Shown here piece after piece: positions 1 through 44,477 of a stretch of DNA of 44,477 bases. Source of the stretch: Acidimicrobiia bacterium (lineage in GTDB: Bacteria; Actinomycetota; Acidimicrobiia; Spongiisociales; ZC4RG35). The position numbers and the translations under genes were made by a program. A model generated the notes under the pieces. It was not told the origin of the DNA and made no database searches. It was given only the letters and a program-made list of their open reading frames with translations. Position 1 is the first letter of the stretch; each line of letters starts with the position of its first letter. The stretch lies in assembly GCA_025928935.1 (NCBI GenBank), contig JAICNB010000021.1, positions 1 through 44,477 on the forward strand, read 5' to 3'.

Positions 1-1
1 C

Positions 2-985
2 GCCGATCAGGCCGAGCACGTTTTCACGGTCATGGAGGAATGGAGAGGACGAGGCAACTCGGTGCTGTTCATCACCCACCGCCTTGGCGAGGTGATGCGG
101 ATGTGTGATCGGGCAACCGTGCTGAGAGATGGCCGCACCGTGGCGTCCGTGACCCCCCTCGAAGTGGGCGAGTCGGGTCTGGTGGAGGCGATGCTGGGCG
201 AGGTGATTCGTGCCGAGGCCCGGGCTTCGAGGGCATCCCGTGCCGGTGGGGGCCAGGTCCTGCTCGAGGCGGTCGACATCGAATCGGGGGACAAGGTGAA
301 CGGCGTCTCGTTCCGACTCCACGCCGGTGAGGTTTTGGGGCTGGCGGCCCTCGAGGGACAGGGCCAGGACCGGTTGTTCGAGGTGCTGGCCGGCGACAGA
401 CGGCCCGATCGCGGGGAGGTGCTGGTCAAGGGGGAGCCGCTGCGGGCAAGATCGCCTTATGACGCCGTGGCACGCGGGGTCGTCCTGGTGCCGCCCGACC
501 GTCTACTCGCCCTCCTTCCTCAGCGCCCGGTCCGCGAGAACCTCGGGCTTCCCCTCTACGACCGCATCCGACGATGGTTCTCGATCGCTCGTGACGAAAA
601 GGAGAGGGTGGCGGACGCCATCGACCGCCTATCGATCGACACCCGGGCGGCTCGTCAGGCCGGGCGTCTGTCGGGTGGGAACCAGCAGAAGGTGGTCCTG
701 GGCAGGTGGCTCACCTCCGGGTTCCAGGTCCTGCTCTGCTTCGACCCGACCCGGGGGATAGACGTCAAGACCAAGGCTCAGATCTATGACCTGATCCGCG
801 AGTTGGCAGCCGATGGCGCTGCCGTCCTCCTCTACACGAGCGAGCTCGCCGAGATCCCCCTGGTCTGTGACCGCGTCCACGTGCTCTATCGCGGCGCCAT
901 CGTGGACGAGCAACCTGCCGAAAGCGCAACGGAGGAGTCGCTGCTTACTGCGGCCCATGGCATCAGTGCGGAGGAGGTGGCATGA
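2..985 (+). CDS. Sugar ABC transporter ATP-binding protein, ribose/galactose type (5' end missing)
   Basis: This is the C-terminal part of a two-domain RbsA/MglA-type ATPase that powers uptake by the two permeases that follow. The frame is open to the left edge, so the first ~170 residues of the usual ~500 lie outside. The fragment starts near the end of the first nucleotide-binding domain (H-loop motif FITHRL, near residue 24). The second domain runs from about residue 90 to the end, with a degenerate P-loop (LEGQGQDRLF) and the signature LSGGNQQK. The Walker B/catalytic pair, normally Asp-Glu before PTRG, reads Phe-Asp (CFDPTRGID), so this site may hydrolyse ATP poorly. The stop overlaps the next start (ATGA). 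No substrate-binding protein is in view; it probably lies upstream. Confidence 0.93.
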   Translation, partial: ADQAEHVFTVMEEWRGRGNSVLFITHRLGEVMRMCDRATVLRDGRTVASVTPLEVGESGLVEAMLGEVIRAEARASRASRAGGGQVLLEAVDIESGDKVNGVSFRLHAGEVLGLAALEGQGQDRLFEVLAGDRRPDRGEVLVKGEPLRARSPYDAVARGVVLVPPDRLLALLPQRPVRENLGLPLYDRIRRWFSIARDEKERVADAIDRLSIDTRAARQAGRLSGGNQQKVVLGRWLTSGFQVLLCFDPTRGIDVKTKAQIYDLIRELAADGAAVLLYTSELAEIPLVCDRVHVLYRGAIVDEQPAESATEESLLTAAHGISAEEVA

Positions 986-1989
986 CTGCCGAGACCGCCG
1001 CGCCCTCCACGCGGTTCGACTGGTCGACCTGGCTTCGGAGGCGGGGATGGACCGCGGGTGTCTGGGTCCTCCTGCTTCTCATGATCGTCTGGTACTCGGT
1101 TCTGATCCCCAAATTCGGCGGCTTTCAGATCGCCTCGATCTCCAAGAACAGCCTGCCCCTCGTCTATCTGGCGATCGGGCAGGCGGTCATCGTGATCGCG
1201 GGGGGGATCGACCTGTCGGTGGGCGCGATGTTGATCCTCTCCAACTCCATCGCCGCCCAACTCATGTTCGAGCAGCCATTCGCCGTGACCCTCGCCATTG
1301 CGGTCCTCGTGATCCTGATCGGGGCGGTGATCAACGGTGTGGTGGGCTGGATCATCACCGTTTCCCGAGTGCCCGACATCGTGGTGACTCTGGCGACGAG
1401 CTTCATCCTCTCCGGCGCTGCCCTCCTGGTCCTTCCTTCACCCGGCGGGGGCACCAGTGAAGGCTTCAGGGCCATGTTCACGGGCTCCACCACGGGGAGC
1501 GGCTCCAATTTCTGGCCGTCCCTGGTCGCCATCGCGATCCCGATGACCCTTGCCGCCTGGTGGATGAAGAACACTCGAACCGGGCTCTCTCTCTACGCGA
1601 CCGGGTCGAGCCCCATCGCCGCCTATTTGTCCGGGGTTCCGACCCGTCGGGCGAAGATCGTCTCCTACGCCGTCGGTGGCGGGTTCTCTGCGCTGGCCGG
1701 CCTCTCCGCGCTGGCCATAACCGGTTCCGGTGAATCCCGGGCTGCGACGGGATCTCTCTTCACGCTGCGATCGGTGGCTGCCATCGTCCTGGGGGGAGTC
1801 GCCCTCACCGGTGGGATCGGCTCGGTGGTCGGCGCAGCCGCTGCCGGGATCATCCTCTTCACCCTGTCGCCGATCCTGAGCGCGATGGGCATCGACCCCA
1901 ACACCGCACAGGTCGTGCAGGGTGTCCTGATAGTGGTTGTGATGATGGTGGCCGGGATCATCGAGCTCAGAAGACAGAGAGCCGGATGA
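982..1989 (+). CDS. Sugar ABC transporter permease, RbsC family (first)
   Basis: A 335-residue integral membrane protein of the BPD_transp_2 family that forms half of the translocation channel of a ribose/xylose/galactose-type importer. About eight to ten hydrophobic segments are visible. The family loop GGIDLSVGAM lies near residue 75, and the C-terminal Gly-rich stretch GGVALTGGIGSVVGA is the coupling region. The ATG overlaps the ATPase stop by four bases, and its own end overlaps the next permease start, so the three genes are translationally coupled. Length and motifs are normal for the family. The transported sugar cannot be read from the sequence; two different permeases imply a heterodimeric channel. 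Confidence 0.93.
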   Translation: MTAETAAPSTRFDWSTWLRRRGWTAGVWVLLLLMIVWYSVLIPKFGGFQIASISKNSLPLVYLAIGQAVIVIAGGIDLSVGAMLILSNSIAAQLMFEQPFAVTLAIAVLVILIGAVINGVVGWIITVSRVPDIVVTLATSFILSGAALLVLPSPGGGTSEGFRAMFTGSTTGSGSNFWPSLVAIAIPMTLAAWWMKNTRTGLSLYATGSSPIAAYLSGVPTRRAKIVSYAVGGGFSALAGLSALAITGSGESRAATGSLFTLRSVAAIVLGGVALTGGIGSVVGAAAAGIILFTLSPILSAMGIDPNTAQVVQGVLIVVVMMVAGIIELRRQRAG

Positions 1990-2981
1990 CCATCTCGAAT
2001 ACCCCGATGATCGAGATGGAAGTCCTTCCCGACTCGAAGTGGAGAACCGCCCTTCGCGATCGTCCCCTCCTCGTCCTCGGGATCGTCCTCATCGCCCTGG
2101 TGATCGCCACCGCGATCATCGAGCCCCGCTATCTCAGCGTGAGCGGACTGCGCAACACGGTGTTGATCGCCGCCCCATTGGGGATCATGGCTGCGGCTCA
2201 GACAATTCTCATGCTGACCGGCGGCATCGACCTCTCGGTTGGGATGATCGCCACCGCCGCCGCCTACGTCGCCGGCAACCAATCCCCCAACGGCGCAGGC
2301 ATCGCGATCGTCCTCGGCCTCCTTGTGGGCGTCGTCGCCGGCAGCATCAACGGCGTCGGGGTCGGGATTTTCCGGGTCAACCCGCTGATCATGACCCTCG
2401 CCATGTCGGCCATCCTTCTCGGGCTGTTCACCGCCCTCTCCTTCACCGTGCTCCAGGGGTCGACCACCGTGGCTCAGTTCATCAAGACCATCGGTGGGGG
2501 CTCCTTCCTCGGCAATCGGGTGCCCTATAACGCCCTGGTCTGGGCAGCTGTGTCAGTGCTGATCATCTACGGGCTGCGTCGCACCGGTCTGGGACGTCTT
2601 CTCTACGCGGTTGGCGACAACCCGATCGCCGTTCGGTTGGCAGGGATCCGGATCTGGCAGGTCCAAATCGCGGCCTACGCCATCGCCGGTCTCCTCGCCG
2701 CCCTCGCCGGCATCCTGCTCGCAGGTCGGACCGGTGCGGTGGACCTCCAGCTGGCCGTCAACTTCCTCCTTCCGTCGGTGGCGGCGGCGGTCATCGGTGG
2801 CACCTCGATCTTCGGCGGGATCGGCTCCTACAGCGGCACCATCCTCGGCGCTCTCATCCTTGGCGTGCTGACCACCATGCTCACCTTTCTAGATGCCGGC
2901 CAGGCGATCCAGCAGATCGTGTACGGGGGGATCGTCCTCGGTCTGGCCTGGCTGTACGCACGGGTCACAGGAACCTCATAG
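1986..2981 (+). CDS. Sugar ABC transporter permease, RbsC family (second)
   Basis: A 331-residue permease paralogous to the preceding gene, with a ~30-residue cytoplasmic N-terminus, then TM helices and the same family motif GGIDLSVGM (near residue 78) and GGTSIFGGIGSYSGT near the C-terminus. It starts with ATG overlapping the upstream stop (ATGA). Together the two permeases and the RbsA-like ATPase make a complete membrane unit. Nine bases separate it from the dehydrogenase gene that follows, so uptake and catabolism are probably one transcript. Confidence 0.93.
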   Translation: MTISNTPMIEMEVLPDSKWRTALRDRPLLVLGIVLIALVIATAIIEPRYLSVSGLRNTVLIAAPLGIMAAAQTILMLTGGIDLSVGMIATAAAYVAGNQSPNGAGIAIVLGLLVGVVAGSINGVGVGIFRVNPLIMTLAMSAILLGLFTALSFTVLQGSTTVAQFIKTIGGGSFLGNRVPYNALVWAAVSVLIIYGLRRTGLGRLLYAVGDNPIAVRLAGIRIWQVQIAAYAIAGLLAALAGILLAGRTGAVDLQLAVNFLLPSVAAAVIGGTSIFGGIGSYSGTILGALILGVLTTMLTFLDAGQAIQQIVYGGIVLGLAWLYARVTGTS

Positions 2982-2990
2982 GAAGAAGAC

Positions 2991-4145
2991 ATGGCATACG
3001 GCGATATCAAGGCAGGAGTGGTGGGCATCGGGTTCATCGGCGTTGCCCACGTCGAGGCCCTGCGCCGGCTCGGGGTCGAGGTCGGTGGAGTGGTTGGGTC
3101 GAGCCCGGAACGGGCGCGGGCCAAGGCCGAAGCAGCCGGGCTGCCTCCCGTGTACGACTCTGTTGAGGCTCTGGCCGATGACCCCTCGATCGATGTCGTG
3201 CACATCACCAGCCCGAACTACGCCCACGCCGATCAGGTGAGGATCTGTCTCGCCGCCGGCAAGCACGTTGTCTGTGAGAAGCCCCTCGCCCTAGGCGCCA
3301 AGGACACGAAGGATCTGGTCGCGAGAGCCGAGGAAAGCGGGCTGGTCAACGCGGTGTGCTTCAACAGTCGCTTCTACCCGCTGAACCACCAGGCCATGGC
3401 GATGGTTGTGGCCGGTGAGATCGGGGAGGTGCGCCTCATCACCGGGTCCTATCACCAGGACTGGCTGCTGCGAGACACCGATTGGAACTGGCGGCTTCAG
3501 CCGGAGGAGGCCGGTGAGTTGAGGGCGGTGGCCGACATCGGCTCCCATTGGCTCGACCTGACCCGTTTCATCTCGGGAAGGAGGGTCGAGGCGGTGATGG
3601 CGGACCTCCACACGTTGGTCCCGATTCGCCGACACCCCCCCGGGCCCGTGGAGACATTTGCCGCGGTGGACCCGGACCAGGAACTGATCGAGGAGGTGAT
3701 GGCCAGTGACGACGCCGCCGGGATCCTGCTCCGCTATGAGGGAGGGGCCAGGGGGGCGGTGACGATCTCACAGGTCTCGGCGGGGCGTCGCAACTCGCTT
3801 GCATACGAGGTGGCGGGGAGTGACTCCGCACTTTCCTGGACCTCGGAGCGTCCGGACGACCTCTGGATCGGGCACCGCGGGCGCCCCAACGAAGTGCTTC
3901 ATCGTGACCCTGCGTTGGCCGGTCCGGAAGCTGCCGCACTGATCGCCTATCCGGGGGGGCATCTCGAGGGTTTCCCTGACACCTTCAGGGCAATGTTCAG
4001 TCGTGTCTACATCGATGTGATGGATGGGGCCCCGGCACCGAGCCCCGCCTACCCGACATTCGGCGACGGCCACGACGCAGTGCTGGTGACCGATGCGGTG
4101 GCCCGAAGCAACATCGAGCAACGCTGGGTGACCGTCCAGCGATGA
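2991..4145 (+). CDS. Gfo/Idh/MocA family NAD(P)-dependent oxidoreductase
   Basis: A 384-residue sugar or inositol dehydrogenase-like protein, presumably cytoplasmic. The N-terminal Rossmann fold begins VVGIGFIGVAHVEAL, and the cofactor/substrate Lys lies in the family motif CEKPLA near residue 95. A GADIGSHWLDLTRF-like segment (DIGSHWLDLTR, near residue 184) holds the conserved Asp and His that bind substrate in this family. Members oxidise a sugar hydroxyl, often at C1 or C3, to a lactone or keto sugar. It sits between the transporter and a TIM-barrel isomerase, so it likely performs the first oxidation of the imported compound. The specific substrate is not recognisable. Confidence 0.9.
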   Translation: MAYGDIKAGVVGIGFIGVAHVEALRRLGVEVGGVVGSSPERARAKAEAAGLPPVYDSVEALADDPSIDVVHITSPNYAHADQVRICLAAGKHVVCEKPLALGAKDTKDLVARAEESGLVNAVCFNSRFYPLNHQAMAMVVAGEIGEVRLITGSYHQDWLLRDTDWNWRLQPEEAGELRAVADIGSHWLDLTRFISGRRVEAVMADLHTLVPIRRHPPGPVETFAAVDPDQELIEEVMASDDAAGILLRYEGGARGAVTISQVSAGRRNSLAYEVAGSDSALSWTSERPDDLWIGHRGRPNEVLHRDPALAGPEAAALIAYPGGHLEGFPDTFRAMFSRVYIDVMDGAPAPSPAYPTFGDGHDAVLVTDAVARSNIEQRWVTVQR

Positions 4146-4157
4146 GGAGGAGATGAG

Positions 4158-5072
4158 ATGAAACTCGGTCTTCTGACCGCACCCTTCCCCGGCACACCCC
4201 TCAGCGAGGTCGCCCAATGGACCGCGGCCAACCGCTTCACCACCATCGAGATCGCCGCCTGGCCGGCCTCGAGCGGCGATTCCCGCCGGTATGCAGGGAC
4301 CAGCCACGTCGACGTCGACGACCTCTCGGAGACCCAGGCCGGCGAGATCGTGGGCGAGATGACCCAACTCGGCCTCGAGATCTCGGGCCTGGGCTACTAC
4401 CCCAACCCTCTGCATCCGGATGCCGAACACCAGCGGATGGTGATCGACCATCTGAAGAAGGTGATCGCCGCCGCCTCCAAGATGAAGGTCCCGGTGGTCA
4501 ACACGTTCATTGGGGCAGACAGCGCCAAGAGCCAGGACGAGAACTGGGAGGAGGCGACCAGAGTCTGGCCTGAGATCGTCACCTGGGCCGGTGAGCACGG
4601 AATCAAGATCGCCATCGAGAACTGCCCGATGATCTTCTCGAGAGACGAATGGCCATCTGGGCACAACCTGGCCTACAACCCCAAGATCTGGCGTCGGATG
4701 TTCGAGGAGTTCGGGGAGACGATCGGGCTCAACTTCGATCCCTCCCATCTGGTGTGGCTGATGATCGACATCGAACGCGCCATCGACGAGTTCGGGGAGC
4801 GGTTCTACCACTTCCAGGCAAAAGACGTGATGATCGACCGCAACGGCCTCTACGAGAACGGAAGCTTGTCCTCCGGGATCGGATGGCAGATCCCACGTCT
4901 CCCCGGTCTCGGCGACGTGGACTGGGCGATCGTGTTCAGGGCGCTGTATCGGGCCGGTTATGACGGGCCGATCATCATCGAGCACGAGGACCGCGGCTTC
5001 GAGGAGACCGACGAGCTGATCAAGCGCGGCTTTCTCCTCGCACGTGACGTCCTGAGCCCGTACGTCAAGTAG
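4158..5072 (+). CDS. Sugar phosphate isomerase/epimerase family (IolE/xylose isomerase-like TIM barrel)
   Basis: A 304-residue protein of the AP endonuclease-2/xylose isomerase-like TIM-barrel superfamily. Probable divalent-metal ligands are visible in order: Glu in IAIENCP (about residue 155), Asp and His in NFDPSHLVW (about 195), His in YHFQAKD and Glu in IIIEHED (about 275). Family members act as isomerases, epimerases, dehydratases or 3-keto-glycoside lyases. The ATG follows a strong GGAGGAG ribosome site that straddles the end of the dehydrogenase gene. Pairing of this fold with Gfo/Idh/MocA enzymes is common in catabolism of inositols and 3-keto sugars, which fits but does not prove the role here. 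Confidence 0.88.
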   Translation: MKLGLLTAPFPGTPLSEVAQWTAANRFTTIEIAAWPASSGDSRRYAGTSHVDVDDLSETQAGEIVGEMTQLGLEISGLGYYPNPLHPDAEHQRMVIDHLKKVIAAASKMKVPVVNTFIGADSAKSQDENWEEATRVWPEIVTWAGEHGIKIAIENCPMIFSRDEWPSGHNLAYNPKIWRRMFEEFGETIGLNFDPSHLVWLMIDIERAIDEFGERFYHFQAKDVMIDRNGLYENGSLSSGIGWQIPRLPGLGDVDWAIVFRALYRAGYDGPIIIEHEDRGFEETDELIKRGFLLARDVLSPYVK

Positions 5073-5080
5073 GCGGCATC

Positions 5081-5133
5081 TCGAAATTGGGACCGGGAGA
5101 TGCGACATTCGACACGGTGACTCCCAATTTCGA
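5081..5133. repeat. 53-bp palindromic element, copy A
   Basis: Two perfect 12-base arms (5081-5092, TCGAAATTGGGA, and its reverse complement at 5122-5133) flank a 29-base core. Total length is 53 bp. The arms and parts of the core match the element at 11259-11311. It covers the candidate start codons of the FAD oxidoreductase gene, and its right arm encodes the residues before the Rossmann motif. Confidence 0.75.
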
Positions 5134-6421
5134 CGTGGTCGTGGTCGGGTCCGGCTCGGCTGGGTCACCCGCTGCGATCGCATCGGCCCGGGCCGGCGCC
5201 CGCACGTTGCTGATCGAGAAGCTTCCGTTTCTCGGTGGCAACTCGACCGCGGTGCTCGACACCTTCTATGGCTTCTACACCCCGGGTGAGCGGCCGATCA
5301 AGGTGGTGGGTGGGGTAGGCGACGAAGTGGTCGACCGTCTCCGTCGCCTGGGTGAGGTGGTGGAGCGACCCAACACCTATGGAGCCGGCACCGGGGTCAC
5401 CTATCTGGCCGAGCATCTCAAGGTGGTGTGGGAACAACTGGCGCAAGAGGCAGGGGTCACGGTGCTGCTCCATGCCTTCGTCCAGGACGCGGAGGTCAGC
5501 GAGGGTCGCATCACCACGCTGCTGATCGCCACCAAGGCGGGCCTGAGAGAAGTGAGGGGTTCGGTCTTCGTCGATGCCTCGGGTGATGCCGATGTGTGTC
5601 ATCACGCCGGTTTCGGCTACGAGCTGGCCGGAGAGATCGATCCGGCCCAGACCCTGACGACCACCTTCCGCATGGTCAACGTGGACCATGAGCGCCGGCG
5701 GACCATCGACAAGGCCCGATTCCACCAGTTGATGGAGGAGGCGGCGGAGTCGGGTGACTACCAGTTGCCCCGACGTGAGGGGAGTGACCACATAACACCC
5801 ATCCAGGGCATGACCGCCACGGTCATGACCAGGATCGAGCACGTGGACCACGACGACGCCGGTCAGGTGATCAACGCCACCGATCCTGGGGTTCTCACCC
5901 GTGCCGAGATGGAAGGTCGGCGTCAGGCGCTCGAGTACGCCCGGTTCCTCGTCGATCAGGTGCCCGGATACGAGGGGGCCTCGCTCGTCTCCCTGGGGAG
6001 CCAGATCGGCCTGCGGGAAACGAGGCGGGTGTACGGGGATTACCGGGTGACGAGAGACGACGTGCTGGCTGCCCGCCAGTTCGACGACCAGATCGGGCTC
6101 TGTGGTGCGCCGATCGAGGATCACGTCCCGGGCAAGACGACGAAGTGGGAGTACCTGCCCGAGGGCACCGCAGTGGGCATTCCGTATCGGAGCCTGGTGG
6201 TCCGCGACGGTTTGAACCTCCTGGCCCCCGGCCGGTGCTTCTCTGCAACCCACGACGCGCAGGCATCGATCCGGTCGATGGCGCAATGCATGGCGATGGG
6301 CCATGGCGCCGGGCTGGCGGCGGCGACAGCGGCGGCGAGCGGGGGTGACGTTCGGTCAGTCGACCCCGATCGGCTTCGAGATGGGCTGCGTGCCGGCGGG
6401 GCCATCCTCGAGATGTCGTGA
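5117..6421 (+). CDS. FAD-dependent oxidoreductase (FAD_oxidored / FixC-like family)
   Basis: A protein of about 434 residues that begins with a dinucleotide-binding fold, DVVVVGSGSAGSPAA, and continues with the ribose-binding Glu in LLIEKLPFLGGNST. A second conserved FAD segment reads VFVDASGDADVCHHAG. This matches the family of soluble flavoproteins that oxidise small organic substrates. GTG at 5117 is chosen because it starts just before the Rossmann fold. A TTG at 5087 with a weak AGGCGG upstream would add ten residues. Both candidate starts lie inside the palindromic element at 5081-5133. The gene overlaps the next start (GTGA at 6418), so it belongs to the sugar operon. Its electron acceptor and substrate are unknown. 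Confidence 0.88.
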   Translation: MTPNFDVVVVGSGSAGSPAAIASARAGARTLLIEKLPFLGGNSTAVLDTFYGFYTPGERPIKVVGGVGDEVVDRLRRLGEVVERPNTYGAGTGVTYLAEHLKVVWEQLAQEAGVTVLLHAFVQDAEVSEGRITTLLIATKAGLREVRGSVFVDASGDADVCHHAGFGYELAGEIDPAQTLTTTFRMVNVDHERRRTIDKARFHQLMEEAAESGDYQLPRREGSDHITPIQGMTATVMTRIEHVDHDDAGQVINATDPGVLTRAEMEGRRQALEYARFLVDQVPGYEGASLVSLGSQIGLRETRRVYGDYRVTRDDVLAARQFDDQIGLCGAPIEDHVPGKTTKWEYLPEGTAVGIPYRSLVVRDGLNLLAPGRCFSATHDAQASIRSMAQCMAMGHGAGLAAATAAASGGDVRSVDPDRLRDGLRAGGAILEMS

Positions 6422-7323
6422 CCGGCTTCGCCCGGACGGTTCTCGGCGATGTGGAGGCCGACCGGCTCGGGATCGTGCTGGCCCATGAGCATCTGATCAT
6501 CGACAGCCCGATCGTGGCCGAGAGCATGCCGCACATCCATCTGCCATCGGTCGACGAGGCGGTGACGGAGTCGAGGCTCATCGGTGAAGCCGGAGTGGCG
6601 ACTGTGGTCGACGCCATGCCGGCCGGGTCCGGCGGCCACTTCGACCGACTCGCCGAAGTGTCCCGAAAGAGCGGTCTCAACATCATCGCCACCACCGGGA
6701 TGCACACCGCGCGCTATTACCCGCCCGATGACCCGCATCTGGTCGAGCCGGCCGAGGCACTGGCCCGCATCTTCATTCGGGCCATCACCGGCGCATGGCC
6801 CCGGGCGGGTGTGATCAAGCTGGCCACGATGGGTCTCGATCCCACCGACCAGGAGCTTCGTCTCTTCGAGGCGGCCGCGATCACCGTCGCCGCCACCGGT
6901 GCCCCGGTGCTGACCCATTGCGAGGGTGGTGAGGGCGGGATGGCCCAAATGGAGATGATGAGCCGTCTCGGCATCCCCTTGTCCCGAGTCTGCCTCTCCC
7001 ACACCGACAAAGTGGCCGACGGTGGGTATCACCGCGGGCTTCTGGAGACAGGCGTCCTGCTGTGTCTCGACCAGGGATTGCGCGACAGCGAACGGACGGC
7101 AGCGCTCGTCGCAGATTTGGTGGGCGATGGGTTCGGCCATCAGCTCGTCCTCGGCACCGATGCGGCCCGTCGAACGCTCTGGTCGAGCCTCGGCGGTCCC
7201 CGAGGGCCGGGGTGGATGAACGGCGGGTTCCGAGCTCTTCTAGCCGACCGAGGCCTCGAGGACGCTCAAATCGACAGGTTGTTCTCGGACAACCCGGCTC
7301 GATGGCTGGTGGTATCCGGCTAG
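6418..7323 (+). CDS. Phosphotriesterase-family metal-dependent hydrolase (probable lactonase)
   Basis: A 301-residue amidohydrolase-superfamily protein. The binuclear metal site of phosphotriesterases can be traced: His23 and His25 in AHEHLIID, the bridging Lys134 in GVIKLATMG, His167 in LTHCEGG, His195 in LSHTD and Asp248 in LGTDAAR. Many family members are physiological lactonases rather than phosphotriesterases. Behind a sugar dehydrogenase, opening of a lactone is a reasonable guess. The GTG start overlaps the upstream stop by four bases. The stop codon shares CTAG with the stop of the convergent NagB-like gene, so there is no room for a terminator between the two units. Confidence 0.88.
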   Translation: MTGFARTVLGDVEADRLGIVLAHEHLIIDSPIVAESMPHIHLPSVDEAVTESRLIGEAGVATVVDAMPAGSGGHFDRLAEVSRKSGLNIIATTGMHTARYYPPDDPHLVEPAEALARIFIRAITGAWPRAGVIKLATMGLDPTDQELRLFEAAAITVAATGAPVLTHCEGGEGGMAQMEMMSRLGIPLSRVCLSHTDKVADGGYHRGLLETGVLLCLDQGLRDSERTAALVADLVGDGFGHQLVLGTDAARRTLWSSLGGPRGPGWMNGGFRALLADRGLEDAQIDRLFSDNPARWLVVSG

Positions 7324-7997
7324 CCATCGCCAGCTGCCGCGGTGTCGGCCAGGACGACCGCGCTGTGATGCTCGCGGAGGAAGCTGGCCGGGATCTCCGG
7401 GCCGATCGGGCCCGTCATGACCCGGTCGAGCATCCCGGCTTTGTGCCCACCGGTGACCACCAGCCACAACTCTCGGGCCTGGAGCAACTCATGCATCCCG
7501 ACCGTGATCCCCCAGGAGGGTCGGGTGGACGCCCCGTAGGCCAGCGCTCCATCCGCCGTCGTCTCATGGAGCCGTACCACCCGGGTACGGGACTGCCGTG
7601 ACGAGCCGGGCTCGTTCATCCCGACGTGACCGTTCCGACCCAGACCGACAACGGCCAGGTCGAGGACATCGCCGGTGATGAGATTCCCGTATTCAACGGC
7701 AGCCAGCTCGGGGTCTGCGGCGTCGACATCCGGTGCATGGAACGTGACTCCAGGCAGGTCACCGCGAAGCATGGCGGCGCACCGTGCCGGGTCGTCGGCG
7801 GGAAGGCCACCGAACTCGTCGAGAAGGAACACCTCGGGGGCGCCGGTCACCAAGGCGTTCTGGTAGACGGGACGGGTCGTCTCCCCGGTGGCGAGACAAA
7901 CTCGTGTGCCCTGCTCGACTCCTAACGCCTCTCCCAGCCTGGCGGCGACGGCCATTGCCCAGTCCCCGGGGGGGAAGACCTCGAGGTCGAGACTCAA
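7320..7997 (-). CDS. NagB-like glucosamine-6-phosphate deaminase/isomerase family protein
   Basis: A 225-residue protein of the glucosamine-6-phosphate isomerase/6-phosphogluconolactonase family. It has the phosphate-binding loop [11 protein letters not shown] (about residue 37), the [10 protein letters not shown] segment that holds the proton-transfer Asp, and the active-site motif [15 protein letters not shown] with the catalytic His and Glu. The first motif position is Asn, as in some Bacillus-type NagB proteins. TTG at 7997 is chosen because it overlaps the stop of the upstream dehydrogenase (TTGA), which implies coupling; a longer frame upstream lies entirely inside that gene. The likely role is deamination or isomerisation of an amino-sugar phosphate, but a different sugar phosphate is possible. 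Confidence 0.83.
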
Positions 7998-9190
7998 CCC
8001 GATACGACGACGTCGAATACCGATCCGGTGTCCTTGTCGCTGAGGATCAGCTTCCGTCTCCCATCGGGTAGGGTCTCCTCTTTGACGATGGCGTGACCCT
8101 CGTGAGTGGGAGCGGTCTTGCCGATCTTCGGGGTGGAGCCGGCTCTCCATTCCATTTCGACCGCCTCCCATTGCCGGGATGCCGCCGAGGCATATGCCGC
8201 GTCCATGATGGCGTTCACCACATATCCGTCGTAGATGGTCTCCCGTGGCGCCCGCGCTGCCTCGAATGAGTCGAACATGTCGGCGAACATGGCGGTGTAT
8301 CCGAGCTCGCTGATCTCGTCGCCCACCGGGAACAGCCAGCCCTCGGTCGACTCGAGCTTCTCCGCCACGTAGCCACCGCCTCCCCCCGAGCTGTACATCT
8401 CATACCCGGTGCGCAGGAAGTGATTGAGCCAGATGGTCCCTTCGGTGCCGGCCACCTCATCACGGAGGTCCATGCCGCCCCGGAAGGTCCAGCTGACCTC
8501 GAACTGGCCCAAGGCGCCGGATTCGAAGCGGATGAGCACCACCGCATTGTCCTCGGCCTCGATGGGGTGAACCAGGGTATCTGCCCAAGCCATCACGTCC
8601 ACCGGCCGGTTGCCTTTGCCGACGAAGTTGCGAATGATCTCGATGCAGTGACAGCCGAGGTCGACGATGGCGCCGCCTCCTGCCATCTCCTTGTCCCAGA
8701 ACCAGGCGGAGTGGGGCCCGGGGTGGGTCTCCCGCGACCGGACCCAGGTGACGTCACCGATCGCCCCCGATGCCACCGAGTCGACCGCCTTCATCGTCTT
8801 GGGGGTGTAGACCAGGTCTTCGAGGTAGCCCCCGAAGATGCCGGCCCCCTCCACCACGTCGAGAATGCGCTTCGCCTCGGTGGCATCCCTGGCCAGCGGT
8901 TTGGTGACCAGGACAGCCTTGCCTGCTGCTGCGGTGAGCGCGATCGCCTCCTCGTGGAGGAAGTTGGGGAGACCGACGACCACCAAGTCGGTGTCGGGGT
9001 GGTTGATCGCGTCCTCGAGACTCGTGGTGTGGGCGGGTATGTCCCAGCGCTCCGAGAAAGCCTGGCCCCGTTCATCGGAGCGTGAGTAGACGACCCCTAC
9101 CGAGTCCCGGCTCCTCGGCCCGTGCAGGGTCATGGTGTAGAAGTCACCGATGAGACCGGTGCCGAGCATCGTGACCTTGTGACTTTGCAA
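7994..9190 (-). CDS. Gfo/Idh/MocA family oxidoreductase (second copy)
   Basis: A 398-residue Rossmann-fold dehydrogenase-like protein, N-terminus [13 protein letters not shown]. The usual Glu-Lys-Pro motif reads VTKPLA (Lys kept, Glu replaced by Thr). [15 protein letters not shown] carries the conserved Asp and His of the family's substrate site. The TTG start at 9190 is supported by a GGAGGAGG ribosome site just upstream; an internal ATG eight codons later would cut the Rossmann strand. It is only distantly similar to the dehydrogenase at 2991-4145 and is coupled to the NagB-like gene. The pair converges on the main sugar operon and may act on a related substrate. Confidence 0.88.
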
Positions 9191-9247
9191 GGGAGCCTCC
9201 TCCGTCTGGGAGGGAGGGAAGCTAATCGGTGGGCCGGCCGGCCCTCC

Positions 9248-10039
9248 TCAGACGCAGGCGCCGGAGGAATCCACCCCACGACCGCAGAGCGCCGTCTCCT
9301 CGACGGACTTGAGAGTGAATGCCTCGTCGATCGGTTGCCCGAAGACGTGGACGCGGAGACCGCGCAGTGCGTCATCACCGAGGCCGATCACGTCATAGGT
9401 CACCTCACCCAGGTCTGCGACCGTTGGGGCCACCACGAGGACGATCTCCGACGGCGGGTCCACCGAGGCGACTGCCTCGGCCAGCAGGAAGCCGAGATCG
9501 AGCATCGTCTCTGCAGATGGGACCCCTTCTTCGGTGGCGATGTGGGTGGTGTCGTTGGTCACACCCAAGTAGCCGATATATCGGAGGTTCACCCAGCCAT
9601 CGGTTCCCTCGTAGTTGACCGCGATCCAAAAGGAGCCGGGCAGTTCCCGGGTCTGCCCGAGTGCGCTGAGTGCGTCGTAGGTGGGAGGGATGCCCTCCAG
9701 GATGTCCTGGTCGGCGCCAGGTGCGGCTCGCAGATTGAGCACGTCGTCGTGGGCCACCCCGACGACGGCCAGTGTGTCGCCCTGGGCAGGCCCGAAGTCG
9801 ATTGGCGCACCGGGCAGCTCGTCGCCGGTGGTGGTCGTAGTAGTCGCGGGGAGGGTCGTCGTGGTGACGACGGGAGAGGTCGAGGTCGTGGCGACGACCG
9901 TGCTGGTGCTGGTGACCGGTGTCGAGGTGCTGGTGGCGGCCGGGGCCGTTGACGTCGAGGAAGCGGTCACGTCATCGCCGGCGCAAGCCGCGACCAGGGC
10001 ACCCGACAACAGAACGATCCACAGCTGACGTGAGCGCAC
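9248..10039 (-). CDS. Lipoprotein with Thr/Ser linker and SH3-like domain
   Basis: A 263-residue predicted lipoprotein. The signal peptide ends in LVAAC, with lipidation at Cys19. A low-complexity Thr/Ser/Val linker follows at about residues 25-72. A bacterial SH3-like segment then begins LNLRAAPG (about residue 101) and ends DGWVNLRYIGYL, typical of domains that bind cell-wall or other extracellular ligands. The C-terminal ~100 residues have no recognisable motif and end in two Cys that may form a disulphide. GTG is preceded by AGAGGT at a suitable distance. It is likely anchored outside the membrane. It stands alone between the NagB unit and the crotonase gene, and its function is unknown. 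Confidence 0.8.
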   Translation of the reverse strand: MRSRQLWIVLLSGALVAACAGDDVTASSTSTAPAATSTSTPVTSTSTVVATTSTSPVVTTTTLPATTTTTTGDELPGAPIDFGPAQGDTLAVVGVAHDDVLNLRAAPGADQDILEGIPPTYDALSALGQTRELPGSFWIAVNYEGTDGWVNLRYIGYLGVTNDTTHIATEEGVPSAETMLDLGFLLAEAVASVDPPSEIVLVVAPTVADLGEVTYDVIGLGDDALRGLRVHVFGQPIDEAFTLKSVEETALCGRGVDSSGACV

Positions 10040-10091
10040 GATTACCTCTCTGTTCAGGACAGCAACGACGGTCAGACTGGCTTGGTTCCGC

Positions 10092-10901
10092 TCAGGTGCC
10101 CCTGAAATCGGGCTCCCTTTTCTCGAAGAAGGCGGTTATGGCCTCGGTCAGGTCGTTGGAGATCAGGTACGCCGCATTCCACTGGGCCACGAAGTCGAGC
10201 GCTTGCTCCACGGTGCGACCATGGTTGGCCGCCAGCACCTGTTTGATTCCTCGGACCACGAGCGGGGAGCATGCCGCGATCTCGGTGGCCAGCCCCCGGG
10301 CTGCGGCCAGGGTCGTCAGGTCGTCGGTGGATACATCGTTGACCAGACCGATCGACAAGGCCTTTTCGGCATCGATGTCCTTGCCGGTGTAGGCGACCTC
10401 GGCGGTGTGCCCGGGCCCGATCATCGCCGGGAGACGCTGCAAGATCCCGGTGTCGGCGACCAGGCCCATCCGCGTCTCCCGCACCGAGAAGACCGAATCA
10501 GCTGCGGCGAGGCGGATATCGCACGCGGTCGCCAGTGCCATGCCACCACCCAGGCAATATCCATGGATGGCGGCGATCACTGGCTTGGGTGAATCGGCCA
10601 GGGAGCTGGCTGTCTGCTGGAGCCTCTTGATGGTCCGGTACAGCGTCTGGTTGGACTCGGCGGGCGAGCCCTGCCCCGGCTGCAGGGTGGCGAGGAGCGC
10701 CACGTCGATGCCGACCGAGAAGGCCTTGCCCCGGCCGGCGAGGACCACGACCCGGGCCGAATCGTCGTCGTCGATCTCGGCCATGGCGGCCGGGATGTCC
10801 TCCCAGATATCCGCCGACATCGCATTGAGCTTCTCGGGCCGGTTCAGCCAGAGCGTGGTCACGGGGCCATCACGCTCGATCTCCAGATGCTGATAGCCCA
10901 C
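10092..10901 (-). CDS. Enoyl-CoA hydratase/isomerase (crotonase), dienoyl-CoA isomerase type
   Basis: A 269-residue crotonase. The first oxyanion-hole segment is GKAFSVGIDV and the second is HGYCLGGGMALATACDIR. The segment GLVADTGILQRLP resembles the region of delta(3,5)-delta(2,4)-dienoyl-CoA isomerase (ECH1) that holds its catalytic Asp, so isomerisation of dienoyl-CoA in beta-oxidation of unsaturated fatty acids is more likely than plain hydration. The gene starts with GTG and lies just downstream of the TfoX-N gene on the same strand. No other beta-oxidation gene is adjacent; the nearest is the thiolase at 28581. Confidence 0.88.
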   Translation of the reverse strand: MGYQHLEIERDGPVTTLWLNRPEKLNAMSADIWEDIPAAMAEIDDDDSARVVVLAGRGKAFSVGIDVALLATLQPGQGSPAESNQTLYRTIKRLQQTASSLADSPKPVIAAIHGYCLGGGMALATACDIRLAAADSVFSVRETRMGLVADTGILQRLPAMIGPGHTAEVAYTGKDIDAEKALSIGLVNDVSTDDLTTLAAARGLATEIAACSPLVVRGIKQVLAANHGRTVEQALDFVAQWNAAYLISNDLTEAITAFFEKREPDFRGT

Positions 10902-10910
10902 GTCGTGAGC

Positions 10911-11240
10911 CTATTTGGGAGGGAGGGTCCCGGCGAAGTCGAGACCCACCGAAACCCAGGTCTCGAGGTCGGCATCCTCGGTGATCCCGTTTGAGCCGAC
11001 GAGGATCCATCCCTTCATCTGGCGGCCGGACATGTCGAAGGGGCGCACCCCGGGGCTATCGAGGGCGGCTTCCTGGTCCTCTGGATCGATCCGAACCATG
11101 AGCTCGTTCTTGCTGACTCCGACCGACATGTTGCCTGCGAGCAGGAAGGCGATCCCCCCGAACATCTTCCGCTCCGATATGTCCGGATTCCCCTCGAGCA
11201 ACTCCCGCACCCGGGCGGCCAGGACCTCGTCGTAGGCCAT
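10911..11240 (-). CDS. TfoX N-terminal domain protein
   Basis: A 109-residue stand-alone TfoX/Sxy N-terminal domain, recognised by RKMFGGIAFLLAGNM near residue 24 and the WILVGSNG segment near residue 78. The domain was named after competence regulators, but single-domain copies like this are widespread in actinobacteria and mostly uncharacterised. ATG start. It lies nine bases upstream of the crotonase gene. The 53-bp palindrome at 11259-11311 occupies the gap before it. Confidence 0.82.
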   Translation of the reverse strand: MAYDEVLAARVRELLEGNPDISERKMFGGIAFLLAGNMSVGVSKNELMVRIDPEDQEAALDSPGVRPFDMSGRQMKGWILVGSNGITEDADLETWVSVGLDFAGTLPPK

Positions 11241-11258
11241 ACGGGGAGCCTATCCCCT

Positions 11259-11311
11259 TCGTAATTGGGACCACGAGGTGTCATATGCGAGGCTGCTGCT
11301 CCCAATTACGA
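11259..11311. repeat. 53-bp palindromic element, copy B
   Basis: Perfect 12-base arms (11259-11270, TCGTAATTGGGA, and its reverse complement at 11300-11311) flank a 29-base core. Compared with the element at 5081-5133 the total length is identical, the arms differ by one compensated base pair (A-T to T-A), and roughly half of the core bases match, including GAG-TG and CGA blocks at the same positions. It lies between the exporter permease stop and the TfoX-N start and may also act as a hairpin on the transcript. No T-run follows. Confidence 0.75.
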
Positions 11312-11319
11312 GTGGGCCC

Positions 11320-12531
11320 TCAGGCCTCGGCCGAGCGCCAGGCGTCCCTGAGCTTCACCCTCGTCCCGAAGCGGAGCAGGCCCCCGGCGTAGATCCTGCC
11401 CGCCACCAGAACCAACCCGACGATGGTGGCGATGGTGATCACCACCGCGGCGATGTATTGCCAGGCCGGGATCGCCTCCAGCGCGGCCCGGACCGGGACG
11501 ACGAAGGGGGCGGTGAATGGGATGAAGGTCCCGATCACGGCGGCGGTCCCGTCGGGATCCGACAGAGCGGCGATGGAGACGAAGAACCCGGCCACGGCGA
11601 TCATCGACATCGGGAACGCCACGTTCTGTGCATCCTCCATGCGGCTCACCAGGGAACCGGCCGCCCCGTACAGGACGGCGAAGAGCAGGAAGCCGAGGAT
11701 GAACCAGACGATCAGGTTGAACACCAGGGCCGCATCCAGGCTGGGTAGCTCCAGCGTGTCGGTGACGCGAAGGGCGATGAGGGCGATCAGGATGGTGCCG
11801 GCGAATTGGGCGATGCCCAGGGTGCCGATCCCGATGATCTTGCCGGCCAGGATCTGCCACGGCTTGACGCTGGAGAGAAGAACCTCGACCACCCGGTTCG
11901 ACTTCTCCTCGGTCACGCCTGCCAGCATCCAGTTCCCGTAGAGCAGGACTGCCAGATAGAGCAGGAGCAAGCCAGCGTAGGCCACTGCCCCACGGGTCTC
12001 GTCCCCGGGCTCCTGACCGCTGAGAGTGGTCGTCTCCAACGGGTCCGAGGTCATGACCTCGATCACGTCGGCTGCGGCCTCACCACCCTCGGCGACGATC
12101 GCCTCCAGCTGGACCGATGCGGCACCCTGCTGGAGCAAGGCGAGAAGCTCGGATTCACCGAACCCGCCCACACTCTCCACTATCACTTCCGACCCATCGA
12201 TGAGGGTCGCGTCGAGCTCGCCCTCGTCCATCGCCGTCTCGGCGGCCTCCACGCTGTCGAAATCCACCAGCTCGATCGCCACCGATGGCTCGGCTCCCGG
12301 CTCGTCCGCCACGTTTCCCAGCTGCTCGGCGGCGGTGGCGATCGGCTCGTTGCCCTCCCCAACGCTGGCAACGGTGTACTCGGAGGTACCACCACCGATC
12401 AGCCCGGGCACGGTCACCAGCGCCCCCACCAGGAGGAACGTGACCAGCGTGGTGATCAGGAACGACTTGGATCGGCCGTGCTCACGTATCTCGCGTAGTG
12501 CAACCTGCCACACGGTGCGGGCCGAAGTCAT
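11320..12531 (-). CDS. ABC-2 type exporter permease (NatB-like)
   Basis: A 403-residue membrane protein of the ABC2_membrane_3 kind. One N-terminal TM helix (about residues 24-45) is followed by a ~150-residue extracytoplasmic domain rich in Glu/Ala, then five to six TM helices in the C-terminal half. A conserved cytoplasmic motif, EEKSNRVVEVLLSSVKPWQIL, seen in NatB-type sodium or drug exporters, lies near residue 218. It starts with ATG overlapping the ATPase stop by four bases. It forms an exporter with the gene at 12528; the exported molecule is unknown. Confidence 0.87.
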   Translation of the reverse strand: MTSARTVWQVALREIREHGRSKSFLITTLVTFLLVGALVTVPGLIGGGTSEYTVASVGEGNEPIATAAEQLGNVADEPGAEPSVAIELVDFDSVEAAETAMDEGELDATLIDGSEVIVESVGGFGESELLALLQQGAASVQLEAIVAEGGEAAADVIEVMTSDPLETTTLSGQEPGDETRGAVAYAGLLLLYLAVLLYGNWMLAGVTEEKSNRVVEVLLSSVKPWQILAGKIIGIGTLGIAQFAGTILIALIALRVTDTLELPSLDAALVFNLIVWFILGFLLFAVLYGAAGSLVSRMEDAQNVAFPMSMIAVAGFFVSIAALSDPDGTAAVIGTFIPFTAPFVVPVRAALEAIPAWQYIAAVVITIATIVGLVLVAGRIYAGGLLRFGTRVKLRDAWRSAEA

Positions 12532-13415
12532 CGCACCGCCTCGCGGAAGAGGTCGGATAGCGAGGGGGTGGTGTAGGAGAAGTGGCGAAGCCTGCCCATC
12601 TGTTGTGCCCGGGAGAGGAACCCGCGCACATCGGTGTCGGCCTCGATGATGGCGGTGTGGGTGTGGTCGTCGGATCTGATCTGGCGGACACCTTCCAGGC
12701 CGTCGAACAAGTCCTCCATGTCGCCGTCCAACTGCACCTCGAGGTGTCGGATCGGGGCCGCGTCCTTGAGACGCTGCACGTCTCCTTCGACGACGATCTC
12801 CCCGGCGTTGATGATGGCAACCTCCTCACAGATGTCCTCGACCAGGTCGAGTTGGTGTGAGGAGAACACCACGGCCTTGCCCTTTGCCGCCTCCTCCCTG
12901 AGTATGTCGGCCATTGTCTCGGTGGCAATGGGGTCGAGACCACTGAACGGCTCATCCATCACCAGGAGATCGGGGTCGTGGACCAGCGCAGCAGCCAGCT
13001 GGACCCGTTGTTGGTTGCCGTGGGACAGGACCTCGACACGGTCCATTCGACGCTCCGACAAACCGAGCCGCTCCAGCCAGCGGTCTGCCGAGGCGGAGGC
13101 ATCGGCCGAACTCATGCCCCGGAGCCGGCCCAGATAGGCCAATTGCTCCTGGGCTTTCATCTTGGGATAGAGACCACGCTGCTCGGGCATGTAGCCGAAT
13201 CGGCGTCTTTGTTCGATCGTGATCGGGCTGCCTTCCCAGCTGACCTGCCCCGAATCCGGAGTGACCAGCCCGAAGATGGTCCTCATCGCAGTTGTCTTGC
13301 CGGCGCCGTTAGGGCCGAGGAATCCGAGCATTCGGCCCCGCTCCACCTGAAGGCTGCACCCATCGAGGGCGACTACGTCTTCGTATCGCTTGTGCAGGTC
13401 CTTCAGTTCGAGCAC
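12528..13415 (-). CDS. ABC exporter ATP-binding protein (NatA-like)
   Basis: A 295-residue ATPase. Walker A is GPNGAGKTT (about residue 36), the signature is LSHGNQQRVQ (Gly of LSGG replaced by His), Walker B is LLVMDEPFSGLD and the H-loop is FSSHQLD. The C-terminal ~80 residues resemble the DUF4162 accessory domain of NatA-type ATPases. GTG at 13415 is chosen because it begins directly before the conserved LELKDLHKRY; the longer open frame runs into the divergent regulator gene. It shares a 64-base divergent intergenic region with the LAL regulator, which may control it. Confidence 0.88.
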   Translation of the reverse strand: MLELKDLHKRYEDVVALDGCSLQVERGRMLGFLGPNGAGKTTAMRTIFGLVTPDSGQVSWEGSPITIEQRRRFGYMPEQRGLYPKMKAQEQLAYLGRLRGMSSADASASADRWLERLGLSERRMDRVEVLSHGNQQRVQLAAALVHDPDLLVMDEPFSGLDPIATETMADILREEAAKGKAVVFSSHQLDLVEDICEEVAIINAGEIVVEGDVQRLKDAAPIRHLEVQLDGDMEDLFDGLEGVRQIRSDDHTHTAIIEADTDVRGFLSRAQQMGRLRHFSYTTPSLSDLFREAVR

Positions 13416-13479
13416 CCGGCCAGGATAGGGGTGAATCCCCCCGGGCCCGTCGGCCCGCCGTTTGTACCATGACCCGCTC

Positions 13480-16056
13480 ATGCATCTCCTCGAACGCGAC
13501 GACGTGCTGCAACGTCTCGAGAAGCTGCTGGCCGGAGCCAGGGACGGCGAGGGCCGGGCGGTGCTCGTCCGTGGTGAGGCGGGAATAGGAAAGACCTCGG
13601 CGGTGCGGGCATTCATCGACTCCATCGATGAGGACGCCCACATCCTCTGGGGTGGTTGCGACGACCTGGTCACCGCCCGCCCCTTCGGCCCGGTGTGGGA
13701 CATGGTCCTGGACGAGCCGTCCCTGGAAGACGTGCTCCGTGGGCCCGATCGTCACGAGGTGTTTGCGGCCGTGCTCGATCTGATGGGCCGGTCCCTCCGA
13801 CCCACGGTTGTGGTGATCGAGGACATCCACTGGGCCGACGAAGCCACGCTGGATCTGGTCAAGTTCATCGGGAGACGCATCGACCGAACTCATGGCCTGC
13901 TCGTGCTGACCTATCGTGACGGCCAGGTGCCCGACGACCGGCCCCTGAGGGTGGCGCTGGCAGACGTCCCGGCCTCGGCCCTGGAGCGAATCGCACTGGA
14001 GCCACTCTCTGCGGCTGCCGTCTCGGAACTGGCCACTGTGGCCGGGGAGACACCGGAAGGGCTTTGGGAGACGACCGGGGGCAACCCGTTCTTCGTCACC
14101 GAAGTGCTCGGCGGCCAGCGTGACGTGGTTCCCGGTTCGGTGAGAGATGCGGTGGTGGGGAGGGTCGCTCTCCTGACAGCGTCGGGGCGGGCCCTGGTCG
14201 ATCTGGTCTCGGTGGTCCCGAGCCGGGCCGAACTGGCTTTGGTCGAGGCTGTGCTCGGCCCATCCGAAGACGCGATCGCCGAGGGTGAGGCTGCCGGGGT
14301 CCTCGAGCTGAGAGATGATGCCTTGTCTTTCCGCCACGAGCTGGCCAGACGCGCTGTCGAGGCCGACCTACCCGAGATACGGCGTCGTGAGCTGAACCTG
14401 GCGGTGCTGGGTGCGATCGAGCGTCTCGGATACAACACCTCTCGGGCCGCTCACCATGCCCGGGTGGGAGGTGACATCGATGCCTTGGTCCGCCTCGCGC
14501 CGTTGGCCGCCCGCCGGGCCGCCGATATGGAGAGCCATCGCGAGTCGGTGGGCCATCTTCGGGCTCTGGAGCCCTATCTCGACAGACTCGACGAGGAAGC
14601 GCGTGCCGATCATTACGACCTCTGGGCCTACGAGGAATACCTGGGTGACGAGGTTGGCTGGGCAGAGGAGCTGATCGACATCGCGATCGCCCTGCGGCGC
14701 CGTCTCGGCGATCCGGCGAAGTTGGGCAACTCCCTGCTGATGGGGAGCCGCATCGCCTGGGTCCGGAACCGGCGAGCCTCTTCCGTCGAGATGGCCAACG
14801 AAGCGGCTTCGGTCCTGGAGTCGGTGGGCGGCGAAGACCTCGCCTTCGCCTACTCCACCATCTCCCAGCTGGCCATGCTCGCCGCCGAGGAGGAGCGGGC
14901 CATCTGGTATGGGGAGAAGGCACTGGCCGTCGCCGGAGACGGCCCGAGTCACTCCCGGGCTCATGCCCTCAACAACATCGGCACCGCCAAGATGCTCGCC
15001 CGCTATCCCGAGGGCATGGAAGACGTCGAGGCGAGCTTTCAGATGTCCCAGGAAATGGGCTACAGCCACGATGAGATCAGGGCGGGCGTGAACATCGCCT
15101 GGACGGCGGCCACCTACCGCGACCTCCCCACCGCCGAGCTGTGGGCCGAGCGTGCTCACGAGCTCTCCGTCCAACGCGAGATGCCATCGTTCGACTCGTA
15201 CGCGTTGGGTGTCCTTGCGTTGATCGAGGAGATGCGTGGGCAATGGGACGACGCAGAGGCAAAGACCTGTTACGTCCTGGAGAACTTGGCCGAGTTCGGC
15301 ACGTCCAACTTGGTCTCGACCACCCTGCTGGGCCGTCTCCAGGCCCGACGTGGCGAGCCAGATGCGAAGAGACGTCTGCTCGACGGCTGGGAGCGCGCCC
15401 TCCACGCCAACGAAATCCAGAGGACCGGTCCCACTGCGATCGCCCTCTCCGAATATGTCTGGATCGGTGGGAAGCTCGATCCGACGATCTTCCCCAGATT
15501 ACGAGAGGTCCTCGTCGACTGCATCGAACGTGATTCACCGTGGGTCGGCGGCGAGCTGGGCTTCTGGCTTCATCTCATCGGGCAGATCGACGAGCTGCCT
15601 GCGATCGCCCCCGAGCCCTACCGTCTCAGCGTGGCCGGGGACTGGGAGGGGGCGGCTGCGTTCTGGGAGATGCGGGAGATCCCATATGACCGGGCGATCG
15701 CCTTGAGCTTCGGTCCCGATCGAGCCCGCCTCGAGGCCCTCGCCATCCTGGATGACCTGGGAGCAGGGGCGGTCGCCGCCCGTCTCCGCGCCGATTTGAT
15801 CGAGGCCGGGGTGGGCGGTGTCCCCAGGGGTCCGACCAGGGCCACCAGGGAGAACGCGTTCGGGCTGACCCCACGGCAGATGGAGGTGCTCGGCCATCTC
15901 GCCAAGGGCCTGACCAACGCCGAGATCGCCGATCTGCTCTTCGTCTCGACCCGGACGGTCGACCACCACGTCTCTGCGATCCTGGACAAGATGGGTGCTT
16001 CCTCCCGTTCCGAAGCAGTTGTCGCCGGCAACGACGCAGGATTGTGGGATAGGTGA
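13480..16056 (+). CDS. LAL-type LuxR family transcriptional regulator with AAA ATPase domain
   Basis: An 858-residue large ATP-binding LuxR (LAL) regulator. The N-terminal ATPase has Walker A GEAGIGKTS (about residue 34) and Walker B TVVVIEDIHWADEAT (about residue 108). The middle ~450 residues are Ala/Leu/Glu-rich helical repeats of TPR type. The C-terminus is a LuxR helix-turn-helix, LTPRQMEVLGHLAKGLTNAEI. ATG at 13480 fits the conserved LLERDD start of the family; a TTG at 13462 is less likely. Such proteins sense a ligand in the ATPase/TPR part. The divergent ABC exporter is a plausible target. Confidence 0.9.
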   Translation: MHLLERDDVLQRLEKLLAGARDGEGRAVLVRGEAGIGKTSAVRAFIDSIDEDAHILWGGCDDLVTARPFGPVWDMVLDEPSLEDVLRGPDRHEVFAAVLDLMGRSLRPTVVVIEDIHWADEATLDLVKFIGRRIDRTHGLLVLTYRDGQVPDDRPLRVALADVPASALERIALEPLSAAAVSELATVAGETPEGLWETTGGNPFFVTEVLGGQRDVVPGSVRDAVVGRVALLTASGRALVDLVSVVPSRAELALVEAVLGPSEDAIAEGEAAGVLELRDDALSFRHELARRAVEADLPEIRRRELNLAVLGAIERLGYNTSRAAHHARVGGDIDALVRLAPLAARRAADMESHRESVGHLRALEPYLDRLDEEARADHYDLWAYEEYLGDEVGWAEELIDIAIALRRRLGDPAKLGNSLLMGSRIAWVRNRRASSVEMANEAASVLESVGGEDLAFAYSTISQLAMLAAEEERAIWYGEKALAVAGDGPSHSRAHALNNIGTAKMLARYPEGMEDVEASFQMSQEMGYSHDEIRAGVNIAWTAATYRDLPTAELWAERAHELSVQREMPSFDSYALGVLALIEEMRGQWDDAEAKTCYVLENLAEFGTSNLVSTTLLGRLQARRGEPDAKRRLLDGWERALHANEIQRTGPTAIALSEYVWIGGKLDPTIFPRLREVLVDCIERDSPWVGGELGFWLHLIGQIDELPAIAPEPYRLSVAGDWEGAAAFWEMREIPYDRAIALSFGPDRARLEALAILDDLGAGAVAARLRADLIEAGVGGVPRGPTRATRENAFGLTPRQMEVLGHLAKGLTNAEIADLLFVSTRTVDHHVSAILDKMGASSRSEAVVAGNDAGLWDR

Positions 16057-16122
16057 CAGCCCGGCTGATCTAGGCACCGCGTCAGCGGTCAAATAGGCAA
16101 CTCCACCGATTCGCTCCCCACC

Positions 16123-16154
16123 GTCTCTCCGTACGTTCGCAATTCAGGAGAGAC
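16123..16154 (+). promoter_or_regulatory. 8-bp inverted repeat upstream of a small ORF
   Basis: GTCTCTCC (16123-16130) and GGAGAGAC (16147-16154) are perfect complements around a 16-base loop. The hairpin ends five bases before the AGGAG ribosome site of the 57-residue ORF. It could end the LAL regulator transcript or control translation of the ORF. No T-tract follows. Confidence 0.4.
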
Positions 16155-16172
16155 CGACCAGGAGATGGAACG

Positions 16173-16346
16173 ATGATGTTGGGTCAGACCGAATGGGCCA
16201 AGATGGTGCTGGTCGAGCGGTACCAGGAGGCGGACAACGCCAGGCTGGCTCGCCAGGTGAAGCGAGCCAACAAGGCCGCGAAAACCCTTTCTTCCAATCG
16301 GCGCCGGTCCCTCCGGCGTCTCCGTGAGCTCCCCACCCGTAACTGA
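16173..16346 (+). CDS. Small basic protein, 57 residues, unknown function
   Basis: This ORF reads MMLGQTEWAKMVLVERYQ at its start and ends in an Arg/Lys-rich tail (RRRSLRRLRELPTRN). It has a good ribosome site, AGGAG at 16160-16164, eight bases before the ATG. The composition (an amphipathic helix followed by a strongly basic tail) suggests a nucleic-acid- or ribosome-binding small protein, but no family is recognised. A second SD-like AGGAGG lies at 16353-16358, just after the stop. It lies between the LAL regulator and the convergent dGTPase gene. Confidence 0.55.
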   Translation: MMLGQTEWAKMVLVERYQEADNARLARQVKRANKAAKTLSSNRRRSLRRLRELPTRN

Positions 16347-16420
16347 CAGACCAGGAGGTGTCGATTGCGGCTTCGCTACGACTGCAATTTGCGGGTGGGA
16401 GCTCGATTACGGGGAGCAGC

Positions 16421-17413
16421 TCAGTCGAGAAGAGTCGGCCGGAACAGCCGATCGTGGGTGTGCAGGGCGAATCGATCGGTCATGCCGGCGACATAGTCGA
16501 CCGCCCGGTCCAGGTCACTGGCGCCGGGCACCGTCGCCGAGTCCGGGACCTCACCCGAGCTCTGGGCGAAGTAGGCCACCAGGTCCTGTATCACCATCAT
16601 CGCCTTCTGCTTCTGGCTCTCGCTCTCCGGAGTGAGGTAGACCCGCTGGAACATGAAGTCACGGAGCTCCGACATCGCCTCGAGGTGATCCTCCTCCATC
16701 TCCACCCTGCCCGCGTCATGGCTGGCGTCGATCACCGAGGTGGCGAGCGAACCGATCCATTCCCGTGAAGTTGCCCCGAAGGTGATGAGGGCGCGGGTGG
16801 GAATGTCGTGGTAGCTGATCGCGTCGGCACGCAGCGCATCGGCGACGTCATGAGTCAGGTAGGCGATCCGGTCGGCGAATCGGCAGAGCATCCCTTCCTG
16901 CGTTCGGGGTGGCGGGTCGATGCGCCACGAGTGGGCCCTAATCCCGTCGAGCACTTCCTCGCTGAGGTTCTGCGGCTCGATCAGGGAGAGGGTGCGCACC
17001 CCATGCGCCGAGTGGAGCCAGGTGCCCTCGACCAATGGGCTGAGGGCCTCCTCACCGGTATGCCCGAAAGGTGAGTGGCCGACGTCGTGACCCAGGCAGA
17101 TCGCCTCGGTCAGGTCCTCGTTGAGCCCGAGGGCGCGAGCCATCGCCCGCCCCACTTGGTTGACCTGGATGGTGTGGGTCATCCGGGTCACGAAATGATC
17201 CCCATCGGGGTTGAGGAAGACCTGGGTCTTGTGCTTCAGCCGACGGAACGCCTTGGTGTGCACGATCCGGTCCCGATCCCGTTCGTATGCGGTGCGAAAG
17301 GGATCCGGCTCCTCGGGCTCGGCCCGGCCTACCGACTCGTCTGCCTTGGCCGCCTCGGGAGCGAGCAACTCATGTTCCAACCGCTCCCGGTCGACCCTGG
17401 TGCGTCTCAGCAT
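16421..17413 (-). CDS. dgt: Deoxyguanosinetriphosphate triphosphohydrolase-like HD protein
   Basis: A 330-residue HD-domain dNTPase that splits dGTP or other dNTPs into deoxynucleoside and triphosphate, important for nucleotide pool balance. Signature segments are AFRRLKHKTQVF, the first metal His in RMTHTIQVNQVGR and the HD pair in LGHDVGHSPFGHTGEE, followed by RFADRIAYLTHD with the last metal Asp. The length is typical of the short dGTPase-like type found in Gram-positives. ATG at 17413 is chosen over a TTG five codons upstream. In many actinobacteria it lies near dnaG; here it follows the phosphonate-type transporter on the same strand, separated by 46 bases. Confidence 0.92.
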   Translation of the reverse strand: MLRRTRVDRERLEHELLAPEAAKADESVGRAEPEEPDPFRTAYERDRDRIVHTKAFRRLKHKTQVFLNPDGDHFVTRMTHTIQVNQVGRAMARALGLNEDLTEAICLGHDVGHSPFGHTGEEALSPLVEGTWLHSAHGVRTLSLIEPQNLSEEVLDGIRAHSWRIDPPPRTQEGMLCRFADRIAYLTHDVADALRADAISYHDIPTRALITFGATSREWIGSLATSVIDASHDAGRVEMEEDHLEAMSELRDFMFQRVYLTPESESQKQKAMMVIQDLVAYFAQSSGEVPDSATVPGASDLDRAVDYVAGMTDRFALHTHDRLFRPTLLD

Positions 17414-17459
17414 GCCGTGTGCAACCAACTACTCGCACGGTGGTTCGGTGGACACGACA

Positions 17460-19379
17460 TCAGACGTAGCGTTCCCGCAGACGGGAGCTGACGTAGTCCA
17501 TGCTGGCCACCACTATGGCGATGGCCAGCATCTGGGCCGCCGCCGCCCTGTAGTCGAGGAGGGCGATGTTCTGTTGCAGCAGGAAGCCGATGCCTCCGCC
17601 CCCGACGAAGCCGATGATCGTCGACATGCGCACGTTGATGTCCCATCGATACATGGTGAAGGAGATGTAGGGGGGCACGATCTGGGGAACCACCGCATAG
17701 ACCACCGTCTGTAGTCGGGTGGCGCCTGTGGCCTTCACCGCCTCCACGGGCCCGGCATTGATGCTCTCCACCTGCTCCGAGTAGAGCTTGGCGCTGGCGG
17801 CCACCGTGTGCAGGGCGAGGGCGAGGGCGCCGGCGAAGGCCCCCAGACCGACCCAGATGACGAAGACGATGGCGAGGATGAGCGCCTCGATCGACCGGAG
17901 GGTGTTGAACAGAGTCCTGAACACGTAGTAGACCCACATCCCCACCGGGACCTGGTCGGTCCTGAGCCCTCTCCAGCCGACGAGCGCACCGATCAGCGCA
18001 CCGATCACCGCCGGTATGACGATCGTGTTGCGCACGCTCGTGATCTGATAGAGCCAGGCAATCGCCTGCCCGATGGCCAGCGCGATCAGGGCCCCCGCCA
18101 GGGCCGCGGCGAGGACGGACAGCGTCCCCTTGAGCGGGGGCGAGGCGCGTCTCCCGATGACGTAGCCGAGCCTGCTCCCCAGGAAGGCCAGCAACCCGGC
18201 ACCGGCGAGGGCTGTGAACAGGCCGAACACGGCGGCGAGGATGTCACCGCCGACGAGGAGGAAGTTGCCGAGGAAATCGAAGGCGCCGAGGCGCGGGGCG
18301 AGCCAGGCCCCGGTGACCTGGGCGAAACGGACCAGCGACTGGGCGGCAAGCAGGAAGGCGAGGGTCGCGCCCGCTCCGGCGACGATTCGAGCGGCCCGGC
18401 TGGTGTTGGCCCCGGGCGTCGGCGCCGCCAGGATCAGCAGACGGAAGGACAGCCAACCCAGGCCCACCATCATGATTCCCAGCAGGAGTGCCGAGTCGGG
18501 AAGACGACGGATCAGGTCGCCGGACAGGCCCGAGACGAGGAGCCCGAGCCCAACCCCGATCGGGATCCCGGCTACCGCCAGCCCCAGCTGGAGCGGGGGC
18601 AGCCTGATCTCTTTCATCAGGTTGCGCGCGGCGAGGAAGGAGAGCGGAACCGCGATCAGGGTCCCCAGAGTGGTGGCAAGGAGCGCCAGGAAGACGGTCT
18701 CGATGATCTTGTCGAGTGTGTCGATGGCGTTCTGAGACCACCGGGGGGAGCGGACAGTGGTCCCATCGGGCTGCTCGACCTGCACCGGGCTGAAGATGCT
18801 GCCCACGCTCTGCACGCTCTTTACTCGCAGGGTCTGCACTTCGGTATCGGGTCTGGCCGGGACCCTGGCCTCGGTCTGGAAGTTCCCGTCGGCATCCGTT
18901 CGCACGTTCTCCAGCCGAAGCTCGACGCCGTTGGGGGGCACGAAGAAGATCCGAACCTGGTCGTTGGGCCGATATCCGGTGCCACTCACCGTCACCACGG
19001 TCCTCGGGTCGGCACAGGGGGGGTCCACGGTGAGGGTGGCCTCTCCCGTGACGGCGGCAGGTTCGAAGCCACCGGAGGGACACGGCGTCATGTACTCCAG
19101 GTCTGTCGCCGTCTCCGCCACCTCGTAGGTGAGCAGGTCGGGCTGGGAAAGCGCCCTGATCACCCGGAAAAGGGACTCCTGTCGGGTCTCGTCGTTGATC
19201 GCGTCCAGGTTCACCCTGGTCACCTGGAACCCATAGGCATAGATCACGAACGCGGCAAGGAGGCCCACGACGATCCAAATAGTGCGTCGCCGGCTCGCCC
19301 TCGGTGGCTTCGTGCTCGTCTCCGGCGGCCCTTTCGACTCCGGTGACGCCTCCTCGGGGAGGACATGCAGGTCAGCCAA
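17460..19379 (-). CDS. PhnE-type phosphonate/phosphite ABC permease with extra Ig-like and membrane domains
   Basis: About 639 residues, more than twice the usual PhnE length of 260-290. A cytoplasmic Pro/Lys-rich N-terminus precedes TM1 (about residues 33-50). An extracytoplasmic part of ~165 residues follows, containing an Ig-like stretch with VTVSGTGYRPNDQVRIFF and RTDADGNFQTEARV. The PhnE core begins at TVFLALLATTLGTLIAVPLS (about 228) and reaches SFLAARN, is interrupted by ~220 residues of additional TM helices, then resumes at YYVFRTLFNTLRSIEAL with the ABC coupling motif EAVKATGA. The TTG at 19379 overlaps the ATPase end by 8 bases and has AGGAGG upstream. It works with the genes at 19372 and 20189. 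Confidence 0.87.
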   Translation of the reverse strand: MADLHVLPEEASPESKGPPETSTKPPRASRRRTIWIVVGLLAAFVIYAYGFQVTRVNLDAINDETRQESLFRVIRALSQPDLLTYEVAETATDLEYMTPCPSGGFEPAAVTGEATLTVDPPCADPRTVVTVSGTGYRPNDQVRIFFVPPNGVELRLENVRTDADGNFQTEARVPARPDTEVQTLRVKSVQSVGSIFSPVQVEQPDGTTVRSPRWSQNAIDTLDKIIETVFLALLATTLGTLIAVPLSFLAARNLMKEIRLPPLQLGLAVAGIPIGVGLGLLVSGLSGDLIRRLPDSALLLGIMMVGLGWLSFRLLILAAPTPGANTSRAARIVAGAGATLAFLLAAQSLVRFAQVTGAWLAPRLGAFDFLGNFLLVGGDILAAVFGLFTALAGAGLLAFLGSRLGYVIGRRASPPLKGTLSVLAAALAGALIALAIGQAIAWLYQITSVRNTIVIPAVIGALIGALVGWRGLRTDQVPVGMWVYYVFRTLFNTLRSIEALILAIVFVIWVGLGAFAGALALALHTVAASAKLYSEQVESINAGPVEAVKATGATRLQTVVYAVVPQIVPPYISFTMYRWDINVRMSTIIGFVGGGGIGFLLQQNIALLDYRAAAAQMLAIAIVVASMDYVSSRLRERYV

Positions 19380-20124
19380 CCCGTTCCGCCTCCTGCCCGT
19401 AGATGTCCTTGAACATCTTGTCGTCGATCTCCTCGGGCAGCCCCTCGAATACCAGCCTCCCTTCGTTGAGAGCGATGACCCGTTGCCCGTAGCGCTGGAC
19501 GAGGTCGAGAAAGTGGAGGCTGCACAGCACCGTGACTCCATCGATCCGGTTGATGTCCTCCAGGTACTGCATGATGGAATGGGCCAGCACCGGGTCGAGG
19601 CTCGCCACCGGCTCGTCGGCCAGGATCATCTCCGGCTCCTGCATCATGGCTCGGGCGATGCCGACCCGTTGCTGCTGGCCACCGCTCAGCTCCTCCGACC
19701 GGTTCTGCGCCTTTCCGTCCAGGCCGAACCGAGCCAGTTGCACGAGGGCTCGCTCCCGATCGGCCTTGGCGAACCGGTTGGCCATGGCCAGCGCCGGGCT
19801 CGTGTAGCCGAGCCTGCCGGCGAGGACATTGGTGATGACCTTCGAGCGGTGAACCAGGTTGAAGTGCTGGAACACCATCCCGATGCGACGTCGGATGCGA
19901 CGCAGATCCTCCTGAGAGGCGGCGGTGATGTCCTCGCCCTTCCAGATGATCGTGCCCTCGGTCGGGTCGATGAGGCGGTTGATGCAGCGGAGCAAGGTCG
20001 ACTTGCCCGATCCGGAGAGGCCGATCACAGCCAGGAACTGTCCATCGGGAACCTGGAACGACACATCCTTCAGGGCCACGGTCCCGTCGTCGTACACCTT
20101 CGTCAGGTGCTCTACCTGGAGCAT
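19372..20124 (-). CDS. phnC: Phosphonate/phosphite-type ABC transporter ATP-binding protein
   Basis: A 250-residue ATPase of the PhnC family. Walker A is [17 protein letters not shown], the signature is [15 protein letters not shown], and Walker B reads [13 protein letters not shown]. The family segment [16 protein letters not shown] (Q-loop) is present. It energises uptake by the long permease whose start it overlaps. It is read from the same strand as the binding-protein gene 64 bases upstream, across a hairpin at 20145-20171. C-P lyase or phosphite dehydrogenase genes are absent here, so phosphate, phosphite and phosphonate all remain possible substrates. Confidence 0.9.
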
Positions 20125-20144
20125 GCTTCTCCGAATGTGGGAGA

Positions 20145-20171
20145 GGGGAGACGGGCCGGGCCCATCTCCCC
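20145..20171 (-). terminator. GC-rich intercistronic hairpin between phnD-like and phnC genes
   Basis: GGGGAGA (20145-20151) pairs with TCTCCCC (20165-20171). After one mismatch an inner stem GGGCC/GGCCC follows, with a single-base loop. There is no T-run, so it is more likely a processing or stabilising element that sets a higher dose of the binding protein than a full terminator. Confidence 0.45.
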
Positions 20172-20188
20172 CCTCATTGTTCCATCGT

Positions 20189-21316
20189 CTAGAGGTCTTC
20201 CAGCTCGATGCCGGCGGTTTCGACCACCGCTCGAAGGGTGTCGTACTCGGCGTCCGTCGCCGGCTCGATCCCGGTCCAGCCGTAGAAGTCCTGGTCGCCT
20301 ATGGAGGAGTTCCAGGCACAGTTCTCGTCGGTCTCGCACTCCGCGGCGAATGCGACCAGAGCTTCCTCGATCTGAGCTCGTAGCTCGGGTGGGAAGTCGG
20401 GCCCGAACGAAAGGGTGTCGTTGGGTATCTCCGGGGAGATCTCCAGGATCCGCACCTGCTGCATGATGTCCGGTGCATCGGTCACCGCGCTGGCGCGGGC
20501 ATCGAGGACCCGGTACTCCTGGTTGGGGCCGCAGTAGAGATCACCCTCTGCGTCCGGAGCGCACGACTCGATGAGGTCGTCCGGTATCTCCGGCGGGTCA
20601 CCGATCTGCCACTCCCCGTCGGTGATCAGGGGCGGGCTGAAGAAGGTGGTCGCGAAGTCGGCATCACCCCGATAGACGGCCAGAGCGGCGTTGGGGTGAC
20701 CTCCGGTCTCCACCGTCTCTCCGGGCGTGACCCCGACGTCGTTGAGCATCACCAACGGAACCAGATACCCGGAGCCCGATCCGAGGTCGGGGATGGCCCA
20801 AGTGAGACCCTCCAGGTCCTCCAGACCGTCGATGTCGCTGTCACGGGGCACCAGCACCTGTGCCCAGTAGACACCGAACCCGAACCGAACCGCCTTGAAG
20901 GCGACGTCCACCCCACAGAGGTTATTGGCCAGCACGTAGCCGAACCCGGGAATGAACCCCATGGTGTCGGCGGGGGCGGCGCACATCTCCTCGATGGTGG
21001 CTGCGTACGAGGTCGGGATGCTGACCTCGTAGCTGAGACCTGTCGCCTCCTCCAGCGCCTGCTGCATCACCTCACCGCCGGCGACCATCACCTGGTTGTC
21101 CACCGATGGCACGAAGAGGACCTGGACCGGCCGCTCCGCCGATCCGAGCTCCGCCTCGCCTGCGGCGCTGGTCGTGGTCTCTTCCGCTGCCGCGCTGGTG
21201 GTGGTTGCCTCTTCTTCCCCGCCGGCCGTAGTCGTGGTGTCCCCGCCGTCGTCGCCACAGGCGGCGGCGATGAGGGCCATCACGAGAAGACAAGCCCAGA
21301 GGGCTCTTCGCTTCAT
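20189..21316 (-). CDS. phnD: Phosphate/phosphite/phosphonate ABC transporter substrate-binding lipoprotein
   Basis: A 375-residue lipoprotein. The signal peptide ends at Cys20 (ALIAAAC) and is followed by an acidic, Thr/Ser/Glu-rich linker to about residue 50. The binding domain matches the PhnD-like family: VQVLFVPSVDNQV at its start, the ligand-loop Tyr/Ser region TSYAATIEEM, GLTWAIPDLGSGSGYLVP (about residue 155) with the Ser/Gly cluster that contacts the oxyanion, and HPNAALAVYRGDADFA. ATG at 21316 is preceded by GGAG at six bases; a second ATG four codons upstream (21328) also has a GGGAGA and cannot be excluded. Confidence 0.85.
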   Translation of the reverse strand: MKRRALWACLLVMALIAAACGDDGGDTTTTAGGEEEATTTSAAAEETTTSAAGEAELGSAERPVQVLFVPSVDNQVMVAGGEVMQQALEEATGLSYEVSIPTSYAATIEEMCAAPADTMGFIPGFGYVLANNLCGVDVAFKAVRFGFGVYWAQVLVPRDSDIDGLEDLEGLTWAIPDLGSGSGYLVPLVMLNDVGVTPGETVETGGHPNAALAVYRGDADFATTFFSPPLITDGEWQIGDPPEIPDDLIESCAPDAEGDLYCGPNQEYRVLDARASAVTDAPDIMQQVRILEISPEIPNDTLSFGPDFPPELRAQIEEALVAFAAECETDENCAWNSSIGDQDFYGWTGIEPATDAEYDTLRAVVETAGIELEDL

Positions 21317-21375
21317 GGTTTTCTCCATTCGTCTCCCTCGGATGCGACAGCCCCGGGTCGCCGGCGCGACCCTAA

Positions 21376-21939
21376 TCAGGGGGCGTGCTCTCGTTCCACC
21401 CGTCGCACCAGATCGCGAAACTCGTCGAAGCCGTTTACGTCGACCGCGCCGGCCAGTGGGCGGTTCCATGGCCTGACGAAACGACAGATCAGACGGTCGG
21501 CGCGATGGGTCACCAGGTCGGCGAGGATGTGCGGCCCGTCATCGAGATAGGCATCGCAGTCGACCTTCCATTTGTCCTCGAGGATATGGACCTCCTTGTA
21601 GGGGATCCCCTGGCGAGCGATCCACTCATGGGTGTCATCCACCGCGAATCTCGGCTTCGTGGTGAGGATCACGATCTCATGGCCGTCCCGGTCCAGTTGG
21701 TGCAGGGCCTCGATGGCCCCGGGGAAGGTGTCCAGATGCCAGAACAGGGAGCGGCCGTCCAGATCCGAGCTCCATCGCCAGAACTCCGACATCCTCTCGA
21801 AATGAGTGATCTCGGTGACTCCATTCCACGTGACGACCTGCTCCGGGGTCAATTCGGTTCCGAAGTCCCGGTTGTAGAAGTCCACCCACCCCTTGGTGAA
21901 GTCCGCCACCACCCCATCGAGATCGATCCCGAGCCTCAT
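21376..21939 (-). CDS. HAD-family 5'(3')-deoxyribonucleotidase-like phosphatase
   Basis: A 187-residue single-domain HAD phosphatase of the NT5C type. The nucleophile motif is GIDLDGVVADF (Asp6 nucleophile, Asp8 acid/base), motif II is ILTTKPR with Thr, Lys lies in EDKWKVDCD and the acidic motif III is AYLDDGPH. Such enzymes dephosphorylate deoxynucleoside monophosphates or related compounds. The gene lies directly upstream of the binding-protein gene on the same strand, 59 bases apart, and could be co-transcribed with the phosphorus transporter, which would fit phosphate salvage. Confidence 0.83.
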   Translation of the reverse strand: MRLGIDLDGVVADFTKGWVDFYNRDFGTELTPEQVVTWNGVTEITHFERMSEFWRWSSDLDGRSLFWHLDTFPGAIEALHQLDRDGHEIVILTTKPRFAVDDTHEWIARQGIPYKEVHILEDKWKVDCDAYLDDGPHILADLVTHRADRLICRFVRPWNRPLAGAVDVNGFDEFRDLVRRVEREHAP

Positions 21940-21958
21940 GCAAAGACGGTAGACGCGG

Positions 21959-23563
21959 TCAGACGATCTGGACCCAGGCCAGCACCTCGGGCATCCGGCG
22001 TCTCAGGAGACGGCTCGAGATGAGAAGGGAGATCGAATAGAGAGTGATCCCCCAGAAGACACCGGCCGCGATCGCCACCCACGGAGCCAGGACCTGCCCG
22101 AAGCCGACGGTGAGCACGGCAACCGAGGCGGGTGGCACCAACAGGAGGCCGATGGCGAAGAACGACACGGTCTGGCTGACGATGGCCAGACATCCCTGCT
22201 CGGTCGACTGGGCGAACACGTCGGTCCCTTCCCGTGGCAGCCGTAGAGGGGTGAGGACGGAGACCATGTTGCCCACGGCGAGCTGACATCCGATGGCGGC
22301 CAGCGTCAGCGACGGCACCAGCCAGACCCAGGTCCACTGACCGGTGAACAGGGCAAGGCCGACAGTCAGGACCACGGTCTCCAGGACCAGGGCCGTGGCC
22401 ACGGCCAGGTTCTTCCCGAGGAGGATCTGGTGCGGCTTGGCCGGGAGCACAAACAGATAGCTGGCGGCATTGCGCTCCCACCCGAACAGGTTCAAGGCGA
22501 TGGGTAAGCCGACGAAGAGCACGAGGATCGGGGCAATGAGCGGTGCCCAGGGCCGCGTTCGCAGGTCGAAGAAGCCGGTCGTGTTCATCACCGCCCCTCC
22601 GATCGCGAGGCCCACGAAGATCACGGTGCCGGTCCAGACCAGGCGCTGGCGCGGGTCGCGTATGTAGAAGCGCAACTCCTTCCTCGCCAATGTCGGCACC
22701 ACCCCCCATGGCCCGATCGTCATGCCGCTCCGGCGAGCCCGGGCCGCGGGCCGGCTCTGCTGGATCGGGGTGGACAGGAGCCATCCGAGCAGACGCCGCC
22801 AGAGCATGGCGAGCACGGCGAGACCAACCCCCGCGGCGAGCAGGGCGAGCACCGCCCCACCGATCTGCCCGGAGGCGGCTTCGACGATGGCTCTCTGCGC
22901 CGCGACAGGCGGCAAGAGCGGCCACCAGTGCGAGATCGGTGTGGAGAGGACCGCTCCGGCCAGGCCCATCTCGCTCACGGTCTCGCTTAGGGCCCGATAG
23001 GCGAAGAACGAGCCGGCCGCCAGGCCGAGAATGAAGAACGTAGCGATGTCCCGACCACGCCGGGTGCGCAGGATCGCCGATATCGCGGCCGAGAAAAGCT
23101 GACCTCCCACCGCCAGGAGGGCGAGGAAGAGGATGGAAGCCGGTATCACCATCCACCACCCCCCGCCGATGGCGGCGGCGTTCCCGATGAGCAGGGCAAT
23201 CGGGACCACGGTCGAGGGCGCGACGAGGCTGGCGGCAGCGAGACCGGTGACCATCTGGGTGGGGGTGATCGGGAACGTCGCCAGCTGCTGAGGGTCCAGG
23301 TTCTCGTCGAGCGGGAAGATGATCACGGGAAGGGTCACCCAGACGAGGAAGGCGATGAGCGCGGTCCACGCCAGGTATTCGGGCAAGGCCTCCGGACTGC
23401 CGTCGATCAATCCGACCACGTTCTGGTGGTGGGTCTGGGCCAGCCAGATCCCGAGCCAGCCGAGGAGGATGGTGGCCAGGGGCAGGCCGATCCGCCGCTG
23501 GCGGTCGCTGCGGAACCCGTTCCAGGTGAGTCGAGCCTTGAGCTCTATTAGCCGGCGTACCAC
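21959..23563 (-). CDS. ABC-2 type exporter permease, large
   Basis: A 534-residue hydrophobic protein with about twelve predicted TM helices and a basic N-terminus (RRLIELKARLTWNGFRSDRQRR). A conserved cytoplasmic segment, LARKELRFYIRDPRQRL, lies mid-protein and marks the start of a second half that resembles the first; this permease looks like two fused units. GTG at 23563 is the only reasonable start near the conserved N-terminus and overlaps the ATPase end by 16 bases. It forms an exporter with the gene at 23548. The substrate is unknown. Confidence 0.83.
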   Translation of the reverse strand: MVRRLIELKARLTWNGFRSDRQRRIGLPLATILLGWLGIWLAQTHHQNVVGLIDGSPEALPEYLAWTALIAFLVWVTLPVIIFPLDENLDPQQLATFPITPTQMVTGLAAASLVAPSTVVPIALLIGNAAAIGGGWWMVIPASILFLALLAVGGQLFSAAISAILRTRRGRDIATFFILGLAAGSFFAYRALSETVSEMGLAGAVLSTPISHWWPLLPPVAAQRAIVEAASGQIGGAVLALLAAGVGLAVLAMLWRRLLGWLLSTPIQQSRPAARARRSGMTIGPWGVVPTLARKELRFYIRDPRQRLVWTGTVIFVGLAIGGAVMNTTGFFDLRTRPWAPLIAPILVLFVGLPIALNLFGWERNAASYLFVLPAKPHQILLGKNLAVATALVLETVVLTVGLALFTGQWTWVWLVPSLTLAAIGCQLAVGNMVSVLTPLRLPREGTDVFAQSTEQGCLAIVSQTVSFFAIGLLLVPPASVAVLTVGFGQVLAPWVAIAAGVFWGITLYSISLLISSRLLRRRMPEVLAWVQIV

Positions 23564-24348
23564 GACGTGTCCGGTGTCCGTCCGCCGACCGCTGCAATGA
23601 ACGCATCCTCGACGTTGTCGGCACCCATCCGGCGGCAGAGGCCATCCGGGGTCTCTTCGATGGTGAGACGGCCATCCACCATGATGCCGATCCGGGTGCA
23701 CAGCTTCTCCACGAGGTGCATCTCGTGGGAGGAGAAGACGATGGTGGTACCCCCCTGGGCCGCCTGTTGCAGGAGCCGGCGAATGAGACGGGCCGACACC
23801 GCATCGACCCCTTCGAAGGGCTCGTCTAGGAAGAGGACGGGCGGGCGATGGATGATGGCTGCGCCGAGAGCGATCTTCTTCCGCATGCCCCGCGAGTAGT
23901 CGCCCACCAGCTTCGAGCCGGCATCGGCCAGATCGAGCAGCTCGAGGAGCTCGTTGCGCCGCCGTGTGGCCTCGACCCGATCCAGCCCGTGCATCGCCGC
24001 GGTGAAGTCGAGGAGCTCGGCCCCGGTGAGCCGCTCGTAGAGATTGAACTCCTCGGGGAGGACTCCGATTCGAGCCTTGACCTCGGTCGGGTGCTTCCAG
24101 GTGTCGAATTCCCCGATCCCGACAGAGCCTTCGTCCGGGCGCAGCAGGCCGACGATGGTCTTGATCGTGGTCGTCTTCCCCGCTCCGTTCTGACCGAGCA
24201 AACCGTAGAACTCGCCCGGGGCGATGGATAGCTCGACCTGATCCACGGCCACGGTCTTGCCGAAGCTGCGTACCAGCCCCCTGGCCCAGACAGCCGGGAT
24301 GACGGGGGCAGAGTCGGTCGCAGGGCTATCGATCAGGGGCTGGGTCAC
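23548..24348 (-). CDS. ABC exporter ATP-binding protein
   Basis: A 266-residue CcmA/NatA-like ATPase. Walker A is GQNGAGKTTT (about residue 53). The signature is degenerate (DYSRGMRKKIAL, where LSGGQ is usual), Walker B is VLFLDEPFEGVD and the H-loop is FSSHEM. The degenerate YSRGM signature is normal for this exporter subfamily. It starts with GTG. It is divergent from dnaX over 174 bases and followed by its permease. Confidence 0.88.
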   Translation of the reverse strand: MTQPLIDSPATDSAPVIPAVWARGLVRSFGKTVAVDQVELSIAPGEFYGLLGQNGAGKTTTIKTIVGLLRPDEGSVGIGEFDTWKHPTEVKARIGVLPEEFNLYERLTGAELLDFTAAMHGLDRVEATRRRNELLELLDLADAGSKLVGDYSRGMRKKIALGAAIIHRPPVLFLDEPFEGVDAVSARLIRRLLQQAAQGGTTIVFSSHEMHLVEKLCTRIGIMVDGRLTIEETPDGLCRRMGADNVEDAFIAAVGGRTPDTSWYAG

Positions 24349-24522
24349 GCCCGGAAGTATCGACCGATTATGTGTCTAACCGAAGCCGAACCGGCGTGGT
24401 GAATGGGCTCTCGCCAGGGGCTCATCCGTCGCTGCGCTCCCGGCGCCATCGGTCAGCGATCCATGCTGGCCCACCTCTCACACCGGTGTACCGAGCCGGG
24501 GCCAGCGGGTACCGTGGCGGTG

Positions 24523-26232
24523 GTGGAGTACCAGGCCCTCTATCGCAAGTACCGGCCCCAGACTTTCGACGACGTTATCGGCCAGGGCCACGTCACGACC
24601 ACCCTCTCCCGTGAGGTGGCTGACGGCCGTGTGGCCCATGCCTATCTGTTCACCGGGCCCCGGGGTACCGGTAAGACCAGCACCGCGCGCATCCTGGCCA
24701 AGTCGTTGAACTGCGTGAACCGGGGATCCGATGGGTCACCGTGCAACGTCTGTCCCAGCTGTGTGGCCATCACCGAGGGCACCTCGCTCGACGTGCTCGA
24801 GCTCGACGCCGCGTCCCACAACTCGGTCGACGACATCAGGGACATCAAGGTCAGCGTGACGACGGTGGCGTCCACGGCGACATCGAAGCGGGTCTTCGTC
24901 CTCGACGAGGCCCACATGCTGTCGAAGGCGGCGGGTAACGCCCTGCTCAAGACGCTGGAGGAGCCTCCGGATCACGTCCATTTCGTCCTGGCGACGACGG
25001 AGCCATACAAGCTGCTCGACACCATCCGGTCCCGGAGCCAGCGCTTCGATTTCCACCCGGTGGCGATCGAGGAGCTGGCCGGTCATCTCAGCGCCATCTC
25101 CGACCGTGAGGGTCACAAATCCGATCCGGCGGCTCTGATCGCCATCGCCCGGCACGCCGGCGGATCGGTGCGCGACTCGCTGTCCCTCCTGGAACAGGTC
25201 GCGGCCCTCGGTGCCGGTACCGTCGATGTGACAGGAGTGCGTCGGGCGCTCGGCCTGGCCGACTCCGAGGCCTTCATGACACTGGTCGAGGCAGTCGCGG
25301 CCCAGGACGCCAAGGCCGCTCTGGAGCTGGTGGCCGAGCTGGCCGCCGACGGCGTCGACATGAGACGCTTCGTCTCCGAGTCGGTCGCCTTCTTCCGGGG
25401 GGCTTTCCTCGCCCACTACGCCCCCAACCTCGCCGAGATCTCCGATGAGCCGCCGGACGTCTACGAAGCCTGGCGGAAGGCGGCACAGCTCATCTCGGCC
25501 TCCGACGTGCTTCGCGCCGTAGATCTGCTCGGTGATGCGCTGGTCCGACTGCGTGAGGGCCGCGAGGAGCGGCTGATGACCGAGCTTGCCCTGATCAAGC
25601 TCACCCGGCCGGAGACGGCCAGCGACACCGAGGCGCTTCTTTCCAGAGTGGAGCGCGTCGAGCGACGTCTCGGCAAGCCCGACCCGGTGCCGCCGGCCGG
25701 GTCGTCAGCTGCTCCGACCGTCGCCCCGGCCAACACCTCCGATGACCCGGCTACGGAACTGGCGGCCGACGAGGAGCCTGCCCCGGCACAGGTCGCCGAG
25801 GAGGATGGCACCGGCACCCCCGAGCCCATGGTCGAAGTCGCCGCCATCGACGTCTCCCTAGAACAGCTGCAGAAGGTCTGGCCCGGTCTGTTCGGCTCCC
25901 TGCGCGATGTGCTCGGGGCCCGGCGATGGGCCTTCTTCCGGGAAGCAGTGCCGGCCGGTGTCGAAGGCAACGTGATCGTGCTCGAGGTTCCCCACGGCTT
26001 TCATCTCCAATCGCTCCAGGAGGACGATGCCGTGGCGGCGATCGTGGCCACCCGGGCAGGTGATCTCCTGGGTGGGACGGTGAAGGTGAGGTTCGGGCTC
26101 AGGGAATCGTCACAGGACAGCGGGGGGGACCAGACCATCGACATGTCCCAGCTCGAGGAAAGGCCGGACACCTCCTCCGATCCCACCTCATTGCTCGCGG
26201 CCGAGCTTGGCGCCGAAGTGGTGGAGGAATAG
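24523..26232 (+). CDS. dnaX: DNA polymerase III subunit gamma/tau
   Basis: A 569-residue clamp-loader ATPase. The canonical N-terminus EYQALYRKYRPQTFDDVIGQ precedes Walker A GPRGTGKTS, a zinc-binding Cys set (SLNCVNR, SPCNVCPSC), DEAHMLS (Walker B) and the sensor region RSRSQRFDF. The C-terminal ~150 residues hold a Pro/Ala/Glu linker and a small domain that may bind polymerase alpha. GTG at 24523 is chosen because it gives the usual start; GTG codons at 24514 and 24520 and an ATG at 24403 are in frame but precede the conserved region. No obvious A-rich slippery site for gamma/tau frameshifting was seen. Confidence 0.95.
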   Translation: MEYQALYRKYRPQTFDDVIGQGHVTTTLSREVADGRVAHAYLFTGPRGTGKTSTARILAKSLNCVNRGSDGSPCNVCPSCVAITEGTSLDVLELDAASHNSVDDIRDIKVSVTTVASTATSKRVFVLDEAHMLSKAAGNALLKTLEEPPDHVHFVLATTEPYKLLDTIRSRSQRFDFHPVAIEELAGHLSAISDREGHKSDPAALIAIARHAGGSVRDSLSLLEQVAALGAGTVDVTGVRRALGLADSEAFMTLVEAVAAQDAKAALELVAELAADGVDMRRFVSESVAFFRGAFLAHYAPNLAEISDEPPDVYEAWRKAAQLISASDVLRAVDLLGDALVRLREGREERLMTELALIKLTRPETASDTEALLSRVERVERRLGKPDPVPPAGSSAAPTVAPANTSDDPATELAADEEPAPAQVAEEDGTGTPEPMVEVAAIDVSLEQLQKVWPGLFGSLRDVLGARRWAFFREAVPAGVEGNVIVLEVPHGFHLQSLQEDDAVAAIVATRAGDLLGGTVKVRFGLRESSQDSGGDQTIDMSQLEERPDTSSDPTSLLAAELGAEVVEE

Positions 26233-26236
26233 GTAT

Positions 26237-26255
26237 CAGGTACCTGGTAGCTACC
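26237..26255. repeat. Two abutting 10-bp perfect palindromes
   Basis: CAGGTACCTG (26237-26246) and GGTAGCTACC (26246-26255) share one base and fill most of the 33-base gap between dnaX and ybaB. They could be a protein-binding site or a small hairpin just before the ybaB ribosome site. Confidence 0.35.
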
Positions 26256-26265
26256 GTTCGGGTCG

Positions 26266-26589
26266 ATGAACCGCCCACCCGACATGCGCCAGCTGATGGC
26301 TCAGGCGCAGAAGATGCAAGAGCAGCTCGCCGCAGCGCAGCAGCAGTTGGCCACCCGGACTTTCGAGGGCTCGGCCGGTGGTGGCATGGTGGTGGCGACG
26401 GTGACCGGTGGCCAGGAACTGGTGGAAGTCGTCATCGCACCCGAGGTGGTCGATCCCGATGACGTGGAGATGCTGCAGGATCTCGTGGTCGCCGCCGTGC
26501 GCCAGGCGATGGAGGCGGCCAGCGCCGCCGCCTCGGAGCAACTGGGAGGGCTGACCGGGGACCTCGGCCTCGGTGGCCTGCTCGGTTGA
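26266..26589 (+). CDS. ybaB: YbaB/EbfC family nucleoid-associated protein
   Basis: A 107-residue DNA-binding protein of the YbaB/EbfC family, which forms tweezer-like dimers on DNA. The N-terminal helix [22 protein letters not shown], the conserved strand [17 protein letters not shown] and the [18 protein letters not shown] segment are all typical; the C-terminus is Gly/Leu-rich. Its place between dnaX and recR is one of the most conserved gene orders in bacteria and supports a role in replication or repair. Its end overlaps the recR start (TGATG). Confidence 0.95.
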
Positions 26590-27182
26590 TGTTCGAAGGC
26601 CCGGTCCAGCGTCTCATCGACGAGATGGCCCGTCTCCCCGGCATCGGGCAGAAGACGGCGCAACGTCTCGCTTTCCACCTGCTCAGTGTGGAAGAGGCCG
26701 ATGCTCGCCGGCTGGCGGCAGCCATAGGCGACATGCGGGACCAGGTGAGCGTCTGTGAACGGTGCTTCAACGTGGCCTCGGGCGACCTTTGTGGCATTTG
26801 CCGTGACACGCGGCGCGACCAATCGATCTTGTGCGTCGTGGAGCGCCCCCAGGACATCGTCGTGGTCGAGAGGAGCCAGGAGTTCCGGGGCCTCTATCAC
26901 GTGCTCGGCGGGTCGCTGTCGCCGATCAACGGCATCGGGCCCGGCCAGTTGCGCATCGGCGAGCTGACCGATCGCATCGGGCGCGAGGAGATCGCCGAGA
27001 TCATCGTCGCCACCAACCCGACCATCGAAGGCGACGCCACCGCCATGTACCTGGCCCGTGAGCTCAAGCCCCTCGGGGTGAGAGTGACCCGCCTTGCCTC
27101 GGGGCTCCCGGTCGGCGGCGATCTCGATTACGCCGACGAGCTCACCCTGGGGCGGGCCCTGGCCGGGAGGATGGAGCTGTGA
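26589..27182 (+). CDS. recR: Recombination protein RecR
   Basis: A 197-residue RecR, which works with RecF/RecO in loading RecA at gaps. Visible parts are the helix-hairpin-helix [17 protein letters not shown], the C4 zinc finger ([18 protein letters not shown]), the Toprim domain starting [10 protein letters not shown] with the acidic residues around VERSQEF, and the Walker-like C-terminus [20 protein letters not shown] at 26589 overlaps the ybaB stop; a TTG one codon upstream is less likely. Confidence 0.96.
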
Positions 27183-27577
27183 GCACGCCTGCCCCGGTCA
27201 TCGAGGAGCGGCCTGCCGTCGATCGTTTCATGAGGCGGATCCTCCGGGTCGGCGACGTCGTCGACAAGAACGCCATCCTCGGTGCCCGCCGCAACACCAC
27301 GGCTGCGATCGTCGTGTCCGGGATTCGCTGCATCATCACCTACCTGCTGATCCCGATCCTGGCCCCCGTGATCGGCCTGTCCGGCGCCGCCAGTGCGCCG
27401 CTGACCATCGCCCTTTCGGTGCTCGCCATCTACATGGGGGTCTCCGGCGTGCGTCGATTCTGGATCGCCGACCATCGTGCCCGTTGGGCCTACACCGCCT
27501 TCATCGGGGTGGTGACGATCCTGTTGCTGATCGGGATCGTCGTCGACGTCCGCACCATCCTGTCCGGCACCGTCTAG
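27179..27577 (+). CDS. Small membrane protein, unknown function
   Basis: A 132-residue protein with three hydrophobic segments at about residues 41-66, 74-90 and 104-123, with a charged cytoplasmic N-terminus containing [15 protein letters not shown]. No family motif was recognised. The GTG start overlaps the recR stop by four bases (GTGA), so it is co-translated with recR. The stop codon lies within a hairpin (27574-27592) shared with the convergent glpX gene. Confidence 0.75.
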
Positions 27578-27592
27578 CCGAGGAACGGCTAG
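27574..27592. terminator. Hairpin containing the stop codons of two convergent genes
   Basis: CTAGCCG (27574-27580) and CGGCTAG (27586-27592) pair around the loop AGGAA. The TAG in the left arm ends the membrane protein gene, and the TAG read on the minus strand in the right arm ends glpX. The position and symmetry suit a bidirectional terminator, but there is no T-run. Confidence 0.4.
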
Positions 27593-28581
27593 TCGAGAGT
27601 CTGGGCCGAGATCTCGCTGAGCCGAGCGATGTTGTGTGTCGCCTCCATGTACCGGATCGAACCCGTCTTGGAGCGCATGATCACCGAGTGGGTGACGACA
27701 TGGTCATCCCGTCGAAACTCGACCGCCTGCAGGTACTCGCCACCGGTTACCCCGGTGGCGGCGAAGAAGACGTTGTCGGATGACACCAATTCGGCGGTGC
27801 CCATGACCTGATTCAGGTCTAGACCCTCGTCCACTGCGGATTGGCGCTCCTCGTCGTTCCGGGGCCACAGCTTGCACTGCATCTCCCCCCCCATGCACTT
27901 GAGGGCGGCGGCCGCGATCACCGCCTCAGGGGAGCCACCGATGCCGAGGAGGACGTCGGCGGCGGTCTCCTCCTGGTTGGTGGCGATGGCGCCGGCCACA
28001 TCTCCGTCGCGGATCAGGGAGATGCGTGCCCCGGCTTGGCGCACCCCGTCGATGTAGTGCTGGTTCCGCTCCCGGTCGAGGATGAGCACCCTGAGGTCGT
28101 TGACCTCCTTGCGCTTCGCCTTGGCCACCTGGCGAAGGTTGTGATCGACCGGCGCTTCCAGCTCGATGGCCCCCGCCGCCTCGGGCCCCACTGCGATCTT
28201 GTCCATGTAGACCAGCGACCCGGGGGCATACATGGTGCCTCGCCCTTCGGCCAGGGCGATAACTGCGATCGCCCCCGGCATGCCGGAGGCGGTGAGGGTG
28301 GTCCCGTCGACCGGGTCGACGGCGACGTCCACCACCAGGCCCTGGCCGCTGCCCACCCGCTCGCCGTTGTAGAGCATCGGGGCCGAGTCCTTCTCACCCT
28401 CGCCGATCACCACCAGACCGTCGATGTCGAGGGTCGACAGATGGAGACGCATCCCATCGACCGCGGCTTGATCGGCGGCTTCCTTGTTGCCCCGCCCCAG
28501 CCAGCGGGCTGCCCCCATGGCGGCAGTCTCGGTGACCCGGACCAGGTCGAGGCCCAGGTTGCGCTCGACGGGCTCGGCCAT
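27589..28581 (-). CDS. glpX: Fructose-1,6-bisphosphatase class II (GlpX)
   Basis: A 330-residue class II FBPase that hydrolyses fructose-1,6-bisphosphate to fructose-6-phosphate in gluconeogenesis. Clear GlpX marks are GRGNKEAADQAAVDGMR at residue 30, the metal-binding Glu in IGEGEKDSAPML, VDPVDGTT, and ADVLLGIGGSPEAV. ATG at 28581 overlaps the thiolase stop by one base (TGATG). The same frame stays open for ~300 codons upstream, but that part is antisense-like noise inside the thiolase gene. Class II is the usual and often only FBPase of actinobacteria. Confidence 0.94.
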   Translation of the reverse strand: MAEPVERNLGLDLVRVTETAAMGAARWLGRGNKEAADQAAVDGMRLHLSTLDIDGLVVIGEGEKDSAPMLYNGERVGSGQGLVVDVAVDPVDGTTLTASGMPGAIAVIALAEGRGTMYAPGSLVYMDKIAVGPEAAGAIELEAPVDHNLRQVAKAKRKEVNDLRVLILDRERNQHYIDGVRQAGARISLIRDGDVAGAIATNQEETAADVLLGIGGSPEAVIAAAALKCMGGEMQCKLWPRNDEERQSAVDEGLDLNQVMGTAELVSSDNVFFAATGVTGGEYLQAVEFRRDDHVVTHSVIMRSKTGSIRYMEATHNIARLSEISAQTLD

Positions 28582-29762
28582 CAGGCCACCCTGACGATGA
28601 GCGCGTCGCCCTGCCCGCCACCTCCGCACAGGGTGGCGGCGCCGATGCCCCCGCCCCTGGCGTGGAGGGCGTTGACCAGGCTGACGACGAGTCGGGCCCC
28701 CGTGGCGCCGATCGGGTGGCCGAGGGCGACCGCCCCACCGTTCACGTTGACCTTGGAGTCCGGGATGTCCAGCATCCGCGCCGCCCAGAGCGACACTGCG
28801 GCGAATGCCTCGTTGATCTCGACGAGGTCGAGGTCGGCCACGTCCAATCCGGCACGCTTCAGGGCGACGTGCAGCGCCTCGGCGGGACGCTCGTGGAGGG
28901 TGGCGTCGATCCCGCCGATCTGCCCGTATCCGAGGATCTCGGCCACGATCGGTGCTCCGGACGCCTCGGCCGCCTCGCGGTCGGCGATGACCACGGCAGC
29001 GGCACCATCCGAGATCTGTGACGCGTTCCCGGCAGTGATCGTCCCGTCGGGAGTAAAGGCGGGCCGGAGGGCGGCCAGGGAATCGGCGGTCGAGCCCTCT
29101 CTGATGCCCTCGTCTCGTTCCACGACAACAGGATCCGACCTGGGCCGGGCCACCGTGACAGGAACGATCTCCTTGGCCATCGCCCCGGCGGCAGTGGCTT
29201 CCTCCGCCCGCTGGTGGCTGCGGGCCGCCCAGACGTCCTGTTCCTCCCGTCCGATCCCGAGACGCTGGTTCTTCAGGTCGGAAGACTCGCCCATCGTGCA
29301 GTGGTCGAAGGCACAGAAAAGCCCGTCGTGCTGCATCACGTCGATCATCTCGACGTTCCCGATGCGGGCACCCCATCGCAGCTCGCGTACGACGTGGGGC
29401 GCGTTGGACATGCTCTCCATCCCGCCGGCGACGGCGAACTTGGTGTCTCCGGACCGGATGGCCCTCTCTGCCAGGCCGATCGCCGACAGGCCGGACAGGC
29501 AAACCTTGTTGATGGTCACCGATGGCACCGTCATCGGTAGACCCCCTCGGACCGCCGCCTGCCGGGCCGTGATCTGGCCTTCTCCCGCCTGGAGGACGTG
29601 TCCGAACAAGACCTCGTCGACCGCCCCCGGGTCGACCTGACTTCGCTCGATGGCCCCGGCGATGGCGATGCCCCCGAGGTCGACGGCGCGAAGCGGGGCG
29701 AGCGCCCCTCCGTAGCGACCGATGGGCGTGCGGGCGATCCCGGTTATGACTGGGTTGCTCAC
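28581..29762 (-). CDS. Acetyl-CoA acetyltransferase (thiolase)
   Basis: A 393-residue thiolase, exactly the usual length. Catalytic residues are all present: Cys88 in TINKVCLSG, His349 in ALGHPIGATG and Cys379 in TLCGGGGQGDA. Asn-Glu-Ala-Phe of EINEAFAAVS is also conserved. The length and motifs fit biosynthetic acetoacetyl-CoA thiolase or degradative thiolase; the two cannot be told apart here. GTG at 29762 gives the normal N-terminus (SNPVITGIARTPIGRY); a GTG two codons upstream is possible. It is coupled to glpX and divergent from the methylmalonyl-CoA epimerase gene, with a 53-bp palindrome in between. Confidence 0.93.
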   Translation of the reverse strand: MSNPVITGIARTPIGRYGGALAPLRAVDLGGIAIAGAIERSQVDPGAVDEVLFGHVLQAGEGQITARQAAVRGGLPMTVPSVTINKVCLSGLSAIGLAERAIRSGDTKFAVAGGMESMSNAPHVVRELRWGARIGNVEMIDVMQHDGLFCAFDHCTMGESSDLKNQRLGIGREEQDVWAARSHQRAEEATAAGAMAKEIVPVTVARPRSDPVVVERDEGIREGSTADSLAALRPAFTPDGTITAGNASQISDGAAAVVIADREAAEASGAPIVAEILGYGQIGGIDATLHERPAEALHVALKRAGLDVADLDLVEINEAFAAVSLWAARMLDIPDSKVNVNGGAVALGHPIGATGARLVVSLVNALHARGGGIGAATLCGGGGQGDALIVRVA

Positions 29763-29791
29763 GGGCACGATGCTACCGGCGCCTCGACCCT

Positions 29792-29844
29792 CGAACCCAG
29801 GGTGGTGGCGGGCACCCCTCAGCGAAGTCCGCACCCTGGGTTCG
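29792..29844. repeat. 53-bp palindromic element, copy C (different arm sequence)
   Basis: Perfect 13-base arms (29792-29804, CGAACCCAGGGTG, and its reverse complement at 29832-29844) around a 27-base core; total 53 bp, the same length as the elements at 5081 and 11259. The sequence is otherwise unrelated to them. It fills most of the 100-base divergent gap between thiolase and methylmalonyl-CoA epimerase. Confidence 0.75.
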
Positions 29845-29862
29845 CGGTTTAGCCTCGTGCTC

Positions 29863-30270
29863 GTGAAGCTGCTGAATCTCGACCATGTCGGTATCGCGGT
29901 GACCGATCTGAATCGGGCGCTCGACGGGTACCGCGAGCGCTACGGGGTCGAGCCGCTCTACCGCGAGGTCGTAGCGGCCCAGGGTGTCGAGGAGGCCATG
30001 CTCCCTGTGGGAGGGTCCTTCGTGCAACTGCTCCGGCCGCTCGCGGCCGACACTCCGGTCGGCCGCTTCCTCGAGAAGAGGGGTGAGGGTCTTCACCATG
30101 TCGCATTCATGGTGGCCTCGATCGAGATCGCACTCGATCACATGCGTGAGCAGGGGGCCCGTCTCATCGACGAGGTGGCCCGGCCCGGCGGCCGGGGGGC
30201 CCGTATCGCCTTTGTCCACCCCGCCGACCTCGGTGGTACCTTGATCGAGCTGGTGGAGCTACCGGGATGA
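29863..30270 (+). CDS. mce: Methylmalonyl-CoA epimerase
   Basis: A 135-residue VOC-fold enzyme that interconverts (S)- and (R)-methylmalonyl-CoA in propionyl-CoA metabolism. Two beta-alpha-beta-beta-beta units are visible. The family metal ligands match: His8 in NLDHVGIAV, Gln in SFVQLL (about residue 57), His in EGLHHVAFMV (about residue 79) and Glu in TLIELVE near the end. GTG at 29863 gives the usual N-terminus; GTG at 29857 is also in frame. It overlaps the small gene downstream by four bases (ATGA). Confidence 0.93.
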   Translation: MKLLNLDHVGIAVTDLNRALDGYRERYGVEPLYREVVAAQGVEEAMLPVGGSFVQLLRPLAADTPVGRFLEKRGEGLHHVAFMVASIEIALDHMREQGARLIDEVARPGGRGARIAFVHPADLGGTLIELVELPG

Positions 30271-30482
30271 ACAGCGGCATCGAGATCAGAGGGCTCGAGA
30301 TCCGGGGTGGCGCGGGCGAGTTCGAGGCCGCCCTCATCGCCGTGGTCCTCGACCGGATCACCGAGGAGGAGCGGGTGGCGCGTCAGGCCCCGAAAGACGG
30401 GTCCCGCCCGTTGCCGTCCTGGATGCTCGCCGGTCGCTCCGAGGAGCCGAACATGCCCCGGGACATCGTCAGACCGATCTGA
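30267..30482 (+). CDS. Small protein, possibly acyl-CoA carboxylase epsilon-like
   Basis: A 71-residue acidic protein. The pattern EIRGGAGEFEAALIAVVLDRI near the N-terminus, then a Pro-rich tail with SWMLAGRSEEP, loosely resembles the epsilon subunits of actinobacterial acyl-CoA carboxylases (a 'G.....E.AA..AVL' helix followed by a Trp-containing tail). ATG overlaps the methylmalonyl-CoA epimerase stop. A role in propionyl-CoA carboxylase would fit that neighbour, since the carboxylase makes the epimerase substrate. The family assignment is tentative; no carboxylase alpha or beta gene is in the window. Confidence 0.6.
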   Translation: MNSGIEIRGLEIRGGAGEFEAALIAVVLDRITEEERVARQAPKDGSRPLPSWMLAGRSEEPNMPRDIVRPI

Positions 30483-30487
30483 GTTCC

Positions 30488-30525
30488 CGTGTGCATAACA
30501 CCGTGGAGGTGGGTGGCTGCACACG
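30488..30525. terminator. 8-bp inverted repeat between convergent genes
   Basis: CGTGTGCA (30488-30495) and TGCACACG (30518-30525) are perfect complements with a 22-base loop, followed by short CACACGAC repeats. It lies between the stops of the small protein gene and murJ and may end one or both transcripts. No T-run is present. Confidence 0.3.
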
Positions 30526-30547
30526 ACATCGGGGCACACGACACGGA

Positions 30548-32095
30548 TCACACGTCACCGGATCCGCCCCGTCGCAACAGGTCATGCAGCTCCGGAGCCC
30601 GCAGCAATGCGGACACACCGAGGAACACCGCAACGGTCGTCAGACCACCGACGAGGGCGGCGACGAGCCCCTCGAGAAGGGAAAGGCCGGTCTCGTCGAA
30701 GAGGGCAGTCACCAGCGGATAGGCGGCCAGGGCGGCCAGGCCGGCGGCGGTGAGGCCACGCAGGACCGATGGGACCAGCCCTCTGACCGCAGCCCAACCC
30801 GCATCGAGGCCCCAGGCCACCAACAGAGCGACGGCGTATCCGGTCATGACCAGGGTCGAGGCGAGGGCAAAGCCCTCGATGCCCAACATGTCGTAGAGCA
30901 CGAGCCACACCGGGATGGCCACGAGTGTCCCCACGGTCCCGATCAGAACAACCCGCCACATCATCCGCTTGGCGTAGAAATGCCTGGAGAGGATCTGGTG
31001 GAGCCCCCAGGCGGGGATGGAGAAGGCGTAGACGACGAGGAGCCCGGCGACCAACTCGCCGTCGGCGGAGCTGAACTCACCGTGTTGATAGAGAAGGCGG
31101 ACGACCGGGCGGGCGAGCACGACCAGGGCCGCGGTGGCCCCCGCGGCGACGAACACGGTGTTGCGCGCGGCGCGGCCGGTGGTCCGAACGAGGCCCTCGA
31201 CGTCTCCCCCTGCGGCGAGCCGGGCCAGGAAGGGAAACGCGGCCACCCCGGCCGCCTGGGCGATCACGCCGACCGGCACCATGTTGAGTTGACGGGCGAA
31301 GCTGAGGGCGGAGGTGGCGCCCTCGTCCACCTGGCCGAAGAAGCGCACGAACTGCTCGTCGAGGACGGCGATTGATTGGCCCAGCATCAGGGGCAGGGCC
31401 AGGAGCAAGTACTCCTTCACGGAAGACTCGCCGGCCGGCACCTCGGTGAACCAGGTTCCCGTGCGACGCGCCCCGGCCCACTGCAGACCGAAGTTGCCCA
31501 CCGCCGAGCCGATCACCGCACCCCAGAGGAACCCTTCCGGGCCCGGCTCGCCGATGGCGGCCCCGATGAGGCCCCCCGCGATGATCCCCAGGTTGTAGAC
31601 GATCGGGGCCAGGGCGGGGACGGCAAATCGCCGGTGGGTGTACTGCACCGCCATGAGCAGGGCACCCACCACCAGGAAGACCTGAGCAGGGAGGACGATG
31701 CGGGTCAGGGACACAAGTCGATCTGGATCTGGGACGTCGGGGAAGACGAGAGAGACCAGCGGCCCTGCTCCGAGCCACATCAAGACGGTGAGCCCGGCTA
31801 TGGCCCACGCCACGAATCTGAACACCGAGGTGAACGCCCGGCTTGCCGCGGCGGGGTCGCCTCGCTCCAGATGGCTGCTCAGAATCGGGATGAGGGTGAT
31901 GGTGAGGAAGGCGCCTGCCAGCAGGTAATTGAGGAAGTCCGGGATGAGGAAGGCCTGCCGGTAGAGGTCACCCTCGGCGTTGACCCCGATCAGGGCAGCC
32001 AGGATGGCCTCCCTGGCCAGACCGAGGAGACGGGAGACGAGCACGCTGGCGGAGACGACCGCAGCCGCGGCACCCATCTTCATCGGCCGACTCAC
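30548..32095 (-). CDS. murJ: Lipid II flippase MurJ (MviN family)
   Basis: A 515-residue integral membrane protein with about 14 TM helices. It begins with the typical MviN N-terminus, VVSASVLVSRLLGLAREAIL, followed by AFLIPDFLNYLLAGAFLTITLIPILS with the conserved Pro-x-x-x-x-x-x-Leu pattern. Family marks RTGTWFTEVP and LSFARQLNMVPVGVI are also visible. It flips lipid-linked peptidoglycan precursors across the membrane. It lacks the kinase-like C-terminal extension of mycobacterial MurJ. The GTG start overlaps the PHP gene stop by four bases. Confidence 0.93.
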   Translation of the reverse strand: MSRPMKMGAAAAVVSASVLVSRLLGLAREAILAALIGVNAEGDLYRQAFLIPDFLNYLLAGAFLTITLIPILSSHLERGDPAAASRAFTSVFRFVAWAIAGLTVLMWLGAGPLVSLVFPDVPDPDRLVSLTRIVLPAQVFLVVGALLMAVQYTHRRFAVPALAPIVYNLGIIAGGLIGAAIGEPGPEGFLWGAVIGSAVGNFGLQWAGARRTGTWFTEVPAGESSVKEYLLLALPLMLGQSIAVLDEQFVRFFGQVDEGATSALSFARQLNMVPVGVIAQAAGVAAFPFLARLAAGGDVEGLVRTTGRAARNTVFVAAGATAALVVLARPVVRLLYQHGEFSSADGELVAGLLVVYAFSIPAWGLHQILSRHFYAKRMMWRVVLIGTVGTLVAIPVWLVLYDMLGIEGFALASTLVMTGYAVALLVAWGLDAGWAAVRGLVPSVLRGLTAAGLAALAAYPLVTALFDETGLSLLEGLVAALVGGLTTVAVFLGVSALLRAPELHDLLRRGGSGDV

Positions 32096-32931
32096 GGTTT
32101 CCGCTCCCGCAGCTCCTTGAGGATCGACTCGGGTACCGCGAGATCGCCGTAGCCCCGCCCGAGCTCGAGCCCTTCCTTGTAGGTGCCGTGGTAGTCGCTT
32201 CCCCCGGATGCGGTCAGCCCGAAGCGACGGGCGAGGTCGGTGTACCCCTCCCGTTCGTGACGGTGATAGGCGGCGTACATCGTCTCCATTCCGATCAGAC
32301 CGTCCGCGCGCAGGCGATTGAGAAGCTCCGCCATCTCGTCGGCACGGTTGATGCCGAGGGTGTGGGGATGGGCCAACACCGGGACGCCGCCCGATTCCAG
32401 GGCAAGCCCTATTGCCTCCTCCGGCTCGAGCCGGGGGCGGCCGGCGTAGGCCGGCTTCCCTGCAGACAGCCAGAGATCGAACGCCTCCGGGCCCGAAGTG
32501 ACGTAGCCATGCCGGACCATCACCTCGGCGATGTGAGGTCGACCCACCGAGCCACTCCCTGCCACCACCAGGACGTCCTCCATAGCGATCGGCATGCCCA
32601 GTTCCGTCAGGAGGTCCACTATGGCCTGGTTGCGGGCAGTCCGGCCGAGCTGCAGGGAAGGCAATCGGTCCTGGAGCGGCCCGGGGACCGGCTCGAGCCA
32701 GAGAACGACGAGGTGCATTCCGCCCAGGAACTCGAGCGACAGCTCCGTGCCCGGGACAAGCTCGATCCCCACCCGACCCGCGGCGGCGCGGGCTGGCTCG
32801 ATCCCCTCGACGGTGTCGTGATCGGTGAGGGCGATGGTGGTCAATCCCAGGCCCGCGGCCTTCTCGACGAGGATGGCCGGATCGTCCGACCCGTCGGAGG
32901 CCGTGGAATGGGTGTGTAGGTCGACGGCCAT
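32092..32931 (-). CDS. PHP-domain phosphoesterase (3',5'-nucleoside bisphosphate phosphatase-like)
   Basis: A 279-residue stand-alone PHP domain. Four metal motifs are intact: DLHTHSTASDG (residues 4-14), LTDHDT (about 36-41), VLAHPHTLG, and GGSDYHG. GRPHIAEVMVRHGY (about residue 150) is typical of the RNase AM/nucleoside 3',5'-bisphosphate phosphatase (YciV, TrpH) group, which degrades pAp and short RNAs. ATG at 32931. It is coupled to murJ. Confidence 0.9.
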   Translation of the reverse strand: MAVDLHTHSTASDGSDDPAILVEKAAGLGLTTIALTDHDTVEGIEPARAAAGRVGIELVPGTELSLEFLGGMHLVVLWLEPVPGPLQDRLPSLQLGRTARNQAIVDLLTELGMPIAMEDVLVVAGSGSVGRPHIAEVMVRHGYVTSGPEAFDLWLSAGKPAYAGRPRLEPEEAIGLALESGGVPVLAHPHTLGINRADEMAELLNRLRADGLIGMETMYAAYHRHEREGYTDLARRFGLTASGGSDYHGTYKEGLELGRGYGDLAVPESILKELRERKP

Positions 32932-32965
32932 GGTTCTCAGCCCCGGATGATGGCTTGCGCCGTTG

Positions 32966-33754
32966 TCACGGGCTGGCTACTTCGACCGTTGTCCTCTCGA
33001 TGTAGACGGTCTCCAGGGGAAGGCTTTGCCCGGTTGAGCCGGGCCGTACCGCCGTCTCGACGCCGGCGATGGCCTCGAGGGTCTCCTGGCCCGAGGTCAC
33101 CTCCCCCAGCAGGTTGAACTGGGGGTTCAGCGTCGAGGCACCTTCCCCGGTCAGGATGAAGAACCGGCTACCGGTCGTGCCCCTGCCGACGTTGTCCATC
33201 AGCACCATGCCGGGCGTGTACTCGAAGTCGCCCGCGGGGAACTCATCTGGAACCAGATAACCGGGCCCGCCCTGGCCGTTGGCCTCCGGGTCGCCGGAGA
33301 AGACCCTGAACCCTTCCTCGATCCGGTGGAAGACCTGACCGTCGAAAAAGCCCTCCCGGGCGAGGAAGACGAAGGAATTGGCTGTCTGAGGAGAGCCGAC
33401 TGGGTCCAGGTCCATCACGATCTGACCGCACGATGTCTCCAAGGTCACGGTCACCGTGGAGGCTGGGGTCACGTCCTCCTGTGGTTCCGGCACATCGAAG
33501 CTCAGGACCGGCTCGGGCTCCGGCGCCTCGGCGCCACATGCGGTCGGCTGGCCGAGGAAGTCCTCGTAACTCCCGGGGAGGTCGCCCTCGTCGCCGCCGA
33601 AGGACGCTCCGGCGACGAATATCCCCACCACCACCAGACCAAACAGGAAGGCCATCCCCAACCGTCGGCCCAGCTCCTTGCGGGCCTCCTGTTTCTTCTC
33701 GGCGTCTCGCTTGGCGGCGCGTTGCTCCTTCTGACGCCGGCGTCTGTCGGTCAT
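32966..33754 (-). CDS. Membrane-anchored cyclophilin-type peptidyl-prolyl isomerase
   Basis: A 262-residue protein. A Lys/Arg/Glu-rich cytoplasmic N-terminus (to residue 30) precedes a single TM helix (about 32-51), an acidic linker and a cyclophilin domain from about residue 100. The catalytic Arg lies in VFHRIEEGF, followed by the FSGDP and GSRFFILTG segments; NPQFNLLGEVTSGQE is the usual C-terminal part. The Gln normally found before GGDP reads Ser, and the Gln of GSQFFI reads Arg, so activity may be altered. It likely helps fold exported proteins. It is divergent from ask. Confidence 0.88.
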   Translation of the reverse strand: MTDRRRRQKEQRAAKRDAEKKQEARKELGRRLGMAFLFGLVVVGIFVAGASFGGDEGDLPGSYEDFLGQPTACGAEAPEPEPVLSFDVPEPQEDVTPASTVTVTLETSCGQIVMDLDPVGSPQTANSFVFLAREGFFDGQVFHRIEEGFRVFSGDPEANGQGGPGYLVPDEFPAGDFEYTPGMVLMDNVGRGTTGSRFFILTGEGASTLNPQFNLLGEVTSGQETLEAIAGVETAVRPGSTGQSLPLETVYIERTTVEVASP

Positions 33755-33839
33755 GGCGGAGCGACTCTAGGCAAGGCCGTTCCCCAATCCCGAGCCGGTG
33801 TTCGTGTTTGGGTGGAAAAGCATTCAAACTGTGTTCGAC

Positions 33840-35072
33840 ATGTCGCTCGTGGTCCAGAAGTTCGGTGGGACCTCCCTCGCCGACGTCGCCCGCATAGAGG
33901 CTGTCGCCGATCGGGTGGAGTCGACGCGTAGCGAGGGCCACGACCTGGTGGTCGTGGTCTCGGCGATGGGCGAGACGACGGACGAGCTGGTCGGCCTGGC
34001 CGGAGAGCTGAGTGAGAATCCCTCGCCCAGGGAGATGGACATGCTCCTCAGCGCCGGCGAGCGGATCTCGATGGCCCTGCTCTCGATCGCCCTGAACTCC
34101 CGGGGCATTCCCGCCGTCAGCTTCACCGGCTCACAAGCCGGGATCCTCACCGATTCATCCCATGGGTCGGCCAAGATCTTGGACATCAAGGGCACCCGGG
34201 TCAGTGACAGCCTGGCCCAGGGCAAGGTCGTCATCGTGGCCGGCTTTCAGGGTGTCGATCCGGCATCGAAGGAGATCACGACCCTGGGACGGGGCGGGTC
34301 CGACGCCACCGCCGTTGCGCTCGCTGCCGCCCTCGGGGCGGACAGCGTGCAGATCTTCACCGATGTCGACGGGGTGTTCACCGCGGATCCTCGAATCGTG
34401 CCCGAGGCCAGGAAGCTCGACGAGGTGCCCTTCGACGAGATGCTGGAGCTCTCTGCATCGGGCGCCGGGGTCCTGATGTCGAGGGCGGTCGAGTTCGGCC
34501 GCCGCTTCGAGATCCCGATCCATGTCCGCTCCTCTTTTCACGATGGGGAGGGCACATGGGTCCGTGAGTCTCCGATGGAGCAGGCGATCATCAGCGGCAT
34601 CGCCCATGATCGATCCGAGGCGAAGGTCACGGTCAACCGGGTCTCCGACCGCCCGGGCGTCGCCGCTGCCCTGTTCGGGTCCCTTGCTGCTGCCGGGGTC
34701 AACATCGACATGATCGTCCAGAACGTCTCCCACGACGGCAGCACGGATATCAGCTTCACCGTCCCTCGGGCGAACCTGGTCGACGCCGAGCGCATTTCAA
34801 AGCAGGTCGCCGGCGAGATCGACGCCGAGTCGGTCGATGTGGACGCCGACATCGCCAAGGTCTCCCTGGTCGGGGCGGGCATGAAGTCGCATCCAGGCGT
34901 GGCCGCCAAGGTGTTCGAGACGCTTGCTTCGGCCGGGATCAACATCGAGATGATCTCGACATCGACCATCCGTATCTCATGTGTGGTCAGGTCGGACGAC
35001 GTGGACGCAGCGGTCGAGGCGTTGCATGCCGCTTTCGACCCGCCAACCGTCTACGAGGAGATGGGGGCTTGA
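33840..35072 (+). CDS. ask: Aspartate kinase
   Basis: A 410-residue aspartokinase that catalyses the first step of Lys/Thr/Met synthesis. KFGGTSLADV at residue 7, GERISMALLSIAL and GRGGSDATAVALAAAL form the kinase domain. Two ACT domains at the C-terminus (RPGVAAALFGSLAAAGVNID and HPGVAAKVFETLASAGINIE) imply feedback control, in the family usually by Lys plus Thr. ATG at 33840 gives the canonical MSLVVQKFGGTS start. In related actinobacteria the ACT part is also made separately from an internal start; this was not resolved here. It overlaps asd (TTGA). Confidence 0.96.
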   Translation: MSLVVQKFGGTSLADVARIEAVADRVESTRSEGHDLVVVVSAMGETTDELVGLAGELSENPSPREMDMLLSAGERISMALLSIALNSRGIPAVSFTGSQAGILTDSSHGSAKILDIKGTRVSDSLAQGKVVIVAGFQGVDPASKEITTLGRGGSDATAVALAAALGADSVQIFTDVDGVFTADPRIVPEARKLDEVPFDEMLELSASGAGVLMSRAVEFGRRFEIPIHVRSSFHDGEGTWVRESPMEQAIISGIAHDRSEAKVTVNRVSDRPGVAAALFGSLAAAGVNIDMIVQNVSHDGSTDISFTVPRANLVDAERISKQVAGEIDAESVDVDADIAKVSLVGAGMKSHPGVAAKVFETLASAGINIEMISTSTIRISCVVRSDDVDAAVEALHAAFDPPTVYEEMGA

Positions 35073-36079
35073 GCGACCGGGTAGTGGCCGTCGTGGGGGC
35101 CACGGGCGCGGTGGGCCGGACCATGAGGGCCATCCTCGAGTCGCGCAGCTTCCCGCTCGGATCCCTGCGTCTGCTTGCGTCGGCGCGCTCCGCCGGGTTG
35201 GTCGTGGATACCCGGTGGGGCGAGGTCGAAGTGGAGGACCTGTCGTCGGCGGACCCGGGCGGGATCGACATCGCCCTGTTCTCCGCTGGTGGGGACCGGT
35301 CGCGGGGTCACGCGCCGACCTTTGCCGAGGCGGGGGCCGTGGTCATCGACAACTCGTCGGCTTTTCGGATGGACCCGTCGGTCCCCCTCATCGTGGCCGG
35401 TGTCAACGACGCCGCGGTCGGCTCGCACCGGGGGATCATCGCCAACCCGAATTGCACCACGATGGCCCTGATGATGGCCGCGGGGCCCCTTCACCGGGCC
35501 GCGGGGCTGAGGACCATGGTCGCCACCTCATATCAGTCGGTCTCTGGCTCGGGACAACAGGGGGTGGTCGAGCTCATCGAGCAGACCGATCTGCTTCGTC
35601 CCGATCTCGAGTCCATGATGACCGGGGGCTGGGAGGACCCGAGCCCCACTCTCTACGCCCGGCCGATCGGGTTCAACGTCCTTCCTTATGCCGGATCAGA
35701 GACCGAGCAGGGCTACACCGACGAGGAGTGGAAGCTGGTCAACGAGTCCAGGAAGATCCTCGATCTCCCCGATCTCCTGGTGGAGCCGACCTGTGTTCGC
35801 GTCCCAACGCTGGTCGGGCACGGTGTGGCGGCCTCTCTCCGATTCGAGCGGCCGATCGATCCCGACGAGGCGGTGGAGATTCTCGGCTCAGCCCCCGGGG
35901 TGCAGGTGTGGACCGACAAAGTCCCCACCCCATTGGATTCGGCCGGCATCGACGACGTCCTGGTGGGAAGGGTCAGGCCGACCCTGGGCCAGCCCGGAGG
36001 CATCAACCTCTGGGTCGTTGGTGACAACCTGCGCAAGGGCGCCGCGTTGAACGCGGTCCAGATCGCCGAGCTCCTCTAG
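35069..36079 (+). CDS. asd: Aspartate-semialdehyde dehydrogenase
   Basis: A 336-residue enzyme that reduces aspartyl phosphate to the semialdehyde with NADPH. The nucleotide loop is VVGATGAVGRTM, the catalytic Cys lies in IIANPNCTTMALM, and the catalytic His is probably in LVGHGVAASLRF. The substrate-loop segment ATSYQSVSGSGQQG is also typical. TTG at 35069 overlaps the ask stop by four bases, the arrangement seen in other actinobacteria. Confidence 0.96.
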   Translation: MSDRVVAVVGATGAVGRTMRAILESRSFPLGSLRLLASARSAGLVVDTRWGEVEVEDLSSADPGGIDIALFSAGGDRSRGHAPTFAEAGAVVIDNSSAFRMDPSVPLIVAGVNDAAVGSHRGIIANPNCTTMALMMAAGPLHRAAGLRTMVATSYQSVSGSGQQGVVELIEQTDLLRPDLESMMTGGWEDPSPTLYARPIGFNVLPYAGSETEQGYTDEEWKLVNESRKILDLPDLLVEPTCVRVPTLVGHGVAASLRFERPIDPDEAVEILGSAPGVQVWTDKVPTPLDSAGIDDVLVGRVRPTLGQPGGINLWVVGDNLRKGAALNAVQIAELL

Positions 36080-36105
36080 CCGGGCTGCTTCGTCCCCGGA
36101 AGGGC

Positions 36106-36414
36106 TCAGAGGTCGGAGTCGCTCCTGAGCAGGGCCGACATGCGGCGCCGCAGGATGGGCGGGGCGTTCCTCAGCCCGAGATCGATGGCGAAATGGGCGT
36201 CGTCGGTGACGTCGAGGATGATCTCCTCACCTTCCGCTCGGACATGAAACCCGTCCGGCATCGCCGAGACCCGGACCTGGTCGCGGGCCCAGTCGCCGAC
36301 TTCGATATCCCCGGCGGTCATAATGAGCCGGTCGTCGGTCAGGTCGACCACGACGCTGATCGGCGCGTCATCCGTCCCACTCAGCCTGAGCTGGGCGTCA
36401 TAGGCGGTCATCAA
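36106..36414 (-). CDS. Small beta-rich protein, unknown function
   Basis: A 102-residue protein with alternating hydrophobic strands (RLIMTAGDIEVGDWARDQVRV, GFHVRAEGEEIILDVTD) that resemble a small beta-barrel or PH-like fold, and a short basic C-terminal helix. No family is firmly recognised. ATG at 36414 or 36411 (consecutive Met). It is convergent with asd, 26 bases apart, and its upstream region precedes the tRNA-Pro gene on the other strand. Confidence 0.7.
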   Translation of the reverse strand: MMTAYDAQLRLSGTDDAPISVVVDLTDDRLIMTAGDIEVGDWARDQVRVSAMPDGFHVRAEGEEIILDVTDDAHFAIDLGLRNAPPILRRRMSALLRSDSDL

Positions 36415-36538
36415 TTCCTCCCCTGCTGGGTCTTGCCTCCCCGATCAGGCTAAGCCAGGTTTGCCAATTGGGAAGGGCCTTCTTGGCTCCATCCGAGTGG
36501 GCTAGCGCGATTGCATCGCCTACCATTCGGCCCTCATT

Positions 36539-36612
36539 CGGGACGTGGCGCAGTTTGGTAGCGCGCAGCGTTCGGGACGCTGAGGTCGTGGGTTCGAATC
36601 CCGCCGTCCCGA
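36539..36612 (+). tRNA. tRNA-Pro (anticodon CGG)
   Basis: The 74-base cloverleaf is complete. Acceptor CGGGACG/CGTCCCG; D arm GCGC-AGTTTGGTA-GCGC; anticodon stem CAGCG/CGCTG with loop TTCGGGA and anticodon CGG at 36573-36575; T arm GTGGG-TTCGAAT-CCCGC. CCA is not encoded. The C1-G72 start pair fits bacterial tRNA-Pro. Confidence 0.96.
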
Positions 36613-36626
36613 CTCAGAAACCCCAG

Positions 36627-36654
36627 TCAGGGCCGTTCGAGAGGACGGCCCTGA
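36627..36654 (+). terminator. Hairpin downstream of tRNA-Pro
   Basis: TCAGGGCCGT (36627-36636) and ACGGCCCTGA (36645-36654) form a perfect 10-bp stem with an 8-base loop, followed by TTCGTTCGT. It is 14 bases after the tRNA and is probably its intrinsic terminator, with a weak T-tract. Confidence 0.6.
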
Positions 36655-36722
36655 TTCGTTCGTGGGACTCCCGAGGCGTGGGCGAGGTCCTCCCCGACGT
36701 CCAGGCCGGCGCCGAGTGTTGG

Positions 36723-37991
36723 TCATGAAGTGTGCAGCGGAGGTGGCCTGCCGGACACCTCTCTGCTGCCAATCAGCTCGTAAATCGCCAGCTCGGTCTT
36801 GCCTTTGACGGGGATGGTGCCTCTGGCCTTGAGTTCGTAGCGGTCCTTGAGACAGTCGTAGACTTGCTGACTGACCTGAATCATGCCTGGTTCACTTGTC
36901 GATTCCATGCGGCTGGCGGTATTGACTGTGTCTCCCCAGAGGTCGTAACTGAATTTCCGCTTCCCGAGGACGCCAGCCATGACGGGGCCCGTGTGCAGGC
37001 CAAACCTCATTTGCACTCCCCGCAAGCCAGGAAAGCCGTGATTCTTCACCTCCTCTCGCATGCTCAGGACTGCGTCGGCCGCCGATCGAGTGTGGTGCTG
37101 GCCGTCTCTCTCCAGGCCGGCGACGGCGAAGTAGCTGTCACCAACGGTCTTGATCTTTTCCAGACCGTGCTCGTCGACGATGTCATCAAAAGACGAAAAG
37201 AGGCCGTCGAGTGTCGTGACCAGGTCCATGGCGGTCAGTCTTTCGGCTATCGCTGTCGATCCGACGATGTCTGCGAACAGGACTGTGACCTCGGACTTCT
37301 GATCGGCTATTGGGTATTCGCCAGCCTGTAGCCGCCTGGCGATGTCAGCTGGAAGGATGTTCAACAGAAGCTGTTCCGACCGTTTGTTGGCTTCCGTCAA
37401 CTCCGTCTCTGCTCTCTCGGCGAGGCGTCGTTGATACCAGACGACAGCGACGACGAAGGCGACCATCCCGGCGAACGACGCCGCAATCAGCGCGTCCTCG
37501 ATCCAGGTCCCGGCCACGTCTGGAGCGACGGGTGGGTTCAAAACCACCAGTAACGCGTAGACGAGAATCGCCAGAGCCACGACGATCCAACGCAGGGCAA
37601 GGCTCTTGACATCGGTCACGAAGACCGCCCCCATCGCCACGGCCGTCAGGAAGACGGCTGGTCCGGTGCGGAACCCAACAGTGAGACTGACTGCGGCGAT
37701 ATTCAACAGACCGGTAACCAGCAGTAAACCAGCCGCAGTCTCATGACGCCCGCGCCAGTTCAGAGCAAGGGTCAGCACGTAACCAGCGAGATACACCATC
37801 AGGAGTCCCAGGTATGCCCACAGGGAAACTCTCTGTTCGGGTCGGGCCGGAAGAAACAGAATGGCGAAGAACGCGTTGAGGGCAAATGCGACCATGGCGA
37901 CGACATTGATGGTCCTGATACGCCGCTGTTCAGAAGGCGATTGACCATCAGCAACACCAAGCCCGGTCAATCGGCCAATAGCCCAACCCAT
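36723..37991 (-). CDS. Membrane-anchored class III adenylate cyclase
   Basis: A 422-residue protein. Six TM helices (about residues 28-187) are followed by a short coiled-coil-like signalling helix (LAERAETELTEANKRSEQLL) and a cyclase homology domain (about 232-410). Metal Asp241 (VLFADIVGST) and Asp285 (TVGDSY) are present. Lys281 and Asp350 (YDLWGDTVNTASR) are the residues that select ATP, and Asn357/Arg361 complete the active site, so cAMP synthesis is expected. Hand counts on two 60-base lines of this gene give 55-57% GC against about 66% in the ask gene, and codon third positions are poorer in G/C; this suggests transfer. It lies just after tRNA-Pro. Confidence 0.9.
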   Translation of the reverse strand: MGWAIGRLTGLGVADGQSPSEQRRIRTINVVAMVAFALNAFFAILFLPARPEQRVSLWAYLGLLMVYLAGYVLTLALNWRGRHETAAGLLLVTGLLNIAAVSLTVGFRTGPAVFLTAVAMGAVFVTDVKSLALRWIVVALAILVYALLVVLNPPVAPDVAGTWIEDALIAASFAGMVAFVVAVVWYQRRLAERAETELTEANKRSEQLLLNILPADIARRLQAGEYPIADQKSEVTVLFADIVGSTAIAERLTAMDLVTTLDGLFSSFDDIVDEHGLEKIKTVGDSYFAVAGLERDGQHHTRSAADAVLSMREEVKNHGFPGLRGVQMRFGLHTGPVMAGVLGKRKFSYDLWGDTVNTASRMESTSEPGMIQVSQQVYDCLKDRYELKARGTIPVKGKTELAIYELIGSREVSGRPPPLHTS

Positions 37992-38302
37992 ATTCCAAAC
38001 CTAACCATCACAGCCCGGCCGGGATCGGCCCTTCAGGGGTGGGTGGTCGTGGAGCACCAATCGTCGACGCAAGCATTTGATACCGCGGACGGGGGTGCGT
38101 CGCCGTCACGGCTGGTAGAAGCTTGGGCCTCCCAATTCAGATTCGTCAGCCACAGCCCCCATTTGCCTCCATGAGCCGATCCCAGACCGACGGCGAGGCA
38201 GAGGAGAAACGATCTCCTCGCTATTTGGAGTCGGTGCGGAGGTGAGGACTTCTGGCTCTGGTCACCGGCTCCCGCTCATGTGAGGCTCGCACTGAGGAAC
38301 AT
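37992..38302. other. Divergent intergenic region without a recognised gene
   Basis: 311 bases between the adenylate cyclase and the CPBP gene, which point away from each other. No RNA gene, repeat or convincing ORF was seen on either strand. It must hold both promoters. A GAGG ribosome-site-like sequence precedes the CPBP ATG. Confidence 0.6.
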
Positions 38303-39235
38303 ATGGTTAGCGCGTCTGAAGTCGACGCTTCTGCAGGTCGTGTTCGCACCATCGTCTGGGCGGTGTTCTCCCTCGTGGCGTTGCTGTTGTTGAACATCGA
38401 CAACCTGGCCTTGTGGACCGGTCTGGTGGTCCCCTCGGCGCTGCTGGTCGCACTCATCCCAGGACTCCGACCCAGCGTCAGCTTCAGAGGCGTCGACGGT
38501 CGGGACCTGCTTGTGATCGGCGCCTCGTATGCCGCGGTGGTTGGGCTGTTTCGTGTGGCGTTCACCGTATTCACCACCGACAATGTCCTCGGGCTGTTCC
38601 TTTCATTCGGCTTCGCCCTGGTAATCGGCGTGGTGGGCCCGATCGTCTACCAGGTTTGGATGCGAGGCCGGGACCTCCGGTCCCTCGGGCTGGGCTTTCA
38701 CGGGCTGCGAGCCACATTGATGCTGGGCTCAGCTTTCGCCGCCATCCAGTTCGCTTCGACCCTATGGGGCTATCACCTTCCCGCCCCGGTCGAATGGTTG
38801 CCGTTGCTGGTCATGTCCCTTGTCGTGGGGCTTTTCGAGGCAATCTTCTTCCGAGGATTCATCCAGGGCCGTCTCGAAGAAAGCTTCGGCGTCATCCCGG
38901 CCGTTGGTGGGGCAGCGCTTCTCTATGCGCTATACCACGTCGGCTACGGGATGCCCGCCGGCGACATGTGGTTCTTGTTCGGCCTCGGTGTCCTCTACGC
39001 CATCATCTTCCGACTGACCACCAACATCCTGATTTTGTGGCCGTTGCTCACACCTCTTGGGGCCTTTTTCAACAATCTTCAGGCAGGAGACATCGAGTTG
39101 CCTTGGGAGTCGATCCTCGGCTTTGCCGACGTGGCCATCGTCATGGCTATGGCCGTCTGGCTGGCCCATCGACACATCCGCAAACGTGCCCACCCTGCGG
39201 CCCGTGGGCGTTCAAGAGAGGAGGCATTGACATGA
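38303..39235 (+). CDS. CPBP (CAAX/bacteriocin-processing) family membrane protein with altered active site
   Basis: A 310-residue protein with about eight TM helices and an ABI/CPBP domain in the C-terminal half. Motif 1, normally EExxxR, reads Glu179-Ala180-IFF-Arg184. Motif 2 (YxxxH) has His212 in ALYHVGYG. Motif 3 keeps Asn257/258 (AFFNN), but its usual His is absent. The second Glu of motif 1 and the third-motif His are both normally catalytic, so it may be a non-proteolytic family member. Its stop overlaps the next start (ATGA), with a strong AGGAGG before it. Confidence 0.82.
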   Translation: MVSASEVDASAGRVRTIVWAVFSLVALLLLNIDNLALWTGLVVPSALLVALIPGLRPSVSFRGVDGRDLLVIGASYAAVVGLFRVAFTVFTTDNVLGLFLSFGFALVIGVVGPIVYQVWMRGRDLRSLGLGFHGLRATLMLGSAFAAIQFASTLWGYHLPAPVEWLPLLVMSLVVGLFEAIFFRGFIQGRLEESFGVIPAVGGAALLYALYHVGYGMPAGDMWFLFGLGVLYAIIFRLTTNILILWPLLTPLGAFFNNLQAGDIELPWESILGFADVAIVMAMAVWLAHRHIRKRAHPAARGRSREEALT

Positions 39236-39459
39236 GAACCCTCTCGAGGAAGCTGCCGACCGGAGTAAAGGCAGCGCTGCTCGCCGGATTGGGCATCACC
39301 GCCGCCACGCTGATTGTCAACGCTCGGCGCGATCTCGCAGCCCGCGGCTCTTCGTCGATTCGTGGCAAGTCCGAGGTGTGGGACCAGGCAACGAGACTCC
39401 CCGGAGGCGTGACCGTTTTTCCAGTTGCCGGCCATAGCTCAGAGCGAAAGTCGGCATAG
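39232..39459 (+). CDS. Small single-pass membrane protein, 75 residues
   Basis: It begins MRTLSRKLPTGVKAALLAGL and has one hydrophobic helix (about residues 13-29) after a basic N-terminus, then a polar tail ending GHSSERKSA. AGGAGG lies seven bases before the ATG, and the start overlaps the CPBP gene stop by four bases, so expression is coupled. No family was recognised. As a partner of a CPBP protein it could be a substrate, a regulator or an accessory subunit. Confidence 0.65.
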   Translation: MRTLSRKLPTGVKAALLAGLGITAATLIVNARRDLAARGSSSIRGKSEVWDQATRLPGGVTVFPVAGHSSERKSA

Positions 39460-39565
39460 AAGGTCTTCCGACCCTGGGCCTCCCACTCGCCCGTGAATAC
39501 CTTCGGGGCCGAGATGAGAGTCGTGCTTATGAGCAGAACATCTCGGTCACACATCAGTGAGTCCC

Positions 39566-40084
39566 ATGGGTGATCAGGACTCGACCAACCTGGCGGACCG
39601 GGCGTTTGCCCTTCGACCAGTGCTCACAACATGGGCACTCACTATCGGAGTTGATCTCTTCTTCAACGCGGGTGTGTTCATGTCGCTCTTCGATCAGGAG
39701 CGGGAGCCGGGTCTTCTTTCCGACGAGCAGCTCTTTAGTCGTATCCCAGTGGCGTACTTGGCGCTTCTGGCCGGTGTGACCGCTCTGGCGTGGCTCCTCG
39801 ACAGGATCGGCGTTGCGGATGTGCGTCGTGGCATCGGCGTGGGAGCCCTCACAGGGACGACCTTCGCGGTGATGGGAGTGGTCTTCCTCTGGACCGCCCT
39901 CGAGATGACGGGAGTATTTGTGCTCGCGGGTTCGCTGGTGGTGATTATCGAGTTTGCCGCCGCGGGTTGGGTGTTGTCGGCATTCCGGGCCTCCCCCGAC
40001 GCAGCGCGTCTCACCCGCCGAATCGTTCTGATCGCCCTGCTCTGCGCCCTCGCTGGCATGGTCATCCAGAACCTCCAGGGCTGA
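39566..40084 (+). CDS. Four-helix membrane protein, unknown function
   Basis: A 172-residue integral membrane protein with four predicted TM helices (about residues 24-40, 62-78, 90-116, 120-138) and a short C-terminal hydrophobic segment. ATG at 39566 is chosen; GTG at 39557 is also in frame. No family motif was recognised. It lies ~106 bases downstream of the small membrane protein gene and may form one transcript with it and CPBP. Confidence 0.65.
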   Translation: MGDQDSTNLADRAFALRPVLTTWALTIGVDLFFNAGVFMSLFDQEREPGLLSDEQLFSRIPVAYLALLAGVTALAWLLDRIGVADVRRGIGVGALTGTTFAVMGVVFLWTALEMTGVFVLAGSLVVIIEFAAAGWVLSAFRASPDAARLTRRIVLIALLCALAGMVIQNLQG

Positions 40085-40157
40085 ACTGACTCGACACCGA
40101 ATCACGTCACCAGAAAGCGAGCGCTGACCCGCATCCGTGGGGACCGAGGGCGGCCGA

Positions 40158-41525
40158 TCATCCAGAACGAGGGAGGATGTTCTGGTTGTGGTGGAAGACG
40201 TTGTCGGGGTCGTACTTGGTCTTCACTTCCACGAGCCGCTCGTAGATGGCGGAGCCGTAGGCTTCGCGGATGCGGTCGGGACCTTCGTCAGCACCGAGGA
40301 AGTTGACGTAGACGCCCTCGCGGTGGCCCTCGAGGGCGGCCAAGAAGCGCCTGGCCCAGGCGATGTCCCGATCGGCGTGGTCCTCCCCGGGGCGCCACAC
40401 ACCGTCGAGAGTGATGGCGTGTGTCGCGTGTCGGTTTCCGAATGCGGTGTCGGCTTCCGGCACCCGGGCGACGGCGCCGCCCAGATGGAAGATCAGCACG
40501 TACGACCGTGGTGAAGACGAGGCGAAGGCGTTCTGGGCGATCACCTCGATCAGGTCGTCGCCGAGCTCCGGGAGGTAAGTCGACTTCCAGTAGTAGTCCC
40601 AGCCGTGCGGGACCGTCGAGTCGACGGCGCTCTGGTGGTCCACGTATGGGGTGGGTGCGATCAGATCGAGGAGTGGCCTCCCCAGCGCGCGCAAAGGGCG
40701 AAGTACCTCTTCACCAACCTCGATCGGTCCTGCGTAGCAGGTGCCCACCAGTATCACCGGGCGCCAATGCAGTTCTTGGGGGATGACCGGTAGGGGTGGG
40801 GCGGTGCCGAATCTCACCGTCGTCCCGAGCTCTTCGGGGGCGTTTGAGGCGAACTCACGATAGAAGTGGAGGACTTCGCTCGTGTCACCGGCGTCCCAGA
40901 GGATGGGGCCGGCCAGGACGGATGGCCCAAGTGGGTGGAGTCGGAACTCGAACGAGCTGACGACGCCGAAGTTTCCGCCTCCCCCGCGCAGCGCCCAGAA
41001 GAGGTCTGGGTTCTGGTCATCCGATGCCCGGAGCAGGTCACCATCGGCTGTCACCACCTCGGCGGCGATCAGGTTGTCGACCGTGAGACCGTGCTTTCGC
41101 ATGAGCCAGCCGATGCCACCGCCGAGCGTGAGTCCTGCGACCCCGGTGTGGCTGACGATGCCGCCGGTAGTGGCCAGGCCGCGGGCCTGTGCCGCGTGGT
41201 CGACGTCGCCCCACAGTGCACCACCCTGCACCCGGGCTGTGGCACTGACCGGGTCGACCCGGACGCCTCGCATCGTCGTGAGATCGATGACGATCCCGTC
41301 GTCGCACACGGCGGTGCCGGCCACGTTGTGACCCCCGCCCCGTACCGCGATCTCGAGGTTCTGGTCGCGGGCGAAACGCATCGCAACGGCCACGTCGGCG
41401 GTCACGCTGCACCGGGCGATCAGCCGCGGGTAGCGGTCGATGGCGCCGTTCCACACGGCTCGGGCAATGTCGTACTTGTCGTCGTCGGCCGTGATGAGTT
41501 GGCCCTGGAACTCGTCGATCTCCAT
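40158..41525 (-). CDS. FAD-linked oxidase, berberine-bridge (BBE) type
   Basis: A 455-residue oxidoreductase of the PCMH/BBE family. The flavin-attachment motif RGGGHNVAGTAV carries the His that usually binds FAD covalently. GGIVSHTGVAGLTLGGGIGWLMRKHGL is the second FAD segment, and the BBE C-terminus ends YDPDNVFHHNQNI. The Cys that usually gives a second covalent bond reads His (VSHTG), so attachment is probably single. Family members oxidise sugars, alcohols or alkaloid-like compounds. ATG at 41525 has GGAGG seven bases upstream. It is divergent from the HxlR pseudogene, which probably controlled it. Confidence 0.9.
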   Translation of the reverse strand: MEIDEFQGQLITADDDKYDIARAVWNGAIDRYPRLIARCSVTADVAVAMRFARDQNLEIAVRGGGHNVAGTAVCDDGIVIDLTTMRGVRVDPVSATARVQGGALWGDVDHAAQARGLATTGGIVSHTGVAGLTLGGGIGWLMRKHGLTVDNLIAAEVVTADGDLLRASDDQNPDLFWALRGGGGNFGVVSSFEFRLHPLGPSVLAGPILWDAGDTSEVLHFYREFASNAPEELGTTVRFGTAPPLPVIPQELHWRPVILVGTCYAGPIEVGEEVLRPLRALGRPLLDLIAPTPYVDHQSAVDSTVPHGWDYYWKSTYLPELGDDLIEVIAQNAFASSSPRSYVLIFHLGGAVARVPEADTAFGNRHATHAITLDGVWRPGEDHADRDIAWARRFLAALEGHREGVYVNFLGADEGPDRIREAYGSAIYERLVEVKTKYDPDNVFHHNQNILPRSG

Positions 41526-41610
41526 GTTGTCGCCTCCGCGCTCGGGTGGGTGGTGGCTTTCCACTCCTGCTCCGATAGCACCACGCGGGACGTCAGCTGT
41601 GAAGTCTGGG

Positions 41611-41640
41611 ATCTGGACTATCGAGTCAAGAATCTGGACT
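41611..41640. promoter_or_regulatory. Candidate operator: direct repeat in the divergent promoter region
   Basis: ATCTGGACT occurs at 41611-41619 and again at 41632-41640, with 21 bases between starts, two turns of the helix. GAAGTC (41601-41606) and GACTTC (41637-41642) frame the pair as an inverted repeat. It lies between the FAD-linked oxidase and the HxlR gene, where HxlR proteins usually bind. Confidence 0.4.
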
Positions 41641-41674
41641 TCAAATTCGACCGAGGGTGACTGACAATGGCGTC

Positions 41675-42373
41675 ATGCGGAGTTACGGCCAGTACTGCCC
41701 GATCGCCCGCGGGGCGTAGATCTTCGCGGAGCGTTGGACCCCTCTGATCGTCCGCAACCTGTACCTGGGCTGTGGGGGTTTCGGCGAGATTCTGGAAGGT
41801 GCGCCGGGGCTCTCCCGCACTTTGCTCTCACAGCGCCTCAAGCAGCTGGAGCGGCTCGGCATCGTCGAGTCTGCACCCAAATCCGCCGGGCGTGGGCGTA
41901 CCTACGAGCTCACCTCCGCCGGTCATGACCTGTTCAAGGTCTGCGTGTCGCTCGGCGAGTGGGGGGCACGCTGGCTCGAGATCGCCCCGGAGAACCTCGA
42001 TCCATTCGTGGCGCTCTGGTCGATGTGCAACACGCTGCGCCAGGAGCGGCTCCCGGACCGACGGGTCGTCATACGATTCGACTTCACCGGCCGCCAGACT
42101 CCCGAGCGATACTGGCTGCTGATCGAGGGTGGTGACACCGAGATCTGCAGGACCTACACCGGTCTGGACGAGGACCTTTGCATCACTGCGGAAGCCGAGG
42201 CGTTCGTCAAATGGCACGCCGGCCAGCTCAGCTGGGCCGCGGCCATCCGGGACGACCGCATCCAACTCCACGGCCCGTCACCACTCGTCCGAGCCTTCCC
42301 CACCTGGAACTCCCGGAGCATGTTCGCTGACATCAAGCCGATCTCGCTGACCGCAGCCGGCTCGGGGGGATGA
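41675..42373 (+). pseudogene. HxlR-family regulator broken by an in-frame stop
   Basis: Read through one stop, the frame gives 232 residues with a full HxlR winged helix. It begins MRSYGQYCPIARGA, then TAG at 41717 (codon 15), then IFAERWTPLIVRNLYLG and LSQRLKQLERLGIVES. The C-terminal ~120 residues are an SCP2-like extension seen in one HxlR subfamily. Related proteins carry a Glu or other residue at the stop position, so GAG to TAG is a likely single change. Translation could restart at TTG 41822, but that product would lack half the DNA-binding domain. A sequencing error cannot be excluded. Confidence 0.75.
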
Positions 42374-42414
42374 ATCCGGCCGTGGATCGGGGGCGTGTCG
42401 TGACCGCCGAATCC

Positions 42415-43563
42415 TCAATCGGCGATCCGGACCAGGCCGCGTGGCACGTCGTGAAGTGATCGGTGACCGTCCCCGGTCACGACCACCAGATGTCCGGTCT
42501 GCACCCCGGCCTTCTCGTCGGGCGTGATCACATTGGGTTGGATGACCAGGGCCATGCCCTCCTCCAGGGTGAGGTCGGGTATGGGCAGGTTGGGTCGGCT
42601 CTTGGTGCCGAGGACCGGGGGCAGGTACCCGCCCCCATAGCCATGGACCAGGTCGTCGTAGATGGTGAAGCCCATCTCCTCGATGACGCCAGACGCCTCG
42701 ACGAGCTCAGAGGCATGGGCGCCGGGTCGGACGGCCGCAGCGATGGTGTCGAAAGCGGTGTCGGCGGCCCGATGGAGGTCGACGAACAACGGGGTGGGCT
42801 CGGCCGCGATGGTGAAGGTGCGAAGCACTTGTCCGGCGTAGCCCCAGTAGTTGGCGCTTATCTCGCAGAACAGGACGTCGCCCGACTCCAGGCGTCGGGT
42901 CGACTGGAACTGCGACGGGACGCACTGATCCGGGTCGCTCATCGATGTGGCGGCGAAATAATGGATGTGGTTGGTCCCGCCGTCGGTCAGATAGGCGGTC
43001 TCGACGATCGCCGCCACCTGCCGTTCATCCATCCCGACCGACACCTGTTCGACGATCGCGCCGATCGCCTGATCGGAGAGTCGGGCGGCGACCTCTAGCC
43101 GTTCGGTCTCTTCGGGTGACTTGACCAGACGCAGCCGCTGGTACTCACCATCGAGGCTGACCGGCTCTCCCACCGAGGCGGTGAGCTGGTGAAAGGCGCC
43201 GAATCGAAGTGGCCCGATCACACCCACCTTCTGGCCAGGTGTGTGCCGGGCTCGCAGCAACTCGTCGAGTCGGGCGATGGTCGATGGCCCGCCCCACTCC
43301 ACCTGGCAGTCGACGGCGATCCTGCGGGCGTTGGGGAGATGGTTGTAGTGCTGCACGAGGAGAATGGGTTGCTCCCCCGGGCTGAGCAACAGGGCGGCCT
43401 CTTGGGTGGTCGGCCACTCGGTGAGCCAACCGATGGCCGTCCCCGACCGGTCGGCACCGTAGACGACGAGGTGCGACACACCTGCGACGTCCATCACCTG
43501 GAAGATCGAGCGGCGACGGCTCGCCATCTCCTCATCGCTGAAACGGGGGTAGAGGTCATCCAT
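42415..43563 (-). CDS. M24 (creatinase/Xaa-Pro peptidase) family protein lacking metal ligands
   Basis: A 382-residue protein with the two-domain layout of the family: a creatinase-N-like domain (to about residue 145) and a pita-bread domain. Of the five canonical metal ligands, the first Asp is Glu234, the second Asp is Gln245, His308 is kept (VHGYGGGY), the first Glu is Gln342 (VIQPN) and the last Glu is Gly357. A dinuclear metal site is therefore unlikely. Creatinase itself works without metal, so a small-molecule amidinohydrolase-like activity is possible; a peptidase is not. It is convergent with the HxlR pseudogene and divergent from the gene at 43679. Confidence 0.85.
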   Translation of the reverse strand: MDDLYPRFSDEEMASRRRSIFQVMDVAGVSHLVVYGADRSGTAIGWLTEWPTTQEAALLLSPGEQPILLVQHYNHLPNARRIAVDCQVEWGGPSTIARLDELLRARHTPGQKVGVIGPLRFGAFHQLTASVGEPVSLDGEYQRLRLVKSPEETERLEVAARLSDQAIGAIVEQVSVGMDERQVAAIVETAYLTDGGTNHIHYFAATSMSDPDQCVPSQFQSTRRLESGDVLFCEISANYWGYAGQVLRTFTIAAEPTPLFVDLHRAADTAFDTIAAAVRPGAHASELVEASGVIEEMGFTIYDDLVHGYGGGYLPPVLGTKSRPNLPIPDLTLEEGMALVIQPNVITPDEKAGVQTGHLVVVTGDGHRSLHDVPRGLVRIAD

Positions 43564-43678
43564 GCCTCGACCCTATAACCTCGCGCTCCGTGGTCACCAC
43601 CATCGGCCCGGAGCTCGGACACGGCACCGTGGCGCGACTGGTGCGGGGAGCGCCCCCGGCGAGGTCGGGTATCCGGGG

Positions 43679-43789
43679 GTGGCCGCCTATTCGTTGGGGA
43701 TCCTGGCGCTGTTTCTCGCCATGGGTGCGTTCATTCGTTGGTGGGGGAACGCGCGGGGCCAGGAACTGGCCATCGTGCCGCCGGTGTGA
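43679..43789 (+). CDS. Very small putative single-pass membrane protein
   Basis: The last 36 codons of an open frame encode one hydrophobic helix (YSLGILALFLAMGAFIRWW) with a basic flank. Its stop overlaps the GTG start of the acetyltransferase by four bases, which argues for real translation. GTG at 43679 is the only sensible internal start; an upstream ATG at 43562 overlaps the divergent M24 start. No family was recognised. Confidence 0.4.
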   Translation: MAAYSLGILALFLAMGAFIRWWGNARGQELAIVPPV

Positions 43790-44259
43790 CGTTGGATGAG
43801 CTGTTCGTCCCAGAGGGATTCGTCGTCCCAAACGGCCTCGATGGTCCCGGGTTCAGGCTCGAGCCGCTGGGGCCTGTTCACAACGAGCGCGACCATGACG
43901 CATGGATGTCGAGCATCGATCACATCCGCTCCACACCCGGCTGGGCGGCCAGCAGATGGCCCAGGCCGATGACCCTGGTCGAGAACCTGAGAGACCTGGA
44001 GGCTCACGCCCGCGACTTCGCCCGACGGGAGGGTTTCACCTACTCGGTCCTCGAGGGAGAGCAAGTCATCGGGTGCGTCTACATCTACCCGGCCAAGACC
44101 GGAGATTCTGAGGCCGAGGTCAGGTCTTGGGTTCGGGAGAGTCGCGCCCGGCTCGACGGGCCTGTGTGGCGCACGGTCAGCGCGTGGCTCGAGGAGAGCT
44201 GGCCGTTCGACAGCTTCGTCTATGCAGAACGCGCCGAGCCGCCCCGAGAGGTGACGTGA
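43786..44259 (+). CDS. GNAT family N-acetyltransferase
   Basis: A 157-residue GNAT-fold protein. It begins with the usual FRLEPLGPVHNERDHDAWM pattern; the central strands FTYSVLEGEQVIGCVYIYP (about residues 83-101) are the acetyl-CoA-side core, and AEVRSWVRESRARLDGPVW lies where helix 3 is expected. The Arg/Gly pyrophosphate loop is not canonical, so the acceptor and even activity are uncertain. It starts with GTG overlapping the small membrane protein stop. The 3' end overlaps the convergent partial gene by 40 bases. Confidence 0.82.
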   Translation: MTLDELFVPEGFVVPNGLDGPGFRLEPLGPVHNERDHDAWMSSIDHIRSTPGWAASRWPRPMTLVENLRDLEAHARDFARREGFTYSVLEGEQVIGCVYIYPAKTGDSEAEVRSWVRESRARLDGPVWRTVSAWLEESWPFDSFVYAERAEPPREVT

Positions 44260-44477
44260 TCGAGCACACCATGGAGTGGGTGGGGGACATTGTCGAGGTC
44301 CAGGGCGTCGACCATCGAACGGGCGTAGTTGGCCTTTCGTCCGGACCGGGTGCCCATGAAACGCCAGAGGACCCGCTCGATCGGCTGGTCGCGATGGGCC
44401 GGCTGGCGGAGAAGGGTGTTCAGGGAGCTCAGCTCGCCCTGCTGATCGATGATCCGCTCCACCCGCGCCGGCCCCAG
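44220..44477 (-). CDS. 3' end of an unidentified gene (cut by the window edge)
   Basis: An open frame runs from the right edge to a stop at 44220 (about 85 residues). The protein (RVERIIDQQGELSSLNTLLRQ ..., FMGTRSGRKANYARSMVDAL) is moderately hydrophobic, and G/C-rich third positions fit coding use. A forward frame from GTG 44256 is also open to the edge, but has poorer third positions. No family was recognised. The overlap with the acetyltransferase end is unusual but possible for convergent genes. Confidence 0.55.
   Translation of the reverse strand: MGPARVERIIDQQGELSSLNTLLRQPAHRDQPIERVLWRFMGTRSGRKANYARSMVDALDLDNVPHPLHGVLDHVTSRGGSARSA

Follow-up and report, generated by a model that had tools for sequence, protein, structure and literature searches.

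The window analysed here, a stretch of 44,477 nucleotides from an Acidimicrobiia bacterium, carries a thiolase gene and a glyoxalase-fold, methylmalonyl-CoA epimerase-like gene that diverge from a 100-bp gap, and a palindrome sits within this gap (Table 1). The name "epimerase" comes from a preliminary description of this DNA; Pfam assigns the product to Glyoxalase_4. The position between the two divergent genes, the perfect 13-bp arms, the 27-nt core and the total length of 53 bp (29792-29844), all given in that description, were borne out, and the arms lengthen to 29789-29847 if one mismatch is allowed. Both gene starts are kept in the congeneric genomes G001 and G002, and the TAGNNT box that lies 7 bp ahead of each start codon suggests that both transcripts are leaderless. 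A search of positions 29600-30000 with 4227 Rfam models matched no family at E values up to 1. We rejected a Rho-independent terminator, as no gene ends at the locus and no T-run follows the arms. Elsewhere in the window, Rfam identified a tRNA gene at 36539-36612, within the lowest-GC stretch (0.615 for 36001-40000).

Table 1 Features of the thiolase/epimerase-like locus and the two other 53-bp elements (window coordinates)
Feature	Coordinates	Strand	Remarks
Family A element	5081..5133		one of the other two 53-bp elements
Family A element	11259..11311		second of the other two
Thiolase gene	28581..29762	-	GTG start 29762; PF00108, PF02803
TAGCAT, putative -10-like box	29770..29775	-	7 bp before thiolase start; kept in G001, G002, L107, L114
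Left arm CGAACCCAGGGTG	29792..29804	+	holds near-palindrome ACCCAGGGT (29795-29803)
Family G element, 51 bp (49 bp in the canonical form)	29793..29843		GAACCCAGGG ... CCCTGGGTTC
Core	29805..29831		reverse complement has GGACTTCGCTGAG, common to G002 ortholog and C79 copy
Right arm CACCCTGGGTTCG	29832..29844	+	holds ACCCTGGGT (29833-29841)
TAGCCT, putative -10-like box	29850..29855	+	7 bp before epimerase-like start; kept in G001, G002, L107, L109, L114
Epimerase-like gene	29863..30270	+	GTG start 29863; Pfam Glyoxalase_4

As an isolated inverted repeat, the palindrome is not rare and by itself hardly goes beyond chance. In third-order Markov simulations of the window, inverted repeats with perfect arms of at least 13 bp and a gap between 3 and 120 averaged 0.35 per window and were present in 57 of 200 windows. 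Although these numbers would allow a chance inverted repeat, we give that explanation practically no credence, since it is refuted by an orthologous canonical copy in G002 and by homologous copies in many genomes. It is these homologues and this conservation, not the palindrome by itself, that establish the element as real.

The preliminary description had read the element as the third of three independent palindromes with identical geometry and had proposed that their length is fixed at 53 bp, irrespective of sequence, by whatever recognizes them. Three span-53 palindromes in one window are indeed improbable (0.015 expected with arms of at least 12, three observed). However, this improbability is valid only if the three are independent, and the other two turned out to be relatives of each other, members of what we call family A, with 12-bp arms and 29-nt cores. 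The third belongs to a family of 49 bp, referred to here as family G. The suggested check for a peak at 53 bp was run on a 636-kb sample, about one fifth of this genome, and gave no peak beyond the window: among the 75 palindromes whose arms matched perfectly over at least 11 bp, spans of 32 (five) and 51 (four) were commoner than a span of 53 (three), and all three of the latter were in the window, with none in the rest of the sample. The 636-kb length distribution and family G's own 49 bp rule out a shared 53-bp length, and a system that fixes palindromes at this length whatever their sequence is very improbable. The 53-bp length of the window palindrome is a coincidence; it arises because the match happens to run one base pair beyond the family G arms.

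Two palindrome families

Family G has the form GAACCCWGGG-N29-CCCWGGGTTC; it canonically measures 49 bp and has its arm centres 36 bp apart. Each arm carries the near-palindrome GAACCCWGGG(TTC), and the core varies among species. The window copy has both inverted arms but is 51 bp long, with arm centres 38 bp apart, while its ortholog in G002 has 49 bp. We counted it as family G despite its length because the orthology with the G002 copy is direct; the window palindrome is a slightly damaged copy of this family. It also matched a covariance model (E 4.1e-7) that was built from 46 sequences including the window copy itself. The same arms recur at two other places in this genome, C42 and C79, and the C79 copy is intact. 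At C42 (L052:728-1705, G000) the copy lies inside an open reading frame, within the linker between XdhC and YHS domains, and might be the mark of a fusion of two genes via the repeat.

The pattern GAACCCAGGG-N-CCCTGGG was found in 20 of 60 genomes, this one included and nearly all of them Acidimicrobiia, with zero control matches and, among the matches listed, almost always one spacing. Genomes held up to about 31 exact family G copies. Stretches of G036, G003 and G043, picked for carrying such copies, gave 49 bp for 36 of 36 matches with the gap left free between 22 and 36. A survey of 84,980 species genomes found 91 stretches with the 49-bp pattern; the spacer was fixed at 29 in this survey, which is therefore uninformative on length, as are the loci picked from it. 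Of these 91, the 80 stretches listed came predominantly from MAGs of Acidimicrobiia or Actinomycetota, and a single listed stretch apiece came from assemblies with the labels Zixiibacteriota, Neobacillus, Cyanobacteria, Leptolyngbya and Acidobacteria.

Family A is defined as TCGWAATTGGGA-N29-TCCCAATTWCGA, with a canonical span of 53 bp. A search for AATTGGGA-N-TCCCAATT with spacers of 15-45 allowed returned 34 copies from this genome; the spacer was 29 in 33 of them and 30 in one, and a reversed-pattern control had no matches. The family A pattern was present in only two of the 60 genomes searched, this genome and G001 (15 copies). The window palindrome was rejected as a member: it has neither the arms TCGWAATTGGGA and TCCCAATTWCGA nor a core near AGnTGnCATATGCGnCnCT. 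The earlier proposals that several sequence families exist and that length is fixed are thus upheld within families (33 of 34 family A copies at 53 bp, all family G matches in the three genomes at 49 bp), but there is no common 53 bp. No palindrome family of fixed span emerged from a de novo search of G053 and G015 (200 kb per genome). Such families are therefore not universal, with the proviso that sparse ones could be missed in samples of this size.

Members of both families lie mostly 3-15 bp past stop codons, as judged with a purpose-made gene caller on which all gene contexts rest. For family A, 37 of 40 stop-codon distances fell within -6 to +15 bp, and the 31 copies flanked by genes on both sides comprised 18 codirectional, 11 convergent and 2 divergent cases; for comparison, 33 of 91 gaps of at least 50 bp in this genome's sample are divergent. 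Family G in public genomes (n=86) was similarly found in 42 codirectional, 29 convergent and 15 divergent gaps, and the window copy falls in this last, minority class. The orientation of cores relative to genes had no clear bias (same/opposite: 12/6 in family A, 4/3 in G036, 5/5 in G003). At window position 5081, the right arm of the family A element lies within the first codons of the downstream frame (GTG 5117; MTPNFDVVVVGSGSAG by eye), and the element appears from this overlap to supply the start of the downstream gene.

Comparison with known repeats

REP elements, as described in PMC3733652, are GTAG- or CGTC-tagged palindromes of 20-40 bp that lie mostly between convergent or codirectional genes, at most 20 bp from gene 3' ends; some occur in reading frames, and a clade may hold several families. 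GTAG REPs are associated with a RAYT, and CGTC REPs are said to be without one. Families G and A resemble REPs in being short non-coding palindromes with many copies next to gene 3' ends, although the window copy, in a divergent gap, differs from them in placement. Unlike REPs, they measure 49 or 53 bp. Neither tag was adjacent to the arms in any of 252 family G flanks or 66 family A flanks, and the flanks of the window copy, which was outside the family G tag set, show neither GTAG nor CGTC beside the arms. The RAYT domain (Y1 transposase, PF01797) was found in 0 of 13 genomes, among them G000, G002, G003, G036 and G043, with 5 of 14 controls positive. Identity with the REP/RAYT system was accordingly rejected on end tag, length and transposase.

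REPINs share further traits with these elements: in PMC8049555 they are described as a diverse spacer flanked by two inverted ends, each a palindrome in its own right, and their populations persist at orthologous positions. The families described here likewise have two inverted, palindromic ends around a spacer and persist at orthologous positions, but they differ in lacking a RAYT, in a nearly fixed spacer length, in ends of 10-13 bp and in cores that are similar within a genome. RAYT-dependent spread as in REPINs was rejected, no RAYT having been found in the 13 genomes searched. The C42 copy within a reading frame recalls Rickettsia palindromic elements (as described in PMC3733652), from which the families differ in that nearly all other copies are intergenic and carry no CGTC tag. 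MITEs, given as 70-300 bp in the same paper, are similarly short, non-coding and numerous with inverted-repeat ends; our elements are shorter, and an unsystematic look met no parent transposon or target duplication. Searching the literature for the arm sequences as literal text gave no family G arm among the 15 matches listed of 156, which had only AATTGGGAC and titles unrelated to these bacteria, and nothing relevant was found on palindromic repeats in Acidimicrobiia or on REPs with concerted evolution in Actinobacteria. Family G is apparently an undescribed REP-like palindrome family, of which the window copy is a real but ordinary member.

Orthologous sites in congeneric genomes

At the orthologous thiolase/epimerase-like locus, G002 has a canonical 49-bp copy and G001 has a shorter gap without one; the gap is also without the element in the more distant L107, L109 and L114. 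The window copy differs from that of G002 by a 1-bp deletion at one side of its core and a 3-bp insertion at the other, giving 51 bp. The epimerase-like protein is 84% identical to that of G002 and 90% identical to that of G001, which makes G002 the more distant congener. Since the copy is present in the more distant genome and absent from the closer one, the simplest history is a gain before the split followed by a loss in G001.

Other sites also differ between these genomes. By synteny, worn family G copies at C4 and C46 stand opposite intact or nearly intact copies in G002. At C82:28443, a family A copy lies opposite a family G copy of G002. The family A copy at window position 5081 follows the end of a gene that in G002 is followed by a member of family G, with different flanking DNA on the far side. 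A covariance search at E values of at most 0.012 placed family G at three sites here, nine in G002 and none in G001, with two weaker matches each in this genome and G002; only 150 candidates per genome were scored, and the worn C4 and C46 copies escaped detection. Three congeneric genomes thus hold family G only, family A only or both, and repeat turnover can be followed among them. We infer that family A, the common family in this genome, has largely replaced family G, whose copies are decaying. Some doubt about decay arises because the arms of the window copy are still perfect and the C79 copy is intact; furthermore, one arm pair of the window copy has changed on both sides relative to G002 (T-A to G-C), which could reflect upkeep.

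For family A, this genome was aligned with G001. In G001 stretches chosen for holding family A copies, a choice that biases these figures, all 15 aligned sites were filled in G001, 4 of 224 arm columns differed compared to 138 of 1008 flank columns (one aligned pair, L239, was left out of this count), and cores diverged about as much as flanks (0.167 versus 0.137). As a less biased comparison, exact orthologs in this genome were found for at least 12 of the 15 exact copies of G001, while about 10% would be expected, by our own arithmetic, if arms diverged like flanks. The three sites without an exact G001 match (L238:2002, L240 and L243) are also filled, by worn copies.

Possible recognition of the arms and turnover of the cores

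We considered whether the elements are read as DNA or as RNA. Across genera, 84.4% of cells in the two halves were paired compared to 74.4% in shuffles, and 137 cells had changes on both sides compared to 64.7. This covariation fits a folded RNA or a symmetric protein site with a drifting preference and does not decide between them. Within genomes, variable core positions paired no better than shuffles, a result that speaks against base-by-base conservation of a hairpin. In the copies of this genome, G036 and G003, the core halves showed below-chance complementarity at several positions, as though two types of half existed. Most steps in tandem arrays separate the arm centres by 35-36 bp, even where the linkers are unrelated (L117 and L119), and the other steps are 25, 26, 48 and 61. 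L177, L186, L198 and L221 have arrays of at least three arms with exact 36-bp steps. Together with the lack of a core pairing excess within genomes, this spacing, seen in few cases, favours a reading of DNA at fixed distance.

An RNA hairpin at mRNA ends that terminates transcription bidirectionally or stabilizes the message, a role suggested for REPs, would agree with the covariation across genera, with the location of copies past stop codons and in convergent gaps, and with the strong folds predicted for 29789-29847 (-35.3 kcal/mol) and for a G036 copy (-53.1 kcal/mol). We nevertheless regard it as quite unlikely: the window copy is upstream of both genes, where leaderless starts would leave it outside the messages, the listed flanks have no T-run after the arms, L221 has an ordinary hairpin with a T-run between the stop codon and the array, and the within-genome pairing excess is missing. 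A local operator, in which the ACCCWGGGT pair binds a regulator of the two divergent promoters, is also unlikely, if somewhat easier to defend. The gap is a divergent promoter region, each arm is itself near-palindromic, the only two ACCCWGGGT sites in the window are in this palindrome, and the C79 copy lies upstream of an isochorismatase-family gene with the same arm-to-box spacing, GGGTTCGCGGTTTAGCCTC. However, G001 keeps both genes and both boxes without the element, most family members are past stop codons and not in promoters, and the family is scattered over genomes with differing neighbouring genes.

We therefore favour, with reasonable confidence, the reading of the window element as a worn family G copy, REP-like and probably protein-recognized, that would be a passenger in the divergent gap and play no essential part there. 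It is supported by the C42 and C79 homologues, the spread and uniform length of the family in other genomes, the canonical G002 ortholog with its small length differences, and the worn or swapped sites; counted against it, no partner protein was found. In this scenario, family G and like elements are or were the target of a protein that recognizes the two arms a set distance apart. The elements would spread and persist as REP or REPIN populations do, mostly in low-harm spots just past stop codons, a preference that is not absolute given the C42 copy within a reading frame. Family A would have become the common family in this lineage while family G copies decay, and the window copy would be tolerated between two divergent, probably leaderless promoters.

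Cores may change in concert. At four positions shared by G036 and G043, the paired copies have arms equal at 25 or 26 of 26 letters and flanks 88-95% alike, but only 6-11 of 23 core letters are equal; one of the four pairs (L122:15646) has weaker flank evidence. Core likeness is 0.85 within G036, 0.65 within G043 and 0.44 between them. Concerted core change is seen in this one genus pair only. Families G and A could conceivably be successive versions of one DNA-level Acidimicrobiia system, with fixed spacing, long-lived 3'-end elements, concerted cores and exchangeable arms, and with the window copy as a fossil, a proposal that we consider tentative and rather doubtful. If it is true, a protein binds inverted arm pairs at a fixed helical spacing (36 bp in family G), and a change of partner protein allows one arm sequence to be swapped for another at existing sites.

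An apparent length rule has thus led to two defined repeat families in a poorly studied class rich in uncultured members, in which short palindromes can retain their span and arm sequences while the cores change from one species to the next. Should the arms be protein sites, their binding partner would be a well-defined target. On its own, the window copy matters little; the families merit more attention. Orthologous elements with equal arms and species-specific cores are found at L120 in G036 and L130 in G043, and positions 1552-1702 of L120 also hold a match to the glmS ribozyme (Rfam, 78.6 bits).
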